From Singulisphaera sp. GP187 (lineage in GTDB: Bacteria; Planctomycetota; Phycisphaerae; Phycisphaerales; SM1A02): a stretch of 64,000 bases of DNA. The notes below the pieces were generated by a model that had not been told where the DNA came from, made no database searches, and was given only the letters and a program-made list of their open reading frames with translations. Positions 1-64,000 of the stretch are shown here, piece after piece. The translations under genes were made by a program, and so were the position numbers. Location of the stretch: the NCBI GenBank assembly GCA_945869475.1, contig CAMBOV010000008.1, forward strand, positions 62,001 to 126,000, in the 5' to 3' direction. Numbering within the stretch: the first letter of the stretch is position 1; each line of letters opens with the position of its first letter.

Positions 1-2
1 GG

Positions 3-191
3 ATCGTCGAGATTCCACGACCTGACGGAACAGTCTGGGCGCACTCTGATTTTCAGCTCTTCGCTCGATCGGATGCACTCAAGGCCGCCGATCCAATCGC
101 ACGAATGCTCGATTTCACTCGCGGATTGCAGGGACGCAGCCAGTTCGAAGACGACGTCTCGATCGTCGAGATGATTATCGCGAAGAGCTAG
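3..191 (+). CDS. C-terminal end of a SpoIIE-like protein phosphatase (partial)
   Basis: An open frame enters from the left edge and ends with TAG at 189-191. The 62 residues visible include a tail with the motif FEDDVSIVEM, which resembles the last acidic strand of PP2C/SpoIIE serine/threonine phosphatases, where adjacent aspartates bind metal. Such proteins dephosphorylate anti-sigma factor antagonists or act as response-regulator outputs. The rest of the protein lies outside the window, so any receiver or sensor domain cannot be seen. The assignment rests on this short tail alone and is tentative. Confidence 0.45.
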   Translation: MVEIPRPDGTVWAHSDFQLFARSDALKAADPIARMLDFTRGLQGRSQFEDDVSIVEMIIAKS

Positions 192-217
192 CCGCATCGC
201 GCCCGACGCGCGCTCGT

Positions 218-223
218 TACGCT
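218..223 (+). promoter_or_regulatory. putative -10 box of the DUF72 gene
   Basis: TACGCT ends 9 bases before the ATG at 233 (12 before the ATG at 236). This fits the short-leader pattern seen throughout the window. A GAGG just before the ATG could alternatively be a weak ribosome binding site. Confidence 0.4.
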
Positions 224-232
224 CTGAGGTGC

Positions 233-1222
233 ATGATGCGTCGACCTGATCCGAGTCAGCTCTTGCTCTTCGGTGATGAGCCCGACCCTGCACGGGTGCA
301 GCTCGCGTCGATCGATTCAGAACTGCACACTATCGGCGCGAAACTCTTGCAGTCGATTCGATTAGGCACGAGTTCGTGGAGTTTTCCTGGATGGCGCGGA
401 ATCGTCTGGGAGAGTGCATCATCCACGGCAGTCCTCGCACGGGATGGTCTCGCAACGTATGCGAAGCATCCGCTCTTGCGCACGGTGGGACTCGACAAGA
501 CGTACTACAAGCCCGCGCCTCGCGAAGAGTTTGCTCGCTTGCGCGCGCAAGTCACCGACGATTTTCGCTTTCTCGTGAAGGCGCACGAAGCGCTCACACG
601 ACACGATGTGGTCGCAGCGTCGACGACGAAGAGTGTCTATCTCGACCCTGGCTACGCGCTCGACGCGGTGATCGATCCGGTCATGCAAGGACTCCAAGCC
701 TCCGCAGGACCGATCCTCTTTCAATTCTCGCCGATGGGGTTACGCACTGCCAAAGATGCGGAGGCGTTCATTCGGCGGCTCGGGACGTTTCTGTGTGCAT
801 TGCCCATTGGTCCGCTCTACGCTGTTGAAGTGCGTGACCGCGCGCTCTTGCGCCCATCGTGGGCGTCGATGCTGCGCGAGAGTGGCGCAGCGCACTCATA
901 CTGTGTGCATCCGTCGATGCCGCCTCCGTCGGTGCAGGCACAGACGGTCGATCCAATCACCCAGCCTGCGATCGTGAGTCGCTGGATGTTGCACGCAGGG
1001 CTCGGCTACGACGCGGCCGTCGACCGATACGAACCATTCGATCGGATCGTCGACGCAGACTCCGCGAGTCGTGAGCAATTCGCTCGACTCTGCGCCGTGG
1101 CAATCGAACATGGCAAGGATGCCTGGGTCATCGTCAACAACAAAGCCGAAGGATCGGCTCCCCGCTCAGTCGAGCTTCTCGCGCGTGCCGTTGTTGCGGC
1201 GGCGCCGACTGCGAGTTCTTGA
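233..1222 (+). CDS. DUF72 (YecE-like) domain protein
   Basis: The 329-residue product carries the DUF72 signature near residues 42-56 (IRLGTSSWSFPGWRG) followed by a TIM-barrel-like sequence with a YYKP segment and the conserved FLVKAHEALT stretch. The family is widespread and its biochemical role is unknown; structures suggest a TIM barrel related to sugar-phosphate enzymes. The first ATG (233) is adjacent to a second at 236, so the exact start is uncertain by one codon. It stands alone, convergent with the last gene of the menaquinone operon. Family assignment is firm, function is not. Confidence 0.85.
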   Translation: MMRRPDPSQLLLFGDEPDPARVQLASIDSELHTIGAKLLQSIRLGTSSWSFPGWRGIVWESASSTAVLARDGLATYAKHPLLRTVGLDKTYYKPAPREEFARLRAQVTDDFRFLVKAHEALTRHDVVAASTTKSVYLDPGYALDAVIDPVMQGLQASAGPILFQFSPMGLRTAKDAEAFIRRLGTFLCALPIGPLYAVEVRDRALLRPSWASMLRESGAAHSYCVHPSMPPPSVQAQTVDPITQPAIVSRWMLHAGLGYDAAVDRYEPFDRIVDADSASREQFARLCAVAIEHGKDAWVIVNNKAEGSAPRSVELLARAVVAAAPTASS

Positions 1223-1279
1223 CAGCTCGCGCGACTCAGCCACGTCGACGGTGGGAAAGTGCCCGCACGAGGTAAGACC

Positions 1280-2281
1280 TCAACGTAAAGAGGAGTTGGG
1301 TGTCGACGACTCGAGCGCTCGCACATTGGCGTTATCGCGCAGTGCGTCGAGAGTCGCTCGTGTGCGATTCAGTTCGCCGCGAATCGCTCCAAAGTCAGGT
1401 CGTGCCGCGGCCATCCACGCACCGAACTCACCCCGCTGGGCGCGCGCGCTCAGCACGGCGAGTTGCGCCGTTGCATCGGAAGCCTTCCACGCCTGCGCGG
1501 CAGCGACAAAGTAGGGCTCACCGGCGCGCATCTCGATGAGCAACTCTTCGCCACGCAGTCGTGCAAGCGGATACTCATTCGCCTTCGAAACAATCGCGGC
1601 ACTTTCGCTTCGCGCGGATTGGTAGAGCGAGGCGCCATCCCCTCCTGCTCGGATACGGTCTTGTGAACGGGAAATCCAGCGAATCTGCTCGGTCGCAACG
1701 CACGTGCTCCACGCGAGATCTTGAGCCGCAGCGAGCGCAGCGCAGGCATCGCGAATCTTCTTCGCGCGTGGCGCATCAGCTGAGAGTGGAACAAACGCAT
1801 CTGCGCGTTGAATCGCCTGCCACGCCAATCGCGATGCGGCTTGTTGGGTATCGAGGCGCGCGACGAGTGTGAGCATGCGCGCTGCGTCGATCATCGCGAC
1901 GATACGGTCGCATGCTTCGTCGCGCCGACTGAACCGCTCGAGCCGACGACTGTCCGCGTCGAGCAGGGCGATCCACTCTTTGATTCGAGTCACGTCGGGC
2001 GCCGTTGCGTACCAATCGATTCTCCACTCGCATGGAGCGGCGAGTGCGGTGCACAGCGTCAGAATCTCGCCGTGCGCTGCGTCGAGTTCACTGATCGCAC
2101 CCTCGCTCGGCAGCCATCCACGAGAACGAAAGTACTCACGCATCACGCGGGGACATCGGCGTGCGAGATCGTCCGCAACACCCTCTGTGCAGTTGGGAAG
2201 CGCGGGCGCGGCTGTCACATCCTGTTGCGGCGCGGTCGCGAGAGCGCTCGAGAACGCGAGAATGGCGACAATCGCACTCAC
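1280..2281 (-). CDS. unknown secreted protein, last gene of the menaquinone operon
   Basis: The 333-residue product begins with a hydrophobic signal-like segment (residues 1-20, ending near ATAPQQ), so it is probably exported. The rest is rich in Ala, Arg and Glu/Asp, is predicted helical, and has several cysteines in the first 90 residues (around 31, 49, 76 and 82) that might form disulfides. I recognise no family. Its ATG overlaps the menC stop as ATGA, so it is translationally coupled to the menaquinone genes, although nothing in the sequence suggests enzymatic activity such as the missing MenE step. It converges on the DUF72 gene with 57 bases between stops. Confidence 0.7.
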   Translation of the reverse strand: MSAIVAILAFSSALATAPQQDVTAAPALPNCTEGVADDLARRCPRVMREYFRSRGWLPSEGAISELDAAHGEILTLCTALAAPCEWRIDWYATAPDVTRIKEWIALLDADSRRLERFSRRDEACDRIVAMIDAARMLTLVARLDTQQAASRLAWQAIQRADAFVPLSADAPRAKKIRDACAALAAAQDLAWSTCVATEQIRWISRSQDRIRAGGDGASLYQSARSESAAIVSKANEYPLARLRGEELLIEMRAGEPYFVAAAQAWKASDATAQLAVLSARAQRGEFGAWMAAARPDFGAIRGELNRTRATLDALRDNANVRALESSTPNSSLR

Positions 2282-3288
2282 GGCAGCTCAAAGGTCTTGG
2301 CGGGTGCGAAGTCGAGTTGAGGCACGGGCAGAGTCGCGGAAATTGCCATCTGACCCTCGATGATTCGCGCCGGCTCGACGATATCGGAGGCGAAGAGCCC
2401 TGCCGTGCCGAGTCCATGATCGCGATCGCCAACCCCTAGTGCAGTCGCCATGCGCGCGACCAGCGCAATGGTGTACGAACTCTCAACAGCCGTCGACAGG
2501 ACGGTCTCAACGCCAAAAATGCGTCCCTGCGTCACGACCGACTCGACCTCTTCGAGCGCCCCGAGTAGCGACGGCTTCACGACTTGCACTTCAACCCCTG
2601 GTGCGCCGAGCACCTCTTCGAGGTCGACTCCAAGGTGCAGACTCTCGTCGATCGCCATCACCACGCCGACACGACGGGAGAGTTCGCTCAGATCTGCGTG
2701 ATTCTTCAGCGGCTCTTCGACATACTCGATGCGCGAGGCATCGAGTCGACTCAACAGACGCTGCGCAGCGTCGAGGGTCATCATGCGATTGCCATCGAGA
2801 CGAATACGAACGTCTTCGTTGACGAGTGAGAGAATTGTGTTGATCGTGCGCAGGTCATCGACCGGCTTGCCACGACCGATCTTGATCTTGATCGTCTTGA
2901 ATCCCTCGAAGGCTCCAGCGGTGAATGCGTCTTTCGCGTCGCGCGCTCCACCTGAGAAGAATGCGTTGATGCCAACAGACGTTGCGGGCAGCGGATCGCC
3001 AAACCCGAATCGCTTGTTCGCCGCTGACGTCTCGACGGCGCACGAGAGTCCAAAGGCCGCACTCGGAAGCATTGGCGTTGAATGTTTCTCGATCGCCTCC
3101 TTCACCGCCGCGAGTGCGTCGGCGAGCGATTCACGGTGAAATCCCACGAGCGGCGCAATTTCGCCGTAGCCCACGCGCGCTCCCTGGGTGCATCGCACCA
3201 TGATTCCTTCGCGCACCTGGACACTCGTCGAACCCACGATGTAGGGTTTCTTGAAGGGCAATGCGAAGTAGGCGAGATCAAACTTCAT
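2278..3288 (-). CDS. menC: o-succinylbenzoate synthase (MenC)
   Basis: MenC dehydrates SHCHC to o-succinylbenzoate in menaquinone synthesis. The 336-residue product has the enolase-superfamily pattern: KIKIGRG carrying the KxK catalytic lysine, LDGNRMM and YVEEPL and AIDESL providing the three metal-binding acids, and VVKPS with the second catalytic lysine. The open frame extends upstream to 3462, but the ATG at 3288 overlaps the menA stop as ATGA and begins the conserved sequence [12 protein letters not shown], so it is chosen as the start. The family also contains dipeptide epimerases and N-acylamino acid racemases; the operon context favours MenC. Confidence 0.88.
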   Translation of the reverse strand: MKFDLAYFALPFKKPYIVGSTSVQVREGIMVRCTQGARVGYGEIAPLVGFHRESLADALAAVKEAIEKHSTPMLPSAAFGLSCAVETSAANKRFGFGDPLPATSVGINAFFSGGARDAKDAFTAGAFEGFKTIKIKIGRGKPVDDLRTINTILSLVNEDVRIRLDGNRMMTLDAAQRLLSRLDASRIEYVEEPLKNHADLSELSRRVGVVMAIDESLHLGVDLEEVLGAPGVEVQVVKPSLLGALEEVESVVTQGRIFGVETVLSTAVESSYTIALVARMATALGVGDRDHGLGTAGLFASDIVEPARIIEGQMAISATLPVPQLDFAPAKTFELP

Positions 3289-4166
3289 AGGTTCAAACCG
3301 ATGGACAGCAGAACACCGTACATGAGGATCGCCGCGCCCGTCGCCGCAAGCACGCCGTTCAACGGACGACCTTGCGATCCCGCGAGCACACTTCGTGACG
3401 CGGGTACGAGCAGAAGAAGTGAGACCCCGGCATTCACGCACCACCAGCGATCCGTGAGCCACGCGAGTGCGACCGCGCAGAGCGCCGCCGCGGCAAGGAA
3501 CGCGACATATTCGACGCGCGCGAATGGCACGCCACAGCGCACGGCGAGTGTTCGCTTGTTCGCGGCACGATCGGTCGCTTCATCTCGAAGATTGTTGACG
3601 CCGATGAGCGCTGCCGCGAGACATCCGCAACCGATCCCAGCGATGACGGACAGCCACGACCAACTCAGCGCCTGCGCTGCATAGGTGCCCGCGACTGCGA
3701 TGGGACCGAAGAAGAGAAACGCGAAGAGCTCGCCCAACCCGTGGTAGGCAATCGACCATCCACTCGCTGTATAAAGAATCGCACACGCGACCGACACTCC
3801 ACCGAGCACGATGAAGGGCCATCCTGCGCGAAGAGCGAGCACGGTCACGCTCGGAACGACGACGAGAACCACGACCAACACCGTTGCGATCAGCATCGCG
3901 CGCGCTGAGATCAACCCCGAAGCGACGGCGCGGGTCGGCCCCAATCGTTCATCCGTGTCAGCCCCCTTGCGTGCGTCGAAGAGGTCATTTGCAAAGTTGC
4001 ACGCGATTTGAATTCCAAGAGCACCCGTCAGGGCGGCGCCCGCGCTCGCAAGGTGAAAGACTGTGTCGCCCTGCGCAAGTGCCGAGCCAACCGCCACTGG
4101 AGCAAAGCCAGCAGTGAGTGTGCGAGGACGAGTCGCAGCGAACCAGACTCGCCACCTTTCACTCAT
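3285..4166 (-). CDS. menA: 1,4-dihydroxy-2-naphthoate polyprenyltransferase (MenA)
   Basis: An integral membrane UbiA-family prenyltransferase of 293 residues that would join a polyprenyl chain to 1,4-dihydroxy-2-naphthoate to give demethylmenaquinone. The first Asp-rich motif is [13 protein letters not shown] at residues 60-72, and a second, NNLRDEATD, lies around residue 200. About eight hydrophobic segments follow. Its ATG overlaps the stop of the MenH-MenB gene as ATGA, and its stop overlaps the menC start in the same way, so it sits in the middle of a tightly coupled operon. Length and motifs match MenA. Confidence 0.92.
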
Positions 4167-5839
4167 GGACGGCGTGGGAACGAACCGAAGTCGGGGGGAC
4201 GTTTCTCGAGAAATGCATGATGACCCTCTTGCCCCTCTTCAGTCATGTAATAGAGAAGCGTCGCGTTTCCAGCCAATTCTTGGAGTCCCGCCTGCCCGTC
4301 GCAATCGGCGTTGAGCGCCGACTTCAGGCAGCGGATCGCCAGCGGAGAGTTCGAGAGAATCTCGCGTGCCCACTTCACTGTCTCGCTCTCGAGTTGCGCA
4401 AGTGGCACAACGCAATTGATCAAGCCCATCTCGAGCGCAGCTTTCGCGTCGTACTGCCGGCAGAGAAACCAAATTTCGCGCGCCTTCTTCTGCCCGACGA
4501 TGCGCGCCATGTACGAAGCACCGAAGCCCCCGTCGAACGATCCAACTTTCGGACCGGTCTGTCCAAAGATTGCGTTGTCTGCGGCAATCGTGAGATCACA
4601 CACCATGTGCAAGACGTGACCGCCACCGATGGCGTATCCAGCCACCATCGCGATCACGGGCTTTGGACAAGTGCGAATCTCGCGCTGCAAGTCGAGCACG
4701 TTCAAACTTTGCGTGCCGTCGGCGTCTGCGTATCCAGCTTCGTGACGGATGCGCATGTCACCACCCGAACAGAATGCGAGCGTGCCCTCCCCTGTCAAGA
4801 TGATCACTCCGATGGTTGCGTCGTAGCGAGCTGCGCGCAACGCACTTCGCATCGACTCGACGGTCTGCGGTCGAAATGCATTGCGAACCTCAGGACGGCA
4901 CATCGTGATCTTTGCGATGCCCTCAGCCGTTTCGTAGCGGATGTCTTGAAAGGTGCCAGCGGATTGCCACGGCACAGACGAAGTTTGAGAAGGTTGTGTG
5001 TGCATTGTTCTGTGGACTGCGCTCGCAAGAGATGAAGGTTGTTCGAGATGCACCGCGTGGCCAGCGTCTGCGATCACGCTGGTTGCGATTCCACTCGCGT
5101 GCGCTCGATGGGCGACAGCACAATACCGTCGATCATCGCCCCCAACGATAAGCGAAAGTCGTGCGCGCATTTCAGCGAGCGCAGTCCACCGCGCGATCGA
5201 TCGACCTGGGGAACAGCCTGCGACGATCCGCCCCCACAGTGCCGCCGAATCGCCCTGCGCGAGTTGCTCGCTGCGCACTCGCGCGATTCGTTCGAAGTCG
5301 CCGTGAGCACGAAGTCGATCAAAGAGACTCTGTGCGTACCACTCGGTGACGAGTGACTCTGCGCGCTCGCCGATCGACGACTCGCTCGCGGCGGCGAGGT
5401 TCGCAAAGCGCAGTTCGAGTTGATCATCTGAGGCTGCGCGCGCCTCTCGCTCGGCGGGATCATCGAGTCCGGGATGCGCGCTCAGCAGGATCAGGTGACC
5501 GAGCAGACTCTTCGACTGCACCGCCATCTCAAGCGCAATTCGCCCGCCCATCGAATACCCAATCACGTTGAATCCGTCGCGCGTGCGCTGATCGCCTGCG
5601 AGTTGCGCGAGAATCTCCGCGGCGAACGCACTGAGACCAATCGTTGCAGTCGGCTCACTTCGCGCCGCGATGCGACGGGCAACGTCAAGCAGATCGATTC
5701 GAAGTGCGGGCTGCACCTCGGCGCCGCACGGAGGCCGTCGCGCACTCTCAAACCCATCCCAGTCGCAGGGTGATCCAAGAAAGCCGTGAATCAAGACCAG
5801 TGGGCGGCGCCTGGTGCCGTTCTGCGAACCTGAGTTCAC
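4163..5839 (-). CDS. menH-menB: MenH-MenB fusion: SHCHC synthase plus 1,4-dihydroxy-2-naphthoyl-CoA synthase
   Basis: One continuous frame encodes two menaquinone enzymes. Counting from GTG 5839, residues 1 to about 278 are an alpha/beta hydrolase: oxyanion motif LIHGFLG, nucleophile Ser96 in GYSMGG, acid near GGDD, and His261 in AGHAVHL, as in MenH. Residues from about 295 to 558 are a nearly canonical MenB crotonase with [19 protein letters not shown] and [13 protein letters not shown]. The GTG overlaps the menD stop as GTGA, like the other junctions of the operon; an in-frame ATG at 5857 is the alternative. No stop or ribosome binding site separates the halves, although Met279 (5005) could in principle restart translation. 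The two enzymes are not consecutive: MenC and MenE act between them. Confidence 0.92.
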
Positions 5840-7713
5840 TGCGAGGCCTTCTCGCACGACGGGGTAGGGAGTTCGAGCCGCTCGCGAATCACGGCTTGAA
5901 GTTCACGGTGAAAGTGCAGGTTCTCACTGCGCACCGTGCGCACTTCGATCAGCGTTGACCGCTTCGAATGCACACTTCGGTCGTGTGCGTGCGCAAGCAC
6001 TTCGCGAAGTTCGCCGCGTGTCAGGGGCGCTTCATAGTGCAACGCGAAGGCCTGCGCGAGAGCTGAGAAGGTCGTGCCATGTGGAGCAGTTGCCCAGGGA
6101 TCCAAGAGCGTTGGATGATCGGCCAACGGAAGAAAGTGAAAGATCCCACCTCCATCATTATTCACCACGACGATCACGAGTGGAACGGGCGATGCACGCA
6201 CGAGGGCGAGCGATCCAACGTCGTGCAAGAGTGAGAGGTCGCCGAGATGCACGGTGGTCGCTGCTTTCGTTGCCCGCGCGTGGCCAACGGCGGTTGCGAT
6301 GAGTCCGTCGATTCCACTCGCTCCTCGATTGACCGCAATGTTCAAGGGCGCGTCGGTGCGAGCGGCGTGCATATCGGCATCTCGGATGGGCATACTGTTG
6401 CCGACGAGAAGCGTCGAGAGTGCACTCGATGAGGTGCTCGCGGCGTGTTCGGCGACGATGCGTGCGGTCGACGGTTCATCGAGTTGCTCGCTCTGCCCGT
6501 CGAGACGGTCGCGAAGCACAGACTCGACCTCACGCTCCGCATCAAGCCACGCGCGCGTGTAGTCGCTCGTCTGCGCAGATGCGCTGCGCGCACTCATCCG
6601 AGTCACGGATGCGAGCGCTGCGACTTGCGCACAGTCAAGCAAGATCTCCGCACGAACCGCGTGGTCTGGATCGATGCGCTCTGGACCCTCTCGAATCAGC
6701 AGTTCGCGCGCACCCTGCGCTCGAGCGTGGCCGAAAAATTGCGTGAGTCGCCGACTCGAACCACCTCCACCGACTCGAATGACGAACTCAGGACGAAGAA
6801 TCTCGCGTGCACGGTCGGAGAGCGCGATGAGATCTCCGTGCGCGATGATCGTGAGTTCTTGGCATCCGTGGCGCAATCCACTACCGATATCGGCGATGAC
6901 CGGAGCACCGATCGCCCGTGCGATCACTCGTGCCGCTGTTCGCATCGCCGGCGAATAGAGAGCTCCGACGCAGACGATGACGCGCGATGCGTCGCCCTGC
7001 TCGCGAGCGACGCGCGCGACGAGATCCTCGAGCACATCATCACTCGTGCGCGTCGAGGTGAGCACGCGGCGCCAGGGTTCGATGCCGGTGATCCACTGCG
7101 AGATCGATGCGAGCTCACTTCGATCCCACGGTTCGACTCGGGGCGCGAGTGGCTCACGAAACATCCAGTTCAGATGCACCGGCCCCGCGGGTCGTGTGGG
7201 ACCATGCGCGCGATGCCATGCTTCGTCTGCGGTTGAGAGCACCCACGGCAAGTCAATCGCCTCATCGGCACACGGGATGTCGACACTCCACCGAGCGAAC
7301 TCGCCAAAGATCTTTCGCTGCGAAATGCTCTGATTCGCGCCGCAATCATGCAGTTCTTCAGGACGGTCAGCGCTCACGATCAGCAGCGGCGTTCCAGTCT
7401 GCGCCGCCTCGACTACCGCGGGCATGAGATTCGCAACTGCCGTTCCTGAGGTCGTGATCACGACCGCCGCACGACCTGTGGCGCGTGCCGCTCCGAGTGC
7501 GACAAAACCTGCGGCGCGCTCATCATGCGCGATCATCGATTCGATGTGCGCAGCGTTCGAGACGGCGTGTGCGAGTGGCGCGCTTCGCGATCCAGGGCAG
7601 ACCACAGCGAGAGAGAGTCCGAGTCGTCCCCACTCGGTCAGCGCGAGTTGTGCCCAGAGCGCGTTGCGATTTGGCGCGGCTGCAAAGGGATCGACTGGCG
7701 TGCGAGTACTCAC
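5836..7713 (-). CDS. menD: SEPHCHC synthase (MenD)
   Basis: MenD is the thiamine-diphosphate enzyme that adds the succinyl semialdehyde unit from 2-oxoglutarate to isochorismate. The 625-residue product has the family layout: [13 protein letters not shown] at the N terminus, [25 protein letters not shown], then the C-terminal ThDP/metal segment [11 protein letters not shown] followed by [12 protein letters not shown]. The start is GTG at 7713, which overlaps the menF stop as GTGA; the encoded [10 protein letters not shown] is a plausible N terminus. Length is slightly above the usual 550-600 residues. Confidence 0.95.
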
Positions 7714-9212
7714 GATCCAACAACCAATCGAGGACGTGAGTGCGACGAGAGTTCGGTCGGCCCCACAGCCTGCGCAGCCGAGGTCGCGCTCAAGTGATGC
7801 TCATGCGCCGCGCGCACGATGAGTGCATCGAACGAGGCGAGTTTGCGCGCCGTCTCGAGCCACTCGGCGTCCCCATCGGATCCCCGAACAATTCCAGCAC
7901 CGGAATACGCCGTCATTTCAGTGCCGACGATGAGTGCCGATCGAATCGCAACGCAGTAGTCGCTCTGACTCGAACTCATCACCCCGATAACCCCGCCGTA
8001 CAAACCGCGGCACATCCGCTCATGTTGCTGGATGAATTCGCGTGACGCGTCGACGGGCCATCCACACACGGCTGGAGTTGGATGAAGCGCACGGAGAATC
8101 GTGGTGTCGTCGATCGCTCGTGCAAGCGTGCCCGTTGCAACCGTCATGAGATGCTGCACGTGTCGCAGCCGCATGACGCTGGGAGAATCATCGCGCGTCA
8201 GGGTTGTCACCATCGGCGAGAGCACACTCTCGACGTGGCGAATCACAATCTCATGTTCGCGGCGATTCTTGTCGCTTGCGAGAAGCCGTCCCGCCAATCG
8301 ATCATCCGAGGCACTCTCTGGACCGCGCCCGCAGGTGCCGGCGATCGCCTCGCTCTGCAGAAACGCACCGCCTCGACGAAAAAGTCGCTCCGGACTCGCC
8401 CCGACGAATGCGCGACCGGGAGAGTGTTCGACCATGAAGTGAAAAGCGGCCGGCTCTTCTTGCATCAATCCCCACAAGACTGCGCATGGGTCAATCGACT
8501 CAATCGCGCTGTATCCGCGCGTTCGCGCGAGCACGACCTTTTCGATCGATCCCGTTGCGATCGCTCCGAGCGCTGCATCCATCCCATCAGCCCAACGAAC
8601 TGGATCACCATCGGAGTTCAATTGCAATCCGCGTGGAAGCTTTAGGTGATCGAGGGGAGGCTCGCATTGTTCGAGCGCATCGAGCGCGGCCGATCCATTG
8701 CCAACAACGTGCACCGCGAGCACACACTCGTTCGTACGTCGCATCTCAAGAATTGGCAGGATCACGCGCGAGCGCGCGAATCCCGACCACTCTGGAGCGT
8801 GTCGTCCCACTGCACTAGCGTCAAAGAAATGTGCGTGATAACAGAATGGTTCATTGCACCCACTCGTCGAGGGTGCGCTCGACTTCGTGGGTGAATCCAT
8901 CGCAACAGATTGCCCCTCGCCCGAGTCGAATGCGATCGCGTGACCGACGCCAGCGACGACGAGCGATCCCTCGCGGTTTCGAAAGTAGAAGCGCTCGCCG
9001 CTGCTCTGCGCTGCCAACCACCGCACGAGGTCGGCCGAGTCGATCTCGACTTCCATTCGCCGAAGTTGAGAAGGCGTCGACTGCCCGCGCGCCTGCGCCG
9101 CGATTTCATCCTGCAGCAGGCTGGTGGCGTCCTTCAACGAGTGACAACCTGCGAGTCGCTGGCAGGTCATGAGGGCGGTGAATTGGGAAGTCGTTGGGGT
9201 CATGGCAGTCAT
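7710..9212 (-). CDS. menF: isochorismate synthase (MenF), first gene of the menaquinone operon
   Basis: A chorismate-binding enzyme converting chorismate to isochorismate. Motifs of the family are in order: IEKVVLARTR, SEAIAGTCGRG, the conserved HEIVIRHV, VQHLMTVATGTL, LHPTPAVCGWP, and near the end AYSGAGIVRGSD followed by EWLETARKL. The open frame runs upstream to 9647 but would then overlap the divergent RNase D gene, so a start inside 9170-9212 is required. I choose ATG 9212 (MTAMTPTTSQ); ATG 9203 and ATG 9170 are equally possible and none has a clear ribosome binding site. About 500 residues, slightly longer than typical because of a variable N terminus. Confidence 0.9.
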   Translation of the reverse strand: MTAMTPTTSQFTALMTCQRLAGCHSLKDATSLLQDEIAAQARGQSTPSQLRRMEVEIDSADLVRWLAAQSSGERFYFRNREGSLVVAGVGHAIAFDSGEGQSVAMDSPTKSSAPSTSGCNEPFCYHAHFFDASAVGRHAPEWSGFARSRVILPILEMRRTNECVLAVHVVGNGSAALDALEQCEPPLDHLKLPRGLQLNSDGDPVRWADGMDAALGAIATGSIEKVVLARTRGYSAIESIDPCAVLWGLMQEEPAAFHFMVEHSPGRAFVGASPERLFRRGGAFLQSEAIAGTCGRGPESASDDRLAGRLLASDKNRREHEIVIRHVESVLSPMVTTLTRDDSPSVMRLRHVQHLMTVATGTLARAIDDTTILRALHPTPAVCGWPVDASREFIQQHERMCRGLYGGVIGVMSSSQSDYCVAIRSALIVGTEMTAYSGAGIVRGSDGDAEWLETARKLASFDALIVRAAHEHHLSATSAAQAVGPTELSSHSRPRLVVGS

Positions 9213-9355
9213 GCAGGACGGGGCACCGAGCCCCGTGGGAAGTGTGGTTTGGTGATGATAGGAAGTGACCCGCGATTCCTCTGCGATTTCGTTGGCGCAC
9301 CGCACGCCGTTATTGGACGCGGAACTGAATGATGGGTGCTGCGCGACTGACTCTG

Positions 9356-9361
9356 TACCCT
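9356..9361 (+). promoter_or_regulatory. putative -10 box of the RNase D gene
   Basis: TACCCT ends 10 bases before the ATG at 9372, in the 159-base divergent region between menF and this gene. It predicts a leader of only about 3-4 bases. Confidence 0.4.
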
Positions 9362-9371
9362 CACAACTCGA

Positions 9372-10634
9372 ATGAACTTTCGAAGACGAAAACGGGCGAT
9401 GCACCACGCCGAGGCGCACGCGCAGAGCGATCCTGCCGCCGCGAAGGTGGTCGACCACCCCTCGGTGCCTCAGGGAGAACCTGAACTGATCGAGAGTGCT
9501 GACAAGCTCAACGAGTTCATGTCGCACGTGCGCACCGAAGGAGCGTTCGCGTTCGATACTGAATTCATCGGAGAAGAGACCTTCATTCCCAACATTTGCC
9601 TCGTGCAACTCGCGACGCGCTCGCGCATCGCGTTGATCGATCCACATGCGCTCGATGAAGTGGCGCTCGCGCCCGTGTGGGATGCGGTGTGCGATGCCTC
9701 ACTGCTGACCATTGTGCACGCCGGCGGGCAAGACATCAGCGCCGCGCAACGCCGCACCAATCGTCAAGCGCAGAACGTCATCGACACGCAGATCGCTGCA
9801 GGATTCATGGGAATGCCGTGGCCGACGAGCCTCGCCAATGTCGTGCTCGCCATCGCAGACCTTCGACTCAACAAGGGACACACCTTCACCGAGTGGGATT
9901 CCCGTCCGCTCTCGAAGTCGCAGCTCTCGTATGCCGCAGATGATGTTCGATATCTGCCGCTCATCTGGCAACTGCAGCGCGAGCGACTCGAAACACTCAA
10001 TCGCACCGCGTGGGTGGTCAGCGAGAGCGAAGAGTCACTGCGAACCTCTGAGGAATTCGAACCTGAGAGTCATGTGCGTCGTGCTGCGCGCGGACTGGGA
10101 CTTCGACCGCGTGTGATGACGATCGTGCGAGAGCTCGTGATTCTGCGTTACTCGATTGCGCAAACGAAAAACCTGCCTCCGCGGACGGTCTTGCCCGATG
10201 GTCCCCTGCTCGAGATTGCGCGGCACAAGTTTGCATCGACCGATGAGCTCTCGCAAGTGCGATCGCTCCCACGAGCCACGACGGTCGAGTTCGGCAGTGA
10301 GATTCTGCGCGTGATGGATGCTGCACGAAACCTGCCCATCGAACGCGACCGCATCTGGATGAGCCCCGAAGAAAACGCCGAAGATCGCACGCGTATCGAC
10401 GCACTCTGGTCGATCATCACGATGCGCGCAATCTCGATGGGAATCGCGACAACACTCATCTTGACCCGCGCGCATCTTTCGCGCTGGTATCTCGGGCGAG
10501 GCGCTTCGAACGCTCCGCTATTTCCGGTCGGATCATGGCGCGCCGAGGCGATCGGTCAATGGCTCACAGACTTTTTGGAGGGCCGTGAAACCCTGAATGT
10601 TGGATGGAAGGACGGAGGCCCGGTCGCACCATGA
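9372..10634 (+). CDS. rnd: ribonuclease D with HRDC domain
   Basis: A DEDDy-type 3'-5' exoribonuclease that trims tRNA precursors. Of 420 residues, the exonuclease spans roughly 40-210: the acidic pair Asp62/Glu64 in FDTEF, Asp121 in HAGGQD, and Tyr187/Asp191 in YAADD, the DEDDy signature. A helical HRDC-like region follows at about 230-320, and the remainder is RNase D-like C-terminal. The start ATG at 9372 gives a basic leader (MNFRRRKR); ATG 9402 is an alternative. Its stop overlaps the next start as ATGA, coupling it to the CoaBC-like gene. Confidence 0.9.
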   Translation: MNFRRRKRAMHHAEAHAQSDPAAAKVVDHPSVPQGEPELIESADKLNEFMSHVRTEGAFAFDTEFIGEETFIPNICLVQLATRSRIALIDPHALDEVALAPVWDAVCDASLLTIVHAGGQDISAAQRRTNRQAQNVIDTQIAAGFMGMPWPTSLANVVLAIADLRLNKGHTFTEWDSRPLSKSQLSYAADDVRYLPLIWQLQRERLETLNRTAWVVSESEESLRTSEEFEPESHVRRAARGLGLRPRVMTIVRELVILRYSIAQTKNLPPRTVLPDGPLLEIARHKFASTDELSQVRSLPRATTVEFGSEILRVMDAARNLPIERDRIWMSPEENAEDRTRIDALWSIITMRAISMGIATTLILTRAHLSRWYLGRGASNAPLFPVGSWRAEAIGQWLTDFLEGRETLNVGWKDGGPVAP

Positions 10635-11896
10635 GCTCCTGGACGCCCCATCCTCCAACTCCCTCGTCGCTGGGTGATCACGCTGTCGCGCTCGAGGGAA
10701 CGCACCTGCTGGGCAAGCGCATCGCGCTTCTCATCACGGGCGGAATCGCAGCGCTGAAGACACCAATGCTCGCCCGCGCGCTGCGCCGACAAGGTGCCGA
10801 AGTAACTGCGTTCATCTCAGACGAAGGACTTCGCTTCACCACCGCCGAGACGCTTGCGTGGTGTACCGATCGGCCGGTCGTCTCGACGCTGAGTCCTCGC
10901 AGCGAGCACGTCTCAGACGCCGAACAGTTTCATGCCTATCTCGTCGCCCCCGCGACCTACAACACGATCAACAAGATGGCGTGTGGAATCGCCGATGGCC
11001 CCCTCACCGCAACTCTCGCGTCCGCGCTTGGGCGGATGGAACAAGGCGCATGTGCGGTGCTGGTCTGCCCAACGATGCACGGATCGATGCACACTCGCAT
11101 CTTGACCGAGAGTCTGCAGCGGCTGCAGAGTTTCGGTGTCACGGTCGTACCGCCGCGCGATGCCGCTGGCAAGCACAACCTGCCCGATGAAGAGCCGATC
11201 GTCGTCGCAGTCTCGCGCGCAGTCTCGACATCGCCACTGCGCGGCAAACGCATTCTTGTGACGGGTGGTCCTGTGCCCTCAGTGCTCGACGCGGTTCGCC
11301 GGCTCGGCAGCCGATTCACTGGAGCGCTCGGCGTTGAAATCGCCAAAGAACTCTCCTACTGCGGAGCCGACGTTGACTTGATTCTGGGCGCTGGCAGCAT
11401 CGCCGCTCCGGCGTGGTTGCATGCGCGCACGGCGCACGATGTGGATGAGTACAGCGCACTCGTGCGCGGGGCGCTTGCCACAAGCGCCGTGCAGGCCGCA
11501 GTGCTCAGTGCGGCGGTCAGCGATTTCGCTCCAACCGAACCACGTGCTGGCAAGGTCAAGACCTCCGATGGACCGTGGACCGTCCACCTGCATCCCACGG
11601 CGAAAGTCATCGACGCAGTACACGCCGACTTTCCAGCGGTGCACCTCGTTGGATTCAAGTACGAAGAGGTCTCGTCGCATGAAGCGCTCATGATCACTGC
11701 ACGCGCGCGAAGTGCGATGCACGGCGCATGCGTCGCGAACCGTGGCGAAGAAAACGCGCGAGGCACCGCACAGGTTGCGTGGCTCGTGACTCCAGGACAT
11801 GATCCTGTTCGGCTCGAGGGAAAACCCGCGATCGCCGCAGCGATTCGCGCGCACCTCGAGCAGTGCGCCGCGACGCATCGCATGGCACACACGTAG
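10631..11896 (+). CDS. CoaBC-like flavoprotein with altered active-site motifs
   Basis: The product (421 residues from ATG 10631, which overlaps the RNase D stop as ATGA) has the two-domain layout of phosphopantothenoylcysteine decarboxylase/phosphopantothenate-cysteine ligase. The N-terminal flavoprotein half has ITGGIAALKT, a histidine in SEHVSDAEQ, and VAPATYNTINKMACGIAD; the C-terminal half has ITGG-like LVTGGPVPS and SDFAPTEPRAGKVK. However the flavoprotein motif PxMNxxM reads PTMHGSM, so the catalytic Asn is His; I see no Cys-containing substrate lid after it; and the ligase motif SSGKMG reads FTGALG. It may be a diverged CoaBC, a paralogue with another substrate, or inactive. I therefore give no gene symbol. 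Confidence 0.75.
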   Translation: MSSWTPHPPTPSSLGDHAVALEGTHLLGKRIALLITGGIAALKTPMLARALRRQGAEVTAFISDEGLRFTTAETLAWCTDRPVVSTLSPRSEHVSDAEQFHAYLVAPATYNTINKMACGIADGPLTATLASALGRMEQGACAVLVCPTMHGSMHTRILTESLQRLQSFGVTVVPPRDAAGKHNLPDEEPIVVAVSRAVSTSPLRGKRILVTGGPVPSVLDAVRRLGSRFTGALGVEIAKELSYCGADVDLILGAGSIAAPAWLHARTAHDVDEYSALVRGALATSAVQAAVLSAAVSDFAPTEPRAGKVKTSDGPWTVHLHPTAKVIDAVHADFPAVHLVGFKYEEVSSHEALMITARARSAMHGACVANRGEENARGTAQVAWLVTPGHDPVRLEGKPAIAAAIRAHLEQCAATHRMAHT

Positions 11897-11903
11897 GAAC
11901 GCA

Positions 11904-12521
11904 ATGGCAAAGCGAATCTGGATAACCGCCGACACGCACTTCGGACATGAGGAGGCGATCGGTCTCTTTGCGCGTCCCATCGCGGCGGGCGATGTGCAGG
12001 GGATGGACGCATTGCTTCTTGACCAGATCAACACCCGAGTTGCACGAGGCGACCATCTGATGCATCTGGGTGACTTCACCGGGCCGCGAGTGTGGAAGGG
12101 CGATGAGGGCGAGATCAGCATGCGCTACGCCGCCGAGTTACGCAGCCGTATCTTCTGCAAGCGGATGGAACTCGTTCGCGGCAACCACGACCCCGCCCGA
12201 AAACGCATCAAAGAACTCTTCGACGATGTGCACGACGTGCATTCCTTTCGTGGATGGTCTGGCGGCGATGAGCGAATTGTCTGTTGTCACTATCCGCTTC
12301 GAACATGGCAGGGAATCTTCGACGGCGCCGTGCACTTCTATGGTCACACCCACGGCACGCTCGAGGCGGTCGGACGCAGTTGCGACGTTGGCGTTGATTG
12401 TTGGCAGTACGGTCCTGTGCTTCTCGATGAACTCGTCGAACGCATCACCTCGCAGATGCCGCCTGCCCGCAGCGAACTCTTGCCCCGTCGACAACCGATG
12501 CGCACGCCCACCTCGACGTGA
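11904..12521 (+). CDS. metallophosphoesterase
   Basis: A calcineurin-like metallophosphoesterase of 205 residues. The dinuclear metal motifs appear in order: TADTHFGH, HLGDF, RGNHD, CHYP and GHTHG. The substrate is not predictable; related small proteins act on nucleotides or 2',3'-cyclic phosphates. The ATG at 11904 follows the CoaBC-like stop by 7 bases with an AGGA just upstream, making it part of the rnd-coaBC-like unit. A longer in-frame extension back to 11799 exists but would overlap the previous gene and lacks the conserved start of the domain (MAKRIWITADTHFGH). Confidence 0.88.
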   Translation: MAKRIWITADTHFGHEEAIGLFARPIAAGDVQGMDALLLDQINTRVARGDHLMHLGDFTGPRVWKGDEGEISMRYAAELRSRIFCKRMELVRGNHDPARKRIKELFDDVHDVHSFRGWSGGDERIVCCHYPLRTWQGIFDGAVHFYGHTHGTLEAVGRSCDVGVDCWQYGPVLLDELVERITSQMPPARSELLPRRQPMRTPTST

Positions 12522-12555
12522 TGGGGATGCGTGACGGCTTCGGCGACGTCCGCTC

Positions 12556-12561
12556 TATACT
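12556..12561 (+). promoter_or_regulatory. -10 box of the small lipoprotein gene
   Basis: TATACT, one mismatch from the consensus, ends 7 bases before the ATG at 12569. It fixes that ATG as the start in preference to the ATGs at 12518-12521 and predicts a leaderless mRNA. Confidence 0.55.
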
Positions 12562-12568
12562 CGCACGC

Positions 12569-12829
12569 ATGAACCGCTCAACGAAACTCGCACTCGCATC
12601 GTGTCTCTGCGCATCACTCGCTGCATGCGGCTCAGAACAGTCGGTCAACACCGAGGGCAACAGCCTCTCGCACGCGTCCAACAACATGAGCGATGCAGGG
12701 GCGTGGGCGTTCGACGGAACAAATATGGATGAACGTTGGAGCGAAGACCCAACAATCATGGAGCCGGACTATCCATTCGCAGGCGCGCAGCCGGGCTTTG
12801 GATCGCAGGCCTTCACAAGCGACGATTGA
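12569..12829 (+). CDS. small predicted lipoprotein
   Basis: An 86-residue product with a basic N terminus, a hydrophobic stretch and the lipobox LAAC around residues 17-20, so it is probably lipid-anchored after signal peptidase II cleavage. The mature part is acidic, rich in Asn, Asp and aromatic residues, without recognisable domain. The start ATG 12569 is chosen because it places a signal peptide at the very N terminus and lies 7 bases after a TATACT box. It converges with the next lipoprotein gene, with three bases between their stops. Function unknown. Confidence 0.7.
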   Translation: MNRSTKLALASCLCASLAACGSEQSVNTEGNSLSHASNNMSDAGAWAFDGTNMDERWSEDPTIMEPDYPFAGAQPGFGSQAFTSDD

Positions 12830-12832
12830 CGA

Positions 12833-13534
12833 TCACTTCAACATGCGGCGCACGGGGGCTGATCCGGTGGGCATTTCGGTGATCGCGACACCAGGCTTCC
12901 ACGACTTCGAGAAGCACGATCCATCCGCACTCTGCTCGATTGTTGTGTGCCATCCATCTGCCCAATAGAGGTGTGCGATGCCCGCTTCGAGTTGCCACGT
13001 TCCCTGATTGATCGCGTCGATGCTCTTCATCGCCATTCCATCGGACCTCAGTGCGACCGTCACTTCATACTTTGGACCCGCAAGCGCGCCTGAAATCGTC
13101 CAGACGCCGACGAATGGAATCTCATCACCGGTGAGCACCACCGCCTGTCCGACATTGTTTGGCTGTGCGCTCGTGGCAGCATTCGGCGCGAGGCCAGGCG
13201 CGTACGAAACCTTGTGATAGCCAAGTGGCGCCGTCGTGATCACGTCGCGCCATCCATCGCCATATCGAATATCGAGTGCGCCGTTGACGAGTTCCCAACG
13301 ACCGCGTTCGCCGGCGGAACCGTGCTCGCCCTTCCACCCCGTGCTCACGGCCGCGCCGTCGCTCGACACGATGACGTTGAAGAGTTCATTCTCGGCGTCG
13401 GTGAGACTCCACGTGGCGATTACCTCTTGCCGTGTCAGCGGTCGCGTCGCCGCGCCGCCGATATTCGACGCGATCACACATCCCGCGATCAGTGTCAGGG
13501 GTACGAACAACACAAGCGTGATGAGTCGTTGCAT
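12833..13534 (-). CDS. predicted lipoprotein with repeated beta-rich units
   Basis: The 233-residue product starts at ATG 13534 with a signal peptide and lipobox LIAGC. The mature part contains two similar stretches, each with a short beta-rich segment and a YxDGW or YWADGW motif (around 90-100 and 190-200), suggesting an internal duplication of a small lipocalin-like fold. No known family recognised. An upstream in-frame GTG/ATG at 13561 is rejected because it would bury the signal peptide and the -10 box. It is divergent from marC with 53 bases between the two starts. Confidence 0.7.
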   Translation of the reverse strand: MQRLITLVLFVPLTLIAGCVIASNIGGAATRPLTRQEVIATWSLTDAENELFNVIVSSDGAAVSTGWKGEHGSAGERGRWELVNGALDIRYGDGWRDVITTAPLGYHKVSYAPGLAPNAATSAQPNNVGQAVVLTGDEIPFVGVWTISGALAGPKYEVTVALRSDGMAMKSIDAINQGTWQLEAGIAHLYWADGWHTTIEQSADGSCFSKSWKPGVAITEMPTGSAPVRRMLK

Positions 13535-13541
13535 GCGAGAA

Positions 13542-13547
13542 ACTCTA
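13542..13547 (-). promoter_or_regulatory. -10 box of the lipoprotein gene (minus strand)
   Basis: On the minus strand TAGAGT ends 7 bases before the ATG at 13534, the leaderless spacing seen elsewhere. Confidence 0.45.
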
Positions 13548-13575
13548 CACGCCCGAACCATTCACACGTTGCCCG

Positions 13576-13581
13576 TACAGT
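13576..13581 (+). promoter_or_regulatory. -10 box of marC
   Basis: TACAGT ends 6 bases before the GTG at 13588, supporting that GTG as the start and a leaderless mRNA. Confidence 0.5.
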
Positions 13582-13587
13582 GGGAGT

Positions 13588-14259
13588 GTGCACGAGGTCA
13601 ACTATCCAGAAATTTTCGTTTCCATGCTCGCGATTGTGAATCCACTCATTGGGATCCCACTCTTTATGAGTGTCACCGAACAGATGGACTCTGCGCAACG
13701 AAATCGGGCCGCCCGTTCAACGGCGATCACTGTTTTCACCGTGCTCACGGTCTCCATTCTCGCGGGGGAGTTCATCCTTGGGCTCTTCGGCATCAACGTG
13801 ATGGACTTTTCGATCGCAGGTGGAATTCTCGTTCTGCTCATGGCGATCAACATGCTCAACGCGCGCGTCGATGGCGGTGCGCGCATCTCTGCCGATGAAC
13901 GCCTCGAGGCTTCACAACGCGCGAGCGCCGCCATCGTGCCTCTTGGAATCCCCCTGCTCGCGGGACCAGGCGCGATCTCAACCGCGATCATCGTCGCAGG
14001 AGTCTCTGGCGCCCCGCAGCACAAGATCATCTTGGTGGGGCTCTGCGTCGTCATCGGGTTGCTCACCTACGCGGCACTTCGGGCCTCGCGTCGCGTCTCG
14101 CGACTCTTTGGTATCACGGGGATGAACATTGTGAACCGCATCATGGGACTTATTCTCGCCGCTGTGGCAGTGAGTTTCATCATGAACGGAATCCAACGGC
14201 TCTTTCCGATTCTCGCGACGCCACTGCCTGCAGCAACTGCAACAGTTCAGGCGCAGTGA
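13588..14259 (+). CDS. MarC family integral membrane protein
   Basis: A 223-residue membrane protein with about six hydrophobic segments. The N-terminal IVNPLIGIPLFMSVT and the central IPLLAGPGAISTAI are characteristic of the MarC/UPF0056 family. The name comes from linkage with the mar locus of enteric bacteria, but a role in antibiotic resistance has not held up and the function is unknown; a small-molecule transporter is suspected from the fold. The start is GTG at 13588, 6 bases after a TACAGT box. It is monocistronic or weakly linked to the oxidoreductase 33 bases downstream, which has its own -10 box. Confidence 0.9.
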   Translation: MHEVNYPEIFVSMLAIVNPLIGIPLFMSVTEQMDSAQRNRAARSTAITVFTVLTVSILAGEFILGLFGINVMDFSIAGGILVLLMAINMLNARVDGGARISADERLEASQRASAAIVPLGIPLLAGPGAISTAIIVAGVSGAPQHKIILVGLCVVIGLLTYAALRASRRVSRLFGITGMNIVNRIMGLILAAVAVSFIMNGIQRLFPILATPLPAATATVQAQ

Positions 14260-14280
14260 ACTCGCTTCAACAGTGATCGG

Positions 14281-14286
14281 TACGCT
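14281..14286 (+). promoter_or_regulatory. -10 box of the Gfo/Idh/MocA gene
   Basis: TACGCT ends 6 bases before the ATG at 14293. Confidence 0.5.
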
Positions 14287-14292
14287 CACACG

Positions 14293-15735
14293 ATGAACCG
14301 ACGGCACTTCTTGCGCCTCACCGGCGCCGCGATCGCCGCGAGTGCCGGGTTGAACGCGTGCGCACCGCCGCGCGTTCGTACGCGCAGCGATGGACGACCA
14401 CTCGCCAACGCCACTCGTCGCGCCGATCAACCGATCCGAGTCGCGTGCATCGGCGTTGGCGGTCGCGGACTCGAAAGCATGAACGAGATGCTCGCCGAGT
14501 GTGTCGGTGGTGCCCGACCAGAATTCATCGTGATCGCGGCCGTATGCGACGTCGATGAACTCGCGCTCGAACGTGCGGCGATGACCCATTCAACGGCCCG
14601 GCGCTTTCGTGATTACCGTCAACTTTTTCGAGAGATTCACGATGGTTCGATTGAAGTCGATGCGGTGATGGTCAGCACACCTGATCACACCCACGCCCTT
14701 GCGACCGCGCTCGCGCTGACGGCAGGACTGCCTGTCTACTGCGAGAAACCACTCACGCACACCATCGCACAGGCGCGCGCGATTGCGCAGCTTGCGCAGC
14801 TCTCGCAGGTGCCGACCCAGATGGGAAATCAAATTCACGCGGGCGACAACTACCGCACCGTCGTTGAGCTGATTCGATCGGGTGCAATCGGCACGGTGAC
14901 CTCAGCGGATGGTTGGGATGGTCGCGCGTGGTGTTGCGGCGCGCTCACTCCAGGCGCGCGTGCACCTGAAACGCTCGACTGGAATCTCTGGCAGGGACCC
15001 GTCGCCGCCACGAACTACATCGAAGGAATCACTCCCGCCAACTGGCGCGGCTATTGGAACTACGGAAACGGAACGCTCGGCGACATGGCGTGTCACATTC
15101 TTGATCTTCCATTCTGGGCACTCGATCTCAGCGCGCACGAAAATCTTGTCGCTGAAGTTCACGCGAGTGGACCCCCCGTCGACGCGGTCGGCTGTCCCGC
15201 GTGGACGGAGATCTCGTGGGCGATGAAGTCTGCGCGAAGTGTGCCGGGGAGCGATCCACTTGTCTTTCGCTGGTTCGACGGCGGAAAGATTTCGCCCACC
15301 GCGCAAGAACTGAGCGCCAAAGATGGTCAGGAGTATGTGAAGCGGTTCAATATGCTCATCCAAGGATCCAAGGGATTCCTCTTCTCGAACTACGGCGAGT
15401 ACGTGATTCTGCCGCGCGCACTGGGCGCTGAGATTCAGCGTCCATCGCCCACCCTTTCGAGACCCAGTGGACACCACCGCGAGTGGATCGACGCGGTGCG
15501 ACTCTGGACGATGGATGCACCAGACGCATGCGCGATGACGAGTTCGAACTTTGCCTACGCCGCGCGACTCACTGAATTGGTGTTGAGCGGCGCGACGGCC
15601 TTTCGCGCACAGACGCCGGTGACCTACGACTTTGATCGCGGCCTCTTCGTTGGCGCGGGCACGAGCGAGGCGATGCCCTTTCTCAGCGAACCAGCACGTG
15701 ATGGATGGCAGCTGCCCGCACTGCGGAATGGCTGA
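14293..15735 (+). CDS. Tat-exported Gfo/Idh/MocA family oxidoreductase
   Basis: The 480-residue product starts with the twin-arginine signal [11 protein letters not shown] followed by a hydrophobic stretch and a Cys (LNAC), so it is probably exported folded, with its NAD(P) cofactor, and may be lipid-anchored. The Rossmann fold begins at [12 protein letters not shown], and the family motif CEKPLTH lies in the middle. The C-terminal half resembles the secreted planctomycete branch that acts on sugars, sugar acids or related polyols; the substrate is not predictable. A TACGCT box 6 bases upstream supports the ATG at 14293. No transporter or partner enzyme is adjacent. Confidence 0.88.
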
Positions 15736-15746
15736 TTGAGCCGCGC

Positions 15747-15752
15747 TACTAT
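15747..15752 (+). promoter_or_regulatory. -10 box of purE-purK
   Basis: TACTAT ends 6 bases before the ATG at 15759. It decides this start over the in-frame ATG at 15705, which lies inside the preceding gene. Confidence 0.5.
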
Positions 15753-15758
15753 TGGTTC

Positions 15759-16334
15759 ATGACAAAAAATCGACCGCTTGTCTCCGTCATCATGGGATCG
15801 CGCAGTGACTGGGAGACGATGCGCCACGCGTGCGAGACTCTCGACGCGCTTCGCATTCCATTCGAGCAACGCGTCGTCAGCGCTCATCGCACTCCGACCG
15901 AACTCTACAAATTCGCTGATGGCGCCGCCCCACGCGGCATCGCGGTGATCATCGCAGGCGCCGGCGGCGCAGCGCATCTGCCTGGGATGACTGCGAGTCG
16001 CACCTGCCTTCCGGTGCTTGGTGTTCCTGTCGAGAGTGCGACGCTCGAAGGGCTCGATTCGCTTCTCTCGATCGTGCAGATGCCCGCAGGGATTCCAGTT
16101 GGAACGCTCGCCATCGGCCGCGCGGGTGCGATCAACGCCGCGCTTCTTGCGGCGGCGATTCTCGCTGGCAGCCGTCCAGAAATCATGCGAGCACTCGCGG
16201 CGTGGCGATCGCGCCAGACGCTCGCGGTGCTCGCGAATACCGATCCAGCCGCCCCAGAGCGCGCCAAACCACAGGCGAAACCGAAAGCAATGCGCAAGAC
16301 AAAGCGGGCGGCTGCACGAAAGCAACGCGCGTGA
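15759..16334 (+). CDS. purE: N5-carboxyaminoimidazole ribonucleotide mutase (PurE)
   Basis: PurE moves the carboxyl group of N5-CAIR to carbon 4 in purine synthesis. The 191-residue product has the phosphate-binding MGSRSDW near the N terminus, SAHRTP, and [12 protein letters not shown], all hallmark motifs. After about residue 166 there is an unusual tail of some 25 residues made mostly of Lys, Arg, Pro and Ala; most PurE proteins end near 160-170. The tail has the look of a disordered basic extension and may also reflect the need to keep the overlap with purK. The purK GTG overlaps the purE stop as GTGA. Confidence 0.93.
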
Positions 16335-17482
16335 AGATCGGTGTCGTCGGTGGCGGTCAACTCGGACGGATGCTCGGCCTCGCTGGCATTCCTCTTGGTT
16401 TTCAGTTTCGTTTCTTTGAGCCATCGAGTGATTGCCCAGCCGCCGCCCTCGGCGAGATCATCCGAGCCCCATACGACGACCCCGATGGACTCGAGCGATT
16501 CGCCCGCGACCTCTCGTGCGCGACGTACGAGTTTGAAAACGTGCCCGCTGAAACGGCGCACTGGCTCGACGAGCGATTGTCACTCGCGCCCTCCCCGAAG
16601 GCACTTGCGGTCGCGCAAGATCGTATCGTTGAGAAGGCCGCCTTTCGAGATCTTGGCATTCCGGTACAGGCGACTGCATCGATCACGTCGGCGGCAGATA
16701 TCGTGACTGCTGTGCGTGCGGTCGCGCTGCCTGCGGTGCTCAAGACACGCCGACTCGGATATGACGGCAAGGGACAGCGCGTGCTGCGCGCTTCGAGCGC
16801 AGTTGCGTGCAACGCAGATGCAGTTGCCCTCGTGCAGAGTGCGTGGGACGAACTCGGTCGAGTGCCATGCATTCTCGAATCGTTCGTGACCTTCACCGCA
16901 GAAGTTTCGCAGATCGCCGTGCGCTCACGACGGCGTGCGCACGCCGCTGACATCGCGTTCTATCCGCTGACTCAGAACGAACATCGCAGTGGAATCCTCT
17001 TCAAGAGCAGCTCGCCAGCGCCGTGCGATCCAACGGGAGAACTCGCGGCGCAGGCGCAGGCGTACGTCGCACGTCTGATGGAATCGCTCGACTATGTTGG
17101 CGTGATCGCCGTGGAGTTCTTTGTGACCACAGGCGGACTCATCGCCAACGAGATGGCGCCACGGGTGCACAACTCGGGCCACTGGACCATCGATGGATCG
17201 GTCACAAGCCAGTTTGAAAATCACTTGCGCGCCGTCGCTGGACTCTCGCTGGGTTCAACTGCATCGCGCGGAGCGAGTGTGATGATCAATCTCGTTGGGC
17301 GAGCGCCGATCGTCGCGCGACTGCTCGAAGTGCCACACGCCCACGTGCACCTGTACGGAAAAGGCGCGCGCGCTGGGCGCAAGCTCGGTCACGTCACGCT
17401 GATTGCGCCAATGGCTCAGGACCTTGTCGATCCCGCCGCGCAGATCGAACTGCTCGCGGCATGGAATCTGCCGTCGCATTGA
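16331..17482 (+). CDS. purK: N5-carboxyaminoimidazole ribonucleotide synthase (PurK)
   Basis: PurK is an ATP-grasp enzyme that carboxylates aminoimidazole ribonucleotide with bicarbonate, supplying the substrate of PurE encoded just upstream. From GTG 16331 (GTGA overlap with the purE stop) the 383-residue product begins [13 protein letters not shown], then has [19 protein letters not shown] and the C-terminal [17 protein letters not shown] longer in-frame reading back to 16202 would overlap purE by over 100 bases and is rejected. The last 89 bases overlap the methyltransferase gene on the other strand. Confidence 0.95.
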
Positions 17483-18224
17483 GAGCCGCCGATCCCTCGA
17501 GTCGCGATGTTGCGATGGCGAGCGCGGCAGCTGAGATATCGATTCCAAGCGCGCGCCGCTGGGCATTCACCGCGGCGACGAGGGTTGTTCCGCTTCCGCA
17601 CGTGGGATCGAGCACCGTGCCACCCGGCGCGCAACAGGCGCGAACAAGCATGTTGAGCAGCGCGATGGGCTTCTGTGTCGGCCATCCCGTGCGTTCAAAC
17701 GCCATGTTGTTGATCGATGCGATGTCGAGCACATCGGTTGCCTTCTTCATTCGTCCACGCAATCGCGCGCTGCGCGCTGGCACCATCGGCGGCTGAAACC
17801 AGTAGTCGTCCGTGCGGCCATAGAGAAAAATGTCATCGTGCTTTCGCGCGAACGAGCGGGGACCCGAGCCACCGAGTCCGTACGACCAAATCAGGTGATT
17901 CACAAAGTTCTCGCTGCCGAAGATTTCGTCGAGCATCAACCGCACATGATGACTCGTGTGCCAATCGACATGCACCAGGATCGACCCGGTGGGCCGCAAG
18001 ACGCGAAAGAGCTCTTGCAGGCGCGGCGCGAGAAAGGCTCGGTACGCCGCGATGTCGCCAAATCGATCGGCGAAGTGCAATCCTGTGCGACCCCGTCGTT
18101 CACTCCCAGAATTGAAAGGTGGATCGAGATAGACCAAGTCGATCGACGCGTCTGGAATCTCTTTCAGCACGTCGATGCAGTCGCCGTGGCGCAAGAGCCA
18201 CGGCGCACTATCGAGCGCATTCAT
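17394..18224 (-). CDS. orphan DNA methyltransferase (N6-adenine or N4-cytosine type)
   Basis: The 276-residue product (from ATG 18224) has the catalytic motif IV VYLDPPFNS at 31-39 and the AdoMet motif LDPTCGSGTT at 205-214, with target recognition in between. That order (IV before I) is the beta class of amino-methyltransferases. No restriction endonuclease is nearby, so it is an orphan, perhaps regulatory. A GTG at 18254, 5 bases after the recombinase stop, is an alternative start; I prefer 18224 because a GGAAAGG lies about 9 bases before it. Its 3' end overlaps purK antisense by 89 bases. Confidence 0.88.
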   Translation of the reverse strand: MNALDSAPWLLRHGDCIDVLKEIPDASIDLVYLDPPFNSGSERRGRTGLHFADRFGDIAAYRAFLAPRLQELFRVLRPTGSILVHVDWHTSHHVRLMLDEIFGSENFVNHLIWSYGLGGSGPRSFARKHDDIFLYGRTDDYWFQPPMVPARSARLRGRMKKATDVLDIASINNMAFERTGWPTQKPIALLNMLVRACCAPGGTVLDPTCGSGTTLVAAVNAQRRALGIDISAAALAIATSRLEGSAALNATADSMPRAVRSARRDRQGPEPLAQSA

Positions 18225-18259
18225 CACCTCATGCCTTTCCTGCCGCTCACGCACAGGAA

Positions 18260-19237
18260 TCAGGATGCCTCGGCTCGCGGATGCGCACGGTCATATGCCT
18301 CTCGCATTCGAGCGGTCGTGAGATGTGTGTACACCTGCGTGCTCGAGAGCGACTGATGCCCGAGCAACTCTTGCACTGCGCGCAAATCGGCGCCGTTATC
18401 TAAGAGATGCGTGGCGAATGAATGACGAATCGTGTGTGGTGAAATGTCCGGATCAAGTCCAGCGACCTTGAGATACTTCGAGACCTTTCGCCGCACCGAG
18501 CGACTCGAGAGGCGCGATCCCAACTTGTTGACGAAGAGCGGACGACCTGAATCCATCGGCACCTTTTCAGCCTCTGCGCGAACGAGATAGCGAGCGATCG
18601 CCGCCATCGCGTGCGATCCGATCGGCACGGCGCGCTCGCGACGCCCCTTGCCTTTGACTTTCAACTGACTTCCATCAATATCGATATCGCCCCGATTGAT
18701 CGCGACGACTTCGCTGACGCGGATGCCCGTCGAATAGAGCGTCTCGAGAATCGCGCGGTCTCGTGCGCCGAGGAGTTCGGCGTCACTCGGAGCGCCGAGC
18801 AGTCGTTCGACCTGATCGACGGTGATCGCCTTTGGAAGTCGACGCGCCTGCTTGGGGGTGCGAATGAGCGTCATCGGATTGGCTGTTGTCAGTCCGCGCT
18901 TTTCCATCCACTTGTGAAAAGATCGCAGCGTGGCAATCTTGCGCGCCGTCGTCGCAGCGGAGTACTTCTGACCCGCCAAGTGTGTGAGGAATCCGCGCAC
19001 AACTTCGACATCGACAGCGAGCAACCGTCCGCAAATTGTGTTGCTCGCACTGGTGTCGCGCTTCTCGAGTGCGGCGCGCTCTCGTGCGTCGTCGACTTCA
19101 ATCGAGTACTCACCCGCGATGAACTCGGCGAACTGGCGCAGATCGAGCCCATAGCACCGCGAGGTGTATGGACTGAAATGTCGCTCGTCGATCAAGTAGG
19201 AAAGGAACTGTTCAATAACTGGTATGGAGACGGTCAT
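18260..19237 (-). CDS. XerC/XerD-type tyrosine recombinase
   Basis: The 325-residue product from ATG 19237 has an N-terminal SAM-like core-binding domain (about 5-115) and a catalytic domain with all residues of the family: Arg173 (STGIRVSE), Lys197 (KGKGRR), His268/Arg271 (PHTIRHSF), His294 (LGHQSLS) and Tyr303 (VYTHL). Size and motifs match chromosomal XerC/XerD, which resolve chromosome dimers at dif, rather than a phage integrase. The insert at about 45-72 (acidic/basic, EVDDARERAALEKRD) is longer than in E. coli XerC. A start at 19285 is in frame but less likely. It is followed by the methyltransferase gene in a probable operon. Confidence 0.9.
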   Translation of the reverse strand: MTVSIPVIEQFLSYLIDERHFSPYTSRCYGLDLRQFAEFIAGEYSIEVDDARERAALEKRDTSASNTICGRLLAVDVEVVRGFLTHLAGQKYSAATTARKIATLRSFHKWMEKRGLTTANPMTLIRTPKQARRLPKAITVDQVERLLGAPSDAELLGARDRAILETLYSTGIRVSEVVAINRGDIDIDGSQLKVKGKGRRERAVPIGSHAMAAIARYLVRAEAEKVPMDSGRPLFVNKLGSRLSSRSVRRKVSKYLKVAGLDPDISPHTIRHSFATHLLDNGADLRAVQELLGHQSLSSTQVYTHLTTARMREAYDRAHPRAEAS

Positions 19238-19293
19238 GTGTCGTTCTTTCGGAATCGTTTGTGGGTTCTCAAACCAAGCCCTCAACCGTGAGA

Positions 19294-19338
19294 TTTATCG
19301 GCGTTTCGCGAGCGGAACAATAATGATAGTCCGATAAA
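19294..19338. repeat. 8-base inverted repeat upstream of the recombinase gene
   Basis: TTTATCGG (19294-19301) and CCGATAAA (19331-19338) form a perfect inverted repeat with a 29-base spacer. The spacer holds AT-rich -10-like hexamers on the minus strand (TATCAT at 19328-19323, TATTGT at 19322-19317). The arrangement suggests an operator flanking the recombinase promoter, which would then have a leader of about 70 bases. Other explanations are a recombinase binding site or chance. Confidence 0.35.
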
Positions 19339-19399
19339 GCCGCGATTTTCCCAACTTTTTCGCATCTTCCAGTTGGTGGTGGCGCAAGAGAGGCATCGC

Positions 19400-19405
19400 T
19401 ACACT
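19400..19405 (+). promoter_or_regulatory. putative -10 box of tRNA-Lys
   Basis: TACACT lies 32 bases before the mature tRNA 5' end, a normal distance for a tRNA precursor leader. I see no convincing -35 box. Confidence 0.4.
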
Positions 19406-19437
19406 CTTCCTCCCCCATCACTCATCCCAACTCACTC

Positions 19438-19510
19438 GATTGCGTAGCTCAGCTGGTAGAGCAAGTGGCTTTTAACCTCTAGGTCCTGGGTTCGATCCCC
19501 AGCGCAATCA
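19438..19510 (+). tRNA. trnK: tRNA-Lys (anticodon UUU)
   Basis: A 73-base cloverleaf: acceptor GATTGCG pairs with CGCAATC, the D arm is GCTCAGCTGGTAGAGC, the anticodon loop is CTTTTAA with anticodon TTT, and the T arm is CTGGG-TTCGATC-CCCAG. The anticodon stem carries one T-T mismatch. The discriminator is A and the CCA end is not encoded. The SNF2 helicase gene starts 32 bases downstream and could be co-transcribed. Confidence 0.95.
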
Positions 19511-19542
19511 CTCTTGTTCTGTTCACACCGCCGTATCACCGA

Positions 19543-22500
19543 ATGCTTGTAGTTCACGCAAATTGGTCTGATGATTGCCTCCATCTGTGGGGCGAGTCTG
19601 TTGCTGCTTTGCGTGAGAGCCGCTCAACGACTTCTCCAACGCACGCTTTCGCCGCTTCTTCAAAGGAGGTGCGTCAGGCCCTCGAGAGTGTGATTGGATC
19701 GCTCAACGGTGCGAAAGAAAAACACCTCGACCTCTTGTTGCCGCATCACGTTGACGCTGAACGCGCCGACGCACGACGCGCGACTCCACTGCCCTCGAGT
19801 CGACTCGCGGGATTGCTCGGGCAGACTTCGAGCGACGACGAGATGCTCACGCTCGAACTCGCGCGCGTGCCAACAATCGCGCTGACGCCAACAGCTGCGC
19901 TTCAACTTCTCCTGCAGTTGCGCGATCTTGAAGGCACGCATCACGAACACTTCGTGACCGCACACGCAATGCACTGGTGGCTTGTACTCGCGCAATTCGC
20001 TCTTGATTGCGTGGTCGATCAGCGGGTGATCCCCACCGTGCTTCAACGCCGAGACGGCACCTACAGCGCACAATGGCGCCCATGGCTCAACGATCCCGAT
20101 GCCAATGCGCAACTCGCCGATCTGCTCGCGAGCATGCCCGCGGCTGCGCGCTCGATTGATGGATCGAGCGATCGCGCGTGGCCGATCGTCGACTCGTTCT
20201 TGAGTGCGACCATCGACACCATTATCCGAACGGCGCTTGTTGATGAAGACTTCGAAGAGTCGATCGCCGACTTCGATACCACGAGCGATCCGCACGCGGC
20301 GTGGCTCTCTGGATTGCTCGGAAAATCGGATGTCATCAAGGTTGGTCGGCGCCCCACCTTCGATGTGCTGCGTGACACGCGCGGATGGCTCGGAGTTCTC
20401 GATGAAGCGCGGTCAACAACTGGGATGCGACTGCACCTCGAAGTGCGCGAGCCTGACCTCGAACCACAAGAGGATGGCACCGACGTATCGTGGCATGTTG
20501 CATTTGGACTCGTTGATCCTGAGGCGCCTGAAAGTGTGATCGATGCGCAGTCGCTCTTCGAACGATCCGGTGGAAAGCGTGGCAGCGCACCGAGCGCGCG
20601 CACCGAAGAACTCTCAGAGATGTTGCTGAAGGAACTCGCGCGCGCAAGTCGCATCTGGCCCGAACTCGAGGACGCACTTCAAGAAGCGACACCCACAGGT
20701 CTCACACTCGACACACGCCAGGTGTATCAATTCATGCGTGATGTGCGGCCAATCTTGCTCGAGGCTGGATTCTTCATCGAGGTGCCTGAGTGGTGGGGCG
20801 AATCAGCGAGTCGCATCAATGCAAACTTGTTGATCGACTCGCCCGAGCATCCACCGACGATGGCTGATGGTGCGGCAGCTGCAGCAATGGGATCGCAAGG
20901 CTCGTTCGGCGGACTCGGACTGCAATCACTCGTTGGCTATCGCTGGCAGGTTGCTCTTGGAACGCAAGTCGTCTCAGTCGAGATGCTCGAAAAACTTTCA
21001 CAGCGCGGCGCTCCGCTCGCGCGCGTCGGCGGACGCTGGGTTGATCTGCGCCCAGAAGACATCGACTCTGCGCTCAAATTCTTGCGAAGCCATCCGGGTG
21101 GACAGATGAGTCTCGTTCAAGCACTTCGCATGGCGCATGGGATTGACGGTCCGCCTGAAGCGCTTCCAGTGAGCGGCGTGCAAGCAACTGGATGGGTTCG
21201 TCAATTGCTCAGCGGCAATGATCCCGCGGAGAGTTTTCAGATGACGGGACCGCCCGAGGCATTTCGCGGCACCCTGCGCCCGTATCAACTCTCTGGACTC
21301 AGTTGGCTCGCCTTTCTCGATCGCCTCGGACTCGGCGCATGTCTCGCCGACGACATGGGTCTTGGAAAGACGATCCAACTCATCGCGCTCTTGCAACATG
21401 ACAGGGCAGCGAACGGCGGCGCATCGTCAGGCCCATCCTTGCTGGTCACACCAATGTCCGTGCTTGGAAATTGGAAGCGCGAGCTCACGCGATTCGCGCC
21501 GGAACTCACGGTGCACATTCATCACGGACTCGACCGCCCTGCGGGAGAACGCTTCGCTGAGGTCACGCAGACTCATGATGTTGTGCTCACCACCTACGCG
21601 ATTGTCGTGCGTGACCAAGAAGCAATGCAAGCTATTCCGTGGAGACGCGTCGTGCTCGACGAGGCCCAGTACATCAAGAATCCCCCCACGAAACAGACCG
21701 CTGCGATTCGCTCGCTCACGACCCGTTCGCGCGTTGCGCTGACTGGAACTCCCGTTGAAAATCGACTCGCAGAACTCTGGTCGATCGTCGAATTCTGCTG
21801 CCCTGGCTATCTGGGCACGCATCAAGATTTTCGCCGACGTTTCGCTGCCCCAATCGAACGCAACCGCGATCGCGAGAGTGCAGAGCGATTGCGCGCGCTC
21901 GTTCGACCCTTCATCTTGCGTCGCTTGAAGACGGATCCGACGGTCATCAGCGATCTTCCGCCACTCGTTGAAAGTCGTCAGCACATCACACTCACGGCCG
22001 AACAGATGCGCCTCTACGACCAAGTCGTTGCTGAGATGCTCGGCAAGGTCGATGCGACCGAAGGCATTCGTCGTCGCGGGCTCGTGCTCAGCGCGCTGGT
22101 CAAGTTGAAACAGATCTGCAACCATCCCGCGCACTATCTGGGTGAAGCTTCGGGCGAACTTGGGCAACAAGCCAAGCGACTCGCGAAAGATGCGAAGTCG
22201 GCAGCGGTTGAATCTACGAGCGACGAAGAGTCTGACGCGAGCGATCTCACGACGCTGCCGACCCTGCCACCCTCTGCCCTTGCTCCTGAACGCAGCGGAA
22301 AGACGCAGCGATTGATCGAGATGCTCGAAGAGGTTCTCGCTGCCGGTGACTGCGCGTTGATCTTCACGCAGTACCGACAGATGGGACACCTCCTCGTTGG
22401 AATGATTCGACAAGCACTCGACGTTGAACCGCTTTTCCTGCACGGCGGAACGACGCAGGCAAAGCGAGACGCGCTCGTCGAACGATTTCAGAAGTCTGAC

Positions 22501-22842
22501 GGAACGACTCCGATTTTTGTGTTGAGTCTCAAGGCCGGTGGAATCGGTCTCAACTTGACCGCAGCGAACCACGTCTTTCACTTCGATCGTTGGTGGAATC
22601 CAGCAGTTGAAAATCAAGCGACCGATCGCGCCTTCCGCATTGGACAGACGCGCACTGTCAACGTGCACAAGTACATCTGCACTGGAAGTCTTGAAGAGCG
22701 CATCGACCAGATGATTGAGCAAAAGACCGAACTTGCAACGAACATCATCGGAGCTGGTGACGCGTGGCTCACCGAACTCTCGACCGGTCAGTTGCGCGAC
22801 CTCCTCACCCTTCGCCGCTCTGGACTGGAAGGTGGCGAGTGA
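19543..22842 (+). CDS. SNF2-family DEAD/DEAH-box helicase
   Basis: A 1099-residue bacterial SNF2-type ATPase, probably a double-stranded DNA translocase. The N-terminal 550 residues are the SNF2-associated region. The ATPase core shows Walker A DDMGLGKT near 602-609, DEAQ at 706-709, TGTPVENRLAELWS, then in the second RecA domain FTQYRQMGHLL, LSLKAGGIGLNL and ATDRAFRIGQ. A low-complexity insertion (about 885-925) separates the lobes. The next gene, a SWIM zinc-finger protein, overlaps its stop as GTGA; this helicase-SWIM pairing is common in bacteria. A TATCAC lies only 3 bases before the ATG, so the leader is uncertain; tRNA-Lys may be co-transcribed. Confidence 0.93.
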   Translation: MLVVHANWSDDCLHLWGESVAALRESRSTTSPTHAFAASSKEVRQALESVIGSLNGAKEKHLDLLLPHHVDAERADARRATPLPSSRLAGLLGQTSSDDEMLTLELARVPTIALTPTAALQLLLQLRDLEGTHHEHFVTAHAMHWWLVLAQFALDCVVDQRVIPTVLQRRDGTYSAQWRPWLNDPDANAQLADLLASMPAAARSIDGSSDRAWPIVDSFLSATIDTIIRTALVDEDFEESIADFDTTSDPHAAWLSGLLGKSDVIKVGRRPTFDVLRDTRGWLGVLDEARSTTGMRLHLEVREPDLEPQEDGTDVSWHVAFGLVDPEAPESVIDAQSLFERSGGKRGSAPSARTEELSEMLLKELARASRIWPELEDALQEATPTGLTLDTRQVYQFMRDVRPILLEAGFFIEVPEWWGESASRINANLLIDSPEHPPTMADGAAAAAMGSQGSFGGLGLQSLVGYRWQVALGTQVVSVEMLEKLSQRGAPLARVGGRWVDLRPEDIDSALKFLRSHPGGQMSLVQALRMAHGIDGPPEALPVSGVQATGWVRQLLSGNDPAESFQMTGPPEAFRGTLRPYQLSGLSWLAFLDRLGLGACLADDMGLGKTIQLIALLQHDRAANGGASSGPSLLVTPMSVLGNWKRELTRFAPELTVHIHHGLDRPAGERFAEVTQTHDVVLTTYAIVVRDQEAMQAIPWRRVVLDEAQYIKNPPTKQTAAIRSLTTRSRVALTGTPVENRLAELWSIVEFCCPGYLGTHQDFRRRFAAPIERNRDRESAERLRALVRPFILRRLKTDPTVISDLPPLVESRQHITLTAEQMRLYDQVVAEMLGKVDATEGIRRRGLVLSALVKLKQICNHPAHYLGEASGELGQQAKRLAKDAKSAAVESTSDEESDASDLTTLPTLPPSALAPERSGKTQRLIEMLEEVLAAGDCALIFTQYRQMGHLLVGMIRQALDVEPLFLHGGTTQAKRDALVERFQKSDGTTPIFVLSLKAGGIGLNLTAANHVFHFDRWWNPAVENQATDRAFRIGQTRTVNVHKYICTGSLEERIDQMIEQKTELATNIIGAGDAWLTELSTGQLRDLLTLRRSGLEGGE

Positions 22843-23747
22843 CGCAGTGGCAAGAGCAGAACAAGCCGCGACAGCCCGAGAATCCTCGGCGCGTCATCGG
22901 TGGGTACAAGTTCAAACGCAAGCAGGGCGTCGCCGATTTCGCGTGGACCGCCGACCTCTTCTTGCGCGCCATCCTCGCGGGGGCTGACGGCGACGCACGC
23001 GAAGAGGGACTCGCCTACGCAATCTCAGGGCAAACGGTGAAGATGATTCCATCGGTCGGGCGAATCGAAGCCGACGTTCAGGGGCGATCGTCGCGACCCT
23101 ACCGACTCGAGCTCGCCTTCACACAGTGGACCCCCGACGAATGGGATCGCCTCATCGCGGCATTCTCAGCCGAGGCTGTCTTCGCTGCACGATTTCTCGT
23201 TGGAGAGTTGCCTGCGACGGTTGCGACGCTGATTGAGTCGCTCGCGATCAAAGCACCAATCGTCGCGGTGAAGCCCGGGGGAAAGTCAAGCAACGATCCA
23301 GTGGTGACCTGCACGTGCGGTGCGACACAAGTCTGCAAGCACGCCGTTGCGATGTCGTACATCTTGGCCGAGCGACTCGAAGAAGAACCACTGCTGCTCT
23401 TTCAACTGCGTGGGATGCCCGTCGCGAGAGTGCTCGAACAGATCCATCAGAAGCGCACGCTCTCGACGCGCGGTGAAAATCAAGCGCATCCCCTTCCTGC
23501 CGCCGCGAGCGACGAGACGCTCGTGACGCCACTTGAAAACGCGCTGCATGACTTCTGGCGACCAGGGCGTCGTCTGCATGAGATCGAATCTCGACCCGTG
23601 CCAACGCACACACCTCACGCGCTCTTGAGGCGGCTCGGTGCGAGTCCAATGGGCGGAAGATTTCCGCTCGTCGGATTGCTCGCGACGATTTATGACACGG
23701 CGCGCACACGCGGCATTCTGCTGCGTGACCGCGAATCGTCACGCTAG
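22839..23747 (+). CDS. SWIM zinc-finger protein, partner of the SNF2 helicase
   Basis: The product is 302 residues from GTG 22839, which overlaps the helicase stop as GTGA. The SWIM signature CxC...CxH is seen as CTCGATQVCKH near residue 158, a zinc-binding fold thought to contact DNA or proteins. The N terminus is basic and begins with WQEQNKPRQ. Genes of this type nearly always sit directly after an SNF2 helicase, and the two products are expected to act together in chromatin-like remodelling or repair, but the biochemistry is not established. The frame upstream of 22839 overlaps the helicase and is rejected. Confidence 0.88.
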   Translation: MTQWQEQNKPRQPENPRRVIGGYKFKRKQGVADFAWTADLFLRAILAGADGDAREEGLAYAISGQTVKMIPSVGRIEADVQGRSSRPYRLELAFTQWTPDEWDRLIAAFSAEAVFAARFLVGELPATVATLIESLAIKAPIVAVKPGGKSSNDPVVTCTCGATQVCKHAVAMSYILAERLEEEPLLLFQLRGMPVARVLEQIHQKRTLSTRGENQAHPLPAAASDETLVTPLENALHDFWRPGRRLHEIESRPVPTHTPHALLRRLGASPMGGRFPLVGLLATIYDTARTRGILLRDRESSR

Positions 23748-23750
23748 CAT
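23745..23750 (+). promoter_or_regulatory. putative -10 box of cysE
   Basis: TAGCAT overlaps the stop codon of the SWIM gene and ends 9 bases before the ATG at 23760. Confidence 0.35.
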
Positions 23751-23759
23751 CCCACGCCA

Positions 23760-24644
23760 ATGACCGCGCCCCGGCCCTCGACCAGTGCTCGCTCGCGCAC
23801 CGTGACGGCGATCGCGCGTGCGCTCACACGTGGCGCACCACGTGAAATGCGCACAATTCACAGGGTCCCCGACCCAGATGCGGTCGCGTGGGTTGCACGA
23901 AATCTGCACCGCGTGATCTTTGGAATGTGCGACCAACTTGGCGAACCCGCCGCCGTCACACTGCAGAGCACTGCTGAGATGCTGGTGAGGGTGATCGCGG
24001 CCGCATATTCGAAGTCGCCGCGAGATTCGTCGAGTTCGGCGGCGCGCGCATCGAAGAATGTGCACGCACTCATACGTGCCTTGCCGAAGATTCAGCGCGC
24101 CCTCACCGTCGATCTCGAATGCGCGTTCAACCGAGATCCTGCCGCCCGCACACGCGCCGAGATCATCCTGTGTTATCCAGGACTGCGCGCGCTCTGCATC
24201 CACCGCATCGCTCACGAACTTGATCGCTTGAGGGTGCCGATCATCCCACGCATGCTCGCTGAGTCGGCGCACGATTCGACCGGCATCGACATCCATCCAT
24301 GCGCAACCATCGGCTCTGGATTCTTCATCGATCATGGCACGAGCGTCGTGATCGGCGAGACGGCAGTCATCGGCAAGAATTGCACGATCTACCAAGGGGT
24401 CACACTGGGCGCACGCCGATTCGATCGGCATGCCGATGGATCGCTTCGCCGCGGAGTGAAGCGCCATCCGACACTTCGTGATGATGTGACGGTCTATGCG
24501 AATGCGACGATTCTTGGAGGTGACACGATCATCGGCAAGGGATCGACGATCGCAGCGGGCGTACTCGTGCAGTCGAGCGTTCCAGCACACTCGACTGTGA
24601 AACCTGCGCGCGTTGAATTGACTGTGGCGCGGTCCAAGAAGTGA
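23760..24644 (+). CDS. cysE: serine O-acetyltransferase (CysE)
   Basis: CysE acetylates serine with acetyl-CoA, the first step of cysteine synthesis. The 294-residue product has an alpha-helical N-terminal region and a left-handed beta-helix of hexapeptide repeats from about 180, including DIHPCATIGSGFFIDHGT, VVIGETAVIGKNCTIYQG and RHPTLRDDVTVYANATILGG. The DH and GE/TIYQGVTLG segments hold the catalytic and CoA-binding residues. Its length exceeds E. coli CysE because of a longer N terminus. A symmetrical hairpin terminator follows. Confidence 0.9.
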   Translation: MTAPRPSTSARSRTVTAIARALTRGAPREMRTIHRVPDPDAVAWVARNLHRVIFGMCDQLGEPAAVTLQSTAEMLVRVIAAAYSKSPRDSSSSAARASKNVHALIRALPKIQRALTVDLECAFNRDPAARTRAEIILCYPGLRALCIHRIAHELDRLRVPIIPRMLAESAHDSTGIDIHPCATIGSGFFIDHGTSVVIGETAVIGKNCTIYQGVTLGARRFDRHADGSLRRGVKRHPTLRDDVTVYANATILGGDTIIGKGSTIAAGVLVQSSVPAHSTVKPARVELTVARSKK

Positions 24645-24658
24645 TCTGCACGAATTGA

Positions 24659-24686
24659 AAATGCCACCTCGCAGGAGGTGGCATTT
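24659..24686. terminator. bidirectional hairpin terminator between convergent genes
   Basis: A perfect 12-base stem (AAATGCCACCTC against GAGGTGGCATTT) with the 4-base loop GCAG lies between the convergent cysE and GGQ-protein genes. A-rich sequence before and T-rich sequence after make it symmetrical, so it can serve both strands. It is the cleanest terminator I see in the window. Confidence 0.85.
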
Positions 24687-24730
24687 GAATTCTGTCACTC
24701 TTCACGCAGACGCGAAGTGCGCACTCGGGT

Positions 24731-26566
24731 TTAGGTTCCGCCCTGTCCGCCCTGTCCGCCCTGTCCGCCCTGTCCGCCGCGACCTCCGCGTCCGCCGCCC
24801 ATGCCGCCCTGCTCTTGCATCGCACGGAACATCTCGCCGCGCTCGGCGTCATCGATCGTTCCATCATTGTTCTTGTCTGCCTGCTTCGCAACAGCTTGAA
24901 ACTGCTCGGGCATTTCAGAGATCTTGCCGCTGCCAAATCGATTCTGTCCGCCATTCTGCCAGCCACCTTGACCACGACCGCGACCTTGCAGCGCAGGGAG
25001 TGCTTCCTGCATTTCTGGAGTGAGCAGTGCCTTGAGTTGGTCGTAGAACTTCTTGTTCATCTCGTCACGACTCTCGTCGAGTGCGCCCACAGGATCGGCA
25101 CCGCCCGAACCTTGGCGACCGAACATTCCCGTGCCGAATGATGTGCCAGACAACATGCCGATGATGCGCTCAGTCTCTTCGAGCCGCTGGTCGGGTTCAG
25201 TCTTGCGTGTTGCCGCGACGAGCTTCTCGTTCACGATCGCGAGTTCGGTGAGATAGACACTCTGCAGGTTCGTGACCGCAGCGAGCAGATCAGCCGAGAG
25301 GGCTGTCAGCTCGAGCGCCTTGGTGAATGCCGTTTGCGTCGAGGTTGTGCGATAGATGCGACGGAACGCTGCCTCGAGTGCAGCCTGATTGAATTTCGCC
25401 CCATCTTCGACCGGCATCGCACCCACGATGAGCGTGCGAAACTGATCATTGACCTCGCGAACGCTCTTGCGAAGGGCGACCTGTCGCTTGGCGATCGTTC
25501 GCGCTCCCTCGACATCGCCATCAAGAACCGCACGCATCAACTTTGGAGCGCTCTGTTCGAGATACTCCTCGCGTGCACGCAACGCATTGTCGAGTTGAAC
25601 TTCATAGTCATCGAGTGACTTCACTGAGAGATCGATCGATGGCTGTGAGAGCCCACTCTGATCCATGATCAAGAGCAAGTTCGTCGCTTCGCCCGAAAGA
25701 AGTGCGTTGTCCATCGTCTTTTCGCGACGGAGAAAACGCTGAAACTTGCTCCACGTTGGCTTCTGCGCTTCGGTCAACGTTCCCTCAATCCCATTGAGAA
25801 CGACCAGACGCATCGCACCCTTGGCGGCCGTCCAGCGGTTGAATTCAGTGAGGATTTCTTCCATGATCGCCTTCGATTCGAGATCGGCGCCAGTCGCCTT
25901 GCGCTCGGCCACCATCTCGGCACCGAACTTGCTCGACGCGGCTGCAGCCACCTTTGCGCGCGCCTCATCGGTCAGCGGTCCACCGTTTTCAACTTCCATC
26001 TGCTCCACGGTCTGTTGGATCGACTCGCGCATGCCGCGCATCTTCTCGCGCATGTCGCCGCCGAAGAATCCCTGCATCATTTGCATCGTCGACTCTTGCA
26101 CCTTGGATTGCGCAGCTTCTGAGGCAGGCACAAACTCGAGGTCGTAGTCATTGATCAGCGCCTCGACGATCAGCATCTGCCCATCATCGAAACTGAGTTG
26201 CTCTTTAAAGAGTGGAATGTCGCGGCGCATGAAATCTGGCTTGAATGAATTCATGATCTGGCCGAACGCGCCCATGCGTCCACCTTGACCACCTCCGCCA
26301 CCTCCGCCACCAAATGCGAATCCGCCGCGTCCACCCTGTCCACCCTGTCCACCCTGTCCGCCCTGTCCGCCCTGTCCACCCTGTCCACCCTGTCCGCCCT
26401 GCGTCTGCTGACCCTGCGTCGGGGTCGCTTGCTTAGTCGCTTGATTGGCATCTTGCGGTGCGCCCTGAACTGCGCCCTGGAGTGCGGCCGCATTGAGAGT
26501 GAGAAGAGAAAGTCCCAGAACAGCGGACGAGCACAACAGCGAGACACGCAATGGTGATTGCATCAT
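24731..26566 (-). CDS. secreted EF-hand protein with GGQ repeats
   Basis: The 611-residue product has a signal peptide (1-28), a Gln-rich linker, then a tract of Gly-Gly-Gln repeats at about 57-80 and a poly-Gly run. The middle 430 residues are helical and rich in Glu, Gln and Arg. Near the C terminus an EF-hand loop ADKNNDGTIDDAE binds calcium in the family pattern, and the protein ends in further GGQ/GGR repeats. EF-hand proteins with similar Gly-rich tails occur in planctomycetes; the function is unknown. Both Gly-rich tracts are encoded by 9-base tandem repeats, so length may vary between strains. Confidence 0.75.
   Translation of the reverse strand: MMQSPLRVSLLCSSAVLGLSLLTLNAAALQGAVQGAPQDANQATKQATPTQGQQTQGGQGGQGGQGGQGGQGGQGGQGGRGGFAFGGGGGGGGQGGRMGAFGQIMNSFKPDFMRRDIPLFKEQLSFDDGQMLIVEALINDYDLEFVPASEAAQSKVQESTMQMMQGFFGGDMREKMRGMRESIQQTVEQMEVENGGPLTDEARAKVAAAASSKFGAEMVAERKATGADLESKAIMEEILTEFNRWTAAKGAMRLVVLNGIEGTLTEAQKPTWSKFQRFLRREKTMDNALLSGEATNLLLIMDQSGLSQPSIDLSVKSLDDYEVQLDNALRAREEYLEQSAPKLMRAVLDGDVEGARTIAKRQVALRKSVREVNDQFRTLIVGAMPVEDGAKFNQAALEAAFRRIYRTTSTQTAFTKALELTALSADLLAAVTNLQSVYLTELAIVNEKLVAATRKTEPDQRLEETERIIGMLSGTSFGTGMFGRQGSGGADPVGALDESRDEMNKKFYDQLKALLTPEMQEALPALQGRGRGQGGWQNGGQNRFGSGKISEMPEQFQAVAKQADKNNDGTIDDAERGEMFRAMQEQGGMGGGRGGRGGQGGQGGQGGQGGT
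24741..24776. repeat. four perfect 9-base repeats (unit CCCTGTCCG)
   Basis: Four perfect copies encode the C-terminal GGQ repeats of the EF-hand protein on the minus strand. Such arrays can gain or lose copies by slippage without shifting the frame. Confidence 0.9.
26331..26393. repeat. seven 9-base repeats (unit CCRCCCTGT)
   Basis: Seven copies, varying only A/G at the third base, encode the N-terminal GGQ tract of the same gene. The unit is the same as in the tract at 24741-24776, so the two ends of the gene carry homologous arrays. Confidence 0.9.
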
Positions 26567-26604
26567 TTCAGAATTCTTTCGGTTGAGGATCGAGACTGAG
26601 ACAC

Positions 26605-26633
26605 AAGGTAACTGAGCTTGGTCAACGAATCAA
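26605..26633 (-). promoter_or_regulatory. -35/-10 promoter of the GGQ-protein gene
   Basis: On the minus strand TTGATT (26633-26628) and TACCTT (26610-26605) are separated by 17 bases, a standard housekeeping promoter. The leader is about 35 bases and contains GAAAGAA shortly before the ATG at 26566. This gene is thus an exception to the leaderless pattern. Confidence 0.5.
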
Positions 26634-26713
26634 TCGGCGAGCGATTGCACCGTTGCTGCGCTTTCTTGGTTGTTTTTGTTCGAGATGGGACAAACTCTAC
26701 CCATGGCAGGCGA

Positions 26714-27955
26714 CTATTTTTCAGCCGTGATTCGCAAGATCATCCCGGTGCCGTCGGCGCCTCCGTCGGTTCCGCACACGAAGAGGTCTCCGTCGTTCGA
26801 TTCACCGAAACTCGCGGGCAAAAACCCTCGTTTTCCGCCCACAACGCGCGGTGCAGTCACGACCTTTCCGCCAACGGCTCGCACTCCCCACATCGTGCCG
26901 TAGGCATAGTCGGCGTAGAGGTAGACCCCGTCAAGTGTTGGCGCGCTTGAGCCGCGAGAGACGTACCCGCCCGTAACCGAGACGCCGTCCTTTCGGGGGT
27001 ATTGGACGAGCGGATCAAGAAACCGCTCTGAAGCCTCACTTGCGTCGGGCACACCGTCCGTGGCCTGCAGTCCCTCACGTGGGCGCCAACCATAGTTTCC
27101 ACCCTTCACCACGACGTCGATCTCTTCAAAGGCGTTCTGCCCGACATCGCCCGCGTAGAGCTCGCCGGTCTTGCGATCGAACGACATCCTCCAGACATTG
27201 CGAAGTCCGTAGGCGTAGATTTCTTTCGCCGCATCCGGGGTCGCGATGAATGGATTGTCGCTTGGAATTCCATAGGGCTTTCCATCGGCAGGATGGTCGA
27301 CGTCAATGCGCAGCACCTTTGCGAGGAGCGATTTCAAACTCTGCCCGTTGCCCCACGGATCGTTTCCTGCACCGCCATCACCTGTTGAGAGATAGAGAAA
27401 TCCATCCGCGCCAAAGAGCACCGTGCCACCGTTGTGATTCCACGCTGGATCGGTGACTTCGAGCAACACGGTGAGCGAACTCGCGTCAAACGTGCCATCC
27501 TCTTTTGCTGTGAGTGATGCGAGCACGTTGCGATCGGGTTTGTCACCGGCCTTCTTCGCCGTGTACCAGATATACGTGAGGTGATTCTGTGCGAACTTCG
27601 GATGAAAAGCGAGCGAGAGCAGTCCCTGCTCATTGAACTTGTCATACACGGGACCCTTCGAGAGATCAACCACGACGCGTCCCGCATTGAGTGGATCGGC
27701 TGAGTCGATTTCGATGATGCGTCCCGCTTGCTCGACAACATAGAGGCGATCGTTGCGATCGGGTCGTGCGACAACTTGCACTGGACGCTTCAACACCGTC
27801 TTGGCGAAGACACGTGTCAGCCGAACGTTGGGAATCGCAGCAGGCGCCAGCGCTGGGGCAAATGCTGCTTCTGGTACGGACGCTGGTGCGACCTCTTGCG
27901 GCGAAGCGAAGGGACCAACGATGCATGAGGCGACGATGAGTGCAACCAAGATCAT
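26714..27955 (-). CDS. secreted glucose/sorbosone-type sugar dehydrogenase
   Basis: A six-bladed beta-propeller sugar dehydrogenase of the PQQ-dependent glucose/sorbosone family (413 residues from ATG 27955). Family motifs: RPVQVVARPD, VEQAGRI, EQGLLSLAFHP, WNHNGGTVLFGADGFLYLSTGDGG, LRNVWRMSFD, AGDVGQNAFEEID and GGNYGWRPREG. The N terminus is hydrophobic with a possible lipobox VASC, so it is exported and perhaps anchored. No PQQ synthesis genes are seen here. ATG 27955 lies 7 bases after a TAGGAT box; the longer frame to 28156 crosses the divergent gene and is rejected. Confidence 0.88.
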   Translation of the reverse strand: MILVALIVASCIVGPFASPQEVAPASVPEAAFAPALAPAAIPNVRLTRVFAKTVLKRPVQVVARPDRNDRLYVVEQAGRIIEIDSADPLNAGRVVVDLSKGPVYDKFNEQGLLSLAFHPKFAQNHLTYIWYTAKKAGDKPDRNVLASLTAKEDGTFDASSLTVLLEVTDPAWNHNGGTVLFGADGFLYLSTGDGGAGNDPWGNGQSLKSLLAKVLRIDVDHPADGKPYGIPSDNPFIATPDAAKEIYAYGLRNVWRMSFDRKTGELYAGDVGQNAFEEIDVVVKGGNYGWRPREGLQATDGVPDASEASERFLDPLVQYPRKDGVSVTGGYVSRGSSAPTLDGVYLYADYAYGTMWGVRAVGGKVVTAPRVVGGKRGFLPASFGESNDGDLFVCGTDGGADGTGMILRITAEK

Positions 27956-27962
27956 GTTGGCG

Positions 27963-27968
27963 ATCCTA
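27963..27968 (-). promoter_or_regulatory. -10 box of the sugar dehydrogenase gene
   Basis: On the minus strand TAGGAT ends 7 bases before the ATG at 27955. Confidence 0.5.
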
Positions 27969-28011
27969 CGCACGACCAACACCTCTCGAGCGCAGGCGCG
28001 GTTGCAGTGAC

Positions 28012-28017
28012 TATGCT
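28012..28017 (+). promoter_or_regulatory. -10 box of the DUF1080 gene
   Basis: TATGCT ends 6 bases before the GTG at 28024. This decides the GTG as the start, which in turn puts a signal peptide at the N terminus. Confidence 0.55.
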
Positions 28018-28023
28018 GACGCA

Positions 28024-28737
28024 GTGCCACATCAACTCGCTTGTTTTCTCGCGATTCTCTTCGCTCTGTGGCAGGCGGCGCCGCCCACTGCGCCCGCCGC
28101 GCCTGCACCTGCGCCTGCGCCTGCGCCCGCCACACCTGTACCCGCCACACCTGCACCTGCGCCCCGAGCGAGTTTCACACCGCTCTTCGACGGAACCTCG
28201 CTCACTGGATGGATCGGCGACACCGCTGGATACAGCGTTGAAGATGGCGCGATCCACGCCCTTGCGACCGGCGCGAACCTCTTCACCGAAAAGAACTATG
28301 CAGACTTTCACCTCAAGTTCGAGTTTCGGCTCACTGCAGGAGCGAACAGTGGCATCGGTATCCGCGCCCCACTCACAGGTGATGCCGCCTTCGATGGGAT
28401 GGAGATTCAGGTGCTCGACAACTCGTCACCGAAGTATGCGGGTCTCTCTCCGTGGCAGTATCACGGATCGATCTATGGCGTTGTGCCTGCGAAACGTGAA
28501 CATCTGAAACCTGTCGGCGAGTGGAACCAGCAAGAGATCATCGTGAGTGGATCCAAGATTCAGGTCGTGCTCAACGGCACGACGATCGTTGACGCAGATC
28601 TGACGAAGGCTGCGCAGGATGGCACAATCGATGGAAAGCCCCATCCTGGTCTGCGCCGACAGAGTGGGCACATCGGATTCCTCGGACATGGTGATCGTGT
28701 GAGTTTTCGCGCGATCGAGATTCTGGAGTTGAATTGA
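28024..28737 (+). CDS. secreted DUF1080 protein (3-keto-disaccharide hydrolase family)
   Basis: From GTG 28024 the 237-residue product has a signal peptide (HQLACFLAILFALWQAA), an Ala-Pro repeat linker (about 20-45), and a concanavalin-like DUF1080 domain: FTPLFDGTSLTGW at the start, NSGIGIRAP, DGMEIQVLD, and GHIGFLGHGDRVSFRAIEI at the end. Some DUF1080 proteins hydrolyse 3-keto-glycosides. Together with the divergent sugar dehydrogenase this suggests extracellular sugar oxidation, but that link is inference. In-frame ATG 27940 upstream would not give a signal peptide. The next gene starts with a TTG overlapping this stop. Confidence 0.85.
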   Translation: MPHQLACFLAILFALWQAAPPTAPAAPAPAPAPAPATPVPATPAPAPRASFTPLFDGTSLTGWIGDTAGYSVEDGAIHALATGANLFTEKNYADFHLKFEFRLTAGANSGIGIRAPLTGDAAFDGMEIQVLDNSSPKYAGLSPWQYHGSIYGVVPAKREHLKPVGEWNQQEIIVSGSKIQVVLNGTTIVDADLTKAAQDGTIDGKPHPGLRRQSGHIGFLGHGDRVSFRAIEILELN

Positions 28738-29582
28738 GCGGCGGAGCCGTCGAAAGTCAGTTGAGAGCGGCGCTCGCACGACTCGAGAGGCCACTCGCGC
28801 AGGCAGGTTTTCTGGTCGCGCAAGTGCGAGTGCACGACGAAGGTTCGTGGGGACGGCTCGACGCCACACTCGAAGGAACCGCGCTCTCGGGCAAGATTCA
28901 AGTGCACCTCAATAAGAAAGGACAATTCAGCATTGTTCCGCAGGGAAACGCCGCGCATTCAATCGGCAAAGCGATCGATGGCGGTGAATTCGCTGTGACC
29001 GCTGCGAGCGTTCCTCCCGTGAGAGTTGCCGCGCCGACGCGTGCGTCCTCCTCGCCACCGACACTCTCGCGAGCGACCGCGACCGAAGCGTCTGCTTCAC
29101 GCGCGACGGCATCGACCTCTCAACCTCTGCGCACTTCGACCGTGCGCGGCAGAGCCGGCGAACTTGTCGTCGACTGTTCGAAGTACGGCAAGTCACTCAT
29201 CGGTCCCACCGAGTGGCGCGGCGTGCTGCACATGGGAGTGGATGGATGGCGCGAGGTCTTTCACAGCCCCGTCTACGCGCGAGGTCACAACAATCTCGGT
29301 GAGTTTCTCGCGATCATCGATGGGTGCCAACGAATCGAGAGCGGCGAGTGCGTATGCGAGACACTCTCGAGCGATTCAAAGACAGCGCTCAGTTGGTTTC
29401 GCACGGGCATCCTCAAGACGACCATTGACGTCGAGAACGACTGCGATCCTTCGTTCGCTGCTGCTGTGCACGATGCGCGGCAATGGCTCGCGCGCGCCGA
29501 TCGTGGCGCGTGGATGAAACGGTTCTCACGGTGGGATGTCTCAGTGCGAGGCGAAAACCCCGCTGATTTCGGCCGAAAGTAA
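28734..29582 (+). CDS. ribonuclease HI domain fused to an unknown N-terminal domain
   Basis: The 282-residue product starts with TTG 28734, which overlaps the DUF1080 stop as TTGA. Residues 141-282 are RNase HI-like, closest in pattern to the RNase H of viroplasmin-type proteins: Asp147 (LVVDCS), Glu190 (NNLGEFLAI), Asp214 (SDSKTALSW) and Asp278 in the C-terminal ENPADFGRK. Such enzymes cut RNA in RNA-DNA hybrids. Residues 1-85 form a separate beta/alpha region I do not recognise, joined by a Ser/Ala/Thr/Pro linker (about 95-138); by analogy with RNase H1 proteins it could bind the hybrid, but it lacks the usual hybrid-binding motif. It is convergent with the HD-GYP gene, 5 bases apart. Confidence 0.8.
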   Translation: MSGGAVESQLRAALARLERPLAQAGFLVAQVRVHDEGSWGRLDATLEGTALSGKIQVHLNKKGQFSIVPQGNAAHSIGKAIDGGEFAVTAASVPPVRVAAPTRASSSPPTLSRATATEASASRATASTSQPLRTSTVRGRAGELVVDCSKYGKSLIGPTEWRGVLHMGVDGWREVFHSPVYARGHNNLGEFLAIIDGCQRIESGECVCETLSSDSKTALSWFRTGILKTTIDVENDCDPSFAAAVHDARQWLARADRGAWMKRFSRWDVSVRGENPADFGRK

Positions 29583-29587
29583 CGCCG

Positions 29588-31126
29588 CTACGCGGCTTCG
29601 CGTGGCGAAGTGGGGCGAACAATTCGAGCCGCGAGTTCGTGATCTGAGATCGAAAGAAAGAGGCGACCGAGTTCAGGATCGAAGTGCGTTCCAAGGCACT
29701 TCTCGAGCTCGGCCCGCACGTCTGGAATCGTGCGCGCAGGTCGGTAGACGCGCGCACTCGTCATCGCGTCAAAGCAATCTGCGATGCAGAGGATCCGGCC
29801 GAGTTGCGAAATCTCCTCCCCTTTCAAGTTGTTGGGATAGCCCTTCCCATCCCAGCGCTCGTGATGCTGAAGCACGCCAGGCAGCAAATCTCGCATCTGA
29901 GGAATGCTGCCCAGAATCTCCGCACCCTTGACGGGATGCTCGCGAATCTGTGCGAACTCATCATCCTCGAGTCGTGTTGGCTTGCGCAAGATCGCTTCAG
30001 GCACGCCGATCTTTCCGATGTCGTGCACAAGACCGCACTCGCGTGTTTGTCTGACGTGTTCGTCTGAAAGTTTCGCTGCTTGCGCGAGCAGCGCCGCAAA
30101 CTCACTCACGCGTCTTGAGTGACCGCTCGTATAAGGATCCTTCTTGTCGACCGCATCGATGAGTGCTCGAACGACTCCTTCGTACTTCTCGCTGGTCTCG
30201 AGGTCGAACCGTTGCTGCATCTTGCCCCGCTCGATGTTCGCCAGTGAGAGTCCAGCCAACCCTGCGACTGCAAGGGCGATTCCAGGGGCGTCCCTCTCGC
30301 TCGATTCGTGAACATCGCCGCCGCGATTGTCGAGGTAGATCCATCCAAAGAACATTTTTCCCATCTTGACGGGCACGCAGAGCACTTGCTTGATCGCGAG
30401 CGAGTCGAGGCTCGCGGCGATTGTCGCACCAGGCGACGCTTCGCATTGGTTCGTGAAGATGCCGTTGCGGGCGCGCTTCAGCACGCTTCGACTCAACTGC
30501 AACTCGCCTCGACCATTGGCGGTCGCTCCACTGCCGAAGACAAGTTCGGCATCGCCAGGGGCTGTTCCTTCGCGTAAGAATGCGACATTTGCGAATCCCG
30601 TTGCCATCGTCAGCGACTCGACCACTGCTTGACCGACTGACACTTCGTCTTCAGCCAGCGCAATGTTCTCATGCGCCGCGAAGAGGTGCACGAGCAGACC
30701 TTGATTGAACTCCGCGGGCACCTGCACGGCGGGCAGTGGCACGAACCCTTCCGACCCGCCCACACTGTGAACGATGGTGGCTGCGCCTTCGGCCATTGTG
30801 AGGTCACCTGAGAGATCGTCCACTCGAAATCGCCACGATTCAATCGTCAGCGAGTCTGCATGATCGAGGCGCACCTCTCGGTGTTGGGCCAACTTGACGC
30901 CATTGAGAAATGTCCCAGAAATTGAACCACAGTCACCGACCCGCCAGTGCCCCCCGTGATCATCCACGGGCGGAGCCCAGCGAAGTTCTGCGTGGCGCCT
31001 CGAGACTTTCGCGTCGGTGAGATGCACCGCGCACTCTGGGCTGCGCCCAATCGTGATCACTTTGCCGGGGGCAAGCGCCACCTCGCGCTCTGTGTCACCT
31101 GAGTATCCGCGGAGTCGCCATGCCAT
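29588..31126 (-). CDS. FHA-GAF-HD-GYP signalling protein
   Basis: A 512-residue cytoplasmic regulator. Residues about 20-95 are an FHA domain (TIGRSPECAVHL, SRRHAEL), which binds phosphothreonine; about 140-300 look like a GAF sensor domain; about 320-500 are HD-GYP with HDIGKIGVP (HD at 368-369) and HHERWDGKGYP (421-431), a cyclic-di-GMP phosphodiesterase signature. It may thus couple Ser/Thr kinase signalling to c-di-GMP breakdown. A PilZ-like protein is encoded at 37881. The ATG at 31126 is 7 bases after an AATAAT box. Confidence 0.93.
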   Translation of the reverse strand: MAWRLRGYSGDTEREVALAPGKVITIGRSPECAVHLTDAKVSRRHAELRWAPPVDDHGGHWRVGDCGSISGTFLNGVKLAQHREVRLDHADSLTIESWRFRVDDLSGDLTMAEGAATIVHSVGGSEGFVPLPAVQVPAEFNQGLLVHLFAAHENIALAEDEVSVGQAVVESLTMATGFANVAFLREGTAPGDAELVFGSGATANGRGELQLSRSVLKRARNGIFTNQCEASPGATIAASLDSLAIKQVLCVPVKMGKMFFGWIYLDNRGGDVHESSERDAPGIALAVAGLAGLSLANIERGKMQQRFDLETSEKYEGVVRALIDAVDKKDPYTSGHSRRVSEFAALLAQAAKLSDEHVRQTRECGLVHDIGKIGVPEAILRKPTRLEDDEFAQIREHPVKGAEILGSIPQMRDLLPGVLQHHERWDGKGYPNNLKGEEISQLGRILCIADCFDAMTSARVYRPARTIPDVRAELEKCLGTHFDPELGRLFLSISDHELAARIVRPTSPREAA

Positions 31127-31133
31127 TGTGTTT

Positions 31134-31139
31134 ATTATT
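31134..31139 (-). promoter_or_regulatory. -10 box of the HD-GYP gene
   Basis: On the minus strand AATAAT, within TAATAATAA, ends 7 bases before the ATG at 31126. Confidence 0.45.
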
Positions 31140-31161
31140 ACCTCGGCAGATCAATCGCGCA

Positions 31162-31977
31162 TCAATAGGTCGCTTGACCCTTGGGATTCCAAATCAACTT
31201 TGGCTTGTTCCAGTCACCGAGCGCCTGCCCAGGATCGCGACTGCCTTGCATCGAACGCGTCGCGGTATCCGTCAGCACGTGGGCGACGTGACCGTCGGCA
31301 AAGACGAGGTGCCCCCCATCGAAGTGTCGATTTGCGAACCCCCGCCAATCGGACTGATTCACCGAGAGATCCTGTCCAAAGTATGGATCGCTCGCCGTAA
31401 GTTCGTCGGCGCGGCTTCGTAACTCGAACATGAGCACGGTTGATGAACTGTCAGGGATCATCGCCATCGTGATCACCTTCTTGGGTTCGGGGATGAGCTC
31501 AGCCGAGAGCGTGTCATTGAGCCGTGTGTTGGGAACGTAATTGAAGCAAAATGCGCCTGAGCCAAAGTCCCAGGGTGCCTCGACGTTCGCGCTCGCCCCT
31601 GGATCGATGAAGAGCGATCGCATGGGAGGAATTGGAATCTCATCTTGACCGCTCACTCCCATCGACACGATCTCGCTGTAAGGCTTCTCGCCAGCGAGCT
31701 CAGCGACGGCATTTGCCCAGTAACTCTTCTCTGCCAGATTCAGCGGCATATCTGCGACAGCACCAAGCCCCTCCCACGGAAGACGCTCCTTGTGGGTTGA
31801 TGTGTAGTTGATCGTCGCCGCTCCCCACTGTTTGAGATTCGCTTGACTTCCAGTCGCGTTGCTCGCCTTGCGGGCCATCCCAACAGCCGGCAAGAGAAGT
31901 CCGATGAGCAGCGCGATGATGCCGACGACGACGAGAATCTCAACGAGTGTGAACGCTCTTGGCGAGGGAGATCTCAT
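31162..31977 (-). CDS. prepilin-like protein with C-terminal ADGH motif
   Basis: The 271-residue product begins MRSPSPRAFTLVEILVVVG, a type IV prepilin/pseudopilin cleavage site with Glu at +5 and Ala instead of Gly at -1, followed by the hydrophobic helix. The C-terminal part contains FDGGHLVFADGHVAHV, like the H-X9-DG motif of the large planctomycete family of secreted prepilin-like proteins. Their function is unknown; they are numerous per genome and are not classic pilins. The ATG at 31977 is 6 bases after a TACGAT box; the longer frame to 32088 translates 12-base repeats and is rejected. Confidence 0.9.
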   Translation of the reverse strand: MRSPSPRAFTLVEILVVVGIIALLIGLLLPAVGMARKASNATGSQANLKQWGAATINYTSTHKERLPWEGLGAVADMPLNLAEKSYWANAVAELAGEKPYSEIVSMGVSGQDEIPIPPMRSLFIDPGASANVEAPWDFGSGAFCFNYVPNTRLNDTLSAELIPEPKKVITMAMIPDSSSTVLMFELRSRADELTASDPYFGQDLSVNQSDWRGFANRHFDGGHLVFADGHVAHVLTDTATRSMQGSRDPGQALGDWNKPKLIWNPKGQATY

Positions 31978-31983
31978 GAGCGG

Positions 31984-31989
31984 ATCGTA
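31984..31989 (-). promoter_or_regulatory. -10 box of the prepilin-like gene
   Basis: On the minus strand TACGAT ends 6 bases before the ATG at 31977. Confidence 0.5.
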
Positions 31990-32027
31990 ACTCGCCCCAC
32001 CCGAAAGTCGAGGCGAAAGTTCATCCC

Positions 32028-32063
32028 AAAAATCCAACCAAAAATCCAACCAAAAATCCAACC
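32028..32063. repeat. three perfect 12-base tandem repeats upstream of the prepilin-like promoter
   Basis: The unit AAAAATCCAACC is repeated three times without error, about 40-75 bases upstream of the TACGAT box, between that promoter and the end of the dehydratase gene. It is noncoding and could be a repeated regulator site or an AT-rich upstream element. Confidence 0.9.
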
Positions 32064-32084
32064 AAGCGCGAAGGCACAGACCTC

Positions 32085-34046
32085 TCACGCCTCGTCTGAA
32101 GTGCCTTCGGTTCGGTGCGAGGTGCCCCCGAGCGGCTGGGCAGACCCGAGCGACTCGCGGTAACCGCTTACGAGGAACTCAAGCATCGAGCGCACTACAG
32201 GCACATCATGCTGATCGAGCGCCGCCTCGAGGCGCGCAAGGCTGGGTTCGAGCTCAGCCCACGGGATGAATCGCTCCCGAGCCTGCATGATCGCAGGATG
32301 CTCTGTCGCTGCACAGTTGTCGCCGATCAGCAACTCTTCGTAAAGTTTTTCACCCGGACGAAGCCCCGTCGTCAGAATCTCAATGTCGCCGTCTGGGTGC
32401 GCCTCACTCTTCTCGCGGTATCCAGCAAGCCGGATCATATTCTTGGCGAGGTCGACGATCTTGACTGGCTCACCCATGTCGAGCACGAACACCTCACCCC
32501 CCTCACCCATCGCGCCCGCTTGAATGACGAGCGACGAGGCCTCTGGGATCGTCATGAAATAGCGGGTGATCTCTGGATGGGTCACCGTGACTGGACCACC
32601 TCGGCGAATCTGTTCTGTAAACAGGGGTACGACTGACCCGCTCGACGCGAGCACATTGCCAAATCGCACGATGACGAATCGCGTGGGACGAGTGCTCCTG
32701 GGAAGCGGTTGCGAGCGATTCATTCGTCCCAGTGAATGTGCCGCCATCGCCTGCAAACACTTCTCGGCGAGGCGCTTGCTCGCACCCATCACGCTGGTGG
32801 GGCGAACGGCTTTGTCGGTCGATATCAGGACGAACGACTTGACTCCAAGAAGTTCGGCAGCCTGTGCAACGCGAAGTGTTCCAATGACGTTGACAGCAAC
32901 TCCCTCGATCTCATTCGCCTCGACGATTGGAACATGCTTGTACGCCGCGGCGTGGTAGATCGTCTCGATCTGGTTCTCCTTGATCACTGCCTCGAGGCGG
33001 ACGTGATCGAGCACTGACCCCAGCACGGCAGTGATCTGCACTCCGCTCGCTATGCCGACCAGTCGGCGAAGTTCGTTCTCTATGGTGTAGAGATTGAACT
33101 CACAGTTGTCGAGAATGACGAGGCGGCGGGGTCCTTGCAGCAACACCTGACGCGAGATTTCTGAACCGATCGATCCTCCCGCGCCCGTGACGAGCACATT
33201 TGCACCACCGATGTTTCGCGCGAGAAGTGCCGTCTTTGGTTCGACGGGGTTGCGCCCGAGGAGATCCTCGATTTTCATCACGCGCACCGCATCCGTTCGC
33301 GCAGTGCCCTCGGCAATTTCGTTGAGTGTCGGAACCAGCATCACCCGAAGCCCAAGCGCGGTGAGTTCTTGAAAGATCTCGCGGCGGCGGCGGCGCGACG
33401 ACTCTGGAAGCGCGAGCAAGATCGTGTCGACCCGCAGCGTGCGAACCACCCTGCGAATGTCACTGGCGGCGTAGACGCGCAGGCTCCGCACTTCGCTTCC
33501 GACTCGCGACTCGTCATCGTCAACAAACGCAACAATCGTTGAGCGTTGGTCTTGTGCGAGCATCGAGACGAGCCCTGCTCCGACGTCACCCGCTCCATAG
33601 ACGATCATGCGCGCGCAGTTTCTCTCGGAGCTCCACCGAATCAAGTAGCGAGCCACCGCGCGCGAACCGCCGATTCCAAGCAGCGCCGCCATCCAGAATC
33701 CAACGATCGCTGAACGTGGCAGCCCCTCGGCTCGATCGGTCATGAGTGCGACAAATGCCAAGATGACGACAGCGGCTGTCACCGCGTAGCCGACGTGCAC
33801 GGCGAACCGAAGTCCAACGTACCGGGTGACTTCGCGGTAGAGCCCCGCGATGTAGCAGCAGGGAATGCCGATGATCGTGGCGCTCGCGCAGAGCCAGAGC
33901 AGTGAGTGACCTGAGACTTCAGGCCACCACGATTCGAGTCGCGCCGCGAGCGCGATCCACATCGCAACCGCCAAGCAGACGGCGTCAACGATGAGTGCGA
34001 CCGATTGTTTTCCCCGACGCGGAAGTCGACTGAGCCACGGAATCAT
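32085..34046 (-). CDS. membrane nucleotide-sugar 4,6-dehydratase/epimerase (CapD/WbpM/PglF-like)
   Basis: The 653-residue product has about four transmembrane helices (1-130), a first Rossmann-like domain (about 145-260), and a short-chain dehydrogenase domain with NVLVTGAGGSIGSEISRQV (about 285-305), AAAYKHVPIVE, an ISTDKAVRPTSVMGASKR segment, and GEKLYEELL. The STDKA...MGASK segment replaces the usual YxxxK tyrosine with methionine, as in this inverting/non-inverting UDP-GlcNAc 4,6-dehydratase group. It would make a modified sugar for polysaccharide or glycoprotein. It stands alone here, without glycosyltransferases. ATG 34046 follows a GATACT box by 8 bases. Confidence 0.9.
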   Translation of the reverse strand: MIPWLSRLPRRGKQSVALIVDAVCLAVAMWIALAARLESWWPEVSGHSLLWLCASATIIGIPCCYIAGLYREVTRYVGLRFAVHVGYAVTAAVVILAFVALMTDRAEGLPRSAIVGFWMAALLGIGGSRAVARYLIRWSSERNCARMIVYGAGDVGAGLVSMLAQDQRSTIVAFVDDDESRVGSEVRSLRVYAASDIRRVVRTLRVDTILLALPESSRRRRREIFQELTALGLRVMLVPTLNEIAEGTARTDAVRVMKIEDLLGRNPVEPKTALLARNIGGANVLVTGAGGSIGSEISRQVLLQGPRRLVILDNCEFNLYTIENELRRLVGIASGVQITAVLGSVLDHVRLEAVIKENQIETIYHAAAYKHVPIVEANEIEGVAVNVIGTLRVAQAAELLGVKSFVLISTDKAVRPTSVMGASKRLAEKCLQAMAAHSLGRMNRSQPLPRSTRPTRFVIVRFGNVLASSGSVVPLFTEQIRRGGPVTVTHPEITRYFMTIPEASSLVIQAGAMGEGGEVFVLDMGEPVKIVDLAKNMIRLAGYREKSEAHPDGDIEILTTGLRPGEKLYEELLIGDNCAATEHPAIMQARERFIPWAELEPSLARLEAALDQHDVPVVRSMLEFLVSGYRESLGSAQPLGGTSHRTEGTSDEA

Positions 34047-34054
34047 GCAGGCAG

Positions 34055-34060
34055 AGTATC
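34055..34060 (-). promoter_or_regulatory. -10 box of the dehydratase gene
   Basis: On the minus strand GATACT (with TG just before) ends 8 bases before the ATG at 34046. Confidence 0.4.
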
Positions 34061-34155
34061 ACCCTCAATGGGAAAGGGCTCTCCCAAGTTCGCAGAAATC
34101 ACGTGACCGATAAGCGAGAAAATGAAACTTCTCACTCCAGAAATCTTCGCATCAT

Positions 34156-34239
34156 TAGGCCCGCCGGGACTTGAACCCGGATGAGGGTTAGCTCTGCGGA
34201 TTTTAAGTCCGCTGCGTCTGCCAATTCCGCCACAGGCCT
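34156..34239 (-). tRNA. trnL: tRNA-Leu (anticodon UAA)
   Basis: An 84-base class II tRNA on the minus strand. The acceptor AGGCCTG pairs with CGGGCCT (one G-T pair), the anticodon arm is GCGGA-CTTAAAA-TCCGC with anticodon TAA, a long variable arm (about 14 bases) follows, and the T arm is CGGG-TTCAAGT-CCCG. Discriminator A; no encoded CCA. Confidence 0.95.
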
Positions 34240-34256
34240 GCGTGGAGTTGCGCATC

Positions 34257-34262
34257 TATCCT
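34257..34262 (+). promoter_or_regulatory. -10 box of the CoA-transferase gene
   Basis: TATCCT ends 6 bases before the ATG at 34269, deciding that start over the in-frame 34242 codon, which overlaps the promoter. Confidence 0.55.
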
Positions 34263-34268
34263 ACAACG

Positions 34269-35462
34269 ATGCCTTCGTCGGACCGCTCTCCTCCTCTCGC
34301 TGGCATCACAGTGATCGACTTGGGACGTGTGCTCGCCGCACCTTTCACGACGTCGGTACTCGCGTCACTCGGAGCGCGCGTCATCAAAGTTGAGCGCCCC
34401 GGAAGCGGAGATGACTCGCGTGCATTCGGACCGCACCATAATGGCAAGAGTCTCTACTTCACGAGCGTGAACTGCGACAAAGAATCCATCGCGCTCGATC
34501 TAAAAAAGAAGGCCGATCGCGCGATCTTTGAAGAACTTCTCGACGGTGCTGACGTCTTGGTTGAGAATTTTTCTCCGCCCGTCATGACGTCGTTGGGATA
34601 TGGCTGGGAGTCGGCTCACGCGCGCTGGCCACGACTGATTTATGGCGCACTCTCGGGATTCGGGTTGAGCGGTCCACTCTCGGCGCAACCTGCGTACGAC
34701 ATCATCGCACAGGCACTGAGTGGAGTCATGAGTCTGACCGGTCATCCCGGTGGTCCCCCTGTGCGCGTTGGAAACTCGGTGGGAGACCTGGTCGCTGGCC
34801 TCTATATGGCACTTGGAATTGTGAGTGCGATCCACAAACGTTCGACCACTGGCACGGGATGCCTCCTCGACGTTGCGATGCTGGATTGCCAGATCGCCTT
34901 CCTCGAGTCGTTCGTGACGACGTACACGACAACGAACATTTCGCCCGTGGCCCTCGGCACGCGCCATCCTTCAATCGCTCCATTTCAGGCCTACCTCTGC
35001 AAGGATCGGTGGATCGTGATGGGGGCGGGGCACGATGTGCTCTTTGCTTCTCTGTGCGAGGCGATCGGACGAGGCGACCTCGCGCGCGACAGCGACTTTG
35101 TATCGAATTCAAATCGCATCTTGAACGTCAACAGACTCGAGGCTGAACTCACAGCGACGCTCGTGACACGCAATGCTTCAGAGTGGATCGAACTGCTTAC
35201 CGCCGCGGGTGTGCCCTGCGCGCCCATTCAGTCCATTGCACAGATGGCCGCGATGCCTCAGGTCATCGCCCGTGAGATGATCGTGCCCGTCGAAGATCCG
35301 CTGCTTCCAACGACGTGCGTGCCAGGCAATCCAATCAAGATGAGTTCTGTCACACCTCGCACCTCCCGCCGCGCGGCACCAGACCTCGATCAGCACCGCG
35401 GGGCAATCCTGAAAGAACTTTCCCAGAGGCGCGCCGATCGCGACGCGGCCAAACGCACGTAA
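34269..35462 (+). CDS. CaiB/BaiF family (class III) CoA-transferase
   Basis: A 397-residue class III CoA-transferase. Conserved features: IDLGRVLAAPFTT at the N terminus, RPGSGDDSRAFGP, NSVGDLVAGLYMALG carrying the catalytic aspartate that forms the acyl-enzyme anhydride, and the C-terminal GVPCAPIQSI. The acyl substrate cannot be predicted; members act on formyl-, succinyl-, carnitinyl- and other CoA thioesters, and 2-methylacyl-CoA racemases are related. It starts 30 bases from tRNA-Leu on the opposite strand. Its TAA stop overlaps the -10 box of the next gene. Confidence 0.92.
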   Translation: MPSSDRSPPLAGITVIDLGRVLAAPFTTSVLASLGARVIKVERPGSGDDSRAFGPHHNGKSLYFTSVNCDKESIALDLKKKADRAIFEELLDGADVLVENFSPPVMTSLGYGWESAHARWPRLIYGALSGFGLSGPLSAQPAYDIIAQALSGVMSLTGHPGGPPVRVGNSVGDLVAGLYMALGIVSAIHKRSTTGTGCLLDVAMLDCQIAFLESFVTTYTTTNISPVALGTRHPSIAPFQAYLCKDRWIVMGAGHDVLFASLCEAIGRGDLARDSDFVSNSNRILNVNRLEAELTATLVTRNASEWIELLTAAGVPCAPIQSIAQMAAMPQVIAREMIVPVEDPLLPTTCVPGNPIKMSSVTPRTSRRAAPDLDQHRGAILKELSQRRADRDAAKRT

Positions 35463-35465
35463 CCT
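35460..35465 (+). promoter_or_regulatory. -10 box inside the CoA-transferase stop
   Basis: TAACCT begins with the TAA stop codon of the CoA-transferase gene and ends 6 bases before the ATG at 35472. Confidence 0.45.
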
Positions 35466-35471
35466 ACTGCC

Positions 35472-35888
35472 ATGTCTCAAGATATTGAACGAGCGACACT
35501 CTGGTTTCTGACAGCCCGCGGGATGGCCGCAGCCTGCTCGAATCCATCGGGAGTGACTCAGCTCTCGGCCGCTGGACTCTTCGCGCAGTCCGTGCTCGGC
35601 TTCTCCGAAGACGTCTGCGTCGAAGCGAAGAGCCCCGCACGAACCGGACGACTCTCGTTGATCGACTGTCTCGCCGGTGTCGCAACGCTTCCGATCGAGA
35701 CGCGCGAAAAGTTTCTGACGGGCGCGCTGATGATTGCGTTGCTCGATCGCAAGATGGACCCGTCCGAAGTTCGATGGGCATCGGCGCTCGCGAGTGCGAT
35801 GCGACTTACTCCACCACAAGTTGAAGAGTGCTGCCTCGGCGCGCGCATCTTGACCGATATGTTGCACCCGATGAGTCCGACAAACTGA
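35472..35888 (+). CDS. unknown helical protein, TerB-like
   Basis: A 138-residue, mostly helical protein. Its second half (LIDCLAGVATLPIETREKFLTGALMIALLDRKMDPSEVRW...LTPPQVEE) has the layout of TerB-like domains: helices with a conserved acidic pattern and a closing LTPxQVEE. TerB domains bind metal and are found in stress and phage-defence loci. The similarity is by eye and weak. It starts 6 bases after a TAACCT box and is followed 3 bases later by the HsdR-N-like gene, so the pair is co-transcribed. Confidence 0.55.
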   Translation: MSQDIERATLWFLTARGMAAACSNPSGVTQLSAAGLFAQSVLGFSEDVCVEAKSPARTGRLSLIDCLAGVATLPIETREKFLTGALMIALLDRKMDPSEVRWASALASAMRLTPPQVEECCLGARILTDMLHPMSPTN

Positions 35889-35891
35889 GCG

Positions 35892-36704
35892 ATGCAAGAA
35901 CCCTCACCCAACTTTGGCTTTCTCGAAGCGATCGACCGACGCCTCTCACGTTTGGGCACCCAGGCTGAGACCTACGTTCACTCGGATCCCGAGGCCTGCC
36001 TCTTCAAACTGCGGCTGATGGTCGAGATGATGGCGTCCACACTCGCGCGCGTCACGCTCGGAAACGCTCTTCCTCCAGAACTTGGTGTCACATTGGGAGA
36101 GCTCGAGAGGCGTGGAGTGCTGCCGCGGCGCGAAGCCGACAGCATGCATGCGATCCGACGCGACGGCAACTCGGCCGTGCATGGTGGCACCGCGCCGACG
36201 TCGACTGCGCTGCGAAGATTGCGCGACGCCCACTCGCTCAGCTACTGGTACACGCAAGCGATCACGCGAAAAAATGCGACGCCGCGGGCGGACTTTCAGA
36301 TGCCGCGCGCGCGTGCGGTGGTGGGCGGGATCGATCCGCAAGCTGCTGCTGCAGAAGCACTTGAAGATCAGATCGAACAGCGTCGAAAACGCACCCGCGA
36401 GGCGCTCTTGCTCTTCACCGACGAGGCTGAACGCACCGTTGTCACCGCGCGTTACCGAAGCGAACTCGATGGACTCGACGCAGTCGCGGCGACCGCTGGT
36501 GAGTCAGACATCGACGCCGAGACGATGGCGCTCATCATGGCCCTCGAGCTGGAGCAGCTTCTCGAGCATCCAACTTTTGGACGCGCGAGCCGAGATGCGC
36601 GACGTGAAGCTGAGGTGCAGCTGAACGCGGTCAAGCAACGACTCGACGCGCAAGAGTCTGCGTTTCGCGAGGCGCGCGAGCGGCTCACCCCTGACAATTT
36701 TTGA
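35892..36704 (+). CDS. stand-alone DUF4145/HsdR-N-like protein
   Basis: Residues 5 to about 130 of 270 resemble the DUF4145 region found at the N terminus of some type I restriction HsdR subunits: NFGFLEAIDRRLSRLG...ETYVHSDPEACLFKLRLMVE and a later ADSMHAIRRDGNSAVHGG. Here no nuclease or helicase domain follows; instead the last 120 residues are a charged helical, probably coiled-coil, region. DUF4145 often has the RxxxNxxxH pattern linked to HEPN-like folds; RRDGNSAVHGG fits RxxxN...H. Whether it cuts RNA is not shown. It is coupled to the TerB-like gene. Confidence 0.65.
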   Translation: MQEPSPNFGFLEAIDRRLSRLGTQAETYVHSDPEACLFKLRLMVEMMASTLARVTLGNALPPELGVTLGELERRGVLPRREADSMHAIRRDGNSAVHGGTAPTSTALRRLRDAHSLSYWYTQAITRKNATPRADFQMPRARAVVGGIDPQAAAAEALEDQIEQRRKRTREALLLFTDEAERTVVTARYRSELDGLDAVAATAGESDIDAETMALIMALELEQLLEHPTFGRASRDARREAEVQLNAVKQRLDAQESAFREARERLTPDNF

Positions 36705-36734
36705 GTTGACGTGCTTCGAGTTCATGCTCGTGAG

Positions 36735-36754
36735 TACAGTGGCACGCAAGGAGG
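36735..36754 (+). promoter_or_regulatory. -10 box and strong ribosome binding site
   Basis: TACAGT (36735-36740) is followed by AAGGAGG (36748-36754), 7 bases before the ATG at 36762. This leadered start contrasts with the leaderless ones and decides the ATG over the codon at 36711. Confidence 0.65.
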
Positions 36755-36761
36755 ATCGACC

Positions 36762-37052
36762 ATGGACGGCGACCTATCAGTTGATTATCTCGGCGACGGC
36801 TACTACGCACTTTTTCGAGACAACGGCGATCGACGCATTATCGAATGCGTTGCACCGCGGGTGACGGACATCTTTCGAAATGTTGCAAGACGTTTTGGCC
36901 ACGATCATCCCGTGGAGATGTCGTACACCGCGCACCTCGTCTTCAAGATCGAAGCTGGAATTGATTTCAGCAGCGACCTCGAAGATCCAGCCCAAGCTGA
37001 TGTCCAGTCGGACATCGACGATGGCGGTTCATACGACTCGAAAGAATATTGA
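36762..37052 (+). CDS. small acidic protein of unknown function
   Basis: A 96-residue acidic product with no signal peptide. It starts MDGDLSVDYLGDGYYALF, has a central alpha/beta segment, and ends in a tail rich in Asp, Ser and Tyr. I recognise no family. The start is fixed by the AAGGAGG 7 bases upstream; this is one of the strongest Shine-Dalgarno sequences in the window, which suggests abundant expression. It converges with the Bax inhibitor-1 gene, 15 bases apart. Confidence 0.75.
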   Translation: MDGDLSVDYLGDGYYALFRDNGDRRIIECVAPRVTDIFRNVARRFGHDHPVEMSYTAHLVFKIEAGIDFSSDLEDPAQADVQSDIDDGGSYDSKEY

Positions 37053-37067
37053 GCTGGCCTGATCAGG

Positions 37068-37877
37068 TTATTTTCGATTGCCAAACATCATGGCGATGCG
37101 AAAGACCAATTTCAGCGCTTCGAGATAGACCCACGCGAGCGTGACAATCAATCCGAAGGTCAGATACCACTCAGCTGAAGCGGGGGCTCCAGCCGTGACG
37201 GCATCTTGTACTTGTCGAAAGTCAACAATCAGCCAGAGTGCAGCGACGATCAGGACGACCGCATTGATGCCGAGCCCAATCAATGCTGCGTTTCCACCCT
37301 GCCCTGCTGAAGAGAGCGAGAGAAATGGCATGCTCGTGCCGAAGAGACTCATGACCATTGAAATGAGGAAGATGAAGAAGATGCCCAGTGTGACCACGGA
37401 GAGCACCTTCTGAAACATCGCTCCGCCGGTCAGCACGCCCAAACGAAACAGTGTGAGCATGGCGAGCATGAGCGCGACGACGATCACGAACGCCTGCAAG
37501 GCGATGCCACCTGGAACGGCGATCTGGTTCGCCGCGAGAATTCCCTCGAGCAACATCCCAAGCGCGCCGAGCATGAACCCCTGCGCCACCGAATAGAGAA
37601 CGGTGATCGATGCGGCCATGCGTGGCGATTTGCGCACGAGAAAGATCGCCGCGATCGAGACCGCGAGTGAGACAAAGAATGCGATCCACATCGCCGCTGG
37701 AAATGCCTTTGTGATCGGAACAGCGACCGCCCCTGAAACTGCCGCCAAAAGCACACATCCGGCCGTCTTATTGATGACGCCGGTGACAGTGCAAACGTTG
37801 GACGTTCGATCGACTTGTCCGAGGGCTCCCTCAAGAATGCCATCAGCGAGAATTGGATTGGTAGATACGAGTGACAT
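37068..37877 (-). CDS. Bax inhibitor-1/YccA-like membrane protein
   Basis: A 269-residue protein with seven predicted transmembrane helices. The N-terminal MSLVSTNPILADGILEGA and the TVTGVINKTAGCVLL stretch belong to the Bax1-I family (the bacterial YccA/BI-1 group). BI-1 homologues act as pH-sensitive calcium leak channels; a role in E. coli FtsH protease control is known for YccA. The ribosome binding site AAGGAGG lies within the last codons of the upstream PilZ-like gene. Confidence 0.85.
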   Translation of the reverse strand: MSLVSTNPILADGILEGALGQVDRTSNVCTVTGVINKTAGCVLLAAVSGAVAVPITKAFPAAMWIAFFVSLAVSIAAIFLVRKSPRMAASITVLYSVAQGFMLGALGMLLEGILAANQIAVPGGIALQAFVIVVALMLAMLTLFRLGVLTGGAMFQKVLSVVTLGIFFIFLISMVMSLFGTSMPFLSLSSAGQGGNAALIGLGINAVVLIVAALWLIVDFRQVQDAVTAGAPASAEWYLTFGLIVTLAWVYLEALKLVFRIAMMFGNRK

Positions 37878-37880
37878 GAC

Positions 37881-38750
37881 CTAAACCTCCTTGCGAATCT
37901 GTGCGTGTTGCATTGCGCGGTGAATTTGCTCGACAACAACTTGTTGATGAGACATGTGAAATGTGAAATCGAATGATACGCCGATGTACGTTCGCTGCGA
38001 ACTATCGAGGTGTGTGTGCACAACCTTTCCTGTTGCAACGAGTGGCACGGGATGGTCGCGACCGAGTGGAATCTCGATCCAGAAAATGCGGTGCCGACCT
38101 AGGACGGCAGAATCATTCGGTTCAACGCGCAGTCCGACGCCGCCACCGCCAACGTTCATGAGGGTTGCCGGGAACTCTGGACCAACCGTGGGCATCGGCG
38201 CCTCGAGAGTCGCGAGGGGAGTACTCGTGCTGGGATCCGCAGCGACGAACGCGTGAAACGCAGCATCGTTGGCAGTTTCTGCGGCGACGATCGTGCGCGG
38301 ATCAAGGAGTGGCCACATCCGAACGCTCGAGAGATTCAATTGTGCTGTTTCGACGCGGACGAATCGGCGCAGGCACCGCTCGACGTGATCGGGAAGTTGC
38401 AGGCGCATGCATTCGCCGCGCGCTCCTGCGGGGCGCTCATCACAGATCTTTCGCGAGGTGAACTTCCAGCGGTTCTGACCGATCGTGATCGCGCCGATGA
38501 GAGCGATCCCATCATCGATGTGAAAGGTCTGGCCAAGCGCCACCGGCGTCTCGACGAGCACCGACTCTTCTTCAAGCGAGACAATCTTCAGTCGCCACAC
38601 GAGGTCGGCAGAGCCAGCAACCTCGAGAGCGCCTTGCGAACCTGTGGGCGCGTCATTGCGTGCGATTGAAATCTCGAGCGTTCCCCCCCGCTCGAAGACT
38701 TGCTGCATGCTTCTTTTCCACTCAGACGTTCGCGATCGAGATGCTGGCAT
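37881..38750 (-). CDS. PilZ-like protein, YcgR-type
   Basis: The 289-residue product resembles YcgR: an N-terminal beta-rich domain (about 25-120) and a PilZ-like domain starting near the RRFVRV motif (about 130) with MNVGGGGVGLRV around 195-205. In PilZ domains the c-di-GMP site is RxxxR plus D/NxSxxG. Here Arg residues are in place, but the second motif reads NVGGGG, with Gly where Ser is expected, so ligand binding may be weak or lost. It is coupled to the Bax inhibitor-1 gene. A TATGAT box lies 8 bases before the ATG. Confidence 0.75.
   Translation of the reverse strand: MPASRSRTSEWKRSMQQVFERGGTLEISIARNDAPTGSQGALEVAGSADLVWRLKIVSLEEESVLVETPVALGQTFHIDDGIALIGAITIGQNRWKFTSRKICDERPAGARGECMRLQLPDHVERCLRRFVRVETAQLNLSSVRMWPLLDPRTIVAAETANDAAFHAFVAADPSTSTPLATLEAPMPTVGPEFPATLMNVGGGGVGLRVEPNDSAVLGRHRIFWIEIPLGRDHPVPLVATGKVVHTHLDSSQRTYIGVSFDFTFHMSHQQVVVEQIHRAMQHAQIRKEV
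37886..37892 (-). promoter_or_regulatory. strong ribosome binding site of the Bax inhibitor-1 gene
   Basis: AAGGAGG on the minus strand, 8 bases before the ATG at 37877. It overlaps the end of the PilZ-like coding sequence, implying coupled translation. Confidence 0.8.
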
Positions 38751-38758
38751 AGTGAGCG

Positions 38759-38764
38759 ATCATA
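38759..38764 (-). promoter_or_regulatory. -10 box of the PilZ-like gene
   Basis: On the minus strand TATGAT, one mismatch from the consensus, ends 8 bases before the ATG at 38750. Confidence 0.5.
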
Positions 38765-38779
38765 GCCACGCACGCGCGA

Positions 38780-41056
38780 TCATTCGCTCAGTGCAGTGCG
38801 GAGAGCTCCCACACTCAGTCGGTCGTGCGCCCGCGCACGGGCGTCTGAACGCTCACCTCCGAAACGGATCGCGTAGAAGCGCTCAACGATCTGCGCAAAG
38901 ATCTCCCCCGCCCGAGGATTGCGCCCGCGCACGATCTGCACGAACGCACGCGGCGAAACATTGGACGGCCGCGCGATTCCCCGCTCGCTCAATAGGTCGA
39001 GTGCATCGACGTAAAACGCGCCATCGCGCATCGCAGCTCGCGCGCGAACGCGATCGCGGCGACCCACGCCAAGCGCTCTCCTCGCCCGGTTCAATCTGCG
39101 AGACCAGATCAGAGCGGCGGCAAGCGTGAACGCGAGCGAGACAAAGATCGATCCAAACCAGATGTACCCAGAGACTCCCACGCGTGCACTCTGCCCTGTG
39201 CGCAGCGCCGTCTGCTCGAGCGCAGACCATGTCGTGCGAAGTGCGTGGTTGAGGCTCTCGCTCGCGCGCCCCACCAGCGCGTTCTGAGCCCGCGCGTCAA
39301 ACTGGGCCACTTGAAGTTGCCAGACTCGTTCAATTGGTTCGAAAAGCACGCGCAACACGCTTGCCCACGACTCGTCGTCCGAGGATGTCGGCGCGAGGTT
39401 GTCCGCTGGCGTCGCGTCGAGTGCCGTCCACTGGAAACGACCCGTGCGAATCTCGACCCACGCGTGCGCGTCCGATTCGCGCACGATGTACCGAGCGGCC
39501 GTCGACTGAAAGTCACGTGCGAGAAATCCAGTCACGATGCGCGCGTCGACCCCGACCGACTGGCAGAGAGCGCACAGCGCGCTCGCGAAAAACTCGCAGT
39601 GTCCAAATCGATACTGCTTCAAGAACAGTTCGATCGGATCGCGATCACCCAGCCGAATGAACTTGCGTAAATCAAGGGTGTAGCGAAACTGCTCGCTCGT
39701 GAGTTCGCTCTCGAACACCCGTGCAATGCGCAAGTTTCGCGCCCATCGTGCGGCAGGATCGTCTGCGCCGCTCTCACGCGCGAGCTCTCCGTCGCCGGCC
39801 GATGCGAGAATCGCGAGTGCCTCGTCACGAATCGACTCGACGGGGAATGTGGGAGGTTGTGGAATGCGCGGTTCCCCGCGGTGCAGTGCAGCGAGCACAC
39901 CGTCGGATGCGAAGGGTTGCACGCGAAGGTCGTAGCCGACGATGGGTCCTGCTGATTCGATGTCCATCGTTCGAATCGCGAGCGTTCGCGGATCGAAGGT
40001 GTAGACCTGCGCCGTGCCTCCGAGAATCGAGATCGGCGCCCACGCGCTGAAGATCGCGTCACTGCGCAATTGGCGAATGACCACCCGCTGCGTAAAGGTG
40101 TTGAACCGCTCATCGACCTGGCTGCTTGTGAGCGACTGAAACTCGTCCCCCTCTGAGATGACGAACCGCTGCCGCGGCGCGGTGCGCCCGACCCACGTGC
40201 TGGTCGCGACGTCGTAGAGTTCGAGGATGACGCCGCGAAGTCGCAGGATTCCAGGCGCGACGAGTGGCTCGCCATCGGGACCAAGCCACTGCACCGTGAA
40301 CATTTCACGCTGCGATGGGGTGAGTCGCTGCGGCGACATCAGTGAGATGTGATCTGAAAACTCGCTTGCACTTCCAGATCGCAGCGCAAACAACCCGCCA
40401 GTGGGATGTGGATTGCGCGGAAAGAGCACGAAGAGTGTCAGCGTGAATGCGAAGACCAATCCCAGTGCGATGCGAATCGTGCGGGTGAGGTCTGCGCGCG
40501 GTGACGCGCCAACGACCGCGCGTACCCCGCCGAACCACCCACGCCCGAGAGTCTCAGTGATATGAGAAGCTTGCGCGGCAGCGGCGAGTCGATATCGGAT
40601 CACGCAATTCACTCCTTGCATCGTCGCTGACAAGACGGCGAGAGCGACGAGCAAGTCATTCGATTCAAGCACCGCGACGATGAGCAGCACGCTCGAGAGC
40701 ATCAAAACTTGGCGTTCATCGCTCAGGCTTCTGCGGGCGAAGAGTCGCCAGAGCAGCACGAGAGAGATTGAGAATCCGATCGCCGATGGAAGGAGCGTGG
40801 CGTCATCCTTTGTGTAGCCCCAGACTCCCGCGATGAAAAGCAGTGCGATCAGAGCCGCCGCGGCGAGCCACCGCGGCGCGTGCGTGACCTCGCCGCGGCG
40901 AATCGTCGTCGTTCGTCGCACGAGAGTCCAGCTCAGCGCAGTGCCCAGCACGACGACCGCGAGCAGCAGCGCACTCTGCTGTGAGAATGCGAATGCACTG
41001 AGCGCCATCGCTGCGAACAAGAGTGCCTGAAAGCGAAAGGACCGCCACTCGCTCAT
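38780..41056 (-). CDS. TgpA-type membrane transglutaminase-like protein
   Basis: The 758-residue product has about five N-terminal transmembrane helices (to residue 150) and another near 190-212, then an extracytoplasmic DUF3488 region and a transglutaminase-like core with the triad Cys487 (GHCEFFAS), His531 (SDAHAWVE) and Asp547 (ALDATP). A further helix near 650-670 precedes a cytoplasmic C-terminal domain. Family members are cysteine proteases or amidases linked to envelope maintenance. It overlaps the DUF58 gene as ATGA. MoxR, the usual third partner, lies far away at 63013. Confidence 0.9.
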   Translation of the reverse strand: MSEWRSFRFQALLFAAMALSAFAFSQQSALLLAVVVLGTALSWTLVRRTTTIRRGEVTHAPRWLAAAALIALLFIAGVWGYTKDDATLLPSAIGFSISLVLLWRLFARRSLSDERQVLMLSSVLLIVAVLESNDLLVALAVLSATMQGVNCVIRYRLAAAAQASHITETLGRGWFGGVRAVVGASPRADLTRTIRIALGLVFAFTLTLFVLFPRNPHPTGGLFALRSGSASEFSDHISLMSPQRLTPSQREMFTVQWLGPDGEPLVAPGILRLRGVILELYDVATSTWVGRTAPRQRFVISEGDEFQSLTSSQVDERFNTFTQRVVIRQLRSDAIFSAWAPISILGGTAQVYTFDPRTLAIRTMDIESAGPIVGYDLRVQPFASDGVLAALHRGEPRIPQPPTFPVESIRDEALAILASAGDGELARESGADDPAARWARNLRIARVFESELTSEQFRYTLDLRKFIRLGDRDPIELFLKQYRFGHCEFFASALCALCQSVGVDARIVTGFLARDFQSTAARYIVRESDAHAWVEIRTGRFQWTALDATPADNLAPTSSDDESWASVLRVLFEPIERVWQLQVAQFDARAQNALVGRASESLNHALRTTWSALEQTALRTGQSARVGVSGYIWFGSIFVSLAFTLAAALIWSRRLNRARRALGVGRRDRVRARAAMRDGAFYVDALDLLSERGIARPSNVSPRAFVQIVRGRNPRAGEIFAQIVERFYAIRFGGERSDARARAHDRLSVGALRTALSE

Positions 41057-42156
41057 GCAGTCACCTCATGCAAACTCTTGATCGTGGTGGCAGCGATGCA
41101 CAGCGCGTCACTGGGCGCAGCGAGCGCACGAGGCTCACCGGGGTGAATCACGATGCTGCTGGCTGAGCTTCGACTCCTCTCGAGACCCTCGCGGGTTCTT
41201 GCTCGATCGAGATCAATCAGTGCGAGTTGGTCGAGCAGTTCGACCAGGTGCCTGCGACTCGACAGCATCGTGGAGGGCGTGTGATTCACTCCGATCACGC
41301 GCAGCCCAACTTCCCATCCCGAGCGCTGTCCATTGTGCAAGAGGCTCGCAGTCATCGCGATCGCGACCTCTTCTTGTTCACGGGTGTGCGGCGGATCGGT
41401 CATCCGCAAATCGAGCGCGAGTGCGAGTCGCCGCGGAGCGGGAGCCGATCGCTCGATCACGACAAGTGCTTCTCGTGAAGCACTTCGCCGCCACGCGACG
41501 GCGCGGAGGGCATCGCCCGAGCGAAACTCTCGCAGTCCGTGAAATTCTTCACCCGCGCCGCGAACGGCACTGGCGCTTCTGCCCTCGCCTCCCCTGCCCG
41601 CGAAGAGTCGCTGCAGCGCATCTCCACGCAGAGGGGTGATTGTCGGATGCACGATGATCTCGTCGCGCTGCACGCTCTCGACAGATTTCAACAGCAATCC
41701 GAAGGGAAAACCACTCTTTGCACGCATCGCGGTCAACTCCAATCGGCCGCGCCCAGTGGGCACACAGGTGCACTCGGCCACGACCTGCTCGCCAATCCCA
41801 CAGTGCATGACCGTCGCGGGCTCGCACTCTGTGCGCCCAGACTCGACGATTCGCAGATCGAAGATCGGCCAGAGGCGTGAGAGCGACGAGACTTCATAGC
41901 GCAGACGAAGTGCACGTCCCACCTCGCCGTGCGAAGGTGCGATTCGACGCGCGCGCACTCCGAGCATCATCCATCCCGAAATCACTCCTGAGACAAGAAT
42001 CCACGCGAGCAGCGATGCGAACACCCAGATCAAGAGACTCTCGCCACGTTGCAATGCAGCGCCGCCGATCAAGAGTGTCAGTAAGACGAAGATGACACCG
42101 GGCCAGTGCAGGTGATCGCGGTGGCGCGAGCGCGTCAAGCGCACTGAACGACCCAT
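41053..42156 (-). CDS. DUF58 family membrane protein
   Basis: A 367-residue protein with two N-terminal transmembrane helices (about 17-60), a beta-sandwich region and a C-terminal vWA-like DUF58 core with the family signature GEEFHGLREFRSGDALRAVAWRRSAS around residues 205-230. DUF58 proteins commonly sit with MoxR ATPases and transglutaminase proteins and are thought to be their adaptor. It overlaps the downstream TgpA-like gene by 4 bases and the upstream DUF2007 gene by 22 bases, forming one operon. Confidence 0.9.
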   Translation of the reverse strand: MGRSVRLTRSRHRDHLHWPGVIFVLLTLLIGGAALQRGESLLIWVFASLLAWILVSGVISGWMMLGVRARRIAPSHGEVGRALRLRYEVSSLSRLWPIFDLRIVESGRTECEPATVMHCGIGEQVVAECTCVPTGRGRLELTAMRAKSGFPFGLLLKSVESVQRDEIIVHPTITPLRGDALQRLFAGRGGEGRSASAVRGAGEEFHGLREFRSGDALRAVAWRRSASREALVVIERSAPAPRRLALALDLRMTDPPHTREQEEVAIAMTASLLHNGQRSGWEVGLRVIGVNHTPSTMLSSRRHLVELLDQLALIDLDRARTREGLERSRSSASSIVIHPGEPRALAAPSDALCIAATTIKSLHEVTA

Positions 42157-42554
42157 GCAATCGTCGACAAGACCAAGATCGCAACTGCCGCGAGGCGACC
42201 CGCGCGAACCATGAGCGCTCCCACAGTGTCGACTGCGCTCTTGCGCCCGAGCGATGTGGCCTGTGGGTCCTCGTCGCCGACATCGACCGAATCCCAGTCG
42301 ACGCTGTCGGCAAGAAACTTGTTCGCACGCAGCGCAGACTTCGCCCGTTCGAGATCTTCTGCGCGCACTTGCACGGGAATTCCCCCGAGCATGCGATTGC
42401 CGACTCCGTCGAGTCCAAACGCTTGGATGGCTGCGCCAAAGACCGCAACGTCGATCTCGCGATCGCGCAGAATCGCCGCGACCGTTTGCGCCTCAAACTC
42501 GCTTGTTGCGAGGTGCACCGTGACGAGGCGCTTTGGATCGCCTTCCTCGCTCAT
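42135..42554 (-). CDS. DUF2007-like protein with C-terminal membrane helix
   Basis: The 139-residue product has an alpha/beta domain (about 8-80) resembling DUF2007/PII-like putative signal transducing proteins: LVTVHLATSEFEAQTVAAILRD, then GIPVQVRAEDLERAKSAL. A C-terminal hydrophobic helix (about 115-136) anchors it to the membrane. Its function is unknown. Its ATG overlaps the stop of the previous gene as ATGA. Confidence 0.75.
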   Translation of the reverse strand: MSEEGDPKRLVTVHLATSEFEAQTVAAILRDREIDVAVFGAAIQAFGLDGVGNRMLGGIPVQVRAEDLERAKSALRANKFLADSVDWDSVDVGDEDPQATSLGRKSAVDTVGALMVRAGRLAAVAILVLSTIAWVVQCA

Positions 42555-43924
42555 GACTCACCCGCACTCGCAGGCGCAGTGCCGTCGACGTTGCGCACCC
42601 GATCGATCGCAAGCATGAGTGCCTCTGCATCATCGGGATCGAACATCTCGTCGCCGATCTCGACGCGCCAATCGGTGACCGTCGATGTCGCCATCGTGAA
42701 CTGCGCACCAGGATTGATATCTTGGCGGGTGATCGGTTGATCGATGACAGCCACGGTGATCTCGCCATGATCAATCTTTTGCACGCTGAACCACGACTGC
42801 TCGATGCGTTCGCCACTGGTGCCAGGCACTGGAGCCTGCACGGTGAATCCGCTGCGGGCGAGTGCGTGCAAGTGCTCTTGTCGAGTTCGCATCAAACTCG
42901 CAAATGCGGTGGCGAACGAACCCCACGTTGAACGAGCTCGTCTCTCAGTCGATCGAACGCTGTGTTGTGTCATGTAGAGCACAGCCTTTCCCGCTTCGAT
43001 GCGCTCGACCACTTCTCGCGGCCACACCCACAACGAGCGAAAGGTACCCAGCGCTTTCTCGGCGCAGACGACCGCTCGCGGAAGCGCGAACTCGCTCAAT
43101 CCATGTTCGCGTGCTTGAACGCGCCAGGGTTCAGATCCGGCCGCCGCTGGATTGACACATGGGGTGACATCGCCAACCTTTTGAAAACGCACGACGAGCC
43201 CGTCGCCGACTTCGAGCGTCTCGCCCGGTTGCGGCATCTCGTTCTCGAGAAGCAATCCCGCAAGTGTGTGCAAGAGCACGGCACCCGACTCGGAGTGTGC
43301 ACGTGGGACTTCGATCAATTCGAGTTCGGGGATGCCACAGCGCGCGAGTCCGCATGTTCCCAGCAGCACGAGCGTTGAGTCGCCGTCGGGGAGTGCTTCG
43401 TATCGACCGAGTCGCCACAAGATCCGTTCGACCGGCGCGGCATCCTCCGCAAGGAAGTCGCGATCGATGCGCGCGCGTGAGTAGACCTCACCGGTGACGA
43501 CATCCAAGATCGCCACGATGTCTGGCAGCGCTCCGCCGAGCAATCCAACGGCCATGAAATACTCTTCGGCAGGTTCCTCAGACGAGAGGATCGTCTGCAA
43601 TCGAATGACCCACGGCGAGCGTGAGGCGCTGTCACCGATCTGAGTCTGGTCGCCCTGGGAGAGATCGCGCGAATGCTCGCACCAGATAACGAGACCCGAC
43701 TCGACGCCAGGCATCTGCACTCCGAAGGCCCAGAGTGCGTCGTCTTCTGTTTCGATTGCGTCGATGGCAACCTCGGCGCCGACCCACGCGGTGATGGCGG
43801 ATGAAAACTCGGCAGCGGTCAATGCCTCTTCGTGCGGCCAAAACGCGACAAATCCGCTTTCTTGCGGCTCCACTTCCCATCCATGGAGAGGCTCTTCATC
43901 GGCGTGATCTTCAGGGGTCGTCAC
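42551..43924 (-). CDS. unknown cytoplasmic protein
   Basis: A 457-residue acidic protein, beginning MTTPEDHADEEPLHGWEV. No signal peptide or membrane segment is seen. The N-terminal half has repeated alpha/beta elements; a C-terminal segment (about 370-440: SWFSVQKIDHGEITVAVID...WRVEIGDEMFDPDDAEALML) faintly recalls small DUF2314-type domains. I do not recognise the family. The start is GTG 43924, forced because an in-frame stop lies two codons upstream. It leads an operon with the DUF2007, DUF58 and TgpA-like genes. Confidence 0.65.
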   Translation of the reverse strand: MTTPEDHADEEPLHGWEVEPQESGFVAFWPHEEALTAAEFSSAITAWVGAEVAIDAIETEDDALWAFGVQMPGVESGLVIWCEHSRDLSQGDQTQIGDSASRSPWVIRLQTILSSEEPAEEYFMAVGLLGGALPDIVAILDVVTGEVYSRARIDRDFLAEDAAPVERILWRLGRYEALPDGDSTLVLLGTCGLARCGIPELELIEVPRAHSESGAVLLHTLAGLLLENEMPQPGETLEVGDGLVVRFQKVGDVTPCVNPAAAGSEPWRVQAREHGLSEFALPRAVVCAEKALGTFRSLWVWPREVVERIEAGKAVLYMTQHSVRSTERRARSTWGSFATAFASLMRTRQEHLHALARSGFTVQAPVPGTSGERIEQSWFSVQKIDHGEITVAVIDQPITRQDINPGAQFTMATSTVTDWRVEIGDEMFDPDDAEALMLAIDRVRNVDGTAPASAGES

Positions 43925-43937
43925 GGGTGCTCAGTGA

Positions 43938-43943
43938 AGCGTA
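43938..43943 (-). promoter_or_regulatory. putative -10 box of the DUF58/TgpA operon
   Basis: On the minus strand TACGCT ends 13 bases before the GTG at 43924, so a short leader of about 6 bases is expected. Confidence 0.35.
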
Positions 43944-44014
43944 ACCACTTGCGCCCCGATTCAATGGGAGGATTTCCTTCGCATGCGGCGCCGGCGCGTG
44001 CACTGCAGCGCGCG

Positions 44015-46807
44015 TCACACGAGGACATTCACCATGCGCTTGGGCACGACGATCACCTTCTTGGGCGGCCGTCCTGCCATCGCCTCTTGCACCTTCGCAT
44101 CGCTCAGCACAATCGCTTCGATTTGTGCGGCATCTGCGTTGGTCGGCACCGTCACGTGCGCGCGCACCTTGCCCTGAATCTGCACGGGCAGCGCGATGCT
44201 CTCATCGACCAATTGGGATGCATCAATAGTCGGCCACGGCGACTTCGCAATCGAGGTCGGTTCGCCAAGTCGCTGCCAGAGTTCTTCGCAGATGTGCGGC
44301 GCAAAGGGAGCAAGTGCGCGCAGAAATCGGCTCATCTGATCGCGTGTGAGTCCACCGTCTGCTGGATCGGTCATCGCAGTGGGCCGCGTCGCACTGTTGA
44401 CGAGTTCGATCATCGCCGCGATCGCCGTGTTGAATGCCAATCGTTCAATGTCAGTGGCGACCTTGTGAATCGATCGATTTAACTGTCGTTCGATCGCGGG
44501 GTCTGCCGTGCGTGCGAGAGTGAGTGATCCAGTGCGCTCGTCGATGGCGAGTCTCCAGACGCGCTGTAGAAATCGAAAAACACCCGAGATATCACGGGTA
44601 TTCCAGGGTTTCGAGTCGGCAAGCGGTCCCATGTACATCTCGTACAAGCGCAGCGTGTCGGCGCCATACTCGGCAACGACTTCATCAGGCGTCACAACAT
44701 TCTTGAGGCTCTTGGACATCTTCGCGATCACCCGCGTCACGCGAGCATTGACAGCGGTTTCAATCCAGCCGTCGGCCGTTTCATGCACCGCATCGGTCGC
44801 GACGAGTGTGCCATCCGCTCGCTCGAATGCGAAGCTCGTGATCATCCCCTGATGAAAGAGTTTCGCAAAGGGCTCAACCGTCGAGACCTCGCCGAGATCG
44901 AAGAGCATCTTGTGCCAGAAGCGCGCGTACAAGAGGTGCAACACGGCGTGTTCCGATCCACCGATGTAGAGATCGACTCCGCGCTCACCCATCCAATACT
45001 GCTCGGCTTCGCGCGAGACGAATCTCGTTGCGTTCTTTGAATCGCAGTAGCGCAGGTAATACCAACACGATCCCGCCCACCCTGGCATCGTGTTTGTTTC
45101 ACGGCGCACCGGTGTCGCGGGATCAAGCAGTTTCGCATCGACCCCCGCGTCTCCCGCCGTTGTGTTCACCCAGTGCGTCGCCTTGCCCAGCGGAGGCACC
45201 GGCGTCTCGCTCTGCACGGGGGCGTAGTCGGTGAGTTGCGGCAACTGCACTGGAAGCGCCTGTTCACTGATTGGAAAGTGCATGCCCCGTTCGTCAAAGA
45301 CAATTGGAAATGGTTCGCCCCAGTAACGCTGGCGACTGAAGAGCCAATCACGCAGTCGAAAGAGCACCCGTCGCTGACCTCGTTGAGTCGCAGTGAGCCA
45401 CGCGATCATCGTCGTCGTCGCCTGCGCTGTTGCGAGTCCATCGAGTGTGAATTCGCTGTTGCTCGAATTGCACGCGACCCCCGCACCACACGTCGCAGAC
45501 TCGCCGGTGAATGCGCTGCCATCACTCGCGGCGACAACCTGACGAATCGGCAACTTGAACCGCGCGGCAAAAGCGAAGTCGCGCTCATCGTGCGCAGGCA
45601 CGGCCATGATCGCACCGGTGCCGTACGCCATCAGCACGTAGTCGGCGGTCCAGATCGCAATGGACTCGCCCGTCGCTGGATTTTTCGCAGTGATTCCAAG
45701 GGCAATGCCCGTCTTTTCTCGACTCTCCGCCTGCCGATCGACGTCCGATCGATTGCGCGACCACGCGACATATTCACTGATCTTCGCACTCTGCTGCGGC
45801 GCACGCTCGCACACCCACTGCACCAGTGGATGCTCTGGCGCGACGACCATGTAAGTCGCGCCAAAGAGCGTGTCGGGTCGCGTCGTGAAGACGGTGAGTT
45901 CGCCAAACCCTTCAACCTTGAACTGCACCTCGGCGCCTTCGCTGCGACCGATCCACTCGGATTGCATCGTGCGAGTTGAATCGGGCCACTCGACGAGCGC
46001 GAGATCATCGAGCAGTCGCTGCGCGTACGCGGTGATGCGAAACATCCACTGTCGCAGCGGCATCCGGTAGACCGGATGACTGCCACGCTCACTGCGCCCA
46101 TCGATGATCTCTTCGTTGGCCAGCACTGTTGCGAGCGCTGGACACCAATTCACTGTTTGCACGCCGATGTACGCGAGACGAAACGTGTCGAGATATGCCT
46201 GCCGCTGCTGTTCGCTCGCTGACGACCAGCGAGCACTCGCAGCGTCGATCGCGCGATCGTCCTGGACGCACTGCGCGTTGAGTTCTGCGATCGGCCGCGC
46301 ACACCCCCGTGCCTCGTCGTAGTACGAGTGGTATGCGCGCAACCAAATCCACTGCGTCCACCGGTAATACTCTGGATCGATCGTCCCAAACTCGCGCGAC
46401 CAGTCGTATGCGAATCCGAGTCGTTGCAATTGCCGTCGAAAGTTGTCGATCGCACTGCGCGTCGTCACTGCCGGATGCACACCCGTCTGCACGGCGTACT
46501 GCTCGGCGGGCAATCCAAAAGCATCCCATCCCATCGGATGCAAGACGTTGAAGCCGCGCATGCATTTGTATCGCGTCACGATGTCTGTGGCGGTGTATCC
46601 CTCGGGATGCCCCACATGCAATCCCGCTCCAGATGGATAGGGAAACATGTCCAAGATGTAGTACTTCGGCCGCGTCGCGTCGAACGATTCCTCCCCTGGA
46701 TTTGCCGCGCGAAACGCGCCATCGGTGAGCCACTTCGCCTGCCAACGCGTTTCGAGTTCTCCCGCGCGCGCGGCGTCGTAGCGATAGGGAGTTTCGTGCG
46801 CAGTCAT
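44015..46807 (-). CDS. leuS: leucyl-tRNA synthetase
   Basis: The 930-residue class I synthetase charges tRNA-Leu. It has the HIGH motif as HVGH at 64-67 (within PYPSGAGLHVGHPEGY) and the KMSKS motif at 696-700, plus the CP1 editing domain between and the C-terminal anticodon-binding domain. Length is in the bacterial range (860-930). It is monocistronic, with 76 bases to FolC upstream; only a short leader is predicted, so there is no T-box element. tRNA-Leu(UAA) is encoded 10 kb away. Confidence 0.97.
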   Translation of the reverse strand: MTAHETPYRYDAARAGELETRWQAKWLTDGAFRAANPGEESFDATRPKYYILDMFPYPSGAGLHVGHPEGYTATDIVTRYKCMRGFNVLHPMGWDAFGLPAEQYAVQTGVHPAVTTRSAIDNFRRQLQRLGFAYDWSREFGTIDPEYYRWTQWIWLRAYHSYYDEARGCARPIAELNAQCVQDDRAIDAASARWSSASEQQRQAYLDTFRLAYIGVQTVNWCPALATVLANEEIIDGRSERGSHPVYRMPLRQWMFRITAYAQRLLDDLALVEWPDSTRTMQSEWIGRSEGAEVQFKVEGFGELTVFTTRPDTLFGATYMVVAPEHPLVQWVCERAPQQSAKISEYVAWSRNRSDVDRQAESREKTGIALGITAKNPATGESIAIWTADYVLMAYGTGAIMAVPAHDERDFAFAARFKLPIRQVVAASDGSAFTGESATCGAGVACNSSNSEFTLDGLATAQATTTMIAWLTATQRGQRRVLFRLRDWLFSRQRYWGEPFPIVFDERGMHFPISEQALPVQLPQLTDYAPVQSETPVPPLGKATHWVNTTAGDAGVDAKLLDPATPVRRETNTMPGWAGSCWYYLRYCDSKNATRFVSREAEQYWMGERGVDLYIGGSEHAVLHLLYARFWHKMLFDLGEVSTVEPFAKLFHQGMITSFAFERADGTLVATDAVHETADGWIETAVNARVTRVIAKMSKSLKNVVTPDEVVAEYGADTLRLYEMYMGPLADSKPWNTRDISGVFRFLQRVWRLAIDERTGSLTLARTADPAIERQLNRSIHKVATDIERLAFNTAIAAMIELVNSATRPTAMTDPADGGLTRDQMSRFLRALAPFAPHICEELWQRLGEPTSIAKSPWPTIDASQLVDESIALPVQIQGKVRAHVTVPTNADAAQIEAIVLSDAKVQEAMAGRPPKKVIVVPKRMVNVLV

Positions 46808-46819
46808 GAGAGGATTCGA

Positions 46820-46825
46820 AGGATA
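46820..46825 (-). promoter_or_regulatory. -10 box of leuS
   Basis: On the minus strand TATCCT ends 12 bases before the ATG at 46807, giving an expected leader of about 5 bases. Confidence 0.4.
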
Positions 46826-46884
46826 ACCACGTCGCTGCGATCATGACGCAGGCGGGCGCGCATCGACATGTCAACTCGAAATGA

Positions 46885-48426
46885 TCAGACTGTCTGTGGA
46901 CGGCGCAGTTGAAAGTCGGAGTTCTCGTGAACAAACTTCATCGCGTCGCCGACAACATAGAAACTTCCGGTGACGCAGATCAAGTCATCGCGACTCGTCG
47001 CACGCATGGCGAGTTGAATCGCCTCGCCAGCAGTGCGCGCAACTTGGCTCATCTTGCCGCTGCGCTCTTGGAAGAGCTTCTGAAGTTCAACCGGATCGGC
47101 CGCTCGCGGATTGCTTGAGGCGCGGGTAAAAATTACCTTGTCTGCGCCGAGGTTGAGTTTGTCGAGCATCTCGCCGACGTCTTTGTCTTGGCAGCAGCCA
47201 AAGACGCACACCATGCTGTCGTACGGAACGTGCGCGCCAACGCATCGCATCAACGCATTGAGACTCGCTGGATTGTGCGCACCATCGACGAGCACGCGCG
47301 GGCGATCACTGATGAGTTCCATCCGCCCAAGCACCTTGGTCTTGCTCAATCCACCTGTGATGAGATTCTCTGGACAGTTGAATCCTGCAGCGCGCACACA
47401 CTCGATCGCCGCAAGCGCAACGCCGCAGTTCATCGCTTGATGCTCGCCCGGCAGCGGCACTGGCAAGTGCTCGATGCGCATCGTCTTGGTGTAGTAGCAG
47501 ACGCGCGTGTGCGGTCCCATTTCTGGTGATGTGCAAAAGCGGCTTGAAAACTCGATGTCCTTGTTCACGATGCGCAGGTCAGCTCCGACTTTCTCTGCGA
47601 CCTCGGCGAAGACCTTGTTGACTTCGGGTTGCGCGTCAAACACGATCGCTGGAACGCCGCGCTTGAAAATGCCAGCTTTCTCACGTGCGATCTTTCCGAG
47701 CGTGTTGCCCAAGATGCGCGTGTGATCAAAGTCAATGGTCGTGACGACTGAGACGATTGGCGTGAGCACGTTCGTCGAATCGAGTCGGCCTCCGAGACCC
47801 ACTTCGATGACGGCGATGTCGACCGCTTCATCGGCAAAGTATTTGAACGCCATCGCTGTGATTGCTTCGAAGAAGGTCGGCTCAACTTTTGCCTTCGCTG
47901 CCGCAGCTTGCACCTTCTTCGCCATCTCGACCATCGCGGGTTTCGAAATCATCCGGTCGTTGATCGCAATACGCTCGCGAACGTCGACGAAATGAGGACT
48001 CGTGTAGGTCCCAACGGTGTACTTGCACTCCGAAAGCATGTTCGAAATCATCGCGCAGGTCGATCCCTTGCCAACCGTTCCAGCGACGTGCACCGTCTTG
48101 ATCGATTCGTGTGGATTTCCCATCGCCGCCAGCAGTGCACGCATGCGGTCGAGGCGAAAAGTGTTGTCGTCATACGTCACAACGCGCATCCGTTCGATGT
48201 CGGGACGCTCGGCAAGCCACTTCAACGCCGCCTGGTAGCCGTTGATGTCAATCTTTGAGGGACGCACCACGGTTGGTTCAGCAACGGGCGTCTTCAACAC
48301 CTTCGCCGCTGACGCCGACACTTTGGCACTCGTTGCGACGCTCTTCATTGTGGCAACGCCCTTCGCTGCGGGAGTTGTGGATGCGGGAGAGCGAGAACCT
48401 GTTCGACCAGCGGGCTTGCTATTCAT
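46885..48426 (-). CDS. folC: folylpolyglutamate/dihydrofolate synthase (FolC)
   Basis: A Mur-ligase-fold enzyme adding glutamate to (dihydro)pteroate and folate. Motifs: VAGTVGKGSTCAMIS (P-loop), TYTSPHFVDVRERI, IEVGLGGRLDSTNV, IDFDHTRILGNTL, REKAGIFK and VDGAHNPASL. The product is 513 residues, about 80 longer than usual because of a low-complexity Ala/Ser/Lys/Thr N-terminal extension (about 1-60). ATG 48426 is chosen as it lies 9 bases after a TACACT box; the longer frame to 48489 crosses the divergent LOG gene. Confidence 0.93.
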   Translation of the reverse strand: MNSKPAGRTGSRSPASTTPAAKGVATMKSVATSAKVSASAAKVLKTPVAEPTVVRPSKIDINGYQAALKWLAERPDIERMRVVTYDDNTFRLDRMRALLAAMGNPHESIKTVHVAGTVGKGSTCAMISNMLSECKYTVGTYTSPHFVDVRERIAINDRMISKPAMVEMAKKVQAAAAKAKVEPTFFEAITAMAFKYFADEAVDIAVIEVGLGGRLDSTNVLTPIVSVVTTIDFDHTRILGNTLGKIAREKAGIFKRGVPAIVFDAQPEVNKVFAEVAEKVGADLRIVNKDIEFSSRFCTSPEMGPHTRVCYYTKTMRIEHLPVPLPGEHQAMNCGVALAAIECVRAAGFNCPENLITGGLSKTKVLGRMELISDRPRVLVDGAHNPASLNALMRCVGAHVPYDSMVCVFGCCQDKDVGEMLDKLNLGADKVIFTRASSNPRAADPVELQKLFQERSGKMSQVARTAGEAIQLAMRATSRDDLICVTGSFYVVGDAMKFVHENSDFQLRRPQTV

Positions 48427-48435
48427 AGGACTTTG

Positions 48436-48446
48436 AGTGTAGTCCT
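48436..48446. promoter_or_regulatory. bidirectional promoter between folC and the LOG gene
   Basis: Only 27 bases separate the two start codons. The folC -10 box (TACACT, minus, 48441-48436) and a weaker LOG -10 box (TAGTCC, plus, 48440-48445) share the central TA at 48440-48441. Both leaders must be almost absent. Confidence 0.45.
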
Positions 48447-48453
48447 CTCGGCA

Positions 48454-49239
48454 ATGGAATCCAAACACATCAAAGATGCCCTGCAACATGAGGCGTGGCG
48501 AGCACTGCGAATCATGAGCGAATTCGTCGACGCAACCGACACCATGGTGCGTGTTGGTCCCGCTGTTGCAGTATTCGGGTCAGCTCGAACGACGCCAGAG
48601 CGTCCAGAATTTTCAGCTGCAGAACGATGCGGACGGCTCTTGGTCGAACGTGGGTACGCAGTGATTACGGGTGGTGGCCCTGGAATCATGGAAGCCGTCA
48701 ACAAAGGCGCCCTCGAGGCCAAGGGCGTTTCTGTTGGACTCAACATCTCGTTGCCTTTCGAGCAGAAGCCCAATCCATATCAGAGCATCGAGCTGACCTT
48801 TCGATACTTTTTTGTTCGCAAGGTGATGTTCGTCAAGCACGCGCGCGGATTCATCATCTTTCCGGGTGGATTTGGCACGATGGATGAGTTGTTCGAGTCG
48901 CTCACGCTGATTCAAACGCTCAAGATCGTGCCGTTTCCTGTGGTCTTGGTCGGAAGGAAATTCTGGGAGCCGCTGCTCGCGTGGATGCGCACAACGCTCG
49001 CTGAAGAGTTCAAGACGATTTCGGCAGAAGACTTCGAACTCTTTCGCGTGACCGACGATGTTGAAGAGGCGGTGCAATTGATCGACGACGTGCAATCTGG
49101 ACGGAAGCCGTGGGCGCCAAAATTGCCGCGATTCGCGTCCGATCCGCCTGTGTCTGAAGAGGAGGGCATCCGCCAAGGCGTGCACCCTCGCCGGCACTTG
49201 CAGGGCGACGCCTCGCTCGGACTCGACAACCTCGAGTGA
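48454..49239 (+). CDS. LOG family protein (TIGR00730-like)
   Basis: A Rossmann-like LOG family protein of 261 residues with the signatures GGGPGIMEAVNKGA and PGGFGTMDELFESL, the latter matching PGGxGTxxE. Relatives release cytokinin-type bases from nucleoside 5'-monophosphates; bacterial members are often misnamed lysine decarboxylases. The ATG at 48454 is preferred over an in-frame TTG at 48433 because the TTG lies inside the divergent promoter. The gene converges with hrpB with 3 bases between stops. Confidence 0.9.
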   Translation: MESKHIKDALQHEAWRALRIMSEFVDATDTMVRVGPAVAVFGSARTTPERPEFSAAERCGRLLVERGYAVITGGGPGIMEAVNKGALEAKGVSVGLNISLPFEQKPNPYQSIELTFRYFFVRKVMFVKHARGFIIFPGGFGTMDELFESLTLIQTLKIVPFPVVLVGRKFWEPLLAWMRTTLAEEFKTISAEDFELFRVTDDVEEAVQLIDDVQSGRKPWAPKLPRFASDPPVSEEEGIRQGVHPRRHLQGDASLGLDNLE

Positions 49240-49242
49240 CGC

Positions 49243-51777
49243 TCATCGCCAGTGTTGGCGAGGGTATCGACGGCGTAACTCGTTGCGCAGTTCTGGATAG
49301 AGCACCTTCCAGAAACCCGCGAGGTCCGAGGTGACTTGCAGCGGTCGATAGTTCGGTCCAAGTATTTCAAGCGTGATCCCCACTCGACCTCCTGCGATGC
49401 GCGGGGTCTCTTCAACGCCGTAGAAATCTTGAATCTTCGCCCGTCCGCGAGGGCGTTGCCCGACCTCGTACACAAGCTTCATTCGGTAGCCACTCGCAAG
49501 TCGCACATCGGCGGGCGCCATCCTCGCGACGAATTGTTGATCGTCATGCGAGAGCGCACTCATAATTGTGGCGAGACTCGCACGAGCGCGAACCTGACTG
49601 AATCGGGTCGCGCCAGCGGCAAGTTCGCCGAAGAGAATGCGCAAATCGTCGTCGTCGTAGGTCGTCAGTGCGCGCTCTGGAAAGGTTGCAGCGACCCAGC
49701 GAGTGCGGGCGATCCACGGCTCGACCTGATCCTGCCAATCATCTGGACGCAGTTGCTCTTCACACATTCTCTGGGCGATGAGTGCCGCGGCTGCGTGCAC
49801 ATCGCGCGGTGGACGCACCGTTGTGTCGATGATCGTCTCATCGAAGAGCACCTCGTACACCTCGACGATGGATTGCGATTCGCCCTCCCACCGCTCCTGC
49901 GTTCGTGTCGTAAATCGGTGCGGCAGCGTCGCCTCAACCCACGCGCGTTCGAGTGCGACCGTCATTGCAAGGGTCGTTTCAGTCGAGTCACCCGCGCCAC
50001 TCTGTCGAACCTCGAACGCCAGCAGTGCGCCGACACCGTCGCAAAGGCTTCGTTTGTCGATTGACACTTTTCGCCGTCCGGCCATCGACGCATGCGGCCG
50101 TTGTCGATCGAGTCGCCATGCGATCCGGTCTGGAAATCCAAGCAGAAAGCACTCGGCGAGCGATTCGGCTGCCCCGCCACCACTCTCATCGCGCCGCGAC
50201 TCATCGCCCGCAGCGCGCTGCGCAGCACCTTGCAACTGCTCGGCGGCCTTGAAGATCTCGCGCGCCGCATCGCTCTCGATGGGAGCGCCGCGCGCACGCC
50301 CCTGCTTCCACGCCATGAGCATCCGTTCGCGTGCAAGTACATCACCCGCACGATCGTCCAGTTCGAGAAAACTTCGCAATGCCGCTGGATCATCCCGCTC
50401 AACGGCGTCACGTTCTGTAAGCAGCGCAGCCCAGAGTGCCGCGCGCGCGAGACATCCTCGTCGTGCGCCCTCGAGCAACGCTCGCCCGAGACGCGGATGC
50501 GCTGGAATTCGCGCCATTTCGCGACCATCATGGGTGAGTTCGCCTGCTCCGTCGACGGCGCCACACGAAATCAACACCTGCTCTGCGCGCGCGCGTGACG
50601 CCTCGTCGGGAGCATCGATCCACGCAAACGTGCGCGCGTCACCAACCCCCATCACGCGCAAACTCAAGAGCGATTCACTGAGATCGATGCGGTGCACTTC
50701 AGGAGTGTCGAACGCGCTGCGACGCAGTTGGGTCGCATCACTCCACAATCGCAAACAGATTCCCGGCGCGGTACGTCCCGCGCGACCAGCGCGTTGGCGT
50801 GCGCTCGCTTGGCTGATCGGTTCGAGTCGAAGCGCGTTGAGGTCACGTCGCGGATCAAATCGGTGCACGCGGGCGAGTCCGCTGTCGACCACGAATCGCA
50901 CCCCTGGAATTGTGAGACTCGTCTCGGCGATGTTCGTCGCGATGACAATCTTGCGGCGATCGCTGAGTTGCAGCGCGCGATCTTGTTCTGCTGGAGTCTG
51001 TCCGCCGTGCAATGCCACGAGATCGATCGACCCCGCCTGCAATCGCGTGCGAAGTGCTTCGATCGTCCACTGAATCTCTTTGCGCCCTGGCATGAACACG
51101 AGTCCGTCTCCATCGCACTCTTGAACCGCCTGCGCAACCACCCCCGCCATGCGTTGCACGATGTCGTGCGTCGGCGGCGTATCGCCGAGATGTCGAATCT
51201 CAACAGGATGCACCCTGCCTGGAATCAGCAGCGGCTCGACGCCGAAGATCTCGGCAAGTTTCGCCGCTTCGAGCGTCGCGCTCATGATCACGAGGCGCAG
51301 GTCGGGACGACGACCCTCTTGCAGTCGCCGCACGATTCCCGCGGCGAGATCAGACGATATTCCTCGTTCGTGAAACTCATCGAGCACGACCGTGTGAATC
51401 CCCGCAAGGTCGGGTGAACCCTGCGCGAGACGCACGAAGAGCCCATCGGTCATGAAGAGGATGCGTGTCTGCGCACTCTCGACGCGCTCGTACCTGGTGC
51501 GATACCCAACGCACTCGCCTTCTCTCGTGCCCATTTCAAACGCAACGCGCCGCGCAACCGCGCGCGCCGCGAGCCGTCGCGGTTGCAGGACAACAATTTT
51601 TCCCGCGGGACAGTCCGGTGCCTGCAGCAGCAGTCGTGGAAGTTGCGTTGTTTTTCCTGAGCCCGTCTCGGCGACAACGACGAGTCGACGCTCCCGCGCG
51701 AGTCGCGAGGTGATCTCATCAGCACAGTCGAGAATCGGGAGTCGCGCCTCGCGCGCGCGGGGCGAATCAGAATGCAT
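49243..51777 (-). CDS. hrpB: ATP-dependent helicase HrpB
   Basis: A DEAH-box helicase of 844 residues from ATG 51777. Motifs: VVAETGSGKTTQLP (Walker A), LDEFHERG (DEAH variant DEFH), SATLE, then ATNIAETSLTIPGV and QRAGRAGR in the second RecA domain, followed by the HA2 region and the HrpB-specific C terminus (PRGRAKIQDFYGV and LRNELRRRYPRQHW). Its role is obscure; HrpB mutants have mild phenotypes. The start is uncertain: ATG 51798 and TTG 51804 are also in frame. The 5' end overlaps the upstream gene by 11 bases. Confidence 0.93.
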   Translation of the reverse strand: MHSDSPRAREARLPILDCADEITSRLARERRLVVVAETGSGKTTQLPRLLLQAPDCPAGKIVVLQPRRLAARAVARRVAFEMGTREGECVGYRTRYERVESAQTRILFMTDGLFVRLAQGSPDLAGIHTVVLDEFHERGISSDLAAGIVRRLQEGRRPDLRLVIMSATLEAAKLAEIFGVEPLLIPGRVHPVEIRHLGDTPPTHDIVQRMAGVVAQAVQECDGDGLVFMPGRKEIQWTIEALRTRLQAGSIDLVALHGGQTPAEQDRALQLSDRRKIVIATNIAETSLTIPGVRFVVDSGLARVHRFDPRRDLNALRLEPISQASARQRAGRAGRTAPGICLRLWSDATQLRRSAFDTPEVHRIDLSESLLSLRVMGVGDARTFAWIDAPDEASRARAEQVLISCGAVDGAGELTHDGREMARIPAHPRLGRALLEGARRGCLARAALWAALLTERDAVERDDPAALRSFLELDDRAGDVLARERMLMAWKQGRARGAPIESDAAREIFKAAEQLQGAAQRAAGDESRRDESGGGAAESLAECFLLGFPDRIAWRLDRQRPHASMAGRRKVSIDKRSLCDGVGALLAFEVRQSGAGDSTETTLAMTVALERAWVEATLPHRFTTRTQERWEGESQSIVEVYEVLFDETIIDTTVRPPRDVHAAAALIAQRMCEEQLRPDDWQDQVEPWIARTRWVAATFPERALTTYDDDDLRILFGELAAGATRFSQVRARASLATIMSALSHDDQQFVARMAPADVRLASGYRMKLVYEVGQRPRGRAKIQDFYGVEETPRIAGGRVGITLEILGPNYRPLQVTSDLAGFWKVLYPELRNELRRRYPRQHWR

Positions 51778-52474
51778 CGGAGTAGCGTTTGCGGACATCC
51801 TCAAGAAAACGAGCGACCTGCGCCTGCTGTTTGGGCGAGGCGGTCACTTCGACTTCTTTCTGCCAGAGGCTCATGAATCCCAGCGCGCCATCCTCATCAA
51901 GCGATGGAATCGTTCGATCTGACAAACCCTTCTCGTCGCGCGCGGCGTTCGATCGAATTCGTTCGAGACGTTCCTTGTCCGAACGATCTCGCTCCTTGCC
52001 CGTGACGAGTTTTTCGCCAGTCTTCATCCAATTCAAGACCCAGTCGTCGATGTACTTGCCTTGCTCTTTTTTCGTCGCATCGAAATACCCAGATGCGCCC
52101 TGCACGAGAATGTCGCGGGCCAAGATGCGCACGTTCTGAGTGAGTTGCTTACGAACGGGCCCAGTGACTCCGGCGAAAAAGCCTGCCATCGCCGCGCTGT
52201 CTGAACTCTCCATGCCACGAAACCGCTCGCTCAACTCGAGCAGAAATCGCATCCGCTCTTCAAGCGACAATTGATTGAAGTCATCCATCGCGAGGTAGCC
52301 AAAGACATCATCGACGGGAGTATCGAAAATCGACGGCGGCGGCTGCCAACGCACGGCGAACCACCACCACGCACTCACGCTGAGCAGCAGGACGACGAGT
52401 GCGCCAACGCACGCGCCGGCAACCTGCCGCCCGCGACCGCGTAGCGCATACTTGATTTCGTCGAGATCAATCAT
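51767..52474 (-). CDS. unknown single-pass membrane protein
   Basis: A 235-residue protein with a cytoplasmic basic N terminus (MIDLDEIKYALRGRGRQ), one transmembrane helix (about 18-42, ending WWWFAVRW) and a charged, helical extracytoplasmic domain. I recognise no family. It lies 11 bases after the prepilin-like gene, with which it is probably co-transcribed, and overlaps hrpB by 11 bases. An association with the prepilin-like protein is possible but speculative. Confidence 0.7.
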   Translation of the reverse strand: MIDLDEIKYALRGRGRQVAGACVGALVVLLLSVSAWWWFAVRWQPPPSIFDTPVDDVFGYLAMDDFNQLSLEERMRFLLELSERFRGMESSDSAAMAGFFAGVTGPVRKQLTQNVRILARDILVQGASGYFDATKKEQGKYIDDWVLNWMKTGEKLVTGKERDRSDKERLERIRSNAARDEKGLSDRTIPSLDEDGALGFMSLWQKEVEVTASPKQQAQVARFLEDVRKRYSDAF

Positions 52475-52485
52475 CGTGTTTCCGT

Positions 52486-53124
52486 TCAGTCAACTGCCGT
52501 ATTCGTTTCAATCGTCGCCGCTCGTGCTGAGCCATCAAGATAGACGCCATTGCGTGGGACGCGCGTGCCCGGATGGCGATCTTCGCTGTCAATCAAGATC
52601 GGAAAGAGCCGCTTGGAGTCATTCTCGAACAATTTGGCCACTAGTTTTCCCTCGGTTTCCACACGCACCCGCTGGCGCTGCCGGTCGATCGTGGTCGAGG
52701 GCAGTTGCATCAAGACCTGCAAGACCTCCATTTGCACCTGCGGACTGAAGCGCAAGAGTCCAGGCAGATAGTTGTAACTCGTGCCTGTATCCGTTGACTC
52801 TGAATCAAAGTCCGCTGGACAGATCCACGTTGGGCTCTCGATCGACATGTAGTTGTCGAGCAACTGTGGCAACCCTCCGCTGATTCCTTCAGGCGTGACG
52901 ACCGGCAAGAACTCGCAGATCGGCATCGCTCCCTTGTTGGCCACCTGATAAGCCTGCCACGCTGTGAAGTTCTGGCGCAGGTTGCTCAGACATCCCGAGT
53001 TGCGCGACTCTGCCTTGACCATCGTGATCGCGGGTAAGACGAGTCCGATGAGCAGCGTGATGATGCCCACGACGACAAGCGTTTCAACAAGGGTAAAGGC
53101 GCGTTGACTTGAAACCACACTCAT
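52486..53124 (-). CDS. prepilin-like protein
   Basis: The 212-residue product begins MSVVSSQRAFTLVETLVVVG, a prepilin cleavage site with Ala at -1 and Glu at +5 followed by the hydrophobic helix. The rest has a pseudopilin-like layout without the ADGH motif of the one at 31162. The ATG at 53124 overlaps the ftsY stop as ATGA, and a TACTCT box ending 6 bases upstream lies inside the ftsY 3' end, so it may have its own promoter as well. Confidence 0.85.
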   Translation of the reverse strand: MSVVSSQRAFTLVETLVVVGIITLLIGLVLPAITMVKAESRNSGCLSNLRQNFTAWQAYQVANKGAMPICEFLPVVTPEGISGGLPQLLDNYMSIESPTWICPADFDSESTDTGTSYNYLPGLLRFSPQVQMEVLQVLMQLPSTTIDRQRQRVRVETEGKLVAKLFENDSKRLFPILIDSEDRHPGTRVPRNGVYLDGSARAATIETNTAVD

Positions 53125-54071
53125 GACGACAGAGTAGCCGCGCCAGGAGCAAACACCGCATCAACAAATCGCTCAGGATCGAATGGCTGCACATCCTCAG
53201 GGCGCTCGCCCACGCCGATCAGTTTCACGGGCACTCCGAGGGCATCATGAATCGCAACGACCACTCCGCCGCGCGCGGTGCCATCCATTTTCGCCAGAAA
53301 AATACCTGTGATATCGACGGCCTTGCGAAAGGCCGCTGCTTGCACGAGTGCGTTCTGGCCGCTGGTGGCATCGAGTACGAGCAGCGTCTCATGTGGAGCC
53401 CCAGGAATTCGACGCCGCACGACATCTCGAATCTTCACGAGTTGTCGCATCAGGCTCTCTTCATTGTGCAGCCGCCCCGCCGTATCGATGAGTAAGACGT
53501 CGACTGAGCGAGCGACGGCGGCATCGGCCGCGTCGAACGCCACCGCTGCGGGATCGGCTCCAGTGGCTCCGCGGATGATCTCGACTCCGAGGCGATCTGC
53601 CCAGACGCTGAGTTGCGCGACTGCTCCCGCGCGATAGGTATCCGCCGCTGCGAGCAGCACCGTGCGGCCAGACGCTTGGATCGACTGCGCAATCTTCGCA
53701 ACACTCGTCGTCTTACCAACTCCATTCACTCCAACGACGAGCACAACCGCGGGCTTCGCACTGGTCACTGCGATCTCGCGTGTCATCCCAGGCGCCGGCG
53801 CGAGTCGCGCCTTCATCATGAGCTTCAGATGCTCGAGCGCATCTTCGCCTCGCTCCATCCGTCCCGCACGAAACTCGCTTCGCAGCGATGCGACGAGTTC
53901 ACGCGCCGCTCCCACACCGACATCGGCAGCAATCAGAAGTGTTTCGACCTCGTTGAGCGTTGCCTCATCGACTCGTCGACCGTGCAAGACGCTCCGCACT
54001 CCGGCTCCGAACACCGATGCGGTGCGCGCGAGCCCCTTGCGAACCGCATCCATCGCTGACTTGAAGAACAC
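53121..54071 (-). CDS. ftsY: signal recognition particle receptor FtsY
   Basis: FtsY is the GTPase that docks the signal recognition particle at the membrane. The 316-residue product has an N domain (about 5-95) and a G domain with VVGVNGVGKTTSVAK (G1, 113-127), DTYRAGA, DTAGRLHNE (G3) and TKMDG-like AKMDGTARGG. It lacks the long acidic A domain of E. coli FtsY, as in many bacteria. The start is GTG 54071, 6 bases after the nusB stop. It forms an operon ribH-nusB-ftsY. Confidence 0.95.
   Translation of the reverse strand: MFFKSAMDAVRKGLARTASVFGAGVRSVLHGRRVDEATLNEVETLLIAADVGVGAARELVASLRSEFRAGRMERGEDALEHLKLMMKARLAPAPGMTREIAVTSAKPAVVLVVGVNGVGKTTSVAKIAQSIQASGRTVLLAAADTYRAGAVAQLSVWADRLGVEIIRGATGADPAAVAFDAADAAVARSVDVLLIDTAGRLHNEESLMRQLVKIRDVVRRRIPGAPHETLLVLDATSGQNALVQAAAFRKAVDITGIFLAKMDGTARGGVVVAIHDALGVPVKLIGVGERPEDVQPFDPERFVDAVFAPGAATLSS
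53131..53136 (-). promoter_or_regulatory. possible internal -10 box within ftsY
   Basis: On the minus strand TACTCT ends 6 bases before the prepilin-like ATG at 53124. It sits inside ftsY codons, so it could be coincidental. Confidence 0.3.
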
Positions 54072-54077
54072 GCGCGC

Positions 54078-54554
54078 TTACTCTTGAGTTGGGGCGACTT
54101 CTGGAATTGAAGAAACTTCAGGATGGGCGACGCGATCAAGCACACCGTTGATGAACGGCGGGCTCTCTGCGTGGCTGTACTCCTTGGCGAGTTCGACGGC
54201 TTCGTTGATCGCAATGGCTGGTGGGATCCCACCATGCTTGATCTCGTAGTAGCCCAAGCGCAGGATGTTTCGGTCGATGTTCGGCTGACGACTCCACGCC
54301 CACTCAGGTGTGAGCAGGCTGAGTGCCGCGTCGGCCTCCTCGCGCATCGTCCACGCGAGGTGAGCGAGTTCGATTCCCTCGGCCACCACCGGAAGTTCAA
54401 AATCGCACTCCCGTTCAAAGTCGTTCTCGGAGCGCGCCTCGCGTGCACGCGACTCAAACGACTCGCGCAACTGCGCGAGATCGATCGTTCCGCCCAAGTC
54501 GAACTGAAAGAGTGCCTGCAGTGCGCAGCACCGTCGTTCATGTCCTCGACTCAT
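54078..54554 (-). CDS. nusB: transcription antitermination factor NusB
   Basis: NusB binds boxA RNA with NusE and supports rRNA antitermination. The 158-residue product starts SRGHERRCCALQALFQFDL and has the C-terminal helices RNILRLGYYEI...AINEAVELAKEYS...FINGVLDRVA typical of the family. The ATG at 54554 overlaps the ribH stop as ATGA; a long in-frame extension to 55133 is the shadow of ribH. An insertion around residues 35-65 (rich in Arg and Glu) lengthens it compared with the usual 140 residues. Confidence 0.93.
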   Translation of the reverse strand: MSRGHERRCCALQALFQFDLGGTIDLAQLRESFESRAREARSENDFERECDFELPVVAEGIELAHLAWTMREEADAALSLLTPEWAWSRQPNIDRNILRLGYYEIKHGGIPPAIAINEAVELAKEYSHAESPPFINGVLDRVAHPEVSSIPEVAPTQE

Positions 54555-55090
54555 CGGTTGGCTCCCAAGGCGCACGCCATCGATGGCGCGGTGCCCGCGC
54601 GAAGCGCATGAATTGCCTGCACGGTGCGTGTCGCAGCGATCGCAGCCCGCATTGCTTCGGCTCCCTTGTTGCCTTTGTTTCCACCGGCACGTGCGCGCGC
54701 CTGCTGAATCGTGAGACAGGTCAGCACACCGAATCCAACTGGTTTTCCGGTGCGAAGTGAGAGGTCGGCGAGACCATGTGCGACCGCGTCGCAGAGAAAT
54801 CGATCGTGACTCGTCTCTCCGGTCAGCACGCATCCGAGTGCGACAACCGCGTCGATCTCTTCGCGCGCCGCGAGAGCCGCACTGATCACAACGAGTTCGA
54901 ACGCTCCTGGAGCGGTGACGTGAATGAGGGCGTCGCGAGCGCCGCCCGCCTCGTAAAAAGTATCGCTCGCACCCTTCGCCATCGCGTGACAAATTTCTGC
55001 GTGATACTCGCTCGTCACCACGGCGATTCGCAAACCGCTCGCATCGATGGTTGGCGTTGACGCTGCGGCATGTGGACTCAGTGGCTTCAT
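54551..55090 (-). CDS. ribH: 6,7-dimethyl-8-ribityllumazine synthase
   Basis: RibH condenses the butanone phosphate and the pyrimidine in riboflavin synthesis. Motifs: VTSEYHAEIC near the N terminus, APGAFELVVISAALA, VVALGCVLTGETSHDRFLCDAVAHGL and PVGFGVLTCLT. Canonical GAxExP is here GAFELV and GETxHD is GETSHD, with the catalytic His present. At 179 residues it is a little longer than usual. It leads ribH-nusB-ftsY, the common ribH-nusB linkage. It is divergent from the UbiA-like gene with 27 bases between starts, so no FMN riboswitch fits. Confidence 0.95.
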   Translation of the reverse strand: MKPLSPHAAASTPTIDASGLRIAVVTSEYHAEICHAMAKGASDTFYEAGGARDALIHVTAPGAFELVVISAALAAREEIDAVVALGCVLTGETSHDRFLCDAVAHGLADLSLRTGKPVGFGVLTCLTIQQARARAGGNKGNKGAEAMRAAIAATRTVQAIHALRAGTAPSMACALGANR

Positions 55091-55101
55091 GGGGGTTGGG
55101 A

Positions 55102-55111
55102 ATGGTAGCCT
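55102..55111. promoter_or_regulatory. bidirectional promoter between ribH and the UbiA-family gene
   Basis: The sequence ATGGTAGCCT contains TACCAT on the minus strand (55107-55102, 11 bases before the ribH ATG) and TAGCCT on the plus strand (55106-55111, 6 bases before the GTG at 55118). The two -10 boxes share TA at 55106-55107. Confidence 0.55.
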
Positions 55112-55117
55112 GCCACT

Positions 55118-56092
55118 GTGCTGCGTGTGTCACGGAGATTTGTCTCGGCAGTCGAATTGACCCGACTTTCGATGGCGTTTGGCGCGATCACCGATCTCTG
55201 GCTCATCGTCATTCTCTCGCGCACCCACGGTGACTATCACTACATGCCGGTCGCATCGATGCCGCTCTGGCAGGCTCTGCTCTGCTCAGCCGTGACGGCC
55301 GTTGGGCTCTTTTCCTTCGCAGCGGCACTCAATGACATCCTCGACGCAAAGCACGATCGTATTTTTAGCCCAGGCAGACCCGTTGCCGCCGGAGACATCG
55401 GCTCGGCACAAGCGTTTCTCGTCGCGCTTGCATCACTGCTCTTGGCTCTCGCGGGAGTTCTCTCGTTTGGATCCGATGCACTCCTCATCGCGCTCATGGT
55501 CGCCGCTGGAAGCCTCTTCTATAACGGCACTGCGAAACACATCCCCGCCGTGGGACTGCTCACCGTCGGAATCTTGCACGCCGGCCACATGCTCATCCCA
55601 AACGAGCAGTTCACCTTCACACTTCCGGCGTGGCTTGCGATGACGCACGGCACCGCGGTCGCCACGATGATGCACGTTGTGCAATCGAAACGCCCCGCAC
55701 TCTCATCGCGTGCCATCTGGGCACTCGCAAGTGGATGGCTGCTCTGCAGCGCGCTGATCATTGGCTTTGGACTCTCGAAGTCAACGGGATCGTTCTGGCC
55801 CGAGTCAACACCGCTCTACGGACCATTCATCCCCCTCGTCGCGATCCTCGCCTTCGTCGCGGTCGTGCATCGAAAGGTCAAGCGCGCAACAACGGCTGGT
55901 ATCGCGGCAGAGAAGATCGCGCGGTATGGCGCACTCTGGCAATCTCTCTACGCGGCCGCGTGGCTCTTTTCGTGGGGCGAAAACTGGTGGGCGTTGATCG
56001 CACTTCTGCTTGCGGGTGTCGGGTTCGGCGCGATGACACTCTTGAAAGAACTCGGCGGCTCGGTCGCGCAGCCCGTCGCCTATCGCGGGTGA
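55118..56092 (+). CDS. UbiA-family prenyltransferase-like membrane protein
   Basis: A 324-residue integral membrane protein with about eight helices. The first Asp-rich motif is NDILDAKHDR (around 70-80), as in UbiA prenyltransferases, followed by SPGRPVAAG. I cannot find the second Asp-rich motif; the equivalent region reads MHVVQSKRPALSS. It could be a divergent prenyltransferase or a transporter-like relative. It is not part of the menaquinone operon. The start is GTG 55118, 6 bases after a TAGCCT box. Confidence 0.78.
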   Translation: MLRVSRRFVSAVELTRLSMAFGAITDLWLIVILSRTHGDYHYMPVASMPLWQALLCSAVTAVGLFSFAAALNDILDAKHDRIFSPGRPVAAGDIGSAQAFLVALASLLLALAGVLSFGSDALLIALMVAAGSLFYNGTAKHIPAVGLLTVGILHAGHMLIPNEQFTFTLPAWLAMTHGTAVATMMHVVQSKRPALSSRAIWALASGWLLCSALIIGFGLSKSTGSFWPESTPLYGPFIPLVAILAFVAVVHRKVKRATTAGIAAEKIARYGALWQSLYAAAWLFSWGENWWALIALLLAGVGFGAMTLLKELGGSVAQPVAYRG

Positions 56093-56126
56093 AGTCGCGG
56101 GTGATCCCGCGCTGGAAGAAGGTTCG

Positions 56127-56132
56127 TACCAT
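56127..56132 (+). promoter_or_regulatory. putative -10 box of the lptD-like gene
   Basis: TACCAT ends 9 bases before the ATG at 56142. A GGGAG just before the ATG is a possible ribosome binding site, though too close to be efficient. Confidence 0.35.
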
Positions 56133-56141
56133 CCTTGGGAG

Positions 56142-59100
56142 ATGCGCCTGACGAGTCGACTTCTTCTTCGATTTCTCTCAACCGCGCTTCTTGTCGTCGG
56201 CGTTGCCGTGACGACGGCCCCTGCCCAAGAACTTCGTGATGTCGCGATCACTGGACAATCGATGGGAGGTTTCGTCCTTCCCACCGAACCCGTCTCGAGT
56301 GAAATTGTCATCGCTGGTGTGCGCGCTTGGGCGTGGGATGTCGATGACACCAAGCGCTTGCAGATCGAAGGCGATGTTCGGGTCAAATTCGGCGGCTACT
56401 ACTTCTCGAGTGACGTCGCGGTCATCTGGATCAACCGCATCCCAAGCAGCGAAGGACTCATCAATCAAATCGCGGTCTACTTTCCTGAGGCCGAAGAGCC
56501 AACACGTCGGGCAGGTCTCGGCGCGAGCGGAAGCGACCTCTTGGTGACTGGCAGCACTCGCGGCGAAATCACTCTTTCGATCACGATGCTCGAGTCGCAC
56601 GCGCCCGTCGACAATCCAATGCTTCGTCAAGGTGTCTCGCGGCTCAAGAACTATCTCGAATCGGTTGCGCGCGGAGCACTCTTGCGCACGAGACCGCAAC
56701 TCGACACGCCTCCGCTCATCGTCGAACCACCGCTCGTGGTGGGAGATGCTGTTTCAGCGCTCGCGCCTGTACCGCCGCTGCCCGCCGCGACGGTGCGATT
56801 ACCCGTCGATGACGGGATGATTTTTCGCCCCAAGGGAACGCTCTCTTTCGCAGCGAACGACACGACGATCGAAACGAAAGACAATTGCGTCATCCTCAGT
56901 GGATCGGTTCGCGTCGATTATGTGAGTCCTCCGGGCGAGGGAATGGTGCGCGAACTGCAACTCTCGGCCGATCGCGCAGTGATTTTTCTCGCGCCCAAGA
57001 ACGAGGGCGACGCAGCGACGGATGAGCGTTCGCGCGAGAGCGGCATGCTCGACGCACAAGAGGTCACTGGCATCTATCTCGAAGGGGACGTCGTCGCAAC
57101 GGACTACAAGTACACACTTCGGGGACGGCGCATCTACTACGACATGGCGCTCAATCAAGCAATCGTGATGGACGCCATCATGCGAACCTCGATGCGTGGC
57201 GGCATCCTCGCCTATGCCCGAGCCGATGAGATGCGTCAACTTGCCGCGGATGAGTTCGCGGCGACCAACGCCCGCGTTTCGACGAGCGAGTTCTTTACTC
57301 CTCATCTCTCGGTCGGTGTGCAGCGACTCACCATCACGCAGAACCCCGAGTTGCCAGGCGGCGCGTACATGACGGGCACGGACGCGACGTTGCGCGCGAA
57401 GGGCGTCCCGTTTCTCTATTGGCCGCAGATCGCCGGCTCACCAAATCAGATTCCGCTCAAGCGCGTCAACGTTGGATTCCAGGACTACCAGGGAACGATG
57501 ATCGATTCTGCGTGGGATCTCTTTGACTTGATGGGGGTCGATCATCCGACCGACGGAACGAAGGTGACGCTTTTGCAAGAGGCGTACACCAAGAACGCGT
57601 TGGGTCTGGGTGCTCAGGCAGAAGCGCTTCTCTTCGGCGGCAAGGGCACCTTGCAGGCGATGGGCTACTACGACTTTCAGAACGAAGAGCAGACGGCCGC
57701 TGGCGGCATCGTCACGAGTCCATCGACGACGCGCGGCGAGGTGGTGGGTGATTGGCGCGGCAAACTTGCCAGTGACGCGACGCTCGACTTTCAACTCTCG
57801 TACTTCAGCGATCAGAACTTCGTCTCGGTCTTTCGCTGGGACGATTACTTGCAGCGCCGTGAGTATGAGACGAGCGGCTACCTCAACTGGGAGAGTGGCA
57901 ACAACTCGCTCTCGCTCTTGGTGAAGTACAACCCAAACGACTTTCTCAGCAACGCCTACATGATTGCGTCGCGACCCTACTCGGTCGACAAGTTTCCAGA
58001 GCTTGCCTATCACCGCTACGGCGAGTCACTCTTTGGCGATCGAGTGACGTGGACTCAGGATTACTCGGCGAACATCATGCGATTGCAAGTGCAATCTGGC
58101 ACGCCGGCAGACCTGGGTATCAGCGCACGTGCGTTCTCGCAGAACACCGCCTTCACGTCGTCGCAATCGATCACGGACGCATACAACGACGCGGGCTACG
58201 ACGACCTCATGCGCTCGCGCATTTACGTCAGGCAAGAGCTCGCGATGCCGCTCTCACTCGGTCCTGTCAAGGCTGTCCCTTTCATGCATGGACAAACCGC
58301 TGGATACATGCTGAACGACTTCGATAAGTACTCGACCGATGGTTCGAATCTGCGCACATTGGTCGGAGCAGGAAGCCGTTTCTCATCCGAATTCACATCG
58401 AAGTACAACTCCGTTCGCAGTTCGTTTCTCGATCTCAATCGCTTGCACCACGTGATCCAACCCAATGCGATGCTTTGGTATGGATGGAACTCGACGAGTG
58501 TGCTCGACATGCCCGTCTACGACCAAGAGATCGAGGCAGTCTCAGCAGCAGCCGTCGCGCAAGCGGGACTCACCACGAAGTTGCAGACGATGCGCGGAGG
58601 TCCTGGCAATTGGAAATCGGTCGATTGGGTCGTGCTCGGCGGCGGTGTCGTCGTCGACAATCAGAACGACTCGCTGCAATCGACCGAAACGGTCACCGAT
58701 CCATATGGATTGCAGTACGCGCAAACTCCGATGCCTACGTTTTATTCGTGGCGTCCTGAGTATTCACAGTGGGGAGATCACCTCTACGGCACGGGCACGT
58801 GGCAGTGCAGTGACGCGCTGACCTTTTATGGACAAGGCACCTATCTCTTGCAGGATCGCGGTAACTCGATCAACAGCTTCGGAGTCGAGAACCTCGGACG
58901 AGGAACGATCGGTGGAAGCATCCAACAGTCGCCCGACGTGCGCTTCTACTTGGAGTATCGCTACGTCAACACCTTCGACCCGACCGGGCTCTATCCCGCC
59001 GATGAATTCATTCAGGGTGGCATCGCCTACCAAGTCTCGAAGAAGTATTCGCTCACCGTGTCGCCTCAGTACGACCTCGTTGAGTCGAACTTTCGAAGTG

Positions 59101-59285
59101 CATCGGTCGCGCTCACTCGAACTTTTCCTGACTTCTATCTTTCGATTGGCGCATCGTTCAATCAGATCGTCGACAACACCGCATTCTTCGCATCGGTTCG
59201 CATTCCAGGCGCGGGCGGCGGAGGCACGAGCTTCACTCCAGGGGCGCCGGGTGGCGGCATCCCAGGATTCGGTCAGCAGGAATAA
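56142..59285 (+). CDS. lptD: LPS-assembly protein LptD-like outer membrane protein
   Basis: The 1047-residue product has a signal peptide (about 1-28, ending TAPAQE), an OstA/LptA-like beta-jellyroll region with IEGDVRVKFGGYYFSSDVAVI and DVVATDYKYTLRGRRIYYD (about 70-400), and a C-terminal beta-barrel of about 26 strands (from about 420, many alternating aromatic segments such as RFYLEYRYVNTF). It would insert lipopolysaccharide-like lipids in the outer leaflet. It supports a diderm envelope. A Gly/Pro-rich tail follows the barrel. No LptE is nearby. Its last 13 bases overlap ruvB on the opposite strand. Confidence 0.85.
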   Translation: MRLTSRLLLRFLSTALLVVGVAVTTAPAQELRDVAITGQSMGGFVLPTEPVSSEIVIAGVRAWAWDVDDTKRLQIEGDVRVKFGGYYFSSDVAVIWINRIPSSEGLINQIAVYFPEAEEPTRRAGLGASGSDLLVTGSTRGEITLSITMLESHAPVDNPMLRQGVSRLKNYLESVARGALLRTRPQLDTPPLIVEPPLVVGDAVSALAPVPPLPAATVRLPVDDGMIFRPKGTLSFAANDTTIETKDNCVILSGSVRVDYVSPPGEGMVRELQLSADRAVIFLAPKNEGDAATDERSRESGMLDAQEVTGIYLEGDVVATDYKYTLRGRRIYYDMALNQAIVMDAIMRTSMRGGILAYARADEMRQLAADEFAATNARVSTSEFFTPHLSVGVQRLTITQNPELPGGAYMTGTDATLRAKGVPFLYWPQIAGSPNQIPLKRVNVGFQDYQGTMIDSAWDLFDLMGVDHPTDGTKVTLLQEAYTKNALGLGAQAEALLFGGKGTLQAMGYYDFQNEEQTAAGGIVTSPSTTRGEVVGDWRGKLASDATLDFQLSYFSDQNFVSVFRWDDYLQRREYETSGYLNWESGNNSLSLLVKYNPNDFLSNAYMIASRPYSVDKFPELAYHRYGESLFGDRVTWTQDYSANIMRLQVQSGTPADLGISARAFSQNTAFTSSQSITDAYNDAGYDDLMRSRIYVRQELAMPLSLGPVKAVPFMHGQTAGYMLNDFDKYSTDGSNLRTLVGAGSRFSSEFTSKYNSVRSSFLDLNRLHHVIQPNAMLWYGWNSTSVLDMPVYDQEIEAVSAAAVAQAGLTTKLQTMRGGPGNWKSVDWVVLGGGVVVDNQNDSLQSTETVTDPYGLQYAQTPMPTFYSWRPEYSQWGDHLYGTGTWQCSDALTFYGQGTYLLQDRGNSINSFGVENLGRGTIGGSIQQSPDVRFYLEYRYVNTFDPTGLYPADEFIQGGIAYQVSKKYSLTVSPQYDLVESNFRSASVALTRTFPDFYLSIGASFNQIVDNTAFFASVRIPGAGGGGTSFTPGAPGGGIPGFGQQE

Positions 59286-60331
59286 AGCCCGGGAGTCTCT
59301 TCGTCGTTGCTCACTGCGTCGACTTGTGCGCGATAGGCGACACCGATGTGCTCTGCCCCAGCGCGCGTGATGCGACGACCCTGACGTGTGCGCGCGACGA
59401 AACCCCTTTGCAAGAGAAACGGTTCGACAACATCTTCGAGCGTGCCGCCATCTTCGCCGAGGGTTGCCGCCAGTGCTTCAACGCCGACGGGTCCACCCTC
59501 ATAGACCGTTGCGATCGTGCGCAGGTAGGTGCGATCGAGTGCGTCGAGTCCGAGTGCGTCGACGGACTCGAGTTGCAGCGCGCCTTCGACAGTCGACTCA
59601 ACAACCGTTCCATCTCCGCGCACAACTGCGAAATCATGCACGCGGCGCAAGAGTCGCAGCGCAACGCGAGGAGTGCCGCGACTGCGTGATGCGATCATCG
59701 CGAGCGACTTCGTGTCGACGCGGCCGATCTGCATGATGCGCGTCGCGCGATCGAGAATCGCAAGCAAGTCGGCCTCGGGATAGAACCCCAGATGATGCGA
59801 GATTCCAAATCGCGTGCGCAGTGCCGCGGTCAAAAGTCCAGGACGAGTCGTTGCTCCGATCAATGTGAACGCTTTGAGGTTGATGGTGACGACCTTCGCG
59901 TGCATTCCCGAATCGACGGTGAAATCGATGCGGTAATCCTCCATTGCGGGATAGATGAACTCTTCGACGGCCGCGGGCAACCGGTGAATCTCATCGATGA
60001 AGAGCACATCGCGGTCTTGCATGCGCGTGAGTGTTCCCACCAAGTCGCCTGCCTTCGTGAGAGCGGGACCGCTCGTCACTGAGGCGTGCGATCCAAGTTC
60101 AGAGGCGATCACGTGCGCGAGTGTCGTCTTGCCAAGTCCTGGCGGGCCGTACAACAAGACATGCTCCATCGAGCGGTTGCGCAGTCGCGCCGCCTCGAGT
60201 GCGATCCCAAGTCGTTCCTTCAGTTCGGACTGACCGACGTATTCGCTGAGTGTTCGCGGGCGAATCGAAGGCGCGACGACCTCTTCATCAGAGGGTTGTT
60301 CGGTCGCAGCAACGATTCGTTCTTTGGCCAT
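59273..60331 (-). CDS. ruvB: Holliday junction helicase subunit RuvB
   Basis: RuvB is the hexameric AAA+ motor of branch migration. The 352-residue product has Walker A YGPPGLGKTTLA (61-72), Walker B FIDEIHRLP, sensor 1 IGATTRPGLLT, and the C-terminal winged-helix region with QRGFVARTRQGRRIT. Length is typical. It lies 2 bases after the LemA stop, at the end of the Lon-N/HAD/LemA/RuvB operon. ruvA and ruvC are not in the window. Confidence 0.97.
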   Translation of the reverse strand: MAKERIVAATEQPSDEEVVAPSIRPRTLSEYVGQSELKERLGIALEAARLRNRSMEHVLLYGPPGLGKTTLAHVIASELGSHASVTSGPALTKAGDLVGTLTRMQDRDVLFIDEIHRLPAAVEEFIYPAMEDYRIDFTVDSGMHAKVVTINLKAFTLIGATTRPGLLTAALRTRFGISHHLGFYPEADLLAILDRATRIMQIGRVDTKSLAMIASRSRGTPRVALRLLRRVHDFAVVRGDGTVVESTVEGALQLESVDALGLDALDRTYLRTIATVYEGGPVGVEALAATLGEDGGTLEDVVEPFLLQRGFVARTRQGRRITRAGAEHIGVAYRAQVDAVSNDEETPGLYSC

Positions 60332-60333
60332 CC

Positions 60334-60912
60334 TCAGAACTTCACAACTGGGACGGCACGATCCGCCTCGTCTGCTTTGAAGAAGTCGAAGGGCTTGAAG
60401 CCGAAGAGTCCGCCGATGAGGTTTGCAGGAAACTGCGCGAGTGTCGTGTTGAAGCCCCCGGCTGACCCGTTGTATCCACCACGCGAACTCGAGATTGCGT
60501 TTTCGAGATTCGAGAGTTCTCCTTGCAACTGCAAGAAATTCACATTCGCCTTCAAATCGGGATAGGCCTCAGCAATCGCCATCAATCGACCGAGTGCGCC
60601 ACTGAGTTGATTCTCAGCCGCAGACTTTTCTGAGACGCTTCCAGCCTGCATGGCTGAGGCGCGCGCCTTGATGACCCCTTCGAGTGTGCCCTTCTCATGC
60701 GCTGCATAACCCTGCACCGTGCTCACAAGATTTGGAATCAAATCGTGGCGGCGCTTCAGTTGCACATCGATGCCGCTGAGCGCACTCTCCGTCGCGACGC
60801 GCAGTCGCTGGAGCCCGTTGTAGACCCCCACAATGAAAAACGCCGCGATGACGATGACGACCAGCACGATGAGGATCACAAGGCCGATGCTGCCGACTAA
60901 TGCTCCGCCCAT
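60334..60912 (-). CDS. LemA family protein
   Basis: The 192-residue product has one N-terminal transmembrane helix (about 6-30) and a helical LemA domain: NGLQRLRVATESALSGIDVQLKRRHDLIPNLVSTVQGYAAHE, then LSNLENAISSSRGGYN. LemA proteins bind the membrane with their N terminus inside and a helical bundle; the function is unknown. The start at 60912 is set by an AGAGGAGA ribosome binding site 6 bases upstream. Confidence 0.9.
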   Translation of the reverse strand: MGGALVGSIGLVILIVLVVIVIAAFFIVGVYNGLQRLRVATESALSGIDVQLKRRHDLIPNLVSTVQGYAAHEKGTLEGVIKARASAMQAGSVSEKSAAENQLSGALGRLMAIAEAYPDLKANVNFLQLQGELSNLENAISSSRGGYNGSAGGFNTTLAQFPANLIGGLFGFKPFDFFKADEADRAVPVVKF

Positions 60913-60918
60913 TCGAAA

Positions 60919-60941
60919 TCTCCTCTGAGGCTTAGCGCCTC
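60919..60941 (-). promoter_or_regulatory. LemA ribosome binding site and upstream hairpin
   Basis: AGAGGAGA (60926-60919) precedes the LemA ATG. Directly upstream a small hairpin, GAGGC-TTAGC-GCCTC (60927-60941), spans the stop codon of the HAD gene and could tune LemA translation relative to HAD. Confidence 0.5.
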
Positions 60942-61648
60942 TGATATTCCTCTCGCGCATCCATCAGCGCGCGCTCAAACGCCGGCAGGTCGCGATAGTC
61001 GCGCAGGACTGCCTTCGAACCGGCGCAAGTCAAGCGCGACGCGCGCTCGTCCTGACCGATTCCGACAAAACCGTACCCGCCCAACCGCGCTGCGTCGACA
61101 TCCCATCGACCATCGCCGACGTAAATCACAGGGATTTCGGGCAAATATTTTCCGCCGCGCGCTCGGTGAATCGCCCTCTTGATGATGTCGAGGCGTGCGA
61201 AGGCGTCATCGGCGCAGGCGAAAGCATGCTGCGCGATCGAGACTCCAACCCGCGCCAACTTGCACCGCGCCGATGCACCCCACCCACCCGTGGCGATGGC
61301 GAGGTGCCATCCCATCGATGAAAGTGAATCGAGCATCGCGCCCGCTCCCCCCACTTCACTCCACGCGCGGGTCGGCTCGATTGACTCGGCCGCGATGAGT
61401 TCAACAAATCGCGCGCGCACGTGGCGAAGGTCGCGCAGCGTCGGCGCGCGTCGACCATGGGTCACGATGAGTTCGCTCACGATGCCATTGTCAGTCGAGT
61501 GTTTGTACGCCCCCCAATCGGTCGAGAAACCTGTGAAGCCCAAGACCTCGGTGACTGCCTGCGCGTAACACGATTCATCGACTGCGTTGGTGTTCGCGAG
61601 CGTTCCATCGACATCGAAGATGACCAGACCGTGGATCGCGCCGCGCAT
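60932..61648 (-). CDS. HAD family hydrolase
   Basis: A 238-residue haloacid-dehalogenase-like phosphatase. Motif I is FDVDGTLANT near residue 10, motif II is IATGGWG, and the C-terminal motif IV is PVIYVGDGRWDVDAARLG. The cap region resembles phosphoglycolate phosphatase-type subfamily. The substrate is unknown. It lies between the Lon-N gene (6 bases upstream) and LemA (19 bases). Confidence 0.88.
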   Translation of the reverse strand: MRGAIHGLVIFDVDGTLANTNAVDESCYAQAVTEVLGFTGFSTDWGAYKHSTDNGIVSELIVTHGRRAPTLRDLRHVRARFVELIAAESIEPTRAWSEVGGAGAMLDSLSSMGWHLAIATGGWGASARCKLARVGVSIAQHAFACADDAFARLDIIKRAIHRARGGKYLPEIPVIYVGDGRWDVDAARLGGYGFVGIGQDERASRLTCAGSKAVLRDYRDLPAFERALMDAREEYQRR

Positions 61649-61654
61649 GCTGCG

Positions 61655-62365
61655 TCAATTCCAATTCACGCCGCGCGGCCTCTCGCGACTCAGCTGTTGC
61701 TCGGCTCTCGCGATGAATCGCTCGGTTCGGTGCAAGTCGGTCCAGATGAGTTTGGCCCGTTCGTAGGCGTCGCTCTCGGACAAGATGCGATACCGCAACT
61801 CCTCATCTTTCACGAGTGCAAATGCGACAAGCTCGAGTGCCGCTTGATGCGAGAGTTCTTTGCGCTCGATCCACGCGAGCACCGCACGAGCACTCTGCAT
61901 CCTTTGAAATCGCAGTCCCGACAAGAGCGCGCGCATCTCATCGCGCATCCGACGAAGTCCGGGTACGTCTGCGCCTGGGTTCTCGAGCGGTCGCAAGATC
62001 GCCTGCCGATAGAGGCGTTTGGAGTCAGGTTCATCGAGTCGCTCAATCGCCGCCCGGCAGAGCCCCTGAACCACGATGTCGAACCGTCCATCGGTGTGCA
62101 CTTGGTGTTGCACGATGTGCCCAACGCAGACGACCTCGCGAAGCGGCGGATTGCGCGCCGTCGCCTTGGCCTGCGGAGTGATCGACGCGATCGCGATCGG
62201 TTGCACGGATGCGCAGGGCGATCCTGCAAGTGCACGGCGAATCATCTGTCGGTAGCGCGGCTCGAAGATATGCAGTGGCAACGCGGTGTGCGGCAGAAGC
62301 ACGACTCCAGGAAGCGGCAGCAGCGCGACCGGATCTGCGAAGTTGATTGAGACGATCTCACCCAT
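61655..62365 (-). CDS. Lon N-terminal substrate-binding domain protein
   Basis: A 236-residue stand-alone LON-N domain protein, without AAA or protease domains. The family sequence LLPLPGVVLLPHTALPLHIFEPRYRQMIRRAL is at residues 14-45, and the C-terminal half is helical. Such proteins are common but their function is unknown; a chaperone or substrate-binding role is plausible. The start at ATG 62365 is 8 bases after a TAGCAT box; the longer frame to 62419 crosses the divergent gene. Confidence 0.88.
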   Translation of the reverse strand: MGEIVSINFADPVALLPLPGVVLLPHTALPLHIFEPRYRQMIRRALAGSPCASVQPIAIASITPQAKATARNPPLREVVCVGHIVQHQVHTDGRFDIVVQGLCRAAIERLDEPDSKRLYRQAILRPLENPGADVPGLRRMRDEMRALLSGLRFQRMQSARAVLAWIERKELSHQAALELVAFALVKDEELRYRILSESDAYERAKLIWTDLHRTERFIARAEQQLSRERPRGVNWN

Positions 62366-62373
62366 CGCGGTGG

Positions 62374-62389
62374 ATGCTATTCCTATGCT
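62374..62389. promoter_or_regulatory. bidirectional promoter between the Lon-N and NTF2-like genes
   Basis: Minus-strand TAGCAT (62379-62374) lies 8 bases before the ATG at 62365; plus-strand TATGCT (62384-62389) lies 9 bases before the GTG at 62399. Only 33 bases separate the two starts. Confidence 0.45.
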
Positions 62390-62398
62390 CTTACCAAG

Positions 62399-62971
62399 GT
62401 GGTCTCTCTTGCCGAACATTCTTTTGCGATCTCGCTCGCACTCGCGGGGGCAGCAGTTCTGTGCACGTTCGTTGGGGTGCGGCTAGGTTCGATTCGGTGG
62501 CTCGTTGCAGCGCTCCAGCTCGTCGTCGCCATCGCGGTGACCCTCTGCTGCAGATGGATGGTCGTGACTCCGGCCGATCATGCGCGTGGCGTTGTCGAGC
62601 GCCTCGTCGCAGCCGCGGTCGCAGGCGATCCTGCCCTCGCGAAAGCCTGCTTCTCAGCAGACGCGTCGATCCACATGGGCTCAGCCGAACAGCCTGGCAG
62701 CGACCGCACGCGCATCGACCGCGCCTTCGACTCTTTTGCGACCCGCCACCGCATCGAGGCGAATGAGATTTCGTCGCTCACTGGCACATCGATCAGCGAT
62801 GCGCAGGGACGGGTTGACCTCGCCTGTCGCACGACCACTGCCTCGAGTCTCGGCAGCGTTCCAACGCGCTGGCAGTTTGAAGTCACGCGCGAGAGCGACG
62901 GCGTGTGGCGCATCACGCGCATCACCTGGCGCGCGGTTGGAAATCAGAAACCTGAACTTTCGCTCTTGTGA
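62399..62971 (+). CDS. membrane protein with NTF2/SnoaL-like domain
   Basis: The 190-residue product has two N-terminal transmembrane helices (about 10-28 and 36-54) and a soluble domain of about 120 residues that looks like an NTF2/SnoaL-type fold (HARGVVERLVAAAVAGDPALAKACFSADASIHMG at its start and RWQFEVTRESDGVWRITRITWRAVG at its end). The function is unknown. The GTG start at 62399 is 9 bases after a TATGCT box. It is convergent with moxR, 41 bases apart. Confidence 0.7.
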   Translation: MVSLAEHSFAISLALAGAAVLCTFVGVRLGSIRWLVAALQLVVAIAVTLCCRWMVVTPADHARGVVERLVAAAVAGDPALAKACFSADASIHMGSAEQPGSDRTRIDRAFDSFATRHRIEANEISSLTGTSISDAQGRVDLACRTTTASSLGSVPTRWQFEVTRESDGVWRITRITWRAVGNQKPELSLL

Positions 62972-63012
62972 TCGCACACGATCACGGCGCGGCCGTCCGC
63001 GAGCGAGTTGCC

Positions 63013-63939
63013 TCACACCACGCTCTGCACACTCGCAAGGATGTCGTTGAGAAGTCGCTCGACCTCGGCGACACCGTTGGCGCGATCCATCACTCGCGGC
63101 ACAACGCGGTGCGCGCAGACTGGTAGCACATTTTCAAGAATGTCTTCTGGAACCACGAAATCACGCTGCGCGCACCGGGCAGTCGCACGCGCTGAGTGCG
63201 CCAGTGCGAGTGCGCCACGCGGGCTCACTCCCAACTGCAGTTGCGGGTGATGGCGCGTCGCGTGAGCAATTGCGATGATGTAGTCAACAAGCGACTGATC
63301 GATGCGCACGCAGTCGACTTCGCGTTGCAGCGTGGCGACATCATCGCCGTCTATCACAGGAGCGAGCGCATGCAGCGCGGTGCGCGCGGGTTGCTGATGA
63401 ATGATGCGCGACTCATCCGCTGCAGCGGGATAGCCCAATCCCGTGCGCATGAGAAATCGATCGAGTTGGTTTTCAGGCAACAGATAGGTGCCTTCAAACT
63501 CATGTGGATTCTGCGTCGCGATCACCATGAAGGGACTCGGCAGTGCGTGCACTTCACTCTCAGCGGTCACCGTTGCTTCAGCCATCGCCTCGAGCAACGC
63601 CGACTGCGTGCGCGGCGTCGCGCGATTGATCTCATCAGCGAGCACGATGTTGGCGAAGACCGGTCCGCGGCGAAAGGTCACGTGTCCGGTCTCACGATCA
63701 AACATCGCAACGCCCGTAATGTCAGATGGCAAAAGATCAGGGGTGCACTGAATACGCCCGAACGAACAGTGCAGACTGCGCGCGAGTGCCTGCGCGAGAA
63801 TCGTCTTACCAACACCCGGCACATCTTCGATCAGCACATGTCCGCGCGCAAGCAAGCAGACAATGAGGCGGTCAATCGCCCGACTATTGCCCAGATAAAC
63901 CGACGCGATGTTTGCCCTCAGCGCAGCAATCTTGTCCAT
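63013..63939 (-). CDS. MoxR family AAA+ ATPase
   Basis: The 308-residue product has Walker A IEDVPGVGKT (37-46), Walker B VFANIVLADEINRATP, sensor 1 FMVIATQNPHEFEGTYLLPE and sensor 2 region GVSPRGALALAHSARA. MoxR ATPases act as chaperones with DUF58/vWA proteins and transglutaminases. Here the DUF58 and TgpA-like partners are encoded 21 kb away (38780-42156). The start is ATG 63939; the longer frame to 63990 crosses the divergent promoter and is rejected. Confidence 0.93.
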   Translation of the reverse strand: MDKIAALRANIASVYLGNSRAIDRLIVCLLARGHVLIEDVPGVGKTILAQALARSLHCSFGRIQCTPDLLPSDITGVAMFDRETGHVTFRRGPVFANIVLADEINRATPRTQSALLEAMAEATVTAESEVHALPSPFMVIATQNPHEFEGTYLLPENQLDRFLMRTGLGYPAAADESRIIHQQPARTALHALAPVIDGDDVATLQREVDCVRIDQSLVDYIIAIAHATRHHPQLQLGVSPRGALALAHSARATARCAQRDFVVPEDILENVLPVCAHRVVPRVMDRANGVAEVERLLNDILASVQSVV

Positions 63940-63948
63940 GTGCGAGTG

Positions 63949-63958
63949 AGGATATGCT
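63949..63958. promoter_or_regulatory. bidirectional promoter between moxR and the gene at the right edge
   Basis: The sequence AGGATATGCT contains TATCCT on the minus strand (63954-63949, 9 bases before the moxR ATG) and TATGCT on the plus strand (63953-63958, 6 bases before the ATG at 63965). The boxes share TA at 63953-63954. Only 25 bases separate the two start codons. Confidence 0.55.
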
Positions 63959-63964
63959 CGGACC

Positions 63965-64000
63965 ATGCCTCTCACGCCCATGGCAGTCACCCACGAACTG
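63965..64000 (+). CDS. first 12 codons of a gene leaving the window
   Basis: An ATG 6 bases after a TATGCT box opens a frame reading MPLTPMAVTHEL to the window edge. It is proposed solely from the recurring leaderless start pattern and its divergence from moxR. Nothing can be said about its product. An in-frame ATG at 63980 is an alternative start. Confidence 0.4.
   Translation, partial: MPLTPMAVTHEL

Follow-up and report, generated by a model that had tools for sequence, protein, structure and literature searches.

Described bidirectional promoters and the ribH/UbiA locus

The bidirectional promoters of bacteria and archaea reportedly entered the literature with a founding paper by Warman, Grainger and colleagues in 2021. 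In the portions of the literature used here, such a promoter is defined by -10 elements that overlap reciprocally and by divergent start sites separated by 7-25 bp (PMC10268837), and start-site distances of 18, 10 and 23 bp are described as common (PMC12825309). Polymerases are barred from occupying both orientations together (PMC12825309), and on the Salmonella chromosome they lie preferentially between divergent genes (PMC12825309 / PMC10268837). Amid long leaders and regulators, it is difficult to tell whether bacterial bidirectional promoters are selected both ways or arise as a side effect of -10 symmetry. Leaderless bacterial genes are described as carrying TANNNT approximately 12 bp upstream of the start codon, and in high-GC groups its middle bases are said to be loosely defined (PMC3160421). 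The main text of that paper contains "planctomycet" and "divergent" 0 times and treats neither subject under those words. In full-text searches, mostly without subscription papers, no title or abstract opening described start-codon-locked bidirectional pairs in bacteria, which is weak evidence of absence. One literature search on leaderless genes and start sites in planctomycetes yielded a single paper, which concerned Sinorhizobium.

The window, i.e., the whole stretch of 64,000 nucleotides analysed here, is part of a 2.55-Mb, 32-contig genome and contains ribH and a UbiA-family gene in divergent orientation (Table 1). The initial annotation had claimed that their 27-base gap is a shared promoter, in which TACCAT and TAGCCT lie opposed around one TA, and that the plus-strand gene would be strictly leaderless. 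The length was confirmed by the ATG at 55090 (minus) and the GTG at 55118 (plus), and both hexamers are present and have T55106/A55107 in common. Strict leaderlessness of the UbiA gene was supported as a prediction, its GTG lying 6 nt past TAGCCT. The idea of a shared promoter was supported by an overlapping -10 pair with both halves conserved in 19/19 genomes of the genus. This conservation, together with the single occurrence of ATGGTAGCCTNNNNNNRTG in the whole genome (reversed control, 0), speaks against a chance match. Assuming 6 nt between hexamer and transcription start, the predicted UbiA and ribH start sites would be 23 bp apart.

The opposite-strand -10 overlap in the definition of PMC10268837 is found here as ANNNTANNNT at 55102-55111 in 19/19 genus genomes. 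As in the published promoters, the opposite-strand -10 elements overlap, and the distance between start sites is predicted to be 23 bp here and 18 bp at recG/xseA; however, the published start sites are measured, whereas those of ribH/UbiA are predicted. Unlike the published promoters as described in these sources, the element takes up the entire gap and lacks a visible -35, and its two halves are conserved genus-wide; the UbiA start codon coincides with the predicted start site, and the ribH leader would be approximately 5 nt. The UbiA gene resembles the leaderless genes of PMC3160421 in that the first T of TANNNT lies exactly at -12, and in its loose middle bases. Particular to this locus are an element that spans the distance between the start codons and a UbiA gene predicted to have no leader. 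The best reading of ribH/UbiA appears to be a compact variant of the known bidirectional promoters, and we assign a probability of roughly 80% to the gap being a single bidirectional promoter of which only the -10 element is left. With start codons on or beside the element, the conservation of both halves becomes readable. The locus could serve as a test case straight away, given 19 genomes, the natural variant GCTACCTT, and relatives in which the same two genes have separate signals.

Table 1. Features of the ribH/UbiA locus and the folC/LOG gap (positions in the window)
Feature	Position	Strand	Remarks
Start-to-start gap, ribH/UbiA-family gene	55091..55117	.	27 bp here; 26-29 bp in 19/19 genus genomes
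Shared core ATGGTAGCCT, pattern ANNNTANNNT	55102..55111	.	key bases identical in 19/19 genus genomes
-10-like hexamer TAGCCT of UbiA-family gene	55106..55111	+	GTG exactly 6 nt downstream
-10-like hexamer TACCAT of ribH	55102..55107	-	TACCAT or TAGCAT in 19/19 genus genomes
Predicted UbiA transcription start, leaderless	55118	+	first base of GTG; inferred from 6-nt spacing and genome-wide TANNNT peak at -12
Predicted ribH leader, 5 nt, start site 55095	55091..55095	-	inferred; leader 4-7 nt in genus
UbiA-family prenyltransferase-like gene	55118..56092	+	GTG start at 55118; Pfam UbiA 1.5e-11
ribH, 6,7-dimethyl-8-ribityllumazine synthase	54551..55090	-	ATG at 55090; Pfam DMRL_synthase 1.1e-44
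nusB	54078..54554	-	gene call; NusB match within 54078-54620
folC/LOG gap	48427..48453	.	27 bp; both starts in frame in 19/19 genus loci

A sigma-70 consensus scan of 54900-55300 found 0 -35 elements (TTGACA) at 16-18 bp, and a classical sigma-70 promoter at ribH/UbiA was rejected on this empty scan. A known RNA element was also rejected; an Rfam search of 54500-55700 gave no match up to E = 1. The ribH ATG is preceded by five C, that is, by no ribosome-binding site. The nusB gene call and the end of ribH overlap by 4 nt; therefore, the two are probably on one transcript. A coding-only gene caller favoured a later UbiA ATG (55172) by 2.9 log units, or 1.7 after retraining; the start at 55118 is backed by an RTG at that place in 19/19 genus genomes and by conserved residues before ATG 55172.

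The UbiA-family protein (55118-56092) had no NCBIfam match above cut-off, the best being EboC at 54.5 bits where 250 are needed. Its named relatives were mostly planctomycete MAGs, many of them labelled Phycisphaerales, and among the best 80 UbiA protein relatives SIAR01000018.1 was the closest (88% identity). The copy in G014 (L043) has QA..D in place of the otherwise conserved ND..D motif and may differ in activity. Just 3' of the UbiA gene, a 1047-aa ORF (56142-59285) showed no Pfam match at 0.001.

Leaderless-type signals and divergent registers in the genome

We sampled 864 kb (the window and 40 stretches), or 34% of the genome, with 596 gene calls from a home-made caller, by which start positions are uncertain. 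TANNNT with a leader of 0-5 nt preceded 128/581 sampled genes; the control offset, 20 bp farther upstream, gave 12. Before 170 starts of divergent genes, TANNNT occurred 18 times at -12 and 61 times over -17 to -12, and elsewhere between -24 and -6 only 0-3 times per offset. The consensus of these leaderless-type -10 signals, TA(C/G)N(C/A)T, fits both the ribH and the UbiA hexamer, and the 128 aligned upstream regions, judged by eye, showed no -35-like base preference. By these counts, a large group of genes in the genome is preceded by signals of leaderless type, a situation also reported for other bacteria of high GC content (PMC3160421). This is an indication that leaderless genes are in wide use in this planctomycete group.

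We then surveyed the divergent pairs, 85 in number, of which 68 (gap 5-400) were used for gap lengths and 67 (gap 12-300) for registers. The initial annotation had read the equal length of the folC/LOG gap as a sign of constraint, which was not supported, and had proposed to look for a genome-wide peak of divergent gaps near 25-33 bases. Among the 68 pairs, 3 gaps were at most 24 bp, 9 were 25-33, 5 were 34-42, 6 were 43-51 and 3 were 52-60, and the 42 longer ones comprised 13 of 61-100, 13 of 101-200 and 16 above 200. Short divergent gaps are common in the sampled genome, and the spread is broad; a spike at 27 bp was rejected. The idea of a fixed length in common with folC/LOG was rejected as well, since the ribH/UbiA gap varies from 26 to 29 bp in the genus. 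The equality of 27 and 27 follows the arithmetic of the shared-TA register, where the gap is 22 plus two leaders: 22+0+5 at ribH/UbiA and 22+2+3 at folC/LOG.

A hexamer on both sides with leaders of 0-6 nt was found in 21/67 divergent pairs. The shared TA (23-bp register) is rare in this sample, at 3/67 pairs, namely gidA/pepA, M42 peptidase/ribBA and ribH/UbiA itself; the 18-bp register occurred in 1/67 (recG/xseA), and other overlapping registers in 0/67. In the survey, a gene could take any alternative start within 5 log units, and a -10 earned a start a bonus; the same rules were applied to the shuffles. Shuffled gaps gave means of 2.74 both-sided pairs, 0.24 with a shared TA, 0.14 in the 18-bp register and 0.05 otherwise overlapping. 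Three shared-TA pairs were reached in 1/300 shuffles, the pair that prompted the survey being counted among the three. When leader lengths were permuted among the 21 pairs, at least 4 symmetric cases arose at a frequency of 0.0004, again with ribH/UbiA included. A survey without enrichment of shared TA pairs had been named as grounds for refutation. The outcome speaks weakly against refutation: 3/67 pairs, ribH/UbiA among them, compare with the mean of 0.24 in the shuffles.

These counts bear on a second explanation, in which two back-to-back leaderless promoters were pressed together by genome compaction and the shared TA reflects close packing without a function of its own. Of the 21/67 pairs with TANNNT on both sides, 17 lie outside the overlapping symmetric registers, as packing would have it, and of the 18 gidA/pepA loci of the genus 5 are fused and 13 have longer gaps. 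However, the overlapping pairs in the sample are in symmetric registers only, and the fused state is kept in 19/19 loci at ribH/UbiA, 19/19 at recG/xseA and 17/17 at M42/ribBA. Moreover, compaction is an account of origin, by which sharing is not excluded. We regard a functionless shared TA as a real possibility with the odds somewhat against it, and compaction as the likely origin of the shared promoter; the confidences given to the readings overlap because compaction and sharing are not mutually exclusive.

Conservation of the two halves

We searched 61 genomes, our own included, and obtained ribH matches in 59 and UbiA matches in 56. The two genes were divergent in 19/19 genus genomes examined. 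These genomes are related, and counts among them are not independent events. The gap was 26 bp in 4 genomes, 27 in 11, 28 in 2 and 29 in 2. The UbiA start codon was GTG in 15 and ATG in 4, and the plus hexamer was TAGCCT in 15, TACCTT in 3 and TAACCT in 1. An RTG stood 6 nt past this hexamer in 18/19 genomes and 7 nt past it in G004, and the predicted ribH leader was 4-7 nt in 19/19. Three genomes (G013, G017 and G004) carry GCTACCTT in place of GGTAGCCT, with both hexamers still present.

Mean pairwise identity among the 19 genomes was 1.00 for the four key bases, 0.845 for the six middle hexamer bases and 0.391 for the twelve flanking gap bases, compared with 0.45 for UbiA third codon positions. 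That is, the flanking bases are conserved no better than third codon positions. Judged by the key bases at 1.00 and the flanks at 0.391, the unit under selection is the hexamer pair and not the gap. The middle bases, at 0.845, exceed background conservation, as they might if the conserved 10-mer were the operator of a transcription factor controlling both ribH and UbiA. However, conservation ends at the edges of the two hexamers, on which ground this reading was rejected; the hexamers match the genome's own -10 consensus, and the motif with its start-codon spacing (ATGGTAGCCTNNNNNNRTG) has 1 occurrence in the whole genome (reversed control, 0). We consider an operator highly improbable.

Next, we asked whether the ribH half is selected as well, with loci outside the genus as the control. 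The 124 UbiA loci included 28 duplicates, which were dropped, and of the 96 distinct loci 89 had a divergent ribH. TANNNT with a leader of 0-2 nt was present in 87/96 and absent in 9/96; the 68 hexamer-bearing loci outside the genus formed the control. The A at -4, which is required by the ribH hexamer alone, was found in 19/19 genus genomes but in 7/68 loci outside (Fisher 9e-14, relatedness ignored). Likewise, T at -3 occurred in 19/19 against 8/68, and ATG at -4 to -2 in 19/19 against 2/68 (Fisher 3e-17, relatedness ignored). G at -2 occurred in 19/19, yet also in 47/68 outside, and proves little on this point. The distribution of A-4 therefore argues that both directions of the core are under selection.

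The two ATG exceptions outside the genus, L116 and L141, each carry an identical ATGGTAGCCT. At L116 (G035, another genus), the ribH ATG gives a 3-nt leader and a gap of 26 bp. At L141, ATGGTAGCCT is kept, although the sole ribH ATG found implies a 31-nt leader. Among the 89 distinct loci with divergent ribH, 20 (19 of the genus and L116) combine the shared register with a leader of at most 7 nt for ribH. Most other such loci retain the pair with longer gaps, as in G033, where the gap is 32 and the hexamers are 6 bp apart.

The same positions bear on a one-way promoter, in which an extended -10 (TGNTANNNT) serves UbiA, the leaderless gene, and nothing else. TACCAT would then be incidental, and the ribH transcript would start at another place, e.g., inside UbiA. 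An extended -10 has the form TGN. T-3 and G-2, present in 19/19 genus genomes, fit TGN, G at -2 is frequent outside the genus too (47/68), and UbiA promoters of the TANNNT type are widely kept where ribH is farther off. Conservation of the left half could serve UbiA alone in part through such an extended -10; A-4 and T-3 argue otherwise. A-4 lies outside the extended -10, yet it largely separates the genus from the other loci; the TG pair is found in 4/68 UbiA loci outside the genus, and the genome's leaderless-type promoters lack it (T at -3, 0.20; G at -2, mildly in excess at 0.41). In addition, the ribH ATG stands at a predicted leader of 4-7 nt in 19/19. A promoter for UbiA only is in our estimation unlikely, and the best reading would be that ATGGTAGCCT is a real, selectively kept bidirectional -10 element.

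Proposed mechanism and other compact pairs of the genus

In the mechanism that we propose, RNA polymerase with, presumably, the housekeeping sigma factor could bind ATGGTAGCCT facing either way, since the T and A opening one -10 hexamer double as the A and T opening the other. One orientation would place the start at 55118, on the G of the UbiA GTG, and yield a leaderless mRNA; the opposite one would place it near 55095 and yield a ribH-nusB mRNA with a leader of approximately 5 nt. Translation of UbiA would be leaderless, and that of ribH is assumed to proceed from the 5-nt leader. A single polymerase would occupy the site at a time by mutual exclusion, so that ribH and UbiA would compete mildly for initiation. 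With almost no 5' UTR, the start codons would be tied to the vicinity of the element.

The pairs recG/xseA, M42/ribBA, gidA/pepA and folC/LOG have an ultra-compact divergent design like that of ribH/UbiA. At recG/xseA (L085:4178-7876; L268-L286), an 18-bp gap with TACGATAG in the 18-bp register was found in 19/19 genus loci. In-frame starts gave an xseA leader of 0 in 18 loci and 1 in 1, and a recG leader of 0-2. We predict a promoter that is leaderless or nearly so both ways, a tighter case than ribH/UbiA; it differs from the latter in its register and in being leaderless, by this prediction, on both sides.

M42 peptidase/ribBA (L068:14753-17265) is a second pair with a riboflavin gene. Its shared-TA core, AGGATAAAGT, was found in 17/17 genus loci, a ribBA search at 1e-40 having given no match in 2/19 genus genomes; a longer core with the tail GAAC was present in 12/17 loci. 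The M42 peptidase ATG lies in frame exactly 6 nt from the core in 17/17, and the gene is predicted to be strictly leaderless. In contrast to ribH/UbiA, the strict gene is the minus-strand one, and the leader of ribBA is variable (3-13 nt).

The folC/LOG gap has the same shared-TA register, with the core GAGTGTA in 19/19 genus loci and the minus hexamer TACACT. Its plus hexamer (TAGTCC) lacks the final T, and in the genus its last base is C or A, followed directly by a T. Because of this missing T, folC/LOG is not an exact parallel to ribH/UbiA. This pair is more rigid in length than ribH/UbiA despite a defective-looking, conserved plus -10.

At gidA/pepA (L066:5697-9310; L233-L250), the fused loci have a gap of 25-26 bp and the 13 unfused ones have gaps of 32-60, with L243 placed roughly. 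In 7 of the 13, ANNNTANNNT still stands before pepA, and gidA would require a longer leader to be served by it. These loci are possibly a natural series of the fusion or splitting of a bidirectional promoter. As far as the motifs tell, some fused promoters are kept in the genus and another comes and goes.

A wider reading for the lineage (Phycisphaerales) is tentative, and we hold it to be rather doubtful as a whole. Single pseudo-symmetric -10 elements without a -35 and with hardly any 5' UTR would have come to form the whole regulatory region of several housekeeping pairs (ribH/UbiA, M42 peptidase/ribBA and recG/xseA). Each would set where transcription and translation begin, strictly for at least one gene and within a few bases for the other; expression would be coupled through mutually exclusive polymerase binding, and both directions would be selected genus-wide.

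In every shared-TA pair of G000, and likewise in G035, the leader lengths of the two genes add up to 4 or 5 nt. The leader pairs were 0+5, 4+0, 4+0, 2+3 and 1+3, and 0+0 was absent among these small numbers. For ribH/UbiA, the leader sum in the genus was 4-7.
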